IMG/VR virus record: IMGVR_UViG_3300025636_000018
Location: 1-30,225 of that record
Reading direction: 5' to 3' (one strand)
Source of the DNA: a virus
Length of the DNA stretch: 30,225 nt
Program-made: the position numbers and the translations under genes
The notes under the pieces: generated by a model
Told to the model about the DNA's origin: nothing
Seen by the model: only the letters and a program-made list of their open reading frames with translations
Database searches by the model: none
Part shown: positions 1 to 30,225 of the stretch, one piece after another
Layout: every line of letters begins with the position of its first letter
Numbering within the stretch: position 1 is the stretch's first letter

Positions 1-140
1 CTGATCTTAAACCAGCTATAAGATTAAGAGCAATAATTCAAGCTATAAACAGAACATTCCCACAAATTAATATAACAGGGTTTTTAGACAGCATACAGAT
101 ACAAGATATTTATTTATGGTTACATAGAAACGAGGGATAT
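1..140. repeat. Terminal overlap copy 1 (same as 30086-30225)
   Basis: Bases 1-140 match the last 140 bases of the window with three mismatches, at positions 6, 8 and 14. The reading frame crosses both copies unchanged. This is what an assembler leaves when a circular or circularly permuted genome is written out linearly, so I infer a unit length of 30,085 bp. A short true terminal repeat is possible but less likely, because it would cut a tail gene in two. Confidence 0.9.
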
Positions 141-1766
141 ATTACTAATTCTGTTGAGGGTGGTGGTGTGCAAGTAGTTAGCAATAGATGGAAAGCTGGT
201 ATAGATGATTATACTTTTACTTCCTCTGTACCATCAAGCTATGGAGATGTTAGAGGGGTTAATATTCAGTATCCACCAATTAAAAACAGATATGTTTTTT
301 ATGTAGATATTACAGTAACTGATCCTACAGTTAGCTATGATGTTACAATAAAGAGAACACTAACTGATGTACCTTTAGCTACATTTCAAGGCTTAACAGG
401 AAACCAAAATATAAATACAGATTACTTCACTACACAGCAGTATGGTTTTGGAGAGATAGACATAACAGTAGAGATACAGTCAGAGAATACTCTATCTATG
501 TCTCATACAGTAGCCTTAAGGTATGAAAACAGAGAAACAATATCAAATGCTTTCACACTTGAGTTTCAGTCAATATATAACGCTGTAAATTCTGATATTC
601 AAAATACTTTTTATGTATCTAAACAAGTACCAGAAATGAAAGTAATGGACTTTTTAAGTGGTTTGTTTAAGATGTTTAATCTAGTAGTCTTTAAAGAGGA
701 TAACAATATATTTACTGCTTTAGCTTCTCAATATATGAATATTGGCAATGCTTATGATATTACTAAGTATGTGGATATGGAAAGTTCTACACTAGAAAGG
801 CTGTTTCAGTATAAAGAAATGGACTTTAAATTTAAAAGTAAGAAGTCCTTTTTAGTACAATTTGCTGATGAGATAAATGGAGTACCTTTTGCAGAAGAAG
901 ATTACGGAAGTGAAGAGTGGGATGGTAAAGTATATAATCTAGAAGTACCTTTTGAGAAAATGATGTATGAAAGGTTGAGTAATGAAGACCCACCATTTGC
1001 TTTATCTGATATTGGACAGGGTGCTATGATAGACAAAAAATTTGATGCAACAATAGGAGAGCCTTTACTTTTATGTATGGATTATACAGATAGCAATGGA
1101 GATTATGCAATAACAGGAACAACAGCAGATACTTATTGGAGACCTACTCAACTAACTTCTAATAACTGGGGTAATGATGTAAATGGTTTAGCTTTAAATT
1201 TTGGAGAGGAGATTGATGAATGGCTACAAGTAAACCCTACTAATTATCAAAATTTATTTAGTGCTAATTACTTTGATTATGTAGACAGCGTTTTTGATAG
1301 ACAAGCAAGGATGTTGAAAGTTAGTGCTTATCTTCCTTTAAGTATAATAACTAAGTACAAATTAAATGACAGATTTATAATAGCAAATAAATCTTATAGA
1401 ATAAATAGTATAAAAACAAATCTATTAACAAACAAAACAGATTTAGAACTTTACAATAAAGAAGAGTTTGCAAGTCAGTTGGAAAACAGCCAAGTAGCTT
1501 ATTTAGGTAGAGTAGCACAGTTGACAGAAGCAACTAAAGGAACAGATTTTATTACTGTTTCATGGAGTGCAGTTAGTGGAGCTACTGGATATAATGTTTA
1601 TTATAATGGTACTTTATTTAGTGCAGAGCCAAACACAACTATAGCACTTAAGGTAAGTGGTTTAGAAAGTGATACGTGGTACAATATAGAAGTAAGAGTT
1701 AAATATACTATTGATGGGAATGATGTATTCTCTTTTGATACAGGAATAACAGCAAAAACAGACTAA
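3..1766 (+). CDS. Tail tip / baseplate-like protein, C-terminal part, with FnIII domain
   Basis: The frame is open from the window edge, and its real beginning is the ATG at 29284 on the far side of the join. Joined, the product is 855 aa. A GTG at 168 is internal and should not be used as the start. Most of the chain looks like the long mixed alpha/beta tail protein found between tail completion genes and the tape measure in flavobacterial phages. I place it by context rather than by a catalytic motif. The last 85 or so residues of the joined protein (from about 1500) form a fibronectin type III domain: conserved Trp in ITVSWSAVSGATGYNVYYNG and the later SGLESDTWYNIEVRV strand. FnIII modules on tail proteins are usually read as surface or carbohydrate contact modules. 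The stop overlaps the next small ORF (TAATG). Confidence 0.8.
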   Translation, partial: DLKPAIRLRAIIQAINRTFPQINITGFLDSIQIQDIYLWLHRNEGYITNSVEGGGVQVVSNRWKAGIDDYTFTSSVPSSYGDVRGVNIQYPPIKNRYVFYVDITVTDPTVSYDVTIKRTLTDVPLATFQGLTGNQNINTDYFTTQQYGFGEIDITVEIQSENTLSMSHTVALRYENRETISNAFTLEFQSIYNAVNSDIQNTFYVSKQVPEMKVMDFLSGLFKMFNLVVFKEDNNIFTALASQYMNIGNAYDITKYVDMESSTLERLFQYKEMDFKFKSKKSFLVQFADEINGVPFAEEDYGSEEWDGKVYNLEVPFEKMMYERLSNEDPPFALSDIGQGAMIDKKFDATIGEPLLLCMDYTDSNGDYAITGTTADTYWRPTQLTSNNWGNDVNGLALNFGEEIDEWLQVNPTNYQNLFSANYFDYVDSVFDRQARMLKVSAYLPLSIITKYKLNDRFIIANKSYRINSIKTNLLTNKTDLELYNKEEFASQLENSQVAYLGRVAQLTEATKGTDFITVSWSAVSGATGYNVYYNGTLFSAEPNTTIALKVSGLESDTWYNIEVRVKYTIDGNDVFSFDTGITAKTD

Positions 1767-1906
1767 TGATAAAATTAATTTTAGATAGTTTAAAATACGT
1801 AAACGGAGAAACAGAAAACATAAGAATAGCAAAGGGAAAGCATAAGCTCCCAACAACTTTAAAAGAGGGATTTAAAGCACTAAAACAAGAAATAAGATGG
1901 GAATAG
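1766..1906 (+). CDS. Small hypothetical protein (46 aa), tail region
   Basis: This 46-aa ORF starts with the A of the preceding TAA stop (TAATG) and runs 10 bases into the tape measure gene. It begins MIKLILDSLKYVNGETENIR and ends KALKQEIRWE. It is basic and has no membrane segment. Coupled start and end, plus the lack of any gap, suggest that it is translated. I do not recognise the family. Its place between a tail tip gene and the tape measure makes a small tail accessory protein plausible, but that is inference. Confidence 0.6.
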   Translation: MIKLILDSLKYVNGETENIRIAKGKHKLPTTLKEGFKALKQEIRWE

Positions 1907-3777
1907 AGAAAACAATAAATATAAATGTTAAATCTAGTAATGCAGAAAAGGAGCTAAAAAAAACTAATAAAGCACTAGATAAAACTTCAAGAGCCGGGAA
2001 CAGTGCAAGTACTGCTGCAACTAAAACTGGAGCTGCAATGGGTGGACTGGCAACTGCTTCTGGAACTGCTGCTGGAGGTTTAGCATCTGTTGGTGGTGCT
2101 ATTGGTGGTGCTGCAATTGGATTTACTACTTTAAAAACTAAAATACAAGCTGCTATTGTAAGTCTTAAGACTATGCGAGTAGCTGTAATGGCTACAGGAA
2201 TAGGTGCGTTATTAATTTTATTAACTTCATTAAAACAAGCGTTTACAAGTTCAGAAGAGGGTCAAAATAAATTTGCAAAATTAATGGGTGTTATCGGTGC
2301 TGTTACAGGTAACCTATTAGACATTTTAGCAGATTTAGGCGAGGGTTTAATATCAGTATTTGAAGACCCAAAACAAGCTATAATAGATTTTAAAGATTTA
2401 ATAGTTGAAAATATCACTAATAGATTTAATGCAATATTAGATACAGTTGGTTTTTTAGGGAGTGCAATTAAAAGCGTATTTAAAGGAGATTTTGATGAAG
2501 CTTTGGAGTCAGCAAAAAAAGCTAGTAGCAGTTTTGTAGATAGCTTTACAGGGGTTAAAAATAGTATAGATAAAGCTAAAGAAGCCACAAAAGGTTTTTT
2601 AGAAGAACAAAAAAAAGAAATAGGTCAAGCAGCAGCAGTTGCAGATATGAGAGCAAAAGCTGATAAAATAGAACGTAAGTTAATTGTAGACCGCTCAAAG
2701 CTAGAAAGCGAAATAGCAAACTTAAGGCTAAAATCAAGACAGGAGGAAGAATTTAGTGCTGCAGAACGAAAACAAGCATTGTTAGATGCTCAAAAACTAG
2801 AAGAACAATTACTAGACAAAGAAACTGAATTTTTAGAATTAAGAAGAGATGCACAAATTTTAGAAAATACATTTAGCAGAAGTAATAAAGAAAATTTAAC
2901 AAAAGAAGCTGAAGCTATTGCAGCAGTAAATAGACAACAAGCTGCTCGTGCAAATGCAGCAAGGCAAGTGCAAAGAGAAGTTAATACTATCTCAAAACAA
3001 ATAGAAGCAGAAAACAAAAGGATAGCAAACGAACAAAAAGCTGCAAAAGACAAAGAAGTTGCAGAAGAAAAAACAAGACTTGATGCGATTCAAAAGATAA
3101 GAGATGACTTTGCTCTTAAACAAAAGGAGAAAGAAGCAGAATCAGAGGTTGAAAAAATTAACCTTGAAGAGCAAAAGAAACTTTCAGAGCTTGAAAAACT
3201 AGAAGCTTCGGAAGAGCAAAAACTCGAAGTATTAAAATATTATTCAACATTAAGAACAGAAGCAGAAGAGAAAGAAAATAAGAAAAAAGAAGAGATTGAG
3301 AAATTAAGAAAAAAACAAACTCTTGCAGATGCTCAAGGAACATTCAATAGTATAGCACAATTGGCTGGTAAAGATAGTAAAATTGGAAAAGCAATGGCAA
3401 TTGCAAGTGCAACAATAAGTGGAGTTGAGGGTGTTCAGAACGCTTATTCAACCGCTCAAAAATCTCCAATAACAACATTTTTTCCAGCATATCCAGTAGT
3501 CCAGGCAGCACTCGCTGGAGCTGTAGCAGCAAAAAACATTGCAGCAATAAAAAGCGTTAGTGCTGGAGGTGGAGGATCAACAAGTGTTCCAGTTGCTTCT
3601 GGAGGTGGAGCTTCTCAACCACCATCTTTTAATGTAGTAGGTGCAACAGAAACAAGCCAGTTAGCAGAAGCAGTTGGAAGCCAAACTCAACAGCCAGTTC
3701 AAGCTTACGTTGTTTCAAATGATATCACAACCGCACAGAGCTTAGAAAATAACATTGTTGAGGGTGCAACTTTATAA
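1897..3777 (+). CDS. Tail tape measure protein
   Basis: At 626 aa this protein sets tail length and is ejected through the tail tube. The N-terminus (residues 1-50) is polar and Ala/Lys-rich, followed by Gly/Ala-rich hydrophobic helices (about 50-75 and 92-112, with VMATGIGALLILLTSL). Residues about 235-500 are a long Lys/Glu/Ala coiled coil (many EEQK, AEEK and EKEA repeats). Residues 505-580 form a second Ala-rich hydrophobic stretch, and a Gly/Ser-rich linker (AGGGGSTS) leads into a QP-rich tail. This layout is typical of tape measures. At roughly 0.15 nm per residue a tail near 95 nm would follow (family rule, not measured). The usual neighbour, the tail chaperone, is not adjacent: it lies about 5.5 kb upstream across the join. 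Confidence 0.88.
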   Translation: MGIEKTININVKSSNAEKELKKTNKALDKTSRAGNSASTAATKTGAAMGGLATASGTAAGGLASVGGAIGGAAIGFTTLKTKIQAAIVSLKTMRVAVMATGIGALLILLTSLKQAFTSSEEGQNKFAKLMGVIGAVTGNLLDILADLGEGLISVFEDPKQAIIDFKDLIVENITNRFNAILDTVGFLGSAIKSVFKGDFDEALESAKKASSSFVDSFTGVKNSIDKAKEATKGFLEEQKKEIGQAAAVADMRAKADKIERKLIVDRSKLESEIANLRLKSRQEEEFSAAERKQALLDAQKLEEQLLDKETEFLELRRDAQILENTFSRSNKENLTKEAEAIAAVNRQQAARANAARQVQREVNTISKQIEAENKRIANEQKAAKDKEVAEEKTRLDAIQKIRDDFALKQKEKEAESEVEKINLEEQKKLSELEKLEASEEQKLEVLKYYSTLRTEAEEKENKKKEEIEKLRKKQTLADAQGTFNSIAQLAGKDSKIGKAMAIASATISGVEGVQNAYSTAQKSPITTFFPAYPVVQAALAGAVAAKNIAAIKSVSAGGGGSTSVPVASGGGASQPPSFNVVGATETSQLAEAVGSQTQQPVQAYVVSNDITTAQSLENNIVEGATL

Positions 3778-3798
3778 ACGCAAAAAAATAAATTAAAA

Positions 3799-3811
3799 TT
3801 TATATATAGAT
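3799..3811 (+). promoter_or_regulatory. AT motif before protease gene (TTTATATATAGAT)
   Basis: The 13 bases directly before the ATG at 3812 read TTTATATATAGAT. Close relatives stand at 5558, 7988, 23526 and 26425, each before the first gene of a closely packed block. It may be a start-proximal promoter element or a translation initiator; the sequence alone does not decide. Confidence 0.4.
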
Positions 3812-4873
3812 ATGAGAATTGTAGAACTTATACTGGATGAAGAACAAGAGATTGGAATTGAAGCCATTTCTGTTGTAGAGAATCCAGCAATTGAAGAGGA
3901 CTTCATTGCACTTAAAAGCCAAGAGTTTAAACTTGCAGAAATAGACAAAGAAAAGCGTATCTTGATGGGTGCTCTTTTAATTCCTAACAAGCCTATATAC
4001 CGCAGAAACGGAGAAGATGAATACTATATATATTTCTCAAAAGATACTGTATTGAAAGCTTCGCAGATGTATCTCATGCAAGGAAAACAGAATAACTCAA
4101 CGCTTGAGCATCAATATCAAATAAACGGACTTTCTTTAGTTGAGAGTTGGATTGTTGAAGATAAGGTGCATGATAAGAGCGTGAAGTATGGAATGGACTT
4201 ACCTTTAGGAACTTGGGTTGGAAGCGTTAAAGTAAACAATGATAAAATCTGGGAGGAGTTTGTAAAGACTGGAAAAGTAAAAGGGTTTTCAATTGAGGGA
4301 TACTTTGCAGATAAAATGGAAAGACCGAAAGATCAAACTCTTGGAGATTTCATGACTGATGAGCAAAAGAAAAAAGAACTTGCAGAGATTGAGGAAGCAG
4401 AAGCAGAATATTTATTGAAAGAGATAAGAGCTATTATCAAGAATGATAAGAGAACAAAATCTGGAAAGAAAACAATTCTTGAAAGTTATTCTGATTATCC
4501 AAGTGGAGTAAAAAATAATGCAAAGCGAGGTCTGGAGCTTAATGAGAAAGTAAATAATAAATGTGCAACTCAAGTTGGTAAAGTTAGAGCTCAACAGTTA
4601 GCTCAAGGTAAACCAATAAGTGTTCAAACAATCAAGCGTATGTATTCTTATCTCTCAAGAGCAGAGGAGTATTATGATGAGGGAAATACAAAAGCATGTG
4701 GAACAATCTCTTATCTTTTATGGGGTGGCAAAGCTGGTAAACGCTGGGCACTTAGCAAATTAAAAGAACTGGATTTGATTGATCTTGAAGCTCCTTGTCA
4801 AGCTGGATACAGACAGTATGGAATGAAGATGAAGAACGGAAAATTAGTACCTAACTGTGTTCCAATAAAATGA
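3812..4873 (+). CDS. XkdF-like prohead serine protease with extra C-terminal domain
   Basis: Residues 1-170 match the XkdF type of phage head protease, which trims scaffold and capsid proteins during prohead maturation. A His in STLEHQ (H100) and the Ser of KGFSIEG (S160) are the candidate catalytic pair. The VENPAIEEDFI stretch near residue 25 is typical of this family. A Lys/Glu-rich linker (175-205) joins a second compact domain (about 210-353) with YPSGVKNNAKRGLELNEK, a KRMYSYLSRAEEYY helix, a CGTISYLLWGGKAGKRWA motif and two late Cys. I have seen similar domains on head proteins of Bacteroidota phages but know no function for them. The gene lies upstream of the scaffold and capsid genes, as expected. 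Its stop overlaps the next start by four bases (ATGA). Confidence 0.8.
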   Translation: MRIVELILDEEQEIGIEAISVVENPAIEEDFIALKSQEFKLAEIDKEKRILMGALLIPNKPIYRRNGEDEYYIYFSKDTVLKASQMYLMQGKQNNSTLEHQYQINGLSLVESWIVEDKVHDKSVKYGMDLPLGTWVGSVKVNNDKIWEEFVKTGKVKGFSIEGYFADKMERPKDQTLGDFMTDEQKKKELAEIEEAEAEYLLKEIRAIIKNDKRTKSGKKTILESYSDYPSGVKNNAKRGLELNEKVNNKCATQVGKVRAQQLAQGKPISVQTIKRMYSYLSRAEEYYDEGNTKACGTISYLLWGGKAGKRWALSKLKELDLIDLEAPCQAGYRQYGMKMKNGKLVPNCVPIK

Positions 4874-5085
4874 GAAGATTTAAAAAATTTATAACTCCAG
4901 GAAAGTCATCTCCAAAAGGAAAGAAAAGAGCTTGTTTGTGCGAGGACAATACTTATTCAACTAAATGTTGTGATGGAAGCTTAAGAGCTCAAGGTATTGG
5001 AAGCATAACAAGAGCAGCAGATTTTTTGCTTCAAGAAGATAGGAGTTTTATATTACAAGAAAATAATTCTAAAATAAAGTTATAA
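4870..5085 (+). CDS. Small Cys-containing hypothetical protein (71 aa)
   Basis: The N-terminal 22 residues are very basic (MRRFKKFITPGKSSPKGKKR). Next comes a Cys cluster, ACLCEDNTYSTKCCDGSLRAQGIGS, with four Cys that could bind a metal ion. The CLCxDxTYSxxCCDGxLxAQGIG pattern recurs in head-gene regions of Bacteroidota phages in my experience, but no function is known to me. It overlaps the protease by an ATGA junction and ends where the next gene begins (TAATG), so it is translated with the head operon. A minor virion protein is a reasonable guess. Confidence 0.65.
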   Translation: MRRFKKFITPGKSSPKGKKRACLCEDNTYSTKCCDGSLRAQGIGSITRAADFLLQEDRSFILQENNSKIKL

Positions 5086-5534
5086 TGGCAGACAAGAAAA
5101 TAACTGAATTAAGTAACGCAACCGCTTTATTAGGTACAGAAATTTTAGTAGCTGTACAAAATGGCGAAACAAAACAAACAACAGTAAATAAAATAAAGAA
5201 TACTTTAGTGCCTTATAATTTAACTGTTGAAGCTGGGCAAACTATAAATTTAAGTTCTTCAATATTTGAACAAGCTATGTTGATTCGATTAACGTGGAGT
5301 GGTGCGAGTGGTAATATGACTTTAAATTTACCTAGTGCATCGGATAACACAAATAGAGCAATAAGGTTTATTTCAAATGGTGGGTTTGTAACTAACACAA
5401 GAGTTTATCTAACACCAATCGGTGGCGATACTTTAGATGGCTCAACAAATTACTATGAGATTAACAAAACCTATGAGGGTATAAAAATCTGGAGTGATGG
5501 CAGTGAGTGGTTTATCATCCAGAAAAAAGCTTAA
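5085..5534 (+). CDS. Putative virion surface/decoration protein
   Basis: The N-terminus MADKKITELSNATALLGTEI, followed by LVAVQNGETKQTTVNKI, is the KITEL...LL.V..G.T...T common at the start of phage fibre and decoration proteins. The rest is beta-rich, with many Thr, Ser, Asn and Gly and no Cys: MTLNLPSASDNTNRAIRF, then GDTLDGS, and an end of GIKIWSDGSEWFIIQKKA, which looks like a small beta-sandwich. It lies between the protease and the scaffold. I infer a head fibre or decoration protein, but a short tail fibre is also possible. Confidence 0.55.
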   Translation: MADKKITELSNATALLGTEILVAVQNGETKQTTVNKIKNTLVPYNLTVEAGQTINLSSSIFEQAMLIRLTWSGASGNMTLNLPSASDNTNRAIRFISNGGFVTNTRVYLTPIGGDTLDGSTNYYEINKTYEGIKIWSDGSEWFIIQKKA

Positions 5535-5557
5535 AAATGCAAATTAATTTTTTAACA

Positions 5558-5570
5558 CTTATATATTAAT
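5558..5570 (+). promoter_or_regulatory. AT motif before scaffold gene (CTTATATATTAAT)
   Basis: CTTATATATTAAT ends directly at the ATG of 5571. It matches the 13-base motif at 7988 and 26425 in 12 of 13 positions. It stands before the scaffold/capsid pair, the most strongly expressed genes expected in a phage. Confidence 0.45.
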
Positions 5571-6203
5571 ATGAACACGAATGATATGATCGAGAAAATC
5601 AAAGACGTTCTTAACTTATCCACAGAGATTAAGTTGGAACAACAAACGTTGGAAAACGGTGCTGTTTTGGAAGCAGAATCTTTTGAAGCTGGCAAAGAAG
5701 TTTTCATTGTTACAGAAGACGAGAAAGTTGCTGTACCTATTGGAGAGTATGAGCTTGAAGATGGTAGAGTGCTTGTAGTAGCAGAAGAGGGTTTGATATC
5801 TGAAATCAAAGAAGCTGGTGCAGAAGAGGAAACTCCAGAAGCAACAGAAGAAGAGGTTGAAGAAGTTGAAGCAGCAGAAGAAGAAAAGGAAGAGATGGGA
5901 TACGCTACTAAAGAGGAACTTGCAGAGGTAAAAGAAATGATTGAGGAAATCAAAGCAATGCTTGAGCCAAAGGAGGAAATGAGTTCAGAAGATTTAGGGA
6001 ATCTTATTACAGAGGAACTTGCAAAGCATGAAAGAACTGAATTGAGCGAAGTTCCAGAAGATGTACAAGCTGAACTTAATGAGCCAGCAGCAGAGCCAAT
6101 CAAAGCAAATCCAGAAAATAAAGCTTCTGTTAATTTTAACAGATTAGCTTCTAACAGACCAACAACAATTTTAGACCGAGTAATTAACAAAATAAATCAA
6201 TAA
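5571..6203 (+). CDS. Probable capsid scaffold protein
   Basis: The 210-aa protein is extremely acidic: residues 80-150 are almost only Glu, Ala, Val, Lys and Met, in long helical runs (EEEVEEVEAAEEEKEE, then EELAEVKEMIEEIKAMLEPK). That is the composition and coiled-coil layout of scaffold proteins, which guide capsid assembly and are then removed by the head protease. The N-terminal 75 residues look folded (VFIVTEDEKVAVPIGEYELEDG), and the basic C-terminus (FNRLASNRPTTILDRVINKI) could be the coat-binding end. It stands four bases before the capsid gene. The assignment rests on composition and position. Confidence 0.75.
   Translation: MNTNDMIEKIKDVLNLSTEIKLEQQTLENGAVLEAESFEAGKEVFIVTEDEKVAVPIGEYELEDGRVLVVAEEGLISEIKEAGAEEETPEATEEEVEEVEAAEEEKEEMGYATKEELAEVKEMIEEIKAMLEPKEEMSSEDLGNLITEELAKHERTELSEVPEDVQAELNEPAAEPIKANPENKASVNFNRLASNRPTTILDRVINKINQ
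5616..5624 (+). other. Isolated DnaA-box-like 9-mer (TTATCCACA)
   Basis: TTATCCACA is identical to the Escherichia coli DnaA box consensus. It lies alone inside the scaffold gene, with no second box, AT-rich repeat or gap nearby, so it may be chance. Confidence 0.15.
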
Positions 6204-6206
6204 TAA

Positions 6207-7142
6207 ATGGCAACAACAACATCAATTACAACAACTTACGCTGGTGAGTTTGCTGGTAAATACATAGCAGCAGCTTTATTGAGCGGAGAAACTCTTAACA
6301 ATGGTGGGGTAGAAATCAAACCAAACGTTAAGTTTAAAGAAGTAATCAAAAAAGTATCAACTGATGCAATCTTAAAAGATGCAACTTGTGACTTCGATCC
6401 AACTTCAACTATTACACTAACAGAAAGAATCCTACAACCAGAGGAGTTTCAAGTAAACTTACAATTGTGCAAGAAAGATTTTCGTTCTGACTGGGAAGCA
6501 GTAGAGATGGGGTATTCAACATTTGATCAACTTCCTCCATCATTTTCAGATTTCTTAATCTCTCACGTTGCAGAGAAAGTAGCTCAAAAAACAGAACAAA
6601 ACATCTGGGGTGGAGTAAATGCTAACGCTGGAGAGTTTGATGGGCTTACGGTATTAATGGGTGCTGATGCATCTGTAAACCTTGCTACAACAACAGAAAC
6701 TGCTTTCACAGCAGCGAATGTCGCTGGAGAGATTGGAAAATTAGTAGATGCTATTCCTAACAGTGTTTTATACCAAGAAGATTTACACATCTATGTTCCT
6801 AACAATGTTTACCAACTTTACTTACGTCACTTAGGTGGTTTTGCTGCTGCTGGAGTAGGTGCTAATGGTTATGACAATAAAGGAAACAACCAAGCATTAA
6901 GCAACTTGCTTTATGATGGGATCAAAATCTTTAGAGCTCCTGGAATGCCAGCAGACCACATGGTTGCTGCACAGAAGTCAAACTTATTCTTTGGTACTGG
7001 CTTATTGTCAGATTCTCAAGAAGTTAAGGTTATTGACATGAGCGATGTAGATGGAAGTCAAAACGTAAGAGTAGTAATGAGAGCAACTGCTGGAGTTCAG
7101 TATGGTATCGGTGGAGACATCGCTCTTTATACGCTTGCATAA
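6207..7142 (+). CDS. Major capsid protein
   Basis: The 311-aa protein has the look of an HK97-fold coat of Bacteroidota phages: MATTTSITTTYAGEFAGKYI at the N-terminus, a central LQLCKKDFRSDWEAVEMG, a helix with FSDFLISHVAEKVAQKTEQN followed by IWGG, and a closing VVMRATAGVQYGIGGDIALY. I identify it by this overall pattern, by position after the protease and scaffold, and by the strong terminator behind it. Its codons are richer in GCT, ACA and GTA than the early genes, in keeping with high expression. The start ATG follows the scaffold stop after three bases. HK97-like crosslinking residues cannot be judged from sequence alone. Confidence 0.88.
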   Translation: MATTTSITTTYAGEFAGKYIAAALLSGETLNNGGVEIKPNVKFKEVIKKVSTDAILKDATCDFDPTSTITLTERILQPEEFQVNLQLCKKDFRSDWEAVEMGYSTFDQLPPSFSDFLISHVAEKVAQKTEQNIWGGVNANAGEFDGLTVLMGADASVNLATTTETAFTAANVAGEIGKLVDAIPNSVLYQEDLHIYVPNNVYQLYLRHLGGFAAAGVGANGYDNKGNNQALSNLLYDGIKIFRAPGMPADHMVAAQKSNLFFGTGLLSDSQEVKVIDMSDVDGSQNVRVVMRATAGVQYGIGGDIALYTLA

Positions 7143-7163
7143 TTAAATTAATAACTAACGTAG

Positions 7164-7194
7164 AAAGGGGTGGGGAATATCCCTACCCTTTTTT
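7164..7194 (+). terminator. Rho-independent terminator after capsid gene
   Basis: AAAGGG (7164-7169) pairs with CCCTTT (7186-7191), a two-base internal loop follows, then GGG pairs with CCC around an AT loop. The stem ends in six T. It probably limits readthrough from the head genes into the tail tube gene. Confidence 0.75.
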
Positions 7195-7213
7195 ATTATA
7201 AAAAACTAAAAAT

Positions 7214-7729
7214 ATGGCATGTGCAGTAACAAGCGGTCGCTCATTACCTTGTAAGAATAGCGTTGGAGGTCTTAAGACAATTTACATTCTTGACTTTGAC
7301 CCAACGATTGCTGCTCTTTCTGATGATGCTGGAACAATTGATTTAACAACTGGAGGAGATTTCTTTAAGTTTGATATCAAAGGTAACAGTTCTTTGGAAA
7401 CAGCAGTAAACAGTTCTCGCGAGAATGGAACGACTTTTTATGAAACAACTTTAAACATTACTTTTACTTTCCTTGATGTAGCAACGCAAGAGCAAATCAA
7501 ACTTTTGAATGCTGGTAGAGCTCATTACGTGGTAGAAGATTACAATGGAAATCAACTGTTAATCGGACATAAGAACGGTGCAGAAATTACTGGTGGTACA
7601 ATCGTAAGTGGTGCAGCAATGGGTGACCTTTCTGGGTTTACTTTAGTTGCAACAGCTCAAGAAGTAGCTCCACCATACTTTGTAAGCAACTTGCAAGAGG
7701 ATGGTTTACAGATAGATCCAGACGCTTAA
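7214..7729 (+). CDS. Putative major tail tube protein
   Basis: The 171-aa protein starts MACAVTSGRSLPCKNSVGG, a beginning I associate with a tail tube-like protein widespread in Bacteroidota siphoviruses (MACxxTxGxxLxCxxSVGG). The body is beta-rich: ETAVNSSRENGTTFYETTLN, a helix EQIKLLNAG, then LLIGHKNGAEITGGTIVSG and SGFTLVATAQEV. An abundant structural role fits its position between two strong terminators. No other gene in the window is a better tail tube candidate, yet it is separated from the other tail genes. A head protein cannot be ruled out. Confidence 0.55.
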   Translation: MACAVTSGRSLPCKNSVGGLKTIYILDFDPTIAALSDDAGTIDLTTGGDFFKFDIKGNSSLETAVNSSRENGTTFYETTLNITFTFLDVATQEQIKLLNAGRAHYVVEDYNGNQLLIGHKNGAEITGGTIVSGAAMGDLSGFTLVATAQEVAPPYFVSNLQEDGLQIDPDA

Positions 7730-7755
7730 TTTAGAGCAAATTAAAGGGTATATTC

Positions 7756-7787
7756 AAGGGGTTATCTTAATTGGTAACCCTTTTTTT
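7756..7787 (+). terminator. Rho-independent terminator after putative tail tube gene
   Basis: AAGGGGTTA pairs with TAACCCTTT (one G-T pair) around a 10-base loop, followed by seven T. The A-rich left side is too short for a good - strand terminator. Confidence 0.85.
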
Positions 7788-8000
7788 ATGCTTTTTATTC
7801 ATCTCATTTAAGGGCAATTTTAAGCGTTTTACGAGTTGTTATGCTCTCTGTAATATAGGTCTATTAAAAAACCGAGTTCTTTGAACTGACAAAAAACCCT
7901 TCTTACAAAATTATGTAAAATACTTATTACATAAATTCCAGAAATATAAGTGTTTTTGCAATTATCATGCAAAATATTTCTTTTTTGTTTATATATTAAT
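7788..8000. promoter_or_regulatory. Longest gene-free stretch; two dyads upstream of the portal operon
   Basis: The 271 bases between stop 7729 and ATG 8001 hold no credible gene. After the terminator there are two perfect inverted repeats. AGTTC-TTT-GAACT lies at 7875-7887. TTATGTAA-8 bases-TTACATAA lies at 7911-7934. The stretch ends with a T-rich run and the motif TTGTTTATATATTAAT right before the start codon. Dyads of this size upstream of an operon suit a protein-binding operator or a small RNA hairpin. A weak in-frame GTG at 7950 would read through this DNA but lacks support. Confidence 0.45.
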
Positions 8001-8001
8001 A
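7985..8001 (+). promoter_or_regulatory. TTGTTTATATATTAATA motif before portal operon
   Basis: These 17 bases are identical to 26422-26438, before the tail chaperone gene. Here the motif abuts the ATG; there it ends 12 bases earlier. The differing distance argues that it is more than a ribosome site. Confidence 0.5.
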
Positions 8002-8351
8002 TGAAGTTAATTGGAACAAGCGGAAGTAAATCTTTTAAGATAATTCCAAGAGAATACATTACTGGTAGCATCACTGTTAATTTAAAAAGTGAGAGCACTG
8101 GATTAAATATAAGCATAACTCCAACAGCTTCAACAGACAGAAATTACTCAACTTTTACAGCAGATTTTGGAACGCTTACGGAGGGAGATTTCTATACGTT
8201 GGAAGTAAAGAATGGAAGCTCTGTAATTTATAAAGACAGAGTATTTTGCACAGACCAAACAATTAATCAATCCAACAACGATTATTACTCTGTTAATAGT
8301 GGAGAGTATGTCCAGGAGGATAGTTATGACAACGATTACATAATATTATGA
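8001..8351 (+). CDS. Small virion-associated hypothetical protein (116 aa)
   Basis: I chose the ATG at 8001 rather than an in-frame GTG at 7950, because the latter adds 17 residues translated from the regulatory gap. The protein starts MKLIGTSGSKSFKIIPREYI and then GSITVNLKSESTG, two short beta stretches, and ends in an acidic Tyr/Asp tail (EYVQEDSYDNDYIIL). The body resembles a small immunoglobulin-like beta-sandwich (YSTFTADFGTLTEGDFYTLEV). It overlaps the portal gene by four bases (ATGA), so the two are co-translated. I infer a head or connector accessory protein without a known name. Confidence 0.6.
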   Translation: MKLIGTSGSKSFKIIPREYITGSITVNLKSESTGLNISITPTASTDRNYSTFTADFGTLTEGDFYTLEVKNGSSVIYKDRVFCTDQTINQSNNDYYSVNSGEYVQEDSYDNDYIIL

Positions 8352-10168
8352 ATGATTTAAGAGTAGTAAATCTAAGCACATATACCAGTCCAGAGATTGT
8401 GGAGAAATCCAACAAAGAGTGGGTTGCTTATGGAAACGACAATAATTATTTCCAGTATCTTATTGACAGATATAATGGAAGTCCAACAAACAATGCTATT
8501 ATCAACGGAGTATCGGAGATGATATATGGAAAAGGATTGGATGCTTTAGATTCAAACAGAAAGCCAGAGCAATACGCAAAGATGATTTCTTTGTTTCATA
8601 AGGATTGTGTAAGAAAGCTCTGTTACGATTTGAAGCTTATGGGACAATGCTCCATGCAAGTGATATACTCAAAGGACAGAAAGACTGTTGCAAGAGTAGA
8701 GCATATTCCAGTGGAGAACTTGAGGGCAGAGAAGTGCAATGAGAAAGGAGAGGTTGAAGCGTATTACTATTCAGATAACTGGACTAAAGTAAAGAGAGCG
8801 GATGACTGCACAAGAATACCAGCTTTTGGTTATTCAAATGAATCAATCGAGATTGTATATGTAAAACCGTATCGAGCTGGATACAAATACTATTCCTCTC
8901 CAGATTATCAAGGTGGTCTTCAATACGCAGAGCTTGAGGAAGAGATAAGCAACTATCATCTCAATAACATCCTCAATGGTTTAGCACCAAGTATGCTAAT
9001 TAATTTTAACAATGGTACACCTAACGCCGAAGAGCGACAAATGTTAGAAAACCGTATTTACTCTAAATTTTCTGGCAGCTCCAACGCTGGTAAGTTTATC
9101 CTGGCTTTTAACGACAATCCAGAAAGTGCAGCAACTATTGAGCCAATCCAGTTAAGTGATGCTCACAATCAGTATCAGTTTTTATCAGATGAGAGCGGTA
9201 AGAAAATAATGGTAGCACACAGAGTAGTTTCTCCAATGCTTCTGGGAATCAAGGACAGCTCTGGACTTGGAAATAATGCAGAGGAACTTAAGACTGCAAG
9301 TACTTTAATGGATAACACTGTTATTAGACCATTTCAGACACTTTTGATTGATGCGTTTGACCAGATATTAGCTTACAACAGTATAGCTCTTAAATTATAC
9401 TTTAAAACGCTTCAACCACTTGAGTTTACTGATTTGGAGAACGTAGTTGATAAGGAAACAAGAGAAGAGGAAACTGGTGTTAAATTAAGCAAAGAGCTTC
9501 CAGATGAAATGGGGAGTGATATTGCAGATGCTTTGATTGAGCTCGGAGAAGATGAAGAGGAGCTCTTAAAGGACTTTGATATTATTGATGAGCGTGAGGT
9601 AAGTTATGAGCATGAAGAGGAGCTTGATGAAGTTATAACTGATTTAAACAAGCCAGAGGAAAAGAGTTTGCTTTCTAAGATTTGGGAGTTTGTAAGCACT
9701 GGAAGTGCAAAGCCATATCAAAAGAGTGATCAAGATGGAACTTCTAAGCAATCAAGAGAAGAGGGAAATGAATTTCTTGTAAGATATATGTATGCACCAG
9801 CAAGAACAAAATCTACTTCAAGACAATTCTGCTCAAAAATGGTAAGTGCTAAGAAAGTTTACAGAAAAGAGGACATTGTTGCAATGGAAAACAAAGCAGT
9901 AAACGCTGGATTCGGAAAAGATGGAAGCGATACTTATTCTATATGGCTTTATAAAGGTGGTGCAAGATGTAATCACAAATGGTTTAGAAAGACTTACGTT
10001 AGAAAAGAGGGTGCTAAAGGACTCGGAGATGCAATAAGCACGACAGAAGCCAGAAAGAGAGGTTTTAAGCCAGAAGCAAACGCACAGAAAGTTCCAGTTG
10101 CACCAAAAGATATGAAGTATAAAGGATATACAGCAGAGTATTGGAATAAAATGAAATTTAAAAACTAA
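8348..10168 (+). CDS. Portal protein with additional C-terminal Cys/His domain
   Basis: The 606-aa protein has the portal layout: WVAYGNDNNYFQYLIDRYNG near the start, the long clip and stem helices in the middle, and QPLEFTDLENVVDKETREEE near 370. Portals form the dodecameric ring for DNA entry and tail joining. After an acidic linker (about 385-445) a separate domain of about 130 residues follows. It contains FLVRYMYAPARTKSTSRQFC, KVYRKEDIVAME, DTYSIWLYKGGARCNHKWFRK and a basic end. Similar domains often sit on phage head morphogenesis or protease proteins (MuF-like C-termini), so this looks like a domain moved onto the portal. The gene lies after the capsid gene instead of beside the terminase. 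It meets the next gene at a TAATG junction. Confidence 0.85.
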   Translation: MNDLRVVNLSTYTSPEIVEKSNKEWVAYGNDNNYFQYLIDRYNGSPTNNAIINGVSEMIYGKGLDALDSNRKPEQYAKMISLFHKDCVRKLCYDLKLMGQCSMQVIYSKDRKTVARVEHIPVENLRAEKCNEKGEVEAYYYSDNWTKVKRADDCTRIPAFGYSNESIEIVYVKPYRAGYKYYSSPDYQGGLQYAELEEEISNYHLNNILNGLAPSMLINFNNGTPNAEERQMLENRIYSKFSGSSNAGKFILAFNDNPESAATIEPIQLSDAHNQYQFLSDESGKKIMVAHRVVSPMLLGIKDSSGLGNNAEELKTASTLMDNTVIRPFQTLLIDAFDQILAYNSIALKLYFKTLQPLEFTDLENVVDKETREEETGVKLSKELPDEMGSDIADALIELGEDEEELLKDFDIIDEREVSYEHEEELDEVITDLNKPEEKSLLSKIWEFVSTGSAKPYQKSDQDGTSKQSREEGNEFLVRYMYAPARTKSTSRQFCSKMVSAKKVYRKEDIVAMENKAVNAGFGKDGSDTYSIWLYKGGARCNHKWFRKTYVRKEGAKGLGDAISTTEARKRGFKPEANAQKVPVAPKDMKYKGYTAEYWNKMKFKN

Positions 10169-10668
10169 TGGCAACAGCACTATTCATAAGCAGAACTGAT
10201 CTTGTTAAGAACTCCATCATTGATGGAAATACTGACACGGACAAGTTCATACAATTTATAAAAGTAGCACAGCAAGTTGAGGTGCAGAATCTTCTTGGAA
10301 CTGATTTATACAATAAGATAAGTGCTGACATCATTGCAGATACTTTGTCTGGAGATTACCTTGATCTTGTAAATAATTATGTGCAACCGACTTTGATTTG
10401 GTTTGCTCAAATGACATACATTCCTTTTGCTGCTTATCAAATAAAAAACGGAGGAGTATTTAAGCATTCAAGCGAAACTGCACAAAATGTAGAAAAAAAT
10501 GAAGTTGATTACTTAGTATCGAAAGCAAGAGAATACGCTAACTATTACTCAACAAGAATGGTTGACTATTTATGTTTCAATGATTCAAAGTTTCCAGAGT
10601 ATAGAAGTAACTCGAATGAAGATATTTCTCCAGATACTGACACAACGTTTAATGGTTGGGTTTTATGA
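10168..10668 (+). CDS. Head-tail connector / head completion protein
   Basis: The 166-aa protein directly follows the portal. It starts MATALFISRTDLVKNSIIDG and carries helices such as DKFIQFIKVAQQVEVQNLLG and a Trp/Met-rich middle (QPTLIWFAQMTYIPFAAYQI). This is the pattern of the small all-helical connector proteins that bind below the portal in Bacteroidota phages (the group often listed as DUF6712). The later helix VDYLVSKAREYANYYSTRMVDYL also fits. Its stop overlaps the following small gene (ATGA). The connector role is inferred from family look and position. Confidence 0.7.
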   Translation: MATALFISRTDLVKNSIIDGNTDTDKFIQFIKVAQQVEVQNLLGTDLYNKISADIIADTLSGDYLDLVNNYVQPTLIWFAQMTYIPFAAYQIKNGGVFKHSSETAQNVEKNEVDYLVSKAREYANYYSTRMVDYLCFNDSKFPEYRSNSNEDISPDTDTTFNGWVL

Positions 10669-10790
10669 GATATAAGGTAAAAAAAACTAACCTTAATAAA
10701 TTAAAAAACTATATAGAAACTAAAAGCGAAAAAGAAGCTAAAAGGTTTTATAGTGATATTATAAGCAGAAATAAAAAACATGTTAAGTAA
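10665..10790 (+). CDS. Small basic hypothetical protein (41 aa)
   Basis: The ORF starts inside the connector stop (ATGA) and ends 11 bases into the next gene. The product is Lys-rich: MRYKVKKTNLNKLKNYIETK, then KRFYSDIISRNKKHVK. There is no signal or membrane segment. The tight coupling suggests real translation. I do not recognise it. Confidence 0.5.
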   Translation: MRYKVKKTNLNKLKNYIETKSEKEAKRFYSDIISRNKKHVK

Positions 10791-11244
10791 GATAGTAAAA
10801 GCTAAACATAGTAATAAAATTAACAGGCTTAAAGAAGCAAACCCTGTACATAAAGATAAGGTAGCTATAAGTTGGAGACACTATCACAGTAATACTTCGA
10901 CTTTTACGCTTTATGATACAGGAATGACTGCTACATTCCCTTATGCTTATGGCACTATCCCTGTACCTTTTGATTGCTATGTTTCTAGTGTTACTATGAC
11001 TGCAAACAAATATAGTAGCTATGGTACACCTACAGGAACAAGTGGAACTATATATATATATAAGGGTTTAAATACTTTAGTTACTTCTAAAACACTAAGC
11101 TATACTGCAAGTCAAGGAATGGTATTAACATTTGATTTTGGTACTACTGCTCCTATTGATGCTGATGAAAAAATTACTATACGTTGGTATGCTAATGGTA
11201 TATGGCGTTATATGAATAGTACAACAATATTAACAGAAAGATAA
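10780..11244 (+). CDS. Putative tail fibre-associated or adhesion protein
   Basis: A basic N-terminal 30 residues (MLSKIVKAKHSNKINRLKEA) could anchor the protein to the particle. The remaining 120 are beta-rich with repeated Thr, Ser, Tyr and Gly (TFTLYDTGMTATFPYAYGTI, YSSYGTPTGTSGTIYIYKG, FDFGTTAPIDADEKITIRW). This is typical of a trimeric fibre or jelly-roll tip. It joins the next fibre gene at a TAATG junction. Binding to the host surface is inferred from composition and neighbours only. Confidence 0.5.
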   Translation: MLSKIVKAKHSNKINRLKEANPVHKDKVAISWRHYHSNTSTFTLYDTGMTATFPYAYGTIPVPFDCYVSSVTMTANKYSSYGTPTGTSGTIYIYKGLNTLVTSKTLSYTASQGMVLTFDFGTTAPIDADEKITIRWYANGIWRYMNSTTILTER

Positions 11245-12506
11245 TGAGTAAACCTAAATTAGCACTAATACCAAGCGGATATAAAGGAGGAGATGGAGAG
11301 GGTACAGTATATAGTATTCTACCCAATGATGCAAGTGGAGATTTTGACTATGAAAGAAATGGTTATGCTACAAGAGTGCGTAAAGATGGACTTATAGAAG
11401 AATTAACAGTAGATGATACACCAAGATTAGATTGGTTAAATAGCAACTGTCCTAGTTTACTTTTAGAGCCACAAAGAACAAATTTAATTTTGTTTAGTGA
11501 GCAATTTTCAGGGACAAATTGGGATACACTTAATACAACAATAACTTCAAATACTGTTATTTCTCCTAATGGTACAATGACTGCTAATACATTACAAAGA
11601 ACTTCTACAAGTGCTTCTTATAGGAGGAACACTATAAGCAAGTCAGCAAGTGCCATAACTTATACAACATCAATGTTTATAAAAAAAGGAAGTGGCAATT
11701 ATTTCGCTTTAAGAACACAAGGTCTTTATCCATCAAGGGCTATTTTTAGATTTAGATTTGATACGGAAGAAATTTATAATGCAGAGGAATTTTCTAATTT
11801 TACTATATTAGATTATGGTGTTGAAAATTATTCAAATGGTTGGTATAGGTTGCATTTTACATATACATCAGACACACATACAGATTTACGTATTGTTTTT
11901 ACTCCACGAGAAAGTAATGGGAACGTAGTCGCTCCTGATACTTCTGATAGCTCTTATGCTTATGTGTGGGGTGCACAAACAGAAGTTGCAAATTATGTTT
12001 CAAGCTATATAAAAACAGAAGCAAGTGCAGTAACAAGATTAAAAGATGATTGTCATTTGTTAAATCAAACACTATTTACTGATTATCCTTTTACAGTTTA
12101 CGCAAAGGCAAAAGTAGATAATTTCTCAAATGTTGCTTTTAGTCTTATTGATAGCCTTGCAAGTAATAAATATTTATCTATTCAATTTACTTCATCTTCA
12201 CAAATAGGGGTTTTAAGGCGAGATGCTTCAAATAATGATAGTGATTATTATACTTTTAGCTATTCAATAGGGGATACTTTAAAAATAGCTATTTCTTATG
12301 TTAATGATACATCATATAAATTATATGTAAATGGAACAGAATTAGCAGATATAACAAGCGGGTTATCTATACCTTTTGACCATAATGATATTAGTTTAGG
12401 GCAATTTAGAATTGCAAGTGATACCGGCACACGAAACAGTATTGACGATTTTAGAGTTTATGACTATACACTAACTGATACAGAATTAACAGAATTAACA
12501 AAATGA
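11244..12506 (+). CDS. Tail fibre / receptor-binding protein with concanavalin A-like domain
   Basis: The N-terminal 80 residues contain the LLEPQRTNLILFSEQF motif well known from phage fibre proteins, followed by a beta-sandwich (residues 85-260) with NGWYRLHFTYTSD and YVWGAQTEVANYVSSYIKT, the usual end of such modules. Residues about 270-420 form a second domain like LamG/concanavalin A: PFTVYAKAKVDNFSNVAFSL, LKIAISYVNDTSYKLYVNG and the closing IDDFRVYDYTLTDTELTEL, a very characteristic final strand. These domains bind sugars, so this is the best receptor-binding candidate. It overlaps the following gene by four bases. Confidence 0.72.
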   Translation: MSKPKLALIPSGYKGGDGEGTVYSILPNDASGDFDYERNGYATRVRKDGLIEELTVDDTPRLDWLNSNCPSLLLEPQRTNLILFSEQFSGTNWDTLNTTITSNTVISPNGTMTANTLQRTSTSASYRRNTISKSASAITYTTSMFIKKGSGNYFALRTQGLYPSRAIFRFRFDTEEIYNAEEFSNFTILDYGVENYSNGWYRLHFTYTSDTHTDLRIVFTPRESNGNVVAPDTSDSSYAYVWGAQTEVANYVSSYIKTEASAVTRLKDDCHLLNQTLFTDYPFTVYAKAKVDNFSNVAFSLIDSLASNKYLSIQFTSSSQIGVLRRDASNNDSDYYTFSYSIGDTLKIAISYVNDTSYKLYVNGTELADITSGLSIPFDHNDISLGQFRIASDTGTRNSIDDFRVYDYTLTDTELTELTK

Positions 12507-12835
12507 TAAAAGTAGGCAAATATATATTTGATAGCGAGGAACAAGCTGAAACTAAAATAAAAGGTTTAGGGGTAGATACTGATGAAAATGGTAATGAATA
12601 CCCAACGCATAACCACGCAATAGTAAGACTAGGAAGAGAAGTAATAGAAGAGGGTGAAACTGATGCAGATGGTAATGTAATTAAAGAAACTGTACTAAGT
12701 GAAAAATACTTATTAGATCTAGTATGGAATGGTATAGAGGAGCACCCATACGGTTGGAAGAGCTATGCAGTAACACCAAGTGGAGAGCCTTTACACAACT
12801 TTTATGGTATTGATTATTTAGAAAATAAAATGTAA
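12503..12835 (+). CDS. Hypothetical tail-region protein (110 aa)
   Basis: The protein is acidic and begins MIKVGKYIFDSEEQAETKIK. It contains DENGNEYPTHNHAIVRLG, DADGNVIKETVLSEKYLLDL and a final WKSYAVTPSGEPLHNFYGID. It looks like one small alpha/beta domain. Similar short proteins often follow fibre genes in flavobacterial phages and may act in fibre folding or attachment, but I know no function. It overlaps its neighbours at both ends, ending in TAATG at the holin-like gene. Confidence 0.55.
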   Translation: MIKVGKYIFDSEEQAETKIKGLGVDTDENGNEYPTHNHAIVRLGREVIEEGETDADGNVIKETVLSEKYLLDLVWNGIEEHPYGWKSYAVTPSGEPLHNFYGIDYLENKM

Positions 12836-13008
12836 TGAGTGTACAAGATTTAAGGATAGCTTTTTTTAATGCCATAAGTTTAGGGATAAGTTTTACTGCA
12901 GTAGAAAATAGTTTAAAGATTATTCTTCTACTAGCTTCTATAATATACACGTTCCAAAAGATATACGAAACGTACAAGAAAAAAAAGTCTAATGACAAAG
13001 AACTTTAA
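12835..13008 (+). CDS. Putative holin-like small membrane protein (57 aa)
   Basis: This short gene links the fibre region to the endolysin. The N-terminal 20 residues could be an amphipathic helix (MSVQDLRIAFFNAISLGISF), the middle is a membrane segment (SLKIILLLASIIYTF, about 26-40), and the end is very basic (YKKKKSNDKEL), which places the C-terminus in the cytoplasm. Size, single clear membrane helix, charged tail and 17-base overlap with the endolysin gene all fit a holin or another lysis timing protein. The family cannot be named from sequence. Confidence 0.6.
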   Translation: MSVQDLRIAFFNAISLGISFTAVENSLKIILLLASIIYTFQKIYETYKKKKSNDKEL

Positions 13009-13375
13009 AATTCATGAGTTTGAATGTAAGTGCGGTTGCAAGATGCCACTGGAAGTTTATGAGAATATCATCAAACTTGCTGGACAGCTCCAGAGGTTAA
13101 GAGATTATACTGGAAGACCAATCACAATAAACAGTGCTTACAGATGTCCAGATCATAATTCTAAAATAAAAGGAAGTAGCAGAAGCCAGCACTTATTGGG
13201 TAAGGCAGCAGATATCACAATCCAAAGCTTGAAGCCAGCAGAAGTCTTTGTAATTATTGAGGACTTGATTGATATGGGAGAACTTTTGCAAGGTGGAGTT
13301 GGAGCTTATGATACGTTTACTCACTATGATATAAGAAGAACAAAAGCACGTTGGAATTATGCCAGGAAAGTATAA
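12992..13375 (+). CDS. Endolysin, peptidase M15A (D-Ala-D-Ala carboxypeptidase-like)
   Basis: The 127-aa protein is a single M15A domain that cuts peptidoglycan stem peptides. The family motifs are all visible: SAYRCPDHN (48-56), SQHLLGKAADI (65-75) with zinc ligands H67 and D74, and FTHYDIR with the third ligand H111. Four Cys lie close to the ends of conserved loops (C12, C14, C16, C52). There is no signal peptide, so a holin is needed for access to the wall. It overlaps holin-like genes on both sides (12835-13008 and 13359-13838), forming a compact lysis cassette. Confidence 0.9.
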   Translation: MTKNFKIHEFECKCGCKMPLEVYENIIKLAGQLQRLRDYTGRPITINSAYRCPDHNSKIKGSSRSQHLLGKAADITIQSLKPAEVFVIIEDLIDMGELLQGGVGAYDTFTHYDIRRTKARWNYARKV

Positions 13376-13838
13376 ACAGAAACATGGAACTACAAGAGTT
13401 GGAGATGCTCTACGTTGGTTAGTTAGACAAGGAAAGGAAGTAGCTCCAGAAATTCTTACTGTTGCTGGAAGCATTACCGGTATAGATCAATTGAAAGAGT
13501 TAGCTGATAAGATAAAAGGAGACAAGGAGCTTTCAGAGATTGACAAAGAGATGCTACTAGAAGAGCTAAGATACGACATGATTGAGATGCAAGAAACAAC
13601 TAAGCGTTGGGTTGCAGATATGAATAGTGATTCCTGGCTTTCTAAAAACATAAGACCATTATCTCTGGGTTTTTTAACAATTACTTTATTTATTTACATA
13701 ATTCTTGACAGCTCTTTGGATGGGTTTAAGATTGATTCTAACTGGATTGATTTATTGTCTTCACTTTTATTGTTGGTTTATGGAGGATACTTTGGAATGA
13801 GGTCAGCAGAAAAAATCACTAAACACTGGAAAAAATAA
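13359..13838 (+). CDS. Holin-like membrane protein (GTA-type 3TM holin family look)
   Basis: Residues 15-50 hold a weakly hydrophobic helix (VAPEILTVAGSITGIDQLKE), 50-85 are charged and helical, and two clear membrane segments follow: LSLGFLTITLFIYIILDSSL (101-120) and WIDLLSSLLLLVYGGYFGM (129-147). The linking sequence RWVADMNSDSWLSKNIRPLS is a hallmark I associate with the 3TM holin group of gene transfer agents and Bacteroidota phages. The end is basic (EKITKHWKK). The gene overlaps the endolysin by 17 bases. It is the second holin candidate of the cassette and might serve as holin or antiholin. Confidence 0.7.
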   Translation: MPGKYKQKHGTTRVGDALRWLVRQGKEVAPEILTVAGSITGIDQLKELADKIKGDKELSEIDKEMLLEELRYDMIEMQETTKRWVADMNSDSWLSKNIRPLSLGFLTITLFIYIILDSSLDGFKIDSNWIDLLSSLLLLVYGGYFGMRSAEKITKHWKK

Positions 13839-13842
13839 TTTT

Positions 13843-13877
13843 TTTGTTTTATATTTAAAAAATAATATATAACTTTG
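13843..13877 (+). promoter_or_regulatory. Bacteroidota-type promoter before ninG
   Basis: TTTG at 13843-13846 and TAACTTTG at 13870-13877 with 23 bases between match the flavobacterial TTG-N17-23-TAnnTTTG consensus. It reads into the early region. Confidence 0.6.
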
Positions 13878-13971
13878 AGCTATTTATTATAAAAAAATGT
13901 TTTCTAATTATATAGATACATATATTTCTAAAAAAATAGCAATAAATATATGACTTCGGAATTGTAATCTT

Positions 13972-14370
13972 ATGCCAAAAAAAACTTTAAAATACTGGAA
14001 AACTAAGATTGACAAAGTATTTCACGAATATATAAGGAGAAGAGATGCAGACAATGAATCTGGATACTGCTCTTGTATATCTTGTGGAAAGCAAGTGCAC
14101 TTTTCTGAAACTGATGCTGGACATTTTATATCAAGGCAACATCTTATTACACGATATGATGAAAGGAACGTTCATGCACAGTGTCGTAAATGCAACCGCT
14201 TTGAATATGGGAGACAGTATGAATACAGCTTGAAGCTTGGAGAGGAGTTAAGTCAAGAGCTTCTTACATTATCAAGAGGAGTGCTTAAACTTACTGATCC
14301 AGAATGGTTGGAAGTATTCCAGGATTTCAAGACTAAGCTTGATGATCTTAAAAGCAAGCAAAACTTTTAA
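13972..14370 (+). CDS. ninG: NinG/Rap-like recombination nuclease
   Basis: The 132-aa protein matches phage lambda NinG (Rap), which binds and cuts recombination intermediates such as Holliday junctions. A Cys group CSCISCGK (33-40) and a later CRKC pair (71-74) probably hold zinc. Between them runs DAGHFISRQHLITRYDERNV, then HAQC, the strongly conserved HNH-like core of this family. The length is close to the C-terminal core of NinG. The gene opens the DNA metabolism region, after a promoter and before a terminator, so it forms a single-gene unit. Lambda Rap assists Red recombination; here a RecE-like exonuclease (21205) and SSB-like protein (15336) could be its partners. Confidence 0.85.
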   Translation: MPKKTLKYWKTKIDKVFHEYIRRRDADNESGYCSCISCGKQVHFSETDAGHFISRQHLITRYDERNVHAQCRKCNRFEYGRQYEYSLKLGEELSQELLTLSRGVLKLTDPEWLEVFQDFKTKLDDLKSKQNF

Positions 14371-14377
14371 TTGTTAA

Positions 14378-14507
14378 TAACTCTCTACGGTTTTAATCTC
14401 TATTTTTTATTTATTATCTATATTTGATTAAAGATATAATCTTTGTTTTTTGTTATCAAAGAGTTAACCAACTCGGAAAGAGCCACCTTGATAGGTGGTT
14501 TTTTTTT
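14378..14507 (+). ncRNA. Structured 3' region or small RNA between ninG and next operon
   Basis: The 209 bases without a gene after ninG hold several nested inverted repeats. TAACTCT (14378-14384) can pair with AGAGTTA (14460-14466). AAAGAT-ATA-ATCTTT lies at 14430-14444. GAGTT-AACC-AACTC lies at 14461-14474, then the terminator hairpin follows. The second and third choices exclude the first, as in switching RNAs. It may be just a 3' untranslated region; a separate transcript is unproven. Confidence 0.35.
14481..14507 (+). terminator. Rho-independent terminator after ninG
   Basis: AGCCACCT pairs with AGGTGGTT (one G-T pair) around a TGAT loop and runs into nine T. This is the strongest hairpin of the early region and closes the ninG unit. 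Confidence 0.9.
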
Positions 14508-14514
14508 GTAATAA

Positions 14515-14547
14515 TTTGTGAATAATTAAAATATTTTTATAACTTTG
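14515..14547 (+). promoter_or_regulatory. Bacteroidota-type promoter before 14580 operon
   Basis: TTTG (14515-14518), 21 bases, then TAACTTTG (14540-14547). The -7 box is identical to that at 13870. Transcription would start near 14553, leaving a short leader before the ATG at 14580. Confidence 0.65.
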
Positions 14548-14579
14548 GGATATTATTAACTTTTTATAACATTAAACAA

Positions 14580-14780
14580 ATGAATTTATTAGAAAGATTG
14601 AAGCCACATTATAAGCAAGAGCTTGAGAAGTGGAACTTAAAGATTCCAGATTTAGTTGCAAGAATCAGTGAAGATTTAGAAAACGAGAGATTTGTTCACA
14701 AACTTAGGTATGAAACAATCATTGACTTAAATTTTGTCTTTGGGAGTTTAGATGCTTTCCAATTTTTTGAAGAGCTATGA
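14580..14780 (+). CDS. Hypothetical early protein (66 aa)
   Basis: This is the first gene after a good promoter, so it is probably expressed early. It is a small helical protein: MNLLERLKPHYKQELEKWNL, then ISEDLENERFVHKLRYETII and DAFQFFEEL. There are no Cys and no membrane segment. I do not recognise it. Its position before recombination genes could mean a takeover or accessory role. It ends at an ATGA overlap with the next ORF. Confidence 0.6.
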   Translation: MNLLERLKPHYKQELEKWNLKIPDLVARISEDLENERFVHKLRYETIIDLNFVFGSLDAFQFFEEL

Positions 14781-14920
14781 CACATACAGAAGATGTAAGG
14801 AGAGTATCATCTCCATCACAAGTTGATTTTTTAAACGCAAGAATTGAAGCTCTTGAAAAGCGTGTAGAATTTCTTGAAGCATTAATTGAAGTAAATAATT
14901 TAATAACAGAAGAGGAATGA
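14777..14920 (+). CDS. Small coiled-coil protein (47 aa)
   Basis: The ORF fills the gap exactly, with ATGA overlaps at both ends, which supports its reality. Residues 15-45 form one heptad-like helix (VDFLNARIEALEKRVEFLEA, then LIEVNNLITEEE), so the protein may form a dimer or bind a partner. The N-terminus is polar. Function unknown. Confidence 0.6.
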   Translation: MTHTEDVRRVSSPSQVDFLNARIEALEKRVEFLEALIEVNNLITEEE

Positions 14921-15324
14921 ATAAACAAAAACTAACAGAGTTATACAAAAAGTATAACCTTACAAAAGAAGATTTCTTTAAACATCAACACTATACAATC
15001 ATTACAAGACAAGGAATTGACAAGATACAAGCTCTTGAGCAAATGAGCGTTAGTTATGAAGTTATAAGATGTGAGCCAAATTTCGCAGTATTTAAAGCTC
15101 ATGCAGAGAAAGATGGAAAGAGTATTGAAACCTTTGGAAGTGCTTTGAAAGGAGCTAATTACAAAGATGGAAATACTAACTCGTGGTACGTTCCAGAGAT
15201 GGCAGAAAAACGTGCAATGAGCAGAGCAGTTTTGAAACTAACTGGCTTTTATGAACTCGGAGTATTCGGAGAAGATGAAAGCGAAAGTTTCAAGAAACCA
15301 AAAACAGAATTTAAAACCCTTTAA
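14917..15324 (+). CDS. Hypothetical protein, possibly a single-strand annealing type
   Basis: The 135-aa protein contains SIETFGSALKGANYKDGNTN, then SWYVPEMAEKRAMSRAVLKL and GVFGEDE. The stretch EMAEKRAMSRAVLKLTG followed by an acidic GEDE turn resembles the pattern shared by phage annealing proteins of the ERF/Rad52 kind, where such a helix lies in the DNA-binding core. The chain is shorter than a usual annealing protein, so this is a guess. The next genes, SSB-like and Sak4-like, favour a recombination role. A Lys-rich C-terminal tail follows (FKKPKTEFKTL). Confidence 0.45.
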   Translation: MNKQKLTELYKKYNLTKEDFFKHQHYTIITRQGIDKIQALEQMSVSYEVIRCEPNFAVFKAHAEKDGKSIETFGSALKGANYKDGNTNSWYVPEMAEKRAMSRAVLKLTGFYELGVFGEDESESFKKPKTEFKTL

Positions 15325-15335
15325 TATATATAAAT

Positions 15336-15638
15336 ATGAGTGCATTAATTAATTTTAGTTTAAATGTAGCAAAGCTACCAAAGGAGAAGTTTATTGCTGG
15401 AAAAGATGGAGCAGTTTACGTAAATCTCACAATGAGCGTCAATGATGAAACAAGATACGGTAACAATACTGGAATCTATGTCAGTCAATCTCAAGAGGAG
15501 AGAGAAGCCAAAAAGCAAAAGACTTACTTAGGCAATGGAAAAGTGGTCTGGAACAATGGCACAATCGTAAATGCAGAGCGTGAAGCAGCTCCAGAAGTGG
15601 AAGCTTCTCCACAAGAATCAGCAGATCTACCTTTTTAA
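15336..15638 (+). CDS. SSB-like single-strand DNA binding protein
   Basis: The 100-aa protein has a short beta-rich body that could be an OB fold (MSALINFSLNVAKLPKEKF, AVYVNLTMSVNDETRYGNN). A Glu/Ala/Ser-rich tail follows and ends ESADLPF. This acidic tip ending in Pro-Phe mirrors the DDDIPF tip of bacterial SSB, which docks repair and replication proteins. Several Lys lie in the middle (REAKKQKTYLGNGK). It precedes an ATPase of recombination type. The role is inferred from the tail and position; the OB fold needs a structure model. Confidence 0.6.
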   Translation: MSALINFSLNVAKLPKEKFIAGKDGAVYVNLTMSVNDETRYGNNTGIYVSQSQEEREAKKQKTYLGNGKVVWNNGTIVNAEREAAPEVEASPQESADLPF

Positions 15639-15645
15639 TTTTAAG

Positions 15646-15672
15646 AGGGGAGCTTCGGCTTCCCTTTTTTTT
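15646..15672 (+). terminator. Rho-independent terminator with TTCG loop after SSB-like gene
   Basis: GGGGAGC (15647-15653) pairs with GCTTCCC (15658-15664) around a TTCG tetraloop, one G-T pair, followed by eight T. Confidence 0.9.
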
Positions 15673-15706
15673 ATATATTTATGATAACAAAAAACTATAT
15701 TAAAAA

Positions 15707-16567
15707 ATGACAGAAAAGGAAACAACAGACAGAATGTTAATGGAGCTAATCAAGGAAGAGTGCGAGGTCAATACGACAGAAGTTCTTGACTATCCTCCAA
15801 CTGCTTTGAGTTTAGGAAATAAAACAATCCAGACAAAATCTGGAGAGATAACTTTTCCAGTTCCAATCGGAACGTATGGAAACTTCTCATTTGTTCAAGC
15901 TCCTCCAAAGACAAAAAAGACATTCTTTATTACTCTACTTGCTTCGGTATATTTAAGTGGAGGTAATAATTTTGGAGGAAAGATTTTAGGACACAGAGAG
16001 GGGAAGTGCTTGATTCATTTCGATACAGAACAAGGTCACTGGCACTCACAACGAGTATTTAAAAGAGTGCTTGATATGGCTAACATGAAAAATCCTGGAT
16101 GCTACCAGACTTATGCTTTGAGGACTATTAATTATAAACAAAGAATGGAGTTCATCGAGTTCTGCTTAAAGGAAAATGGAGATAAGAATGGAGTTGTTAT
16201 AATTGATGGGATTGCAGATTTAGTAAGTGATGTAAATAATCTTGAGGAAAGCAATCTATGTGTGCAGAAAATAATGGAGTGGAGTGCAAAGTTTAACTGT
16301 CATATTATTACAGTGATACATTCCAATTATGGAAGCGACAAACCGACTGGACATCTTGGATCATTCCTTGAGAAAAAAACGGAGAGTCAAATCCAGCTCG
16401 AAGCAAATACAGTAAACAAAGATTGGATAACAGTGAGCTGTAAACGCTCAAGGGGATACGCTTTTGAAACATTCAGCTTTAGCATAAATGAATACGGATT
16501 ACCTTTTGTTGTTGGAGAGATATATGACCCACTGGAATATTATGTGCCAAAAAAATTAGATGTATGA
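15707..16567 (+). CDS. RecA/Sak4-like ATPase with atypical Walker A
   Basis: The 286-aa protein is an AAA/RecA-fold ATPase of the kind seen in phage recombination or as hexameric helicase (Sak4 or RepA type). The expected P-loop place reads VQAPPKTKKTFFITLLAS (64-81): the first Gly is replaced by Ala and the GK pair by KK, while KT remains. Walker B is clear (GVVIIDGIADLV, 162-173), and a further Asp/Glu (HFDTEQGHW, 104-112) and HIITVIHSNYG (sensor-like) are in order. The KxKKTFF variant is common in flavobacterial phages. A nine-codon ORF (15681-15710) overlaps its start. Confidence 0.75.
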   Translation: MTEKETTDRMLMELIKEECEVNTTEVLDYPPTALSLGNKTIQTKSGEITFPVPIGTYGNFSFVQAPPKTKKTFFITLLASVYLSGGNNFGGKILGHREGKCLIHFDTEQGHWHSQRVFKRVLDMANMKNPGCYQTYALRTINYKQRMEFIEFCLKENGDKNGVVIIDGIADLVSDVNNLEESNLCVQKIMEWSAKFNCHIITVIHSNYGSDKPTGHLGSFLEKKTESQIQLEANTVNKDWITVSCKRSRGYAFETFSFSINEYGLPFVVGEIYDPLEYYVPKKLDV

Positions 16568-16716
16568 AGCCATTTTATTACATAAATGAAAAAGAGGAAG
16601 AAGAGATTGATTTAATAGATTTATTTGAATATGCTTTTGACTATAAAGTTAATCATAAAAATTTAAAAAAAGGTCTTGACATAATTAAGAAGCATGTTAA
16701 TATAACAGAAAAATGA
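16564..16716 (+). CDS. Small acidic hypothetical protein (50 aa)
   Basis: It overlaps the ATPase gene and the PP-loop gene by ATGA junctions at each end. The N-terminal half is highly acidic (MKPFYYINEKEEEEIDLIDL), the rest Lys-rich (NHKNLKKGLDIIKKHVNITE). It shows no known motif. Confidence 0.55.
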   Translation: MKPFYYINEKEEEEIDLIDLFEYAFDYKVNHKNLKKGLDIIKKHVNITEK

Positions 16717-17546
16717 TAACAGTTAATAGTTTAAGCGGAGGGAAAACTTCCAGTTATATTGCTGCTAATTATAAAGCAGATTACAATGTTTTTGCTCTTG
16801 TAAGAACAAGTGATAAAAATTGCATGTTTCCAGATAAAAAAATCAGACAAGAAGTAAGCGACAAACTTGGGGTTGAATTTATTGGAACTTTGGAAGATGA
16901 TACAATAATATACACAATGATTGATCTTGAGCAGTATATAGGACAAGAAATATCTTGGGTAACTGGAAAGACTTTTGATGAGGTTATCATAAGAGGAGAT
17001 AAATATTTACCTAATGTTACTCAAAGATTCTGCACTCAAGATATGAAGTTAAAACCAATCTTCGACTGGTGGGATAAAAATTTTACTGATCCAGTTGAGA
17101 TGCGTATTGGATTTAGAGCTAATGAAACAAGAAGAGCAAAAAACATGATTGAGAAATCTGATAAAAATGGAAACTTATCTTTTAAAAAAATAGTTGGTAA
17201 AAGAGGAACAAGAAATAAGTGGGCGGACATATCTTGGCAAAAGCCAGTCTTTCCTTTAATAGATGACAATATTTATAAAGATTCAATTGAAAAGTACTGG
17301 AAAGATAAACCAGTTAGATTTGCATATATGAACAACTGTATTGGATGCTTTCACAGGAATCCAGTGCTGTTAAAATTAATGAGTGATAAACATCCAGAGA
17401 AATTTCAATGGTTTATAAATCAAGAAAACGAAAAGCGAACTTTTAAGAATGGAATGAAATACATTGATATTAAAAACAGTTTAAAACAAACAGAGCTCTT
17501 TGAAGATGACTTCAATGATTGTGACTCTGGATATTGTGGACTATAA
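16713..17546 (+). CDS. PP-loop ATPase / PAPS reductase-like protein
   Basis: The 277-aa protein opens with a PP-loop, SLSGGKTSSYIAANY (6-20), the SGGxxS nucleotide-binding motif of adenine nucleotide alpha hydrolases such as PAPS reductases and tRNA or DNA thiolation enzymes. Middle motifs include TQRFCTQDMKLKPIFDWW (103-120), which matches the RxCTxxxKxxP of PAPS reductase-like proteins, and MRIGFRANETRRAK. The C-terminal part has a Cys cluster (NNCIGCFHRNP and the final DCDSGYCGL), so an Fe-S or zinc site is possible. The substrate is unknown. Sulfur transfer, DNA or tRNA modification and nucleotide chemistry are all open. Confidence 0.75.
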   Translation: MITVNSLSGGKTSSYIAANYKADYNVFALVRTSDKNCMFPDKKIRQEVSDKLGVEFIGTLEDDTIIYTMIDLEQYIGQEISWVTGKTFDEVIIRGDKYLPNVTQRFCTQDMKLKPIFDWWDKNFTDPVEMRIGFRANETRRAKNMIEKSDKNGNLSFKKIVGKRGTRNKWADISWQKPVFPLIDDNIYKDSIEKYWKDKPVRFAYMNNCIGCFHRNPVLLKLMSDKHPEKFQWFINQENEKRTFKNGMKYIDIKNSLKQTELFEDDFNDCDSGYCGL

Positions 17547-17555
17547 ATTTAAAGT

Positions 17556-18050
17556 ATGAAAAAATCCCTTGTTGAAATAGCTTATAATAAACACCAAGAC
17601 TGGATACGGATTGTAAAGTCTTTTGGATGCAACTCCTCAACAGCAGAGGACATTGTTCAAGAAATGTATATACAGCTCCATCTGGATGTTCAGAAAGGAC
17701 TTGATCTTTGGTATGGAGAGGAAGTTAATACTTATTACTGTTATAAGGTTTTAAGAGGGATTTATTTAAACATATATAAAAAGGAAGCAAAGCAAATAAA
17801 AATGTATCTTGAGGAGTTAAATGAATTTAAACAAGCGGAGGAGCTTGGTATTGATGAGGTTGAGTATGCAAATAAAAAGAAAAAAATTGACAATTTAATG
17901 GACAAAATGTTCTGGTATGACAGAAAAGTCTTTGAGATTTGTGCTTCTGGAAAGAGCGTTGCAGAATTAAGCAGAGATACAAAAATCAGTTATTACTCAC
18001 TTTACAATACATATACTAACGCAAAGAAATTTATAAAAGACCAGCTTTGA
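17556..18050 (+). CDS. Sigma-70-like RNA polymerase factor (phage-encoded)
   Basis: The 164-aa protein has the two-part layout of ECF-like sigma factors. Residues 15-45 (WIRIVKSFGCNSSTAEDIVQ, then EMYIQL) match region 2, where the polymerase-binding helix has the DIVQE pattern. Residues 115-164 (YDRKVFEICASGKSVAELSR, DTKISYYSLYNTYTNAKKFI) look like region 4 helix-turn-helix. The linker is unusually Lys/Glu-rich. It may redirect host polymerase to phage promoters, possibly those with the TTTATATATTAAT motif. A sigma-like DNA-binding protein without polymerase contact is an alternative. It ends in an overlap with the next gene. Confidence 0.65.
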   Translation: MKKSLVEIAYNKHQDWIRIVKSFGCNSSTAEDIVQEMYIQLHLDVQKGLDLWYGEEVNTYYCYKVLRGIYLNIYKKEAKQIKMYLEELNEFKQAEELGIDEVEYANKKKKIDNLMDKMFWYDRKVFEICASGKSVAELSRDTKISYYSLYNTYTNAKKFIKDQL

Positions 18051-18469
18051 TTGAAACGTTTAACAGAGATTTAAAAAGAGGGAAATATCATGAGAATGTT
18101 ATCCTGGAGGTAATTCAAAAGAAATACCCAAGAGCATTCATAAAGGATGGATACTGCAAGGAGTATGATATTTTTATCCCAGAGCTTGAAATCGGAGTAG
18201 AAGTGAAGAGTGATGAAAAAAGTAAATTCACTGGCAACATTGTAATAGAGATTGAATTTAATAACAGACCATCTGCATTAACCACAAGTAAAGCAAAGTA
18301 TTGGGTAATCTTTGATGGATATGCTTATCACTGGTTTTTAATAGATCGAATAAAAGACTGCATAAAAGAGAATCATCTCAACTGGGTGGAGTTTATTGGA
18401 AAAGGAGATACAAAAAGCAAAAAAGCTTATTTGATAAAAAAAGAAATATTATATAAATATAAGTTATGA
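18047..18469 (+). CDS. PD-(D/E)XK endonuclease-like protein
   Basis: The start is TTG at 18047, overlapping the TGA of the sigma-like gene. An in-frame ATG that keeps the motifs is missing. Residues 15-54 contain ENVILEVIQKKYPRAFIKDG, then YDIFIPELEIGVEVKSDEKS. The set of D41, E52 and K54 is a good PD-(D/E)XK active site, with E16 as the N-terminal helix acid. Lysogeny or recombination nucleases would be larger, so I think of a small restriction-like or Holliday/nicking nuclease. It overlaps the methyltransferase-like gene by four bases, an arrangement that resembles a restriction-modification pair. Confidence 0.7.
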   Translation: MIETFNRDLKRGKYHENVILEVIQKKYPRAFIKDGYCKEYDIFIPELEIGVEVKSDEKSKFTGNIVIEIEFNNRPSALTTSKAKYWVIFDGYAYHWFLIDRIKDCIKENHLNWVEFIGKGDTKSKKAYLIKKEILYKYKL

Positions 18470-19119
18470 AAGTACTTGAGTTGTTTGCTGGAAGCAGAAG
18501 CGTAGGGAAAGCAGCAGAATCTTTAGGATACGAAGTTTTCAGCTCTGACATTAATTCTTTTGATGGAATTGATTACGTTGTTGATATTATGGAGTTTGAT
18601 GTTAGCAAAGTTCCTTTTAAACCAGATATTATCTGGGCATCTCCTCCATGCACTTACTTTTCTGTTGCCAGCATTGGAAGACATTGGAATAAAGACCATA
18701 CTCCAAAGTCAGAAAATGCACTTGTTGGTGTTGCTATTGTCCAGAAAACTCTGGAGATTATAAGAGCTTTAAATCCAGAAAAGTTCTACATTGAGAATCC
18801 AAGAGGAAAGTTGCGAAAACTTCCAGTTGTTAGCGGACTCCCAAGAGCAACAGTTTGGTATTGCAAGTATGGAGATACAAGAGCAAAACCGACAGATATA
18901 TGGTCAAATAATATAAGGAGCTTGTTAAATCCAAACGGATGGATGCCAAGAAAACAGTGCTTTAATGGTAATCCTCACTGCCATCATGATAGGCAACCGA
19001 GAGGGTATCATGCAAAAAAAGCTCTTGGTGTTTTAGACAAAGGAACTCAAGGACTTAAAGGGAATTACAACAGAAGTAAAATCCCAGAACAATTATGTTT
19101 AGAAATTTTAAAAAGCTAA
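18466..19119 (+). CDS. C5-methyltransferase-like protein
   Basis: The 217-aa protein has a SAM-binding motif LELFAGSRSVGKAAESLGY (4-22), an acidic second motif (FSSDIN, 25-30) and the catalytic PC motif WASPPCTYFSV (57-67) with C62 as nucleophile, all typical of DNA cytosine-5 methylases. The usual ENV motif VI reads YIENPRGKL (108-116), which is a known variant group in phages. It lacks the large target recognition domain, so it is short. The C-terminal third has Cys/His (CFNGNPHCHHDR). Methylation of its own DNA against host restriction is the likely role. It overlaps the PD-(D/E)XK gene. Confidence 0.7.
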   Translation: MKVLELFAGSRSVGKAAESLGYEVFSSDINSFDGIDYVVDIMEFDVSKVPFKPDIIWASPPCTYFSVASIGRHWNKDHTPKSENALVGVAIVQKTLEIIRALNPEKFYIENPRGKLRKLPVVSGLPRATVWYCKYGDTRAKPTDIWSNNIRSLLNPNGWMPRKQCFNGNPHCHHDRQPRGYHAKKALGVLDKGTQGLKGNYNRSKIPEQLCLEILKS

Positions 19120-19122
19120 AAA

Positions 19123-19275
19123 ATGAGGTTAGGAGATTTAATGTATTACTTTACATATTACACTGGTATTCACTGGATAGTAAAAAAGATTAGCAAAGCA
19201 GTTGGAAAAGACTGTGGATGTGATAAGAGAAGAGAAGAGTGGAATGATATTGATTTAGATTTATGGAACAAGTAG
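19123..19275 (+). CDS. Small CGCD-motif protein (50 aa)
   Basis: The gene starts three bases after the methyltransferase stop and overlaps the next by 13 bases. It carries GIHWIVKKISKAVGKDCGCD, then KRREEWNDIDLDL. A basic helix ahead of a GKDCGCxxR motif is something I have seen on short proteins of Bacteroidota phages. The two Cys may bind metal with partners from the next protein, which also has CGC. Unknown function. Confidence 0.6.
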   Translation: MRLGDLMYYFTYYTGIHWIVKKISKAVGKDCGCDKRREEWNDIDLDLWNK

Positions 19276-19457
19276 ATAAACAAAAATGGCTTGAAGTAAG
19301 CCAGGAGATAAAAGGCAAAATAAAAGAAGATCAATTCAAGCTTCTTTGTCAGCTTCATTCAAAGTATTTTAACCACCAATACTTTGAGCCATGCGGATGT
19401 AAGCCAAAAAGAATAGTGCAGTGGATTGAAGAACTTAATAAATTAAGCAATGAGTAG
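19263..19457 (+). CDS. Small CGC-motif protein (64 aa)
   Basis: A helical protein with MEQVDKQKWLEVSQEIKGKI, then QFKLLCQLHSKYFNHQYFEP, and CGCKPKRIVQWIEELNKL. Its CGCK motif pairs with the CGCD motif of the gene before it, overlapping by 13 bases. The two could be partners, which is my inference. It overlaps the next gene by eight bases. Confidence 0.6.
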   Translation: MEQVDKQKWLEVSQEIKGKIKEDQFKLLCQLHSKYFNHQYFEPCGCKPKRIVQWIEELNKLSNE

Positions 19458-19860
19458 AAGCGTAGAAGATTGGGAAAGAGCTGTAATAATGCTTTTGAAT
19501 GCAGATGGATGGGAGCTTACTCACAGAGGAGATGGGTATGACTATGATGCAGAGGGTAAATCACCTAAAGGAGTTGAGGTTGTTATGACAATGAATTTCA
19601 GAAAAGCTTACTATCTCCAGAAAATGATTGAAAAGGATAGGTATGATAAACTCCTGGCAACTGGAAAGATTGCTCTTTATTTTGTTAATGATCCTAAAGG
19701 CAACTATTTATTTTGGTTGAATGAATTGAAAGAGCTCCAGCAGAAAGATTTTTACTGTCCAGATTCATCTCTTTGGACTAAAAAGAAAGTGCTAAAACCT
19801 TGTTATTTAATGGATGAAAAGGATGCTTCAATAATTAATATAAACGAGGTAGAAAAATAA
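19450..19860 (+). CDS. Hypothetical protein, possibly a degenerate PD-(D/E)XK nuclease
   Basis: The 136-aa protein begins MSRSVEDWERAVIMLLNADG and has YDYDAEGKSPKGVEVVMTMN, FRKAYYLQKMIEKDRYDKLL, YFVNDPKGNYLFWLNELKEL and a DFYCPDSSLWTKKKVLKPCY end. I recall phage relatives with a YDAxGxTPKGKxxxIExKFR core, a PD-(D/E)XK pattern. Here the E-x-K would read T-x-N, so activity may be lost. This is from memory and uncertain. It ends 36 bases before a clear promoter. Confidence 0.5.
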   Translation: MSRSVEDWERAVIMLLNADGWELTHRGDGYDYDAEGKSPKGVEVVMTMNFRKAYYLQKMIEKDRYDKLLATGKIALYFVNDPKGNYLFWLNELKELQQKDFYCPDSSLWTKKKVLKPCYLMDEKDASIININEVEK

Positions 19861-19871
19861 TTTAAAAAAAG

Positions 19872-19903
19872 TTTGTATAAACTTATTATAAAACATACCT
19901 TTG
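19872..19903 (+). promoter_or_regulatory. Bacteroidota-type promoter before 19932 operon
   Basis: TTTG (19872-19875), 20 bases, then TACCTTTG (19896-19903). It is the best spaced of the three promoters and drives the last early operon. Confidence 0.7.
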
Positions 19904-19931
19904 GACTATTAATAACAAAAAGCAGATAATT

Positions 19932-20063
19932 ATGATAAGCATTAATAAATTAAAAAACCAGTTAGCCGACAAGCTTTTCGGAGAAGATTATTACAACGAC
20001 TGTTCAGAGTTTGAGCAGTATATTATTAGAGAAGAGTTAAACAAATTATTTCAAAAAGCATAA
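19932..20063 (+). CDS. Small hypothetical early protein (43 aa)
   Basis: This is the first gene after a strong promoter. MISINKLKNQLADKLFGEDY then YNDCSEFEQYIIREELNKLF is helical and amphipathic. Its QLADK stretch shares an 11-base direct repeat (TTAGCCGACAA) with the WLADK stretch at 20880. I know no family. Confidence 0.55.
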   Translation: MISINKLKNQLADKLFGEDYYNDCSEFEQYIIREELNKLFQKA

Positions 20064-20064
20064 C

Positions 20065-20436
20065 ATGAAAACAATACAAAGAGAAGTTCTTGAATTTATT
20101 TACGAAGAGTTAGACCTTGCAATCAACAGAGATGAGGTAAGAGAGCTAACTGAAAAATTAACAGACATTGAGCCAGATTTCTACATTGAGATTGATGGAG
20201 AGGAATACAGATTCATTCACGATGATGACATCTGGGATATTTATGTTGAAACAATCAGAGAGATAACGGAGGATTGCTATGATGTTAAAGCACCAGACTG
20301 GTTAGCTATTGACTGGGAACAAACAGCAGAGAACTGCTCTGTTGATGGATATGGACATACTTTCGCTTCTTATGATGGAGAAGAGCTTGAATGTAATTTT
20401 GATGGAGCTAATTATTATATTTTTAGAATTAATTAA
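20065..20436 (+). CDS. Acidic hypothetical protein (123 aa)
   Basis: It is very acidic, with about one Asp or Glu in four residues: EPDFYIEIDGEEYRFIHDDD, IREITEDCYDVKAPDWLAID, WEQTAENCSVDGYGHTFASY and DGEELECNFDGANYYIFRIN. The WxxTAENCxxDGYGHxFxSYDG core recurs in marine phages as I remember. The composition would suit a DNA mimic such as an antirestriction protein, but that is speculation. It starts one base after the preceding stop. Confidence 0.6.
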   Translation: MKTIQREVLEFIYEELDLAINRDEVRELTEKLTDIEPDFYIEIDGEEYRFIHDDDIWDIYVETIREITEDCYDVKAPDWLAIDWEQTAENCSVDGYGHTFASYDGEELECNFDGANYYIFRIN

Positions 20437-20437
20437 G

Positions 20438-20656
20438 ATGGAGGAGATATACGTAGAAAAAACAGTTGCTCTCTGGGGTGGAAACAATGGAGAGGTAAAC
20501 ATGGAGCTGGAGGATGGAAGAGTTATTACTTTTCATGCTTACGAGCTTTTCAGAGATCTTCCATCAATTGTTGAGATAACTTTTAATGAAGTGCAAAAAG
20601 AAAAATTAAACATGCAAGAGAAATACCAGAAACTTGCTAAATTTATAACAAAATGA
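20438..20656 (+). CDS. Hypothetical protein (72 aa)
   Basis: The ATG at 20438 is chosen because a longer reading from 20309 would overlap the previous gene for 128 bases. The product MEEIYVEKTVALWGGNNGEV then NMELEDGRVITFHAYELFRD is a small beta-rich domain followed by a Lys/Glu helix. It overlaps the next gene by four bases. Confidence 0.55.
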   Translation: MEEIYVEKTVALWGGNNGEVNMELEDGRVITFHAYELFRDLPSIVEITFNEVQKEKLNMQEKYQKLAKFITK

Positions 20657-20838
20657 AAAAAACAAAAACAGGATTACATATCCAAACAAGAAAGAACAGA
20701 ATTGAAGTATATACTGAAAAGGAGTTAAAGGAAAAGGAAGAGCAAAGAAAATTAGCCAGACAGTTTATTATCAATGCTGCTATTATTACATTTGCTTCAT
20801 TAACCTTTTTAATTGGTTTTATTTTAGGTAAAGCATAA
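20653..20838 (+). CDS. Small tail-anchored membrane protein (61 aa)
   Basis: The first 36 residues are charged (MKKTKTGLHIQTRKNRIEVY, TEKELKEKEEQRKLA). A single membrane segment closes the protein (FIINAAIITFASLTFLIGFI, 38-57) and only LGKA remains. The C-terminal helix suggests a tail-anchored inner membrane protein with a cytoplasmic head. In an early operon this could be a superinfection exclusion or host takeover factor, but evidence is lacking. Confidence 0.6.
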   Translation: MKKTKTGLHIQTRKNRIEVYTEKELKEKEEQRKLARQFIINAAIITFASLTFLIGFILGKA

Positions 20839-21218
20839 TGAATTTATTACAGAATCAATCTTACAACCTCTGGTTTAATTGGTTAGCCGACAAAATAATG
20901 GAGTGGAAAGATGCAAAGCCACTTAATAAAGATTTAAGGAATTGTGTCAAAGCAATGAATGAGGTCGGAATGTTTACCAATACATTAAGGACAGAGCTGG
21001 AGATAATGACAAAGAGATACAATCTAATGAGGTCACAGAAAAATGATGAGATTCAAAACCTTAAAGATCATATTGAAAACTTAACTAATGAATTAAAAAA
21101 ATACGACATGCACTATACTGACATGCCAGAAGAAACAACTTATTGTAGAACTTGCGACAAGGAAACCGATGGGGATACTTATTGCTCAAAAAACTGTTAC
21201 GATTATGACACAGAATAA
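20838..21218 (+). CDS. Coiled-coil protein with C-terminal zinc ribbon-like Cys pairs
   Basis: A Trp-rich N-terminus (LWFNWLADKIMEWKDAKPLN) is followed by a coiled coil (about 45-88: RTELEIMTKRYNLMRSQKND, EIQNLKDHIENLTNELKKY) and a zinc ribbon-like end: CRTC (103-106) and CSKNC (116-120). It may bind nucleic acid or another phage protein. The start codon is the A of the previous TAA. It overlaps the nuclease gene by 14 bases. Confidence 0.6.
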   Translation: MNLLQNQSYNLWFNWLADKIMEWKDAKPLNKDLRNCVKAMNEVGMFTNTLRTELEIMTKRYNLMRSQKNDEIQNLKDHIENLTNELKKYDMHYTDMPEETTYCRTCDKETDGDTYCSKNCYDYDTE

Positions 21219-21987
21219 AATTACGCTTCTGGATGGGAAGCAATACGACAGAGCCGATTTGCTCAAAAAAATGGATGATGATACTTTCTATTATGGAGAG
21301 CTCAACAAATTAGCTTTGAGTAGCAGTAGCTTGAAGCAGATTCTTGCAAGTCCAAAGACTTACAAATATTCACTTGAATATGGAAGTGGAGAATCACAAG
21401 CACTCAGAGATGGATGGTTATTTCACACCGCTATATTAGAGCCAGAGGTTTTCGCAGCACAGACTTTTATTGATGTGCAAAGCAAGAATACAAAGAAATT
21501 CAAAGAAGCAAAGCTGGAGCTTGGAAGAGTATTCACTGCAAAAGAGAGAAGTGATGCAGAGCGTTTAGTGGATGCTTTCTTTAAGAATGAACATGCAAAG
21601 GAACTGATCACAAAAGCAGAGTTTGAAGTTCCTGGAATTGATAACATTAAAGGACTACCATTTCGAGGTAAAGCAGATGTTCTTGCAGACAACAGAATTG
21701 TAGATTTGAAGACATCTTCCTCAAGCGTTAAGGACTTTCACTATTCAGCACAAAAATATTCTTATGATGTGCAGTGCTTTCTCTATTGCAATTTATTTAA
21801 TAAGAAGCATGAAGATTTTTATTTCTTAGTGCTCGACAAAGGAAGTCTTGACATCGGTATCTTCAACTGCTCTGAAAACTTTTACCACAGAGGAGAGGAG
21901 AAAGTAGAGAAAGCTCTCAAGCTATATGAAAAGTTTTTCATTGATGGAGCTGACATTGATAACTATTGCTTAACTGGACAATTATAA
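21205..21987 (+). CDS. RecE/Cas4-like PD-(D/E)XK exonuclease (DUF3799 type)
   Basis: I chose ATG 21205; an earlier ATG at 21169 overlaps the previous gene by 50 bases. The 260-aa protein carries the exonuclease VIII set: LSSSSLKQILASPKTYKYSL (38-57), GWLFHTAILEPE (70-81, H74), FRGKADVLAD (153-162, D158), IVDLKTSSSS (165-174, D167 and K169) and YSYDVQCFLY. This is the RecE-like nuclease domain that resects double-strand ends for annealing recombination. Partners would be the SSB-like, Sak4-like and NinG proteins. Self-contained length near 260 aa matches the family in phages. Confidence 0.8.
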   Translation: MTQNKITLLDGKQYDRADLLKKMDDDTFYYGELNKLALSSSSLKQILASPKTYKYSLEYGSGESQALRDGWLFHTAILEPEVFAAQTFIDVQSKNTKKFKEAKLELGRVFTAKERSDAERLVDAFFKNEHAKELITKAEFEVPGIDNIKGLPFRGKADVLADNRIVDLKTSSSSVKDFHYSAQKYSYDVQCFLYCNLFNKKHEDFYFLVLDKGSLDIGIFNCSENFYHRGEEKVEKALKLYEKFFIDGADIDNYCLTGQL

Positions 21988-22011
21988 AACAATTATAAAT
22001 AAATAAATAAC

Positions 22012-22776
22012 ATGAAAACAACAGAGATTAAAAGAGGAGAATTTCAACCTTATTACAACATCAAGAACTTAAAGATGGCAGAAGTCAATCGAGATGTATT
22101 TTTAAAACATTCACAAAACTTCAAGGATAAATTGAATGAGTTTGGATGGATGATGCCAATTGTAGTTTCAAAAGATGGAGATATTATTGAGGGACATCAC
22201 AGAGTGGTATCTGCTAAATTATTAAAGCAGAGAACAGTTCCAGCTTATATCGTGGACTGGGTAGATACTCAAGACCAGAAGCAACATCTTAATGCAATCA
22301 TAAACCTAAACAATGGAAACAAAGCTTGGACAACTTTAGATTATTTAAAAGCTTTTGCTAAAGAGAATAAGGATTACAAAACAGCTTATACTAATTATAT
22401 TAAAAATTCTAACAACATATCTGCTGGAAATATTGTGCACCTTTTCTTTGGATCAAATCCTGGAGGATTTAAAAAAGGAGAGTGCAAAATAAAAGACTTA
22501 AAGTTTTCTTTATATCTTTTAAGAAAAATATCTAATTTAGTAAGCAAATATGGAAAGAGAAACATTCAAGCTTATGGAGTTAGAGAGATGATAAAAATAG
22601 GATACATCAGTGCTTTTAATGACTACGAAGCAATGGACTTCCTATTCAAAGAATATGGAAAGTTGGCAAAAATAGAACATCCAGCAGCAACATCAATTTT
22701 AAGATTCAAGCCATTGATGGAAGCAACGCTACTGGAATTTAATAAATTAAGAAAAACAGTAAAAAATGAAATTTGA
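22012..22776 (+). CDS. ParB-like protein 1
   Basis: The 254-aa protein has a ParB/sulfiredoxin-type N-terminal domain: HSQNFKDKLNEFGWMMPIVV (33-52), then SKDGDIIEGHHRVVSAKLL with the conserved GHHRVxSA (61-68). ParB domains are CTPases or nucleases, or act as adaptors of modification enzymes. The C-terminal part is helical and Lys-rich, with SAGNIVHLFFGSNPGG and no clear homology for me. It is one of two ParB-like genes in this window. An AT-rich spacer of 24 bases precedes it. Confidence 0.7.
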   Translation: MKTTEIKRGEFQPYYNIKNLKMAEVNRDVFLKHSQNFKDKLNEFGWMMPIVVSKDGDIIEGHHRVVSAKLLKQRTVPAYIVDWVDTQDQKQHLNAIINLNNGNKAWTTLDYLKAFAKENKDYKTAYTNYIKNSNNISAGNIVHLFFGSNPGGFKKGECKIKDLKFSLYLLRKISNLVSKYGKRNIQAYGVREMIKIGYISAFNDYEAMDFLFKEYGKLAKIEHPAATSILRFKPLMEATLLEFNKLRKTVKNEI

Positions 22777-22936
22777 TTTAAACATTGAGTACTTAGGAAA
22801 GAAAGAGAAAAAAGGAGATACGGAGAAAGATATGTATCACTTGAGCTTCAAAACTTACAATGCAGAAATATCTGGAAAGTTTGAGAGAAGTGAAATAAGA
22901 CATTTGATTCAGCAACTTGACAACGCAATAGTATGA
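22766..22936 (+). CDS. Small hypothetical protein (56 aa)
   Basis: It overlaps the ParB-like gene by 11 bases and the DUF3310 gene by four. MKFDLNIEYLGKKEKKGDTE then MYHLSFKTYNAEISGKFERS forms a beta hairpin, and EIRHLIQQLDNAIV a helix. No family recognised. Confidence 0.55.
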   Translation: MKFDLNIEYLGKKEKKGDTEKDMYHLSFKTYNAEISGKFERSEIRHLIQQLDNAIV

Positions 22937-23160
22937 GAGCAACATATTTACATTACGAGAACGGAAAGGGATACGATGTTATCGACTTCATAAAAGACTA
23001 CAATTTAAACTTCAACAGAGGGAACATCATCAAGTATGTATGCAGAGCTGGAAAGAAAGAAAGCGAGTTGAGAGACTTGGAGAAAGCAGCAGACTATTTG
23101 AGGAGAGAGATTGAGTTCTTGAGAGATGAGCAACAGAAATGGATTGAAAAAAATAAATAA
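22933..23160 (+). CDS. DUF3310 protein
   Basis: The 75-aa protein matches DUF3310: YDVIDFIKDYNLNFNRGNII (14-33), KYVCRAGKKESELRDLEKAA and DYLRREIE, the invariant pattern of this phage family (YxVIDFIxxxxLxFxxGNxxKYxxRAGxKxxxxxDLxKAxxYL). It is common in phage early regions. The function is unknown; a nucleotide or kinase-related role is sometimes stated without firm proof. Confidence 0.8.
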   Translation: MRATYLHYENGKGYDVIDFIKDYNLNFNRGNIIKYVCRAGKKESELRDLEKAADYLRREIEFLRDEQQKWIEKNK

Positions 23161-23161
23161 A

Positions 23162-23515
23162 ATGAAATTACAGAAAATAGGAGAACAGATAAAAGAAATG
23201 ACTGGAGTTGATATATTCCAGCAAAGCAGAAGACGAGATCTTGTGGAGATGAGAAGCGTTGCAAACGTATTCATGCGTGAAACTTTAGGAATGGGGTGGA
23301 CAGAGATTGTTAGAGAATACAGAAAGAATGGATTTAAAACAACGCACAGATCAGTGATGTATTCTTGTGAAACTTATCCAGACCACAGTTTCTATAACAA
23401 GGAGCTTCCATTGATTCATGAAACTCTTTTAAATGATTCCAAGATTAATATCATAAGAAAAGTATCCACCTTATCTCCAGAGAAACTGGAAGCTATTGAG
23501 GAGATACTAAAATAA
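23162..23515 (+). CDS. DnaA domain IV-like DNA binding protein
   Basis: ATG 23162 is preferred to 23126 because it directly follows the previous stop. The 117-aa protein has RRRDLVEMRSVANVFMRETL (23-42), then GMGWTEIVREYRKNGFKTTH and RSVMYSCETYP (63-73). The R-S-V-A-N-V-F-M / T-T-H-R-S-V pattern parallels domain IV of DnaA (ARQIAMYLAR and DHSTVLHA), which binds DnaA boxes. It is without the AAA+ domain, so it may bind DNA at an origin or replace or block host DnaA. The rest is a helical tail (LSPEKLEAIEEILK). Confidence 0.6.
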   Translation: MKLQKIGEQIKEMTGVDIFQQSRRRDLVEMRSVANVFMRETLGMGWTEIVREYRKNGFKTTHRSVMYSCETYPDHSFYNKELPLIHETLLNDSKINIIRKVSTLSPEKLEAIEEILK

Positions 23516-23525
23516 TAAGAAAAAA

Positions 23526-23538
23526 TTTATATATAAGT
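23526..23538 (+). promoter_or_regulatory. AT motif before ParB/Mom pair (TTTATATATAAGT)
   Basis: TTTATATATAAGT directly abuts the ATG at 23539. Ten of 13 bases agree with the motif at 7988. It starts the modification pair, separate from the early operon. Confidence 0.4.
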
Positions 23539-24129
23539 ATGGAACTGATTGATATAAGAAAAGTAATAAAGAATCCAGACAATCCAAGAATCATAAGGGA
23601 TACAAAGTATCATAAACTTGTTAAAAGCATTAAAGAGTTTCCAGAGATGCTTAAGCTTAGACCAATTGTTGTAAACAATGATATGGTTGTGCTTGGAGGT
23701 AATATGAGATTGAGAGCTTGTAAAGAAGCTGGATTGAAAGAGGTCTGGATAATGAAAGCAGACAATCTTACTCCAATGCAAGAAAGAGAGTTTGTCGTAA
23801 AAGACAATGTAAACTTCGGAGAGTGGGACTGGGATTTATTGGCTAATGAATGGAACTCCGTTGAGCTTGAGGACTGGGGTATGGATAACTGGCAGAATAT
23901 GGATGACATTGAAACCAGTGATGCTTTCTCACTTCCAGATGGAGAGAAAGAGCCATTTCAACAGCAGACTTATACTCTTGCAGATAAACAAGTGGAGTTC
24001 ATAAAAGAAGCAATAAAAGAAATAAGACAAACAGAGGAGTTCAAATACGTTGAAACTTTTGGGAATGAGAACTCAAATGGAAACGCTTTATATTTATTAG
24101 TAAGCCAATGGGTAGAGCAAAGGAAATAA
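23539..24129 (+). CDS. ParB-like protein 2, coupled to Mom-like enzyme
   Basis: The N-terminal 70 residues carry a ParB-type domain: IKNPDNPRIIRDTKYHKLVK (10-29), SIKEFPEMLKLRPIVVNNDM, then VVLGGNMRLRACKEAGL (51-67), with the GGNMRLRA signature. After QEREFVVKDNVNFGEWDWDL (79-98), an element typical of ParB domains joined to DNA methylases, the rest is acidic (residues 100-150) and helical. The gene ends 22 bases inside the Mom-like gene, so the pair is co-translated. A role as guide or target recognition partner of the modification enzyme is inferred. Confidence 0.7.
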   Translation: MELIDIRKVIKNPDNPRIIRDTKYHKLVKSIKEFPEMLKLRPIVVNNDMVVLGGNMRLRACKEAGLKEVWIMKADNLTPMQEREFVVKDNVNFGEWDWDLLANEWNSVELEDWGMDNWQNMDDIETSDAFSLPDGEKEPFQQQTYTLADKQVEFIKEAIKEIRQTEEFKYVETFGNENSNGNALYLLVSQWVEQRK

Positions 24130-24773
24130 TCGTAAAAGTTATAAACTCTAAAGTAGCGAATGCTTTTGTAAAAAAACATCACTATTCTGGAAAGGTTGTT
24201 AATATGAGCAGTCTGCACTTCGGATGCTTCCTGGATAACCAATTGCATGGAGTAATGAGCTATGGAAGTCCAATGGATAAAAGAAACGTTCTTCCTTTAG
24301 TGGATTCTGGTGAAACAGATATAAACAAGAGATGGAATGAGATGTTAGAGCTTAACAGAATGGCTTTTGATGATTATCTTCCAAAGTATTCAGAGAGTAG
24401 ATGTATTGCAATCAGTATCCGCATGATCAAAAAGAATGCACCGCAGATTAAATGGATATTAAGCTACTCGGATGCAACGCAGTGCGGAGATGGAACAATA
24501 TACAGAGCCAGCGGATTTAAGCTAACACAAATAAATAAAAACGGAACAATATATCAACTTGCAAATGGAGAGATAGTAGCGAAGCGTGGAGATAGTAAGT
24601 ATGACTTTAAAGGAGCTAAAGCTCTTGAAGGATTCCAAAATAGGTACATTCTCTTAATAGATAAAAGCTGTAAGATAGTGCCAGAGATATTAGACTTCAA
24701 AATGATTGATGAGCTTGGAGCTGGTATGTATAAAGGAGAAAAAATAACCCTCCAGGAGAGGAGGGAAACTTAG
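24108..24773 (+). CDS. mom: Mom-like DNA modification enzyme
   Basis: The 221-aa protein resembles phage Mu Mom, a GNAT-fold enzyme that changes adenines in phage DNA to a carbamoylmethyl form and so blocks restriction enzymes. Visible are KKHHYSGKVV (22-31), a Mom-like metal-binding HHY, ELNRMAF (81-87), SESRCIAISIRMIKKNAPQI, then KWILSYSDATQCGDGTIYRA with D122 and Y132 in the SxxDxxxxGxGTIYxAxxF pattern. In Mu Mom, corresponding His-Tyr, Asp and Tyr residues matter for activity. The close of the gene holds a CCCTCC/GGAGGG hairpin. ParB-like protein 2 is its upstream partner. Confidence 0.75.
   Translation: MGRAKEIIVKVINSKVANAFVKKHHYSGKVVNMSSLHFGCFLDNQLHGVMSYGSPMDKRNVLPLVDSGETDINKRWNEMLELNRMAFDDYLPKYSESRCIAISIRMIKKNAPQIKWILSYSDATQCGDGTIYRASGFKLTQINKNGTIYQLANGEIVAKRGDSKYDFKGAKALEGFQNRYILLIDKSCKIVPEILDFKMIDELGAGMYKGEKITLQERRET
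24748..24765 (+). other. GC-rich hairpin at end of Mom-like gene
   Basis: CCCTCC (24748-24753) pairs perfectly with GGAGGG (24760-24765) around AGGAGA, with no T run after it. It lies nine bases before the tRNA-like element and may be an RNA structure or part of a packaging site. Confidence 0.4.
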
Positions 24774-24843
24774 AGCGGTGAGGTCGATATGAACGCCATC
24801 TCTTGACTGGATGCCAAGTATTTTACTTTTAAACTACCACCGC
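24774..24843 (-). tRNA. Degenerate tRNA-Gly(UCC)-like element
   Basis: The - strand from 24843 to 24774 is 70 bases and folds as a tRNA. A seven-pair acceptor stem is GCGGTGG/TCACCGC. TA follows at positions 8-9. The D-arm is GTTT-AAAAGTA-AAAT. A five-pair anticodon stem is CTTGG/TCAAG with loop CATCCAG, giving anticodon TCC. The T-arm has loop TTCATAT on a weak stem (GGCG/CGACC with a bulged A). It departs from a normal tRNA at key sites: A in place of U33, U in place of A58, and A where G18 is expected. The overall alignment with bacterial tRNA-Gly(UCC) is still good. A 7/8 TAnnTTTG-like box (TAACTTTA) lies upstream on the - strand at 24877-24870. A pseudo-tRNA, a tRNA mimic or a packaging structure are all possible. 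Confidence 0.5.
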
Positions 24844-24907
24844 ATTTGAATAGAATGAAAACATTGAGATAAAGTTACAAAAAATAAGGATATAATATAA
24901 AAAAGTT
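24844..24907. other. Short gene-free spacer before terminase
   Basis: These 64 bases are AT-rich and hold no gene. No good + strand promoter box is visible. Together with the tRNA-like element they form the 134-base gap before the terminase small subunit, where pac or cos sites often lie. Confidence 0.3.
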
Positions 24908-25264
24908 ATGAACAAAACTGAACAACATAAAAAAGCAATAATTGAAGCACTGGAGAAATCTCTGGGTGTGGTAACAACTGCATGTAAGAAAGTTGGAGTA
25001 GGAAGAACAACATTTTATGGATGGTTAAAAGATGATCCAGAGTTTGCTGAAAAAGTAAATGATATCCAGGAAATCGCTCTTGACTTTGTTGAGAGTAAAT
25101 TATTTGAAAATATCAAAGATGGTAAAACAGCAGAGATGATCTTCTACTTAAAGAGCAAAGGAAAGAAAAGAGGATACGTTGAAAGACAAGAAATAACTGG
25201 AGCTGATGGAATGCCAACTGATTTTAAAATTGAGATAATTGACAAGATCAAGGATACAGACTAA
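24908..25264 (+). CDS. Terminase small subunit
   Basis: The 118-aa protein has an N-terminal helix-turn-helix, EALEKSLGVVTTACKKVGVG, then RTTFYGWLKDDPEFAEKVND (about 13-52), typical of small terminases that recognise the packaging site. A long helix follows (EIALDFVESKLFENIKDGKT), then AEMIFYLKSKGKKRGYVERQ, the known end of this family. The overlap of 26 bases with the large subunit gene is in line with coupled translation. Confidence 0.85.
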   Translation: MNKTEQHKKAIIEALEKSLGVVTTACKKVGVGRTTFYGWLKDDPEFAEKVNDIQEIALDFVESKLFENIKDGKTAEMIFYLKSKGKKRGYVERQEITGADGMPTDFKIEIIDKIKDTD

Positions 25265-26402
25265 CATTGTCTACCGCCATTTGCAGAACAGTACTGGCAA
25301 AATAGCAATACACGAGGGTGGAACAAGAAGTGGAAAGACTTGGAATGTTTTACTCTTCCTTGTTTTTGACTATTGCTTAAGCTCTAAAGGAAGAACATTG
25401 ACTATTTGCAGAAAGACTTTCCCAAGCGTTAGAGCTACTGTCATGCGTGATTTCTTAACTATATTGAAGCAGTATGGACTTTATAGAGAAGAGAATCATA
25501 ATAAATCAAATAGTGAATACAAGCTAAATGGAAATCTCATTGAATTTATTTCTGTTGATCAACCGCAAAAGATAAGAGGTCGCAAAAGAGATATCTTATT
25601 TATTAATGAAGCCAATGAGCTGGACTATGAAGATTGGCAACAGTTAGTATTCAGAACGCAAGAGAAAATCATAATTGATTACAATCCATCTGATGAATAC
25701 CACTGGATATATGACAAGGTTATCCCAAGAGATGATGCTGACTTTTATCGAACAACTTATTTAGACAATCCATTCCTGGAGCAGAGCATCGTTGAGGAGA
25801 TTGAGCGTTTAAAGGAAACAGATGAACAATACTGGCAAATATACGGACTTGGACAGAGAGGAATCAGTAAAGCAACTATCTTTAAGTATTATGAAACTGA
25901 TAAGATTCCATATGATGCAGAGTTTGTGAGCTTTGGAGCTGATGCTGGATATACAAATGACCCAAGCACTTTAGTATCTGTATATAAGAAAGATTACAAT
26001 CTATATATCCAAGAGCATCTTTATAGAACAATGATGACAACAAAGGATTTAAGCGACCATTTTAAACAAGTGGGAGTTGGGAGGAATACTATCTTTTTTG
26101 ATTCAGCAGAGCCACGTTTAATTGATGAATTGAGGAGAATGGGACACAATATACAACCATCATTAAAAGGAAGAGATTCTGTAAATGCTGGTATTGATTT
26201 ATTGAAGAGATTCAAGATACATATTACAAAGGATAGTGATCATGCAATCCAGGAGTTTAGAAACTATAAATGGCAAGAGGACAGAAGTGGAAAGCTGACA
26301 AATAAACCAGTGGATAAGAACAACCATATTATTGATGCTGTCAGGTATGCAACTTACTCATTATTAAGCAGACCGAACTTTGGTAAATATGCTGTCCATT
26401 AA
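25239..26402 (+). CDS. Terminase large subunit
   Basis: The 387-aa protein is the packaging motor ATPase and nuclease (PBSX family look). The start is TTG at 25239; a stop codon lies directly before it and no ATG precedes the conserved IQTNIVYRHL. Walker A is GGTRSGKT (27-34), Walker B is DILFINEA (118-125), with LSSKGRTLTICRKTFPSVRA (47-66) between. The nuclease domain has FGADAGYTND (232-241, D235) and the last acidic site in HIIDAVRYATYSLL (D366). The length is a little short of the usual 400-450 aa. The next gene is not the portal but a tail gene, which is unusual. Confidence 0.9.
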   Translation: MTRSRIQTNIVYRHLQNSTGKIAIHEGGTRSGKTWNVLLFLVFDYCLSSKGRTLTICRKTFPSVRATVMRDFLTILKQYGLYREENHNKSNSEYKLNGNLIEFISVDQPQKIRGRKRDILFINEANELDYEDWQQLVFRTQEKIIIDYNPSDEYHWIYDKVIPRDDADFYRTTYLDNPFLEQSIVEEIERLKETDEQYWQIYGLGQRGISKATIFKYYETDKIPYDAEFVSFGADAGYTNDPSTLVSVYKKDYNLYIQEHLYRTMMTTKDLSDHFKQVGVGRNTIFFDSAEPRLIDELRRMGHNIQPSLKGRDSVNAGIDLLKRFKIHITKDSDHAIQEFRNYKWQEDRSGKLTNKPVDKNNHIIDAVRYATYSLLSRPNFGKYAVH

Positions 26403-26421
26403 TCACTAAAAAATTATTAAA

Positions 26422-26438
26422 TTGTTTATATATTAATA
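26422..26438 (+). promoter_or_regulatory. TTGTTTATATATTAATA motif before tail operon
   Basis: Identical over 17 bases to 7985-8001 before the portal operon. It ends 11 bases before ATG 26450, so it cannot act simply as a start-codon context here. This supports a promoter or other DNA signal. Confidence 0.5.
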
Positions 26439-26449
26439 AGCACAAGAAT

Positions 26450-27094
26450 ATGAATTACAAAATTACAATACCAACTTCATTAAATGAGATAACTCTGGGA
26501 CAGTATCAAGAGTTTGTTAAATTAAGTGAGCTCCCAGAAGCAGAGCTCCAGTTGAAAGCAGTTGAAATCTTCTGCAATGTGCCAAAGGAAGCAGTTAGAG
26601 GAATGAGAGCGACTGATATTGCAGAGATATCTGAAATCATAAACAATATGTTTGATACTAAGCATCAGCTCATTAATAGCTTCAAATTAAATGGTCAAGA
26701 GTATGGATTTATTCCATCACTGGAAGATATGACGTTTGGAGAGTATATTGACTTAGATACTTTTATCGGAGACAATGATAATCTGCACAGAGCTGTAAAC
26801 GTACTCTTTAGACCAATGGAGATGAAGAGAGGAAACAGATATTTCATAAAAGAATACAATCCAGATAGTTTTGAGATTGCAAAAGAGTTTCCTTTGGATG
26901 CAGTGCTTGGTTCTATTGTTTTTTTTTACAATTTAGGGAAAGACTTGTCTACAGTTATGATCAACTCTTTGGACAAGAAGAACGAGCAGATTTTAGCGGA
27001 GTATCTAATTTCACAAGAAAATGGGGATGGTACAACTCCATCTTTGCAATCGCTAACGGAGATATTACAAAGTTTGAATATATCTCTAAATTAA
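26450..27094 (+). CDS. Tail assembly chaperone, short (zero-frame) form
   Basis: The 214-aa zero-frame product starts MNYKITIPTSLNEITLGQYQ and carries a tail chaperone-like body (EFVKLSELPEAELQLKAVEI, SLEDMTFGEYIDLDTFIGDN). Past the T9 run it reads YNLGKDLSTVMINSL and ends SLTEILQSLNISLN. In Bacteroidota phages this position carries a gpG-like chaperone for the tape measure. The C-terminal 55 residues overlap a second coding frame, a sign of translational frameshifting (see the long form). The chaperone lies next to terL, far from the tape measure. Confidence 0.75.
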   Translation: MNYKITIPTSLNEITLGQYQEFVKLSELPEAELQLKAVEIFCNVPKEAVRGMRATDIAEISEIINNMFDTKHQLINSFKLNGQEYGFIPSLEDMTFGEYIDLDTFIGDNDNLHRAVNVLFRPMEMKRGNRYFIKEYNPDSFEIAKEFPLDAVLGSIVFFYNLGKDLSTVMINSLDKKNEQILAEYLISQENGDGTTPSLQSLTEILQSLNISLN

Positions 27095-27180
27095 ATGTGC
27101 ATGAATGTTTAACATTTTTAACTTTCTCTAAAGAAAAGAATGAGTTGGAAGCCAGACAAATAAAAAGTAAATTCAAATGA
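26450..27180 (+). CDS. Tail assembly chaperone, long form by -1 frameshift
   Basis: At 26919-26927 nine T follow a G. The slippery heptamer T TTT TTT (26920-26926) permits a -1 slip: codons GTT TTT TTT change to frame -1 and continue at TTA (26926-26928). The -1 frame stays open for 84 codons to TGA 27178-27180 and ends in a perfect ATGA overlap with the next gene. The added part reads LQFRERLVYSYDQLFGQEER, then FTRKWGWYNSIFAIANGDIT and NVHECLTFLTFSKEKNELEA, the WGWYxxxxxxAxGDIxKF pattern I know from chaperone C-termini in this phage group. The fusion would be 243 aa. This parallels lambda G/GT, but with a much higher T content. Confidence 0.75.
26919..26927 (+). promoter_or_regulatory. Slippery T9 run for -1 frameshift
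   Basis: Nine consecutive T within the chaperone gene; the zero-frame heptamer is T TTT TTT at 26920-26926. Polymerase slippage on the same run is an alternative way to reach the -1 frame. Confidence 0.6.
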
Positions 27181-27647
27181 GCAATACAGGAGTAAGAGGA
27201 TTTTATCTATTAATTGAAGCAATCAAAAACCAGCTTCTTAATGATGTCAATGTAAATACAGTAACCACTGGAGATATTTATGACATTGATTTATCAAAGC
27301 AGAGCATCTTTCCTTTGTGCCATATAATTATAAACAACGTAAGCACTCAAGAGCAAACGCTAACTTTTAACGTAAGTATTCTTGCAATGGATATCGTTGA
27401 TGAAAGCAAAGAGGAAACAAGTGATATATTCAGAGGTAATAATAATGAACAAGATATTTTGAATACTCAACTTGCTGTTCTTAATAAGCTGGTAATGGTT
27501 TTGAGAAAAGGAGTTCTTTACTCGGATCAATATCAACTGGATGGAGATGCAAATCTTGAGCCATTCTATGAGCGGTTTGAGAATCGACTTGCTGGATGGG
27601 CAGCAACATTTGATGTCTTTGTTAGAAATGACATTGATATATGTTAG
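27177..27647 (+). CDS. Tail terminator/completion-like protein
   Basis: The 156-aa protein has MSNTGVRGFYLLIEAIKNQL, FPLCHIIINNVSTQEQTLTF, NVSILAMDIVDESKEETSDI, an EQDILNTQLAVLNKLVMVLR helix and a closing RLAGWAATFDVFVRNDIDIC. This alpha/beta layout is that of minor tail proteins of gpU or Neck-like kind. It overlaps the chaperone long form by four bases and the next gene by seven bases. I set it as a completion protein by position and pattern. Confidence 0.55.
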   Translation: MSNTGVRGFYLLIEAIKNQLLNDVNVNTVTTGDIYDIDLSKQSIFPLCHIIINNVSTQEQTLTFNVSILAMDIVDESKEETSDIFRGNNNEQDILNTQLAVLNKLVMVLRKGVLYSDQYQLDGDANLEPFYERFENRLAGWAATFDVFVRNDIDIC

Positions 27648-28171
27648 CAGAGAAATACTTAAGAGATGAATTGAACAAGTTTGCAAAGTATGTGATTCAG
27701 CAAAGCAGAAGCAACTTAACTAAAGGCAAAAAGAACGCTTCTAAGGATCTATACAATAGTTTGGGGTATGATATATCTCAAAGTGCAAAGGAGACGTCAA
27801 TGGCTTTTAAAATGGCTGATTACGGAGATTTTGTAGATAAGGGAGTTCAAGGAAAAGATAAAAGCATTAAAGCTCCAAACAGTCCATACAAGTTCGGTAG
27901 AAAGACTGGAAAGAAAGGTGGATTGACTAAGGGCATTGATAAGTGGGTAAGGAGAAGAGGAATACAGTTCAGAGATAAGAAAGGAAGATTTTTAAGTTAT
28001 GAGCAAACTTCTTTCATTATAACAAGAAGCGTTTACAGCACTGGAATAAAAGCAAGTATGTTTTTTACAAAGCCATTTGAAAGAGCATTCAAAAGACTTC
28101 CAGATGATCTTGTAAAAGCTTATTCAATAGGAATTGAAAAACAGATACAAATAAATTTAAAAGAGAAATAA
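27641..28171 (+). CDS. HK97 gp10-like tail completion protein
   Basis: The 176-aa protein is basic with MLAEKYLRDELNKFAKYVIQ, the helix-rich start typical of gp10-like neck proteins, a central YGDFVDKGVQGKDKSIKAPN with the DYGDFVDKG signature of this class, and GKKGGLTKGIDKWVRRRGIQ, FIITRSVYSTGIKASMFFTK and PFERAF. The YG..VDxG...xT.F...P element is the best support. It probably joins head and tail. It is placed one base before the next gene. Confidence 0.65.
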   Translation: MLAEKYLRDELNKFAKYVIQQSRSNLTKGKKNASKDLYNSLGYDISQSAKETSMAFKMADYGDFVDKGVQGKDKSIKAPNSPYKFGRKTGKKGGLTKGIDKWVRRRGIQFRDKKGRFLSYEQTSFIITRSVYSTGIKASMFFTKPFERAFKRLPDDLVKAYSIGIEKQIQINLKEK

Positions 28172-29284
28172 ATGTCAAAGATTAATGCAAGAAGTCCATA
28201 TTATATAAATATAACAGCTACAAATTTACGTAGAGTAGATATGGAGTTATATGTATACACTGGAACGCAAACAACAGACAGAGATAATAAATTCACATTG
28301 ACATCTTTTGCAATAAATGAAAATGTAACTTTTGAGATAGGAGAAATAGTAAGAGATTATCTTTTACAGACTTTTGATGGAGATTATGAAACTTTAAATG
28401 TTTGGGTAGATTATAGAACAAAATTAACTACAACAGTCTCACAGCAAGATTATGGTGCGTTTACTCAATTAGTAGGTTTTGATGGATACGGATACTATGA
28501 AGATGAAGCAAATCCAGAGAATGATTCTGGACTTTTACAGAGCAACAATATTGTTGTTAAACTTGATGATGCTCCAGCAACTATTCCAGTTGATACATCA
28601 ACAGCAAATCAAGTAACTTATGAGCTTAATGGAGAGCTTGTATATACTAAAGCAATAAGCAGTAGCTTAGAAAGTGATGAGCAAATAGAATACGTTACTA
28701 ATGGAATTAATGGTGCAGATGATTTTGAAAATAGAGTAATACAAGATGGAGGAACTTTTGAGGACAGTTCATGTTTGCAAGAGTTTTCAGATGATTTCAT
28801 TTTATTTGATTTTGATACTATTTATATTGATACAGATGATGGAGTTATAAAGCTAACAGTTGATAATATCCAGGAGTGCAAATATCAACCGCACAAAATT
28901 ACTTTTGTAAATAAGTTTGGAGCTCTTCAAGATATATGGTTTTTTAAGAGATCAAATGAAACTCTGACAACTAAAGATGAATCATTCAAAAGAAACATCA
29001 TTGTCAATGGAGCTTATAATTCAAGTAGACATCAAGATAAAACTCTTACAAAAAATGGAAGTGAAAAGCTAACTTTAAACACTGGCTTTTATCCAGAGGA
29101 ATACAATGAAGTTTTTAAACAGTTACAGCTTTCGGAAGATTGCTGGATTGAGATTGAAAATAAAACTCTTCCTATAAAAATAAGCGGTGGAAGTTTCTCT
29201 TATAAAACAGTTATCAATGATAAGTTAATTAATTATACAATTGACATTGAGTTTGCTTTTGATACTATAAACAATATACGTTAA
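28172..29284 (+). CDS. Tail protein (370 aa)
   Basis: A beta-rich protein starting MSKINARSPYYINITATNLR, with ELYVYTGTQTTDRDNKFTLT, VTFEIGEIVRDYLLQTF, a middle of 150 residues with many Asp and Thr, and a late KITFVNKFGALQDIWFFKRS, TKDESFKRNIIVNGAYNSSR and LNTGFYPEEYNEVFKQLQLS. I have met this type, always beside the tail tip gene of flavobacterial phages. Its role may be distal tail or baseplate hub. It meets the next gene in TAATG. Confidence 0.6.
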   Translation: MSKINARSPYYINITATNLRRVDMELYVYTGTQTTDRDNKFTLTSFAINENVTFEIGEIVRDYLLQTFDGDYETLNVWVDYRTKLTTTVSQQDYGAFTQLVGFDGYGYYEDEANPENDSGLLQSNNIVVKLDDAPATIPVDTSTANQVTYELNGELVYTKAISSSLESDEQIEYVTNGINGADDFENRVIQDGGTFEDSSCLQEFSDDFILFDFDTIYIDTDDGVIKLTVDNIQECKYQPHKITFVNKFGALQDIWFFKRSNETLTTKDESFKRNIIVNGAYNSSRHQDKTLTKNGSEKLTLNTGFYPEEYNEVFKQLQLSEDCWIEIENKTLPIKISGGSFSYKTVINDKLINYTIDIEFAFDTINNIR

Positions 29285-30225
29285 TGCAGATAATAGAGCT
29301 TTATATAAAAGGATACAAGAGGTTAAATGGTGCAGTAAATTCTACAGCAGTTAATAAACTTATTGATGGCACTGCTAAATTCACAGAAACTATTGAAGTA
29401 GGAGATTTAGTTACAAACCAAGAAACAAATAGCACAGCAACAGTAACAGCTATTGACAGTGATACTCAGTTAAGTTTATCTATTGATTTGTTTACTACAA
29501 CACAAGTGCCTTATAGAATTACAAGTGATTATTTTAGAGCTGATTTATTTAAGGATGAGAGCATAAGTATTACGGATAGTTTGTTAAATGTAAGAGATAT
29601 TAAAAAAGTCTTTACACCTTTTTCTAAACAGTTTAATCTTCCAGCATCTAAGCTAAACAACAAACTATTTAGGCACTATGAAAATACAGATATAGTAGAT
29701 AGTTTTGATGCTAGATATAGGCACGATGCAATTATTAAACTAAATGGAATTGATTATAAAAAAGGAAAGATACAGTTTGGTAGCGTACAATTAAAAAACA
29801 ATAAAGCGTATTCATATAAAGTAACATTTTTTAGTGATACAGTAGATTTAAAAGAAATACTAGGAGATAGTAAACTGTCTAGTTTAAACTATGGGGATAT
29901 AAGCGAGTTTATATACAGTCAAGCCAACATACTAGATATGGCTACTAAAGATGATGCTTACCTGGAAGCTAGTGGAGTTTTAAATAGTTCAGATATTAAA
30001 GTACCTAATATACACCATAGTAAAAATATGAGGTTTAGTAATAGTGGGTATAAAGACAATGCAACAGGAACTAGTTTAGAGTGGACTGATTTAAAACCTG
30101 CTATAAGATTAAGAGCAATAATTCAAGCTATAAACAGAACATTCCCACAAATTAATATAACAGGGTTTTTAGACAGCATACAGATACAAGATATTTATTT
30201 ATGGTTACATAGAAACGAGGGATAT
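29284..30225 (+). CDS. Tail tip / baseplate-like protein, N-terminal part (continues at base 3)
   Basis: The frame from ATG 29284 is open to the window end and continues in the same frame at base 3. It starts MQIIELYIKGYKRLNGAVNS, has an SH3-like segment (TIEVGDLVTNQETNSTATVT, 37-56), the string SITDSLLNVRDIKKVFTPFS (94-113) with KQFNLPASKLNN, and HDAIIKLNGIDYKKGKIQFG, a pattern common to large tail tip proteins of this phage group. The joined product is 855 aa with a C-terminal FnIII domain. Confidence 0.8.
   Translation, partial: MQIIELYIKGYKRLNGAVNSTAVNKLIDGTAKFTETIEVGDLVTNQETNSTATVTAIDSDTQLSLSIDLFTTTQVPYRITSDYFRADLFKDESISITDSLLNVRDIKKVFTPFSKQFNLPASKLNNKLFRHYENTDIVDSFDARYRHDAIIKLNGIDYKKGKIQFGSVQLKNNKAYSYKVTFFSDTVDLKEILGDSKLSSLNYGDISEFIYSQANILDMATKDDAYLEASGVLNSSDIKVPNIHHSKNMRFSNSGYKDNATGTSLEWTDLKPAIRLRAIIQAINRTFPQINITGFLDSIQIQDIYLWLHRNEGY
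30086..30225. repeat. Terminal overlap copy 2 (same as 1-140)
   Basis: This matches bases 1-140 except for T/C at 30091, A/T at 30093 and T/A at 30099. In frame these change CTT to TTA (both Leu) and CCA to CCT (both Pro). The remaining 126 bases are identical. Confidence 0.9.

Follow-up and report, generated by a model that had tools for sequence, protein, structure and literature searches.

A glycine-tRNA-like gene beside mom in phage genomes: a candidate glycyl donor for DNA modification

The presence of a tRNA-like structure on the minus strand of a phage genome, in front of the terminase genes, raises the question of whether it is the remnant of a tRNA gene, an aid to translation, a signal in the DNA or a transcript, or an RNA with some other partner. 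The structure lies in a virus record from IMG/VR that is 30,225 bases long (the window, by which we mean this whole stretch of DNA). An earlier note, made from the letters of the window, described it as a degenerate tRNA-Gly(UCC)-like structure and considered that it might be a decayed tRNA, a decoy for a tRNA-targeting defence or a structured packaging signal. Two things had gone unseen in that description, namely the identity of the gene that ends at 24773, which is mom, and a terminator-like hairpin (24765-24748) on the strand of the structure. The features of this region are as follows.

23539..24129, plus strand: ParB/sulfiredoxin-like protein (weak PF02195 match; ParB PHROGs)
24108..24773, plus strand: mom, a Mom-family DNA modification enzyme with a GNAT fold (PF25680 2.3e-43; PHROG 1384)
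24738..24765, minus strand: terminator-like hairpin CCCTCC-TCTCCT-GGAGGG plus TTATTTTTTC, inside the 3' end of mom (hairpin 24765-24748)
24774..24843, minus strand: Mom-associated glycine-tRNA-like gene of 70 nt (the element; evidence from RF00005, its own covariance model, covariation and fold)
24784, minus strand: T-stem position 63, a bulged A, the same base in 47/47 distinct elements of the clade
24809..24811, minus strand: UCC anticodon triplet
24844..24907, minus strand: 5' flank of the element, with no exact -7 box and no clear promoter
24908..26402, plus strand: terminase small and large subunit genes (context, outside the system)

Structure of the element

The position (24774-24843) and strand first proposed for the structure proved to be exact, as the Rfam tRNA model, RF00005, aligns end to end with 24843..24774 of the minus strand at 31.4 bits, above its gathering score of 29 (E 1.2e-4 for 601 bp). 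A covariance model of its own, in which near-identical sequences are included, scores the element at 84 bits. ARAGORN, which had been suggested as a check, made no call at the element. Rfam default filters, applied to the whole window, also gave none, and both omissions arise because the element departs from a normal tRNA. A nucleotide search of named phages against 12 kb of the window returned no match.

The arms of the element comprise an acceptor stem (GCGGUGG/UCACCGC) with U as the discriminator, a 4-bp D stem, a 6-bp anticodon stem that closes a 5-nt loop (AUCCA), and a T stem of 4 bp that carries a bulged A. Its anticodon triplet is UCC, which upholds the Gly(UCC)-like identity, and the non-canonical residues were also correctly read: the D loop has AAGU in place of G18G19, the base preceding the UCC triplet is an A that replaces U33, and position 58 is not A. 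Relative to shuffled sequences, the minus strand folds better (z -2.1) and the plus strand hardly so (z -0.9), and the minimum-energy fold agrees with the element structure, the D arm excepted. The element is indeed a GC-rich spot in an AT-rich genome (46% GC versus 34% for the window).

When 29 distinct sequences were fitted to a cloverleaf in which the anticodon stem has 6 bp and the T stem a bulged A, 609 of 609 pair cells were filled. Both partners have changed in 16 of the 21 pairs, and covariation scored 0.80 (0.26 in shuffles). The paired changes that the earlier note had proposed to look for among relatives are thus present, and they occur in all four arms. What had been termed a weak T stem does depart from the normal form, but it is a 4-bp stem whose bulged A (24784) is held by covariation in relatives. 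A standard 5-bp T stem was tried and rejected, as it leaves two pairs open in 29/29 sequences, and the bulged-A register fits 29/29.

These data bear on the proposal that the element is a decayed tRNA gene, or an attachment-site remnant from integration, a reading in keeping with its being missed by ARAGORN and with the loss of several canonical tRNA residues. Judged from the aligned sequences, the element is not decayed, its pairs being kept by compensatory change; in addition, the bulge is invariant, the place after mom is constant, and the one lineage found without mom (see below) is the one with a broken acceptor. Decay therefore has a probability close to nil.

Linkage of the element to mom

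The element lies directly 3' of mom, 1 bp past the stop codon (mom ends at 24773 and the element occupies 24774-24843). The assignment of this gene to the Mom family is based on its PF25680 profile match and its Mom/GNAT fold. A profile of the window Mom's relatives had phage Mu Mom as its sole match in the Protein Data Bank (8bv8, 2.3e-36), and the predicted structure of the window protein (pLDDT 87.6) had 8bv8 as its top fold match there (1.3e-16), followed by GNAT acetyltransferases. TacT was absent from the top list of this fold search, which held Mu Mom and general GNATs instead, so a TacT-specific link for the window Mom was rejected.

A ParB-like gene is found directly upstream of mom in 80/80 testable related loci and in 58 of the 62 prophage loci described below. 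The window encodes a second, weaker ParB-like protein (22012-22776, about 1.3 kb upstream of mom) and, elsewhere in the same phage, a PAPS-reductase-like gene (16713-17546) and a DNA-methyltransferase-like gene (18466-19119). No Fem-type gene was present among the Pfam-scanned neighbors in the window.

By scanning IMG/VR with the window Mom, 80 loci were obtained, which together with the window make a clade set of 81. The element is beside mom in all 81 loci, a count that, like others given here, overstates independence as many loci are closely related; it occurs as 47 distinct sequences and may be sense or antisense to mom. It is placed -3 to +30 bp from the mom stop codon in 78 of the 81 loci and after a second mom copy in the other three (L012, L027 and L035), where mom is tandemly duplicated and one element follows the second copy.

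Two scans that started from the element rather than from mom also recovered this pairing. The first, which used an anticodon/T-arm pattern, yielded 43 contigs with 36 new loci; mom adjoins the element in 35 of these, and the remaining contig ends at the element. The partners found in this way include Moms just 28-35% identical to the window Mom, and two of this divergent type (L103 and L185) are clear PF25680 members. The second scan, with a pattern for a form that lacks the D arm, yielded 80 new loci. In 72 of these, mom is on the same strand and no more than 700 bp away, and five are on contigs cut off near the element. The last three (L311, L333 and L358) share one sequence without mom that retains two thirds of the D-armless element, on the 3' side, but has a broken 5' acceptor strand; this sequence is a true pseudo-element.

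A comparison of 78 loci whose terminases are related (identity of 74% or more) separated the contribution of mom from that of its neighbors, as 13 of these loci contain mom and 65 do not. The element is present in 10/13 loci with mom versus 1/65 without it (Fisher p 2e-9), and the contig of the single mom-less locus with an element starts at the element. It is also absent from 29 terminase loci that are ParB-positive and mom-negative, which led us to reject ParB as the partner in place of mom. Neither the terminase nor the ParB-like gene explains the element, because mom-less terminase loci, including those with a ParB-like gene, are without it. Therefore, while the terminase genes do follow the element as had been described, the key neighbor is mom.

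The orientation of the element varies. When placed on the Mom tree, it requires at least 11 switches by parsimony, five of which are forced by supported branches, and the existence of both orientations with repeated switches suggests that the RNA acts in trans. A role as a cis-element of the mom mRNA was ruled out by the same presence in both orientations. In most antisense loci, the 3' end of mom contains a hairpin and T run on the element's strand, which are not found in the mom 3' ends of sense loci. Furthermore, an exact Bacteroidetes-type -7 box (TAnnTTTG) precedes 14 of the 26 distinct antisense elements on their own strand, compared with 3.5 expected by shuffling, and 11 of these 14 boxes are 4-12 nt from the element. 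The 5' flank of the window element has no exact TAnnTTTG box, and a sigma-70 promoter scan of the window gave no minus-strand promoter.

These observations can be set against the possibility that the element is a signal for packaging, in DNA or RNA, or a cis-regulatory structure of the mom or terminase transcript. Its position between mom and the terminase genes, with terminase homologs downstream in 66/71 testable loci, would suit such a role. The structured packaging signal considered earlier is contradicted by the absence of the element from 64 related terminase loci without mom, and the occurrence on either strand relative to mom, the antisense copies with their own promoter-like box and terminator, and the persistence of the element with mom in prophage loci that mostly have no matching terminase all speak against this explanation, which we regard as extremely unlikely.

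The prophage loci come from a set with one genome per species that contains 62 Mom relatives on contigs labelled as many phyla, although some of these loci are short MAG contigs that are possibly misbinned. An element is near mom in 50 of the 62 loci, and 46 of these elements are at -3 to +84 bp; a 51st match (L227), 2 kb from mom, was left out of the count. Twenty prophage elements, mostly from Proteobacteria, have no D arm, and a second model (R2) was built for this class. Most of the D-armless elements have a connector of the type GAAGYAGGCGATG and an encoded CCA, and all distinct ones have the bulged A. Some Clostridia differ in the T stem, which has a different bulged base or no bulge (8 of 28 D-armed genome elements).

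Psychrobacter phage Y8A contains two tandem D-armless copies between mom and terminase. An Rfam scan of three isolate loci gave no match, because the D-armless Y8A forms fall outside the tRNA model, and this phage was published as having no tRNA genes (PMC10434257). The elements thus add an RNA class that standard tRNA annotation overlooks.

Twelve of the 62 prophage mom loci have no element nearby, and neither element model matched phage Mu or any of eleven further phage records that have Mom-like genes, so the element is not obligatory for Mom. Variant arrangements also occur. Two tandem elements follow one mom in L081 (3662-3799), L217 (5810-5979) and L258 (1499-1639), and in L217 the CC of the anticodon is missing from the second one. 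In a Tenericutes MAG (L201, 5735-5793), the sequence after mom is tRNA-like, seemingly without an anticodon arm, ends in CCA and is a poor match to both element models.

Glycine identity, translation features and a proposed function

The bacterial glycine identity set is known from experiments to consist of G1:C72, C2:G71, U73, C35 and C36 (PMC9976931). All of these are present in 47/47 distinct clade sequences, in which the wobble base, 34, is free to be U, A or C. Among the genome elements, G1:C72 and C2:G71 are found in 46/46 distinct sequences and U73 in 45/46. The exception (L220 5847-5918, from a Saccharibacteria MAG) has A73 plus CCA, and A73 is found in 18 of the 20 tRNA-Gly genes read from the class to which it belongs.

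In contrast to these charging signals, features needed in translation are altered. A 7-nt anticodon loop with U33 is lacking in 46/47 clade elements, as a 6-bp stem closes a loop of 5 or 6 nt. No distinct clade element has a complete 5-bp T stem, with 49:65 unpaired in 44/47 and 51:63 in 47/47, and as a control the T stem is fully paired in 10/10 correctly framed tRNA-Gly genes of cellular hosts. The D loop contains no GG in 22/47 distinct clade elements, and the R2 class has no D arm at all. When 395 Bacteroidota genomes were searched with the element model, only the mom-linked copy scored above 60 bits (79.1). Ordinary tRNA-Gly genes, with no mom nearby, account for the remaining top matches, at 56.5 bits or less. 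Some of the altered positions are known from another system, since in the cell-wall tRNA-Gly species of S. aureus G18G19 is lost and altered pairs 49-65 and 51-63 allow escape from EF-Tu (PMC4052509, PMC9976931).

The earlier note had pointed out that GGA codons are common in this phage and that a UCC anticodon would read them. The codons are indeed common (319/528 Gly codons in the window are GGA), but the decoding role fails, as the arms needed for decoding are altered. A broader form of this idea is that the element supplements GGA codons or serves as a decoy or replacement for tRNAs cut by host defences, and the UCC anticodon and the codon counts are what would be expected of it. Such an RNA would have little use for an anticodon loop cut to 5-6 nt by a sixth stem pair, for the lack of U33 with a variable wobble base, or for a bulged T stem and, in Proteobacteria, no D arm. 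The decoy proposal explains neither the tie to mom, which extends across phyla, nor the fact that the sole visible identity is that of bacterial glycine. We consider a decoy or codon-supplement function very unlikely.

Mom of phage Mu converts adenine to N6-(carbamoylmethyl)adenine, a purinyl glycinamide. The glycyl donor of this reaction was long taken to be an acyl-CoA, for example 'glycyl coA' (PMC7824862), and adenine hypermodification in Mu has since been reported to depend on tRNA-Gly for the glycyl group (Silva, New England Biolabs, 2025 meeting report). Given the linkage to mom and the conserved glycine identity set, it is highly probable that the element specifies a phage-encoded glycine tRNA, excluded from translation, that feeds a glycyl group to Mom.

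According to this model, the element would be transcribed from its own strand, or within the mom transcript where it is in the sense orientation, and host glycyl-tRNA synthetase (GlyRS) would charge the RNA. EF-Tu and the ribosome are predicted to accept the charged RNA poorly, given its bulged or mismatched T stem, its anticodon loop of 5-6 nt without U33 and, at times, the lack of a D arm. This RNA would instead act as a dedicated glycyl donor for the adjacent Mom, and the glycyl group would end on N6 of adenine in phage DNA, where it would protect the DNA from restriction. A rearrangement after glycyl transfer could then give the known product, N6-(carbamoylmethyl)adenine, as this is an isomer of N6-glycyladenine.

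Tight linkage to mom in arrangements that imply action in trans would also be expected if the RNA were a partner of Mom other than its donor, such as a guide, a sensor of glycine supply or an inhibitor that, like an RNA antitoxin, binds a toxic Mom and restrains the enzyme until late infection. Binding alone would call for neither the full GlyRS identity set, some of which (C35 and C36) is in the distant anticodon, nor a discriminator base in line with the host class. In addition, the Mu report names tRNA-Gly as required for glycyl transfer. A partner role of this kind is thus unlikely, and a donor role for the RNA is preferred.

If the donor model is correct, Mom systems of this type are two-part, with an enzyme and a private aminoacyl-RNA, and the ParB/sulfiredoxin-like protein may be a third component. 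They would also illustrate how a virus can divert an amino acid from translation without starving its own protein synthesis. The elements provide independent comparative evidence for glycyl-tRNA as the Mom donor, the matched enzyme and RNA make the mechanism testable, and the pair is a possible tool for attaching amino acids to DNA.

Comparison with known systems

DNA modification by phage Mom and the setting aside of tRNA-Gly from translation are already known separately. A Mom-linked tRNA gene, or a phage tRNA reserved for DNA modification, was not found described in the open-access PMC literature (preprints being outside its scope). It is likely that an undescribed family of tRNAs, with D-armless forms among them, is encoded by phages across many phyla and has the sole function of carrying glycine to a DNA-modifying enzyme, and there is a strong chance that the elements are a new class of tRNA. 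If so, we know of no earlier example of tRNAs dedicated to DNA modification.

The element shares a homologous cloverleaf and the glycine identity set with RF00005 and bacterial tRNA-Gly(UCC), whereas ordinary tRNA-Gly has a fully paired T stem and a 7-nt anticodon loop and lies away from mom. The window Mom belongs to the same enzyme family as phage Mu Mom (8bv8), with the same fold and the same predicted donor, but these models find no element beside Mu mom, so Mu would need host tRNA-Gly. TacT-type GNAT toxins act on glycyl-tRNA-Gly, in which they read U73 and G71 (PMC9976931). They resemble Mom at the level of the GNAT fold and in a substrate that for Mom is proposed; unlike TacT, which acetylates the charged glycine and blocks translation, Mom is proposed to move the glycyl group to DNA.

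Like the non-proteinogenic tRNA-Gly of S. aureus that serves pentaglycine synthesis, the element is derived from tRNA-Gly, keeps glycine identity and has changes at G18G19 and in the pairs that contact EF-Tu (49-65 and 51-63), and it is proposed to take part in a non-ribosomal transfer of glycine. The S. aureus tRNAs differ in being chromosomal, in serving Fem transferases and in having complete T stems with weak pairs. In contrast, the elements are phage-borne and linked to mom, with mom and the ParB-like gene as constant neighbors. Most have a bulge in the T stem, their anticodon loops measure 5-6 nt, and those of Proteobacteria lack a D arm.

Follow-up and report, generated by a model that had tools for sequence, protein, structure and literature searches.

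A conserved run of nine or ten T's as a likely transcriptional slippage site in a putative tail assembly chaperone gene of Bacteroidota phages

Within a viral DNA of 30,225 nucleotides (IMG/VR virus record IMGVR_UViG_3300025636_000018, analysed over its whole length and referred to here as the window), we studied a gene whose two predicted products share an N-terminal part and diverge at a run of nine T's. The comparison of this locus with its relatives makes it likely that an entire lineage of tailed phages of Bacteroidota produces a chaperone fusion by programmed RNA polymerase slippage on runs of nine or ten T's (T9-T10). The arrangement is known in kind, as a frameshifted tail chaperone, and unusual in mechanism; it is real, conserved and functional. 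Frameshifting in tail chaperones is a classic example of ribosomal recoding, and all tail chaperones described so far use, to our knowledge, ribosomal frameshifting. A limited literature search, which does not prove absence, returned no paper on transcriptional slippage in a tail chaperone. If our reading is true, these phages, a large and abundant family of aquatic (marine and freshwater) Bacteroidota viruses, offer a large, natural and testable viral case of programmed transcriptional slippage, for which the isolated phages P12024L and P12024S are at hand. The annotation is also corrected, since the annotated records that we examined either separate the -1 domain or lack it. The features of the window that bear on the argument are the following.

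1897-3777, + strand: tape measure protein gene (phrog_3336, E 3.5e-15)
8348-10168: portal gene
25239-26402, + strand: terminase large subunit, the gene directly upstream (Pfam Terminase_3, E 1.3e-25)
26450-27094, + strand: 0-frame ORF of the short form, putative tail assembly chaperone, 214 aa (phrog_32199, a family without functional annotation, E 6e-19)
26919-26927, + strand: T9 run, the putative slippage site, codons GTT TTT TTT TAC
26920-26926, + strand: T_TTT_TTT heptamer inside the T9 run, in the zero frame
26926-27180, + strand: extension in the -1 frame, 84 codons and a TGA stop, with a coding-type substitution pattern and a helical model (pLDDT 80)
26926-27094, + strand: stretch read in both frames, both of them constrained
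26934-26936, + strand: TAG closing the third (+1) frame, two codons past the run
27177-27647, + strand: next gene, 156 aa (phrog_30964), its start overlapping the -1 stop as ATGA

A preliminary description of this DNA had reported a T9 run with T_TTT_TTT in frame at 26920-26926, a -1 frame that stays open for 84 codons and fills an 82-base gap up to an ATGA overlap, and two forms of 214 and 243 aa with 159 residues in common; coordinates read from the sequence and ORF arithmetic bear out each of these points. The -1 stop TGA at 27178-27180 overlaps the ATG of the next gene at 27177-27179, and 82 bases (27095-27176) lie between the 0-frame stop and that gene. The fused form would consist of the 159 common residues followed by 84 from the -1 frame, with the junction sequence VFF-LQFRERL... 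and a KWGWY motif in the C-terminal helical domain of the 243-aa form.

Relatives were collected by scanning IMG/VR with the 0-frame and -1 peptides, singly and as alignments. The first set comprised 389 loci with a readable junction, all of them with the -1 relation between the two frames, and carried T9 in 360 cases and T10 in 29. Because some contigs were fetched by two queries, cluster counts are a safer figure than locus counts: the 389 loci form 76 clusters below 75% identity on the -1 peptide, 64 with T9 and 12 with T10. In L010 and L102, which are one contig, the 0-frame ORF is interrupted before the run by an upstream indel. A second set, searched with two distant 0-frame proteins only, carried T9 in 157/157 readable loci. 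This brings the relatives to 546 loci, 517 with T9 and 29 with T10, and none with a shorter or longer run. They reach down to about 30% identity and include prophages as well as two isolated phages of Nonlabens, P12024L and P12024S (about 31% identity), in which the run reads CTT TTT TTT TAT and is followed by a homologous -1 frame. Two further Bacteroidota genome contigs, one of them chromosome-sized, carry the locus with T9, and a scan of Bacteroidota genomes for prophage relatives found few, every one with T9 or T10. The copy in the chromosome-sized contig (L654, around 1976) is a probable prophage of a mostly free-phage family. Homologs of the -1 frame, whose absence had been named beforehand as a reason to abandon the frameshift, thus exist in hundreds of related phages. 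The position of the junction on T9 or T10 is not due to chance.

Across these relatives the run occupies all three codon phases, and its total never falls below nine. We found NTT TTT TTT TAY or TGG in the same place, GGT, GAT or AGT followed by TTT TTT TTG, TTT TTT TTT CTG, ATT TTT TTT TTG, and several T10 forms; at least nine changes of run type are needed on the tree of 74 N-parts. An in-frame T_TTT_TTT is present in every relative, and the number of T's before and after it among the 76 clusters is (1,1) in 58, (1,2) in 9, (0,2) in 5, (2,1) in 2, (0,3) in 1 and (2,0) in 1. The T's outside the heptamer sum to at least two in 76/76 clusters. Loss of the T before the heptamer goes with a longer run behind it (6/6 clusters versus 9/70; Fisher p 2e-5, with relatedness not removed). 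T_TTT_TTC, T_TTT_TTG alone and other heptamers were never seen at the junction among the relatives. In these genes TTC makes up 20% of Phe codons, and GTA and ATA are preferred; since all three are used in the genes and never occur inside the run, the run does not result from codon usage. As a control, we inspected 17 P2-like chaperones (32-100% identity), which have T6G in 14 cases, T7G in 1 and another site in 2. For the P2-type chaperone family the shift has been documented as translational, with published site variants T6G, T7G and T7C (PMC3931495).

We therefore favor RNA polymerase as the agent, given that the run is kept at nine or more through changes of phase, with P2-type sites at T6-T7. 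Two further lines of evidence point the same way, the first being the avoidance of A and T runs of eight or more in the other genes of these phages. Compared with synonymous shuffling, the 337 other ORFs of the same loci contain no run of at least nine T's versus 6.9 expected, 2 runs of T8 versus 8.8, and 5 runs of at least nine A's versus 27.6, with T6 near normal (118 versus 134). Selection against A/T runs of about nine, found in many genomes, has been considered a mark of a slippage-prone RNA polymerase (Baranov et al., PMC1088944); against our reading, slippage at nine is apparently suppressed in some AT-rich bacteria (PMC1088944). The avoidance could come in part from DNA replication slippage or ribosomal errors. 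The window's only other long T runs, at 14499 (T9) and 15665 (T8), lie between listed ORFs, consistent with avoidance inside genes.

The second line is that there is no conserved stimulator and that the third frame is closed at once, which likewise favors the polymerase. We looked for stable RNA downstream of the run among the relatives and obtained a mean folding z of about 0, and RNAalifold found no common downstream structure in 77 close relatives. An 8-bp hairpin located 16 nt past the run in the window was considered as a stimulator and rejected, as it is unconserved in the same 77 relatives. A downstream structure is a common stimulator of ribosomal -1 shifts, and not an obligatory one. 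The +1 frame is closed 0-3 codons past the run in 75/76 clusters, versus 28-36% elsewhere in the gene, by TAG, TAA or TGA at differing places among clusters; this stop is partly fixed by conserved residues of the overlapping frames (LG in the 0 frame, FR in the -1 frame). RNA polymerase slippage yields one, two or more extra bases, so that a closed third frame is beneficial; ribosomal -1 shifting has no such need.

We infer both the agent and the product ratio, and propose the following sequence of events, with RNA polymerase slippage adding one U as quite likely the main mechanism of the frame change. A faithful mRNA with U9 would give the 214-aa form. Slippage of RNA polymerase on the A9 template would add one extra U in a fraction of the transcripts, and a ribosome reading such a transcript normally would enter the -1 frame and make the 243-aa form. 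Transcripts with two extra U's or with one missing would run into a stop within few codons and give the common N-part only. Transcription slippage is known to be efficient at nine A's or T's (PMC5009743), and on A/T runs it consists mostly of one-nucleotide insertions, which increase exponentially as the run lengthens (PMC5574713). At other slippage sites of bacteria about 15-55% of the product is shifted (PMC4256274), so that the long form may exceed lambda gpGT in abundance. If the mechanism is true, the host polymerase, and not ribosomal frameshifting, would determine the proportion of short and long form, which would already be fixed in the mRNA; this proportion would depend on the host RNA polymerase and lie far from the 30:1 of lambda (PMC5009743).

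The alternative that survives best, although we deem it unlikely, is programmed ribosomal -1 frameshifting on T_TTT_TTT, with two tRNA-Phe slipping back by one base as in P2 E+E' (T TTT TTG). The heptamer in frame in every relative speaks for it; every T9 contains this site, ribosomal slippage there may add to the product, and tail assembly chaperones as a rule rely on ribosomal -1 shifting, P2 itself on a T run (PMC3931495). The -1 direction is compatible with slippage of either the ribosome or the polymerase. However, ribosomal shifting leaves unexplained why a run of at least nine T's is kept in any codon phase, why T_TTT_TTC, a lone T_TTT_TTG and other heptamers are lacking, and why the third frame is closed. 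It also has to do without a conserved stimulator, P2-like sites remain at T6-T7, and in Escherichia coli U_UUU_UUU is reported to be a weak site for the ribosome, far less prone to shifting than A_AAA_AAG (PMC5009743). Six tests distinguish in part between the two mechanisms, and all the discriminating evidence favors RNA polymerase. Thus, where the preliminary description had proposed a ribosomal -1 shift, the frame change at the run holds, and the ribosome as its agent is less well supported, given the conserved run length, the weak heptamer, the lack of a conserved stimulator and the closed third frame.

Whichever the agent, a frame-shifted fusion protein is very probably made, as judged from the relatives and their substitution patterns. 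Substitution rates between pairs of relatives were compared by codon position. In the upstream part, read in a single frame, the rates are 0.113/0.074/0.378; where the -1 frame alone is read they are 0.147/0.102/0.396 by -1 codon position, thus resembling the upstream 0-frame part; and in the overlap (26926-27094) they are 0.131/0.191/0.198 by 0-frame codon position. These rates indicate that the -1 frame genuinely codes for protein and that the 0-frame tail is kept too. The pattern is that of two frames constrained in the overlap and two products maintained. The programmed frame change at the T run into two proteins with a common N-part, as initially described, is supported both by the relatives and by these rates. 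AlphaFold models were built from the family, with the N and -1 domains folded separately and not as one 243-aa chain. The N domain (residues 1-160) has pLDDT mostly between 80 and 90, the 0-frame ORF model 78 overall, and the -1 domain is predicted as helices with pLDDT 80. Searches with the N domain and with the -1 domain share matches among predicted proteins of uncultured tailed phages, in which both domains lie in a single chain (A0A6J5N0W0, A0A516L5A8, A0A6J5SVK3, A0A6J5MY57, A0A6J7WDG4, A0A6J7WJY4, A0A6J7XA66 and A0A6J5N3F3). The presence of both domains in one predicted chain elsewhere therefore supports the fusion.

It is very improbable that the -1 frame is instead a separate small gene that starts inside the overlap by reinitiation. 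In P12024L the annotation does assign the -1 frame a short ORF of its own, P12024L_41. Against this, the -1 peptide of the window contains no Met, and a check of ATG, GTG and TTG in the window found no usable start codon ahead of its conserved part; sequence conservation extends right up to the T run, and the predicted phage proteins named above match both domains in one chain. A sequencing error, phase variation or a decayed gene, with a true run one base longer or shorter and a single ORF, is scarcely credible: homopolymers are error-prone, but the same T9 or T10 recurs in two isolates, in a chromosome-sized contig and in independent assemblies that number in the hundreds, the two frames always stand in the -1 relation, and the 0-frame tail shows conservation, with both frames constrained.

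The gene belongs to phage morphogenesis and most likely encodes a tail assembly chaperone. This role is plausible from architecture and position; there is no clear homology, and we do not claim descent from known chaperones. The name given to it in the preliminary description is plausible on these grounds. Its two-product architecture is that of the lambda G/GT type, with a common N-part and a form extended by a -1 shift, and it follows the terminase in the late operon. A Pfam search gave no match for the gene's products, the -1 domain matched no PHROG or Pfam family, and PDB sequence searches gave no match. Weak profile matches were obtained to phrog_166 'tail protein' (E 0.035 and 0.0085), and a weak structural match in BFVD is named tail assembly chaperone (E 0.019). 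Fold comparison of the 0-frame model with the PDB gave no match either (best Foldseek E 0.57; best VIA Z 3.0), a result of little weight. Flavobacterium phage 6H was considered as a relative that slips at a different site (TGT TTT TTC) and rejected, the match being structural and weak and the frames ambiguous. The weak structural relative R9VW65 apparently corresponds in 6H to a 191-aa gene (L472 10020-10930, - strand) that ends near TGT TTT TTC; behind it lie 304 bases that carry no annotation and are open in other frames, which may reflect a further frameshifted gene or errors of sequencing.

Direct adjacency to the tape measure gene was not found: about four other genes lie between the two, across the contig ends. 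If the contig represents a permuted circle, the tape measure gene would be downstream of the chaperone across these ends. A phrog_38559 gene is split between the ends (29284-30225 and 1-1766), which match different parts of phrog_38559 in frames without a direct join, so that the contig looks like an almost complete genome in permuted form. Just upstream of the terminase genes, the window encodes a Mom-like DNA modification protein (24108-24773; phrog_1384, E 1.8e-44). In P12024L, a gene annotated with a sigma-70 region 2 domain (L159 457-936) lies a few genes before the terminase, and late transcription may therefore use a phage sigma factor.

Compared with known systems, the locus resembles tail chaperones in its products and slippage genes in its junction. 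In chaperones of the lambda G/GT type the two products are made in a fixed ratio; each binds the tape measure protein, and the tube protein is recruited by the extension. Like lambda G/GT, HK97 and P2 E+E', the gene described here has a short form and a -1 extended form with a common N-part in a late operon, and an extension of about 80 aa that forms a small domain of its own. It differs from the lambda G/GT type in having, in place of a heptamer, a homopolymer of at least nine T's throughout the family, in that both frames are coding for about 55 codons, in the lack of clear sequence homology, and in that the tape measure gene is not adjacent. Of the marks of a ribosomal site it has the in-frame heptamer, with neither a downstream structure nor a heptamer-length site with free flanks; of those of a slippage gene it has a conserved run of at least nine T's at the junction, no stimulator, a closed frame and the avoidance of such runs elsewhere, and it would be expected to yield mRNAs of mixed run length. 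The homologous gene of P12024L and P12024S (Inhavirus), also located after the terminase, has CTT TTT TTT TAT and a homologous -1 frame; it differs in its identity of about 31%, in a 0-frame tail of only 25 codons and in its annotation, which shows two hypothetical ORFs as unrelated. Thermus thermophilus dnaX and Citrobacter rodentium tssM likewise rely on about nine or more A's or T's, without a stimulator and with a set product ratio (PMC5009743, PMC4256274), and in dnaX, as here, stop codons lie close behind the run in the other frames; both, however, are cellular genes with A runs, and in dnaX slippage makes the shorter product. In mxiE of Shigella flexneri, overlapping ORFs are joined by one added nucleotide at a U run and the longer product needs slippage (PMC1088944), as we propose here; mxiE encodes a regulator of a secretion system, whereas the present case is a phage morphogenesis gene with a run conserved across a phage family.
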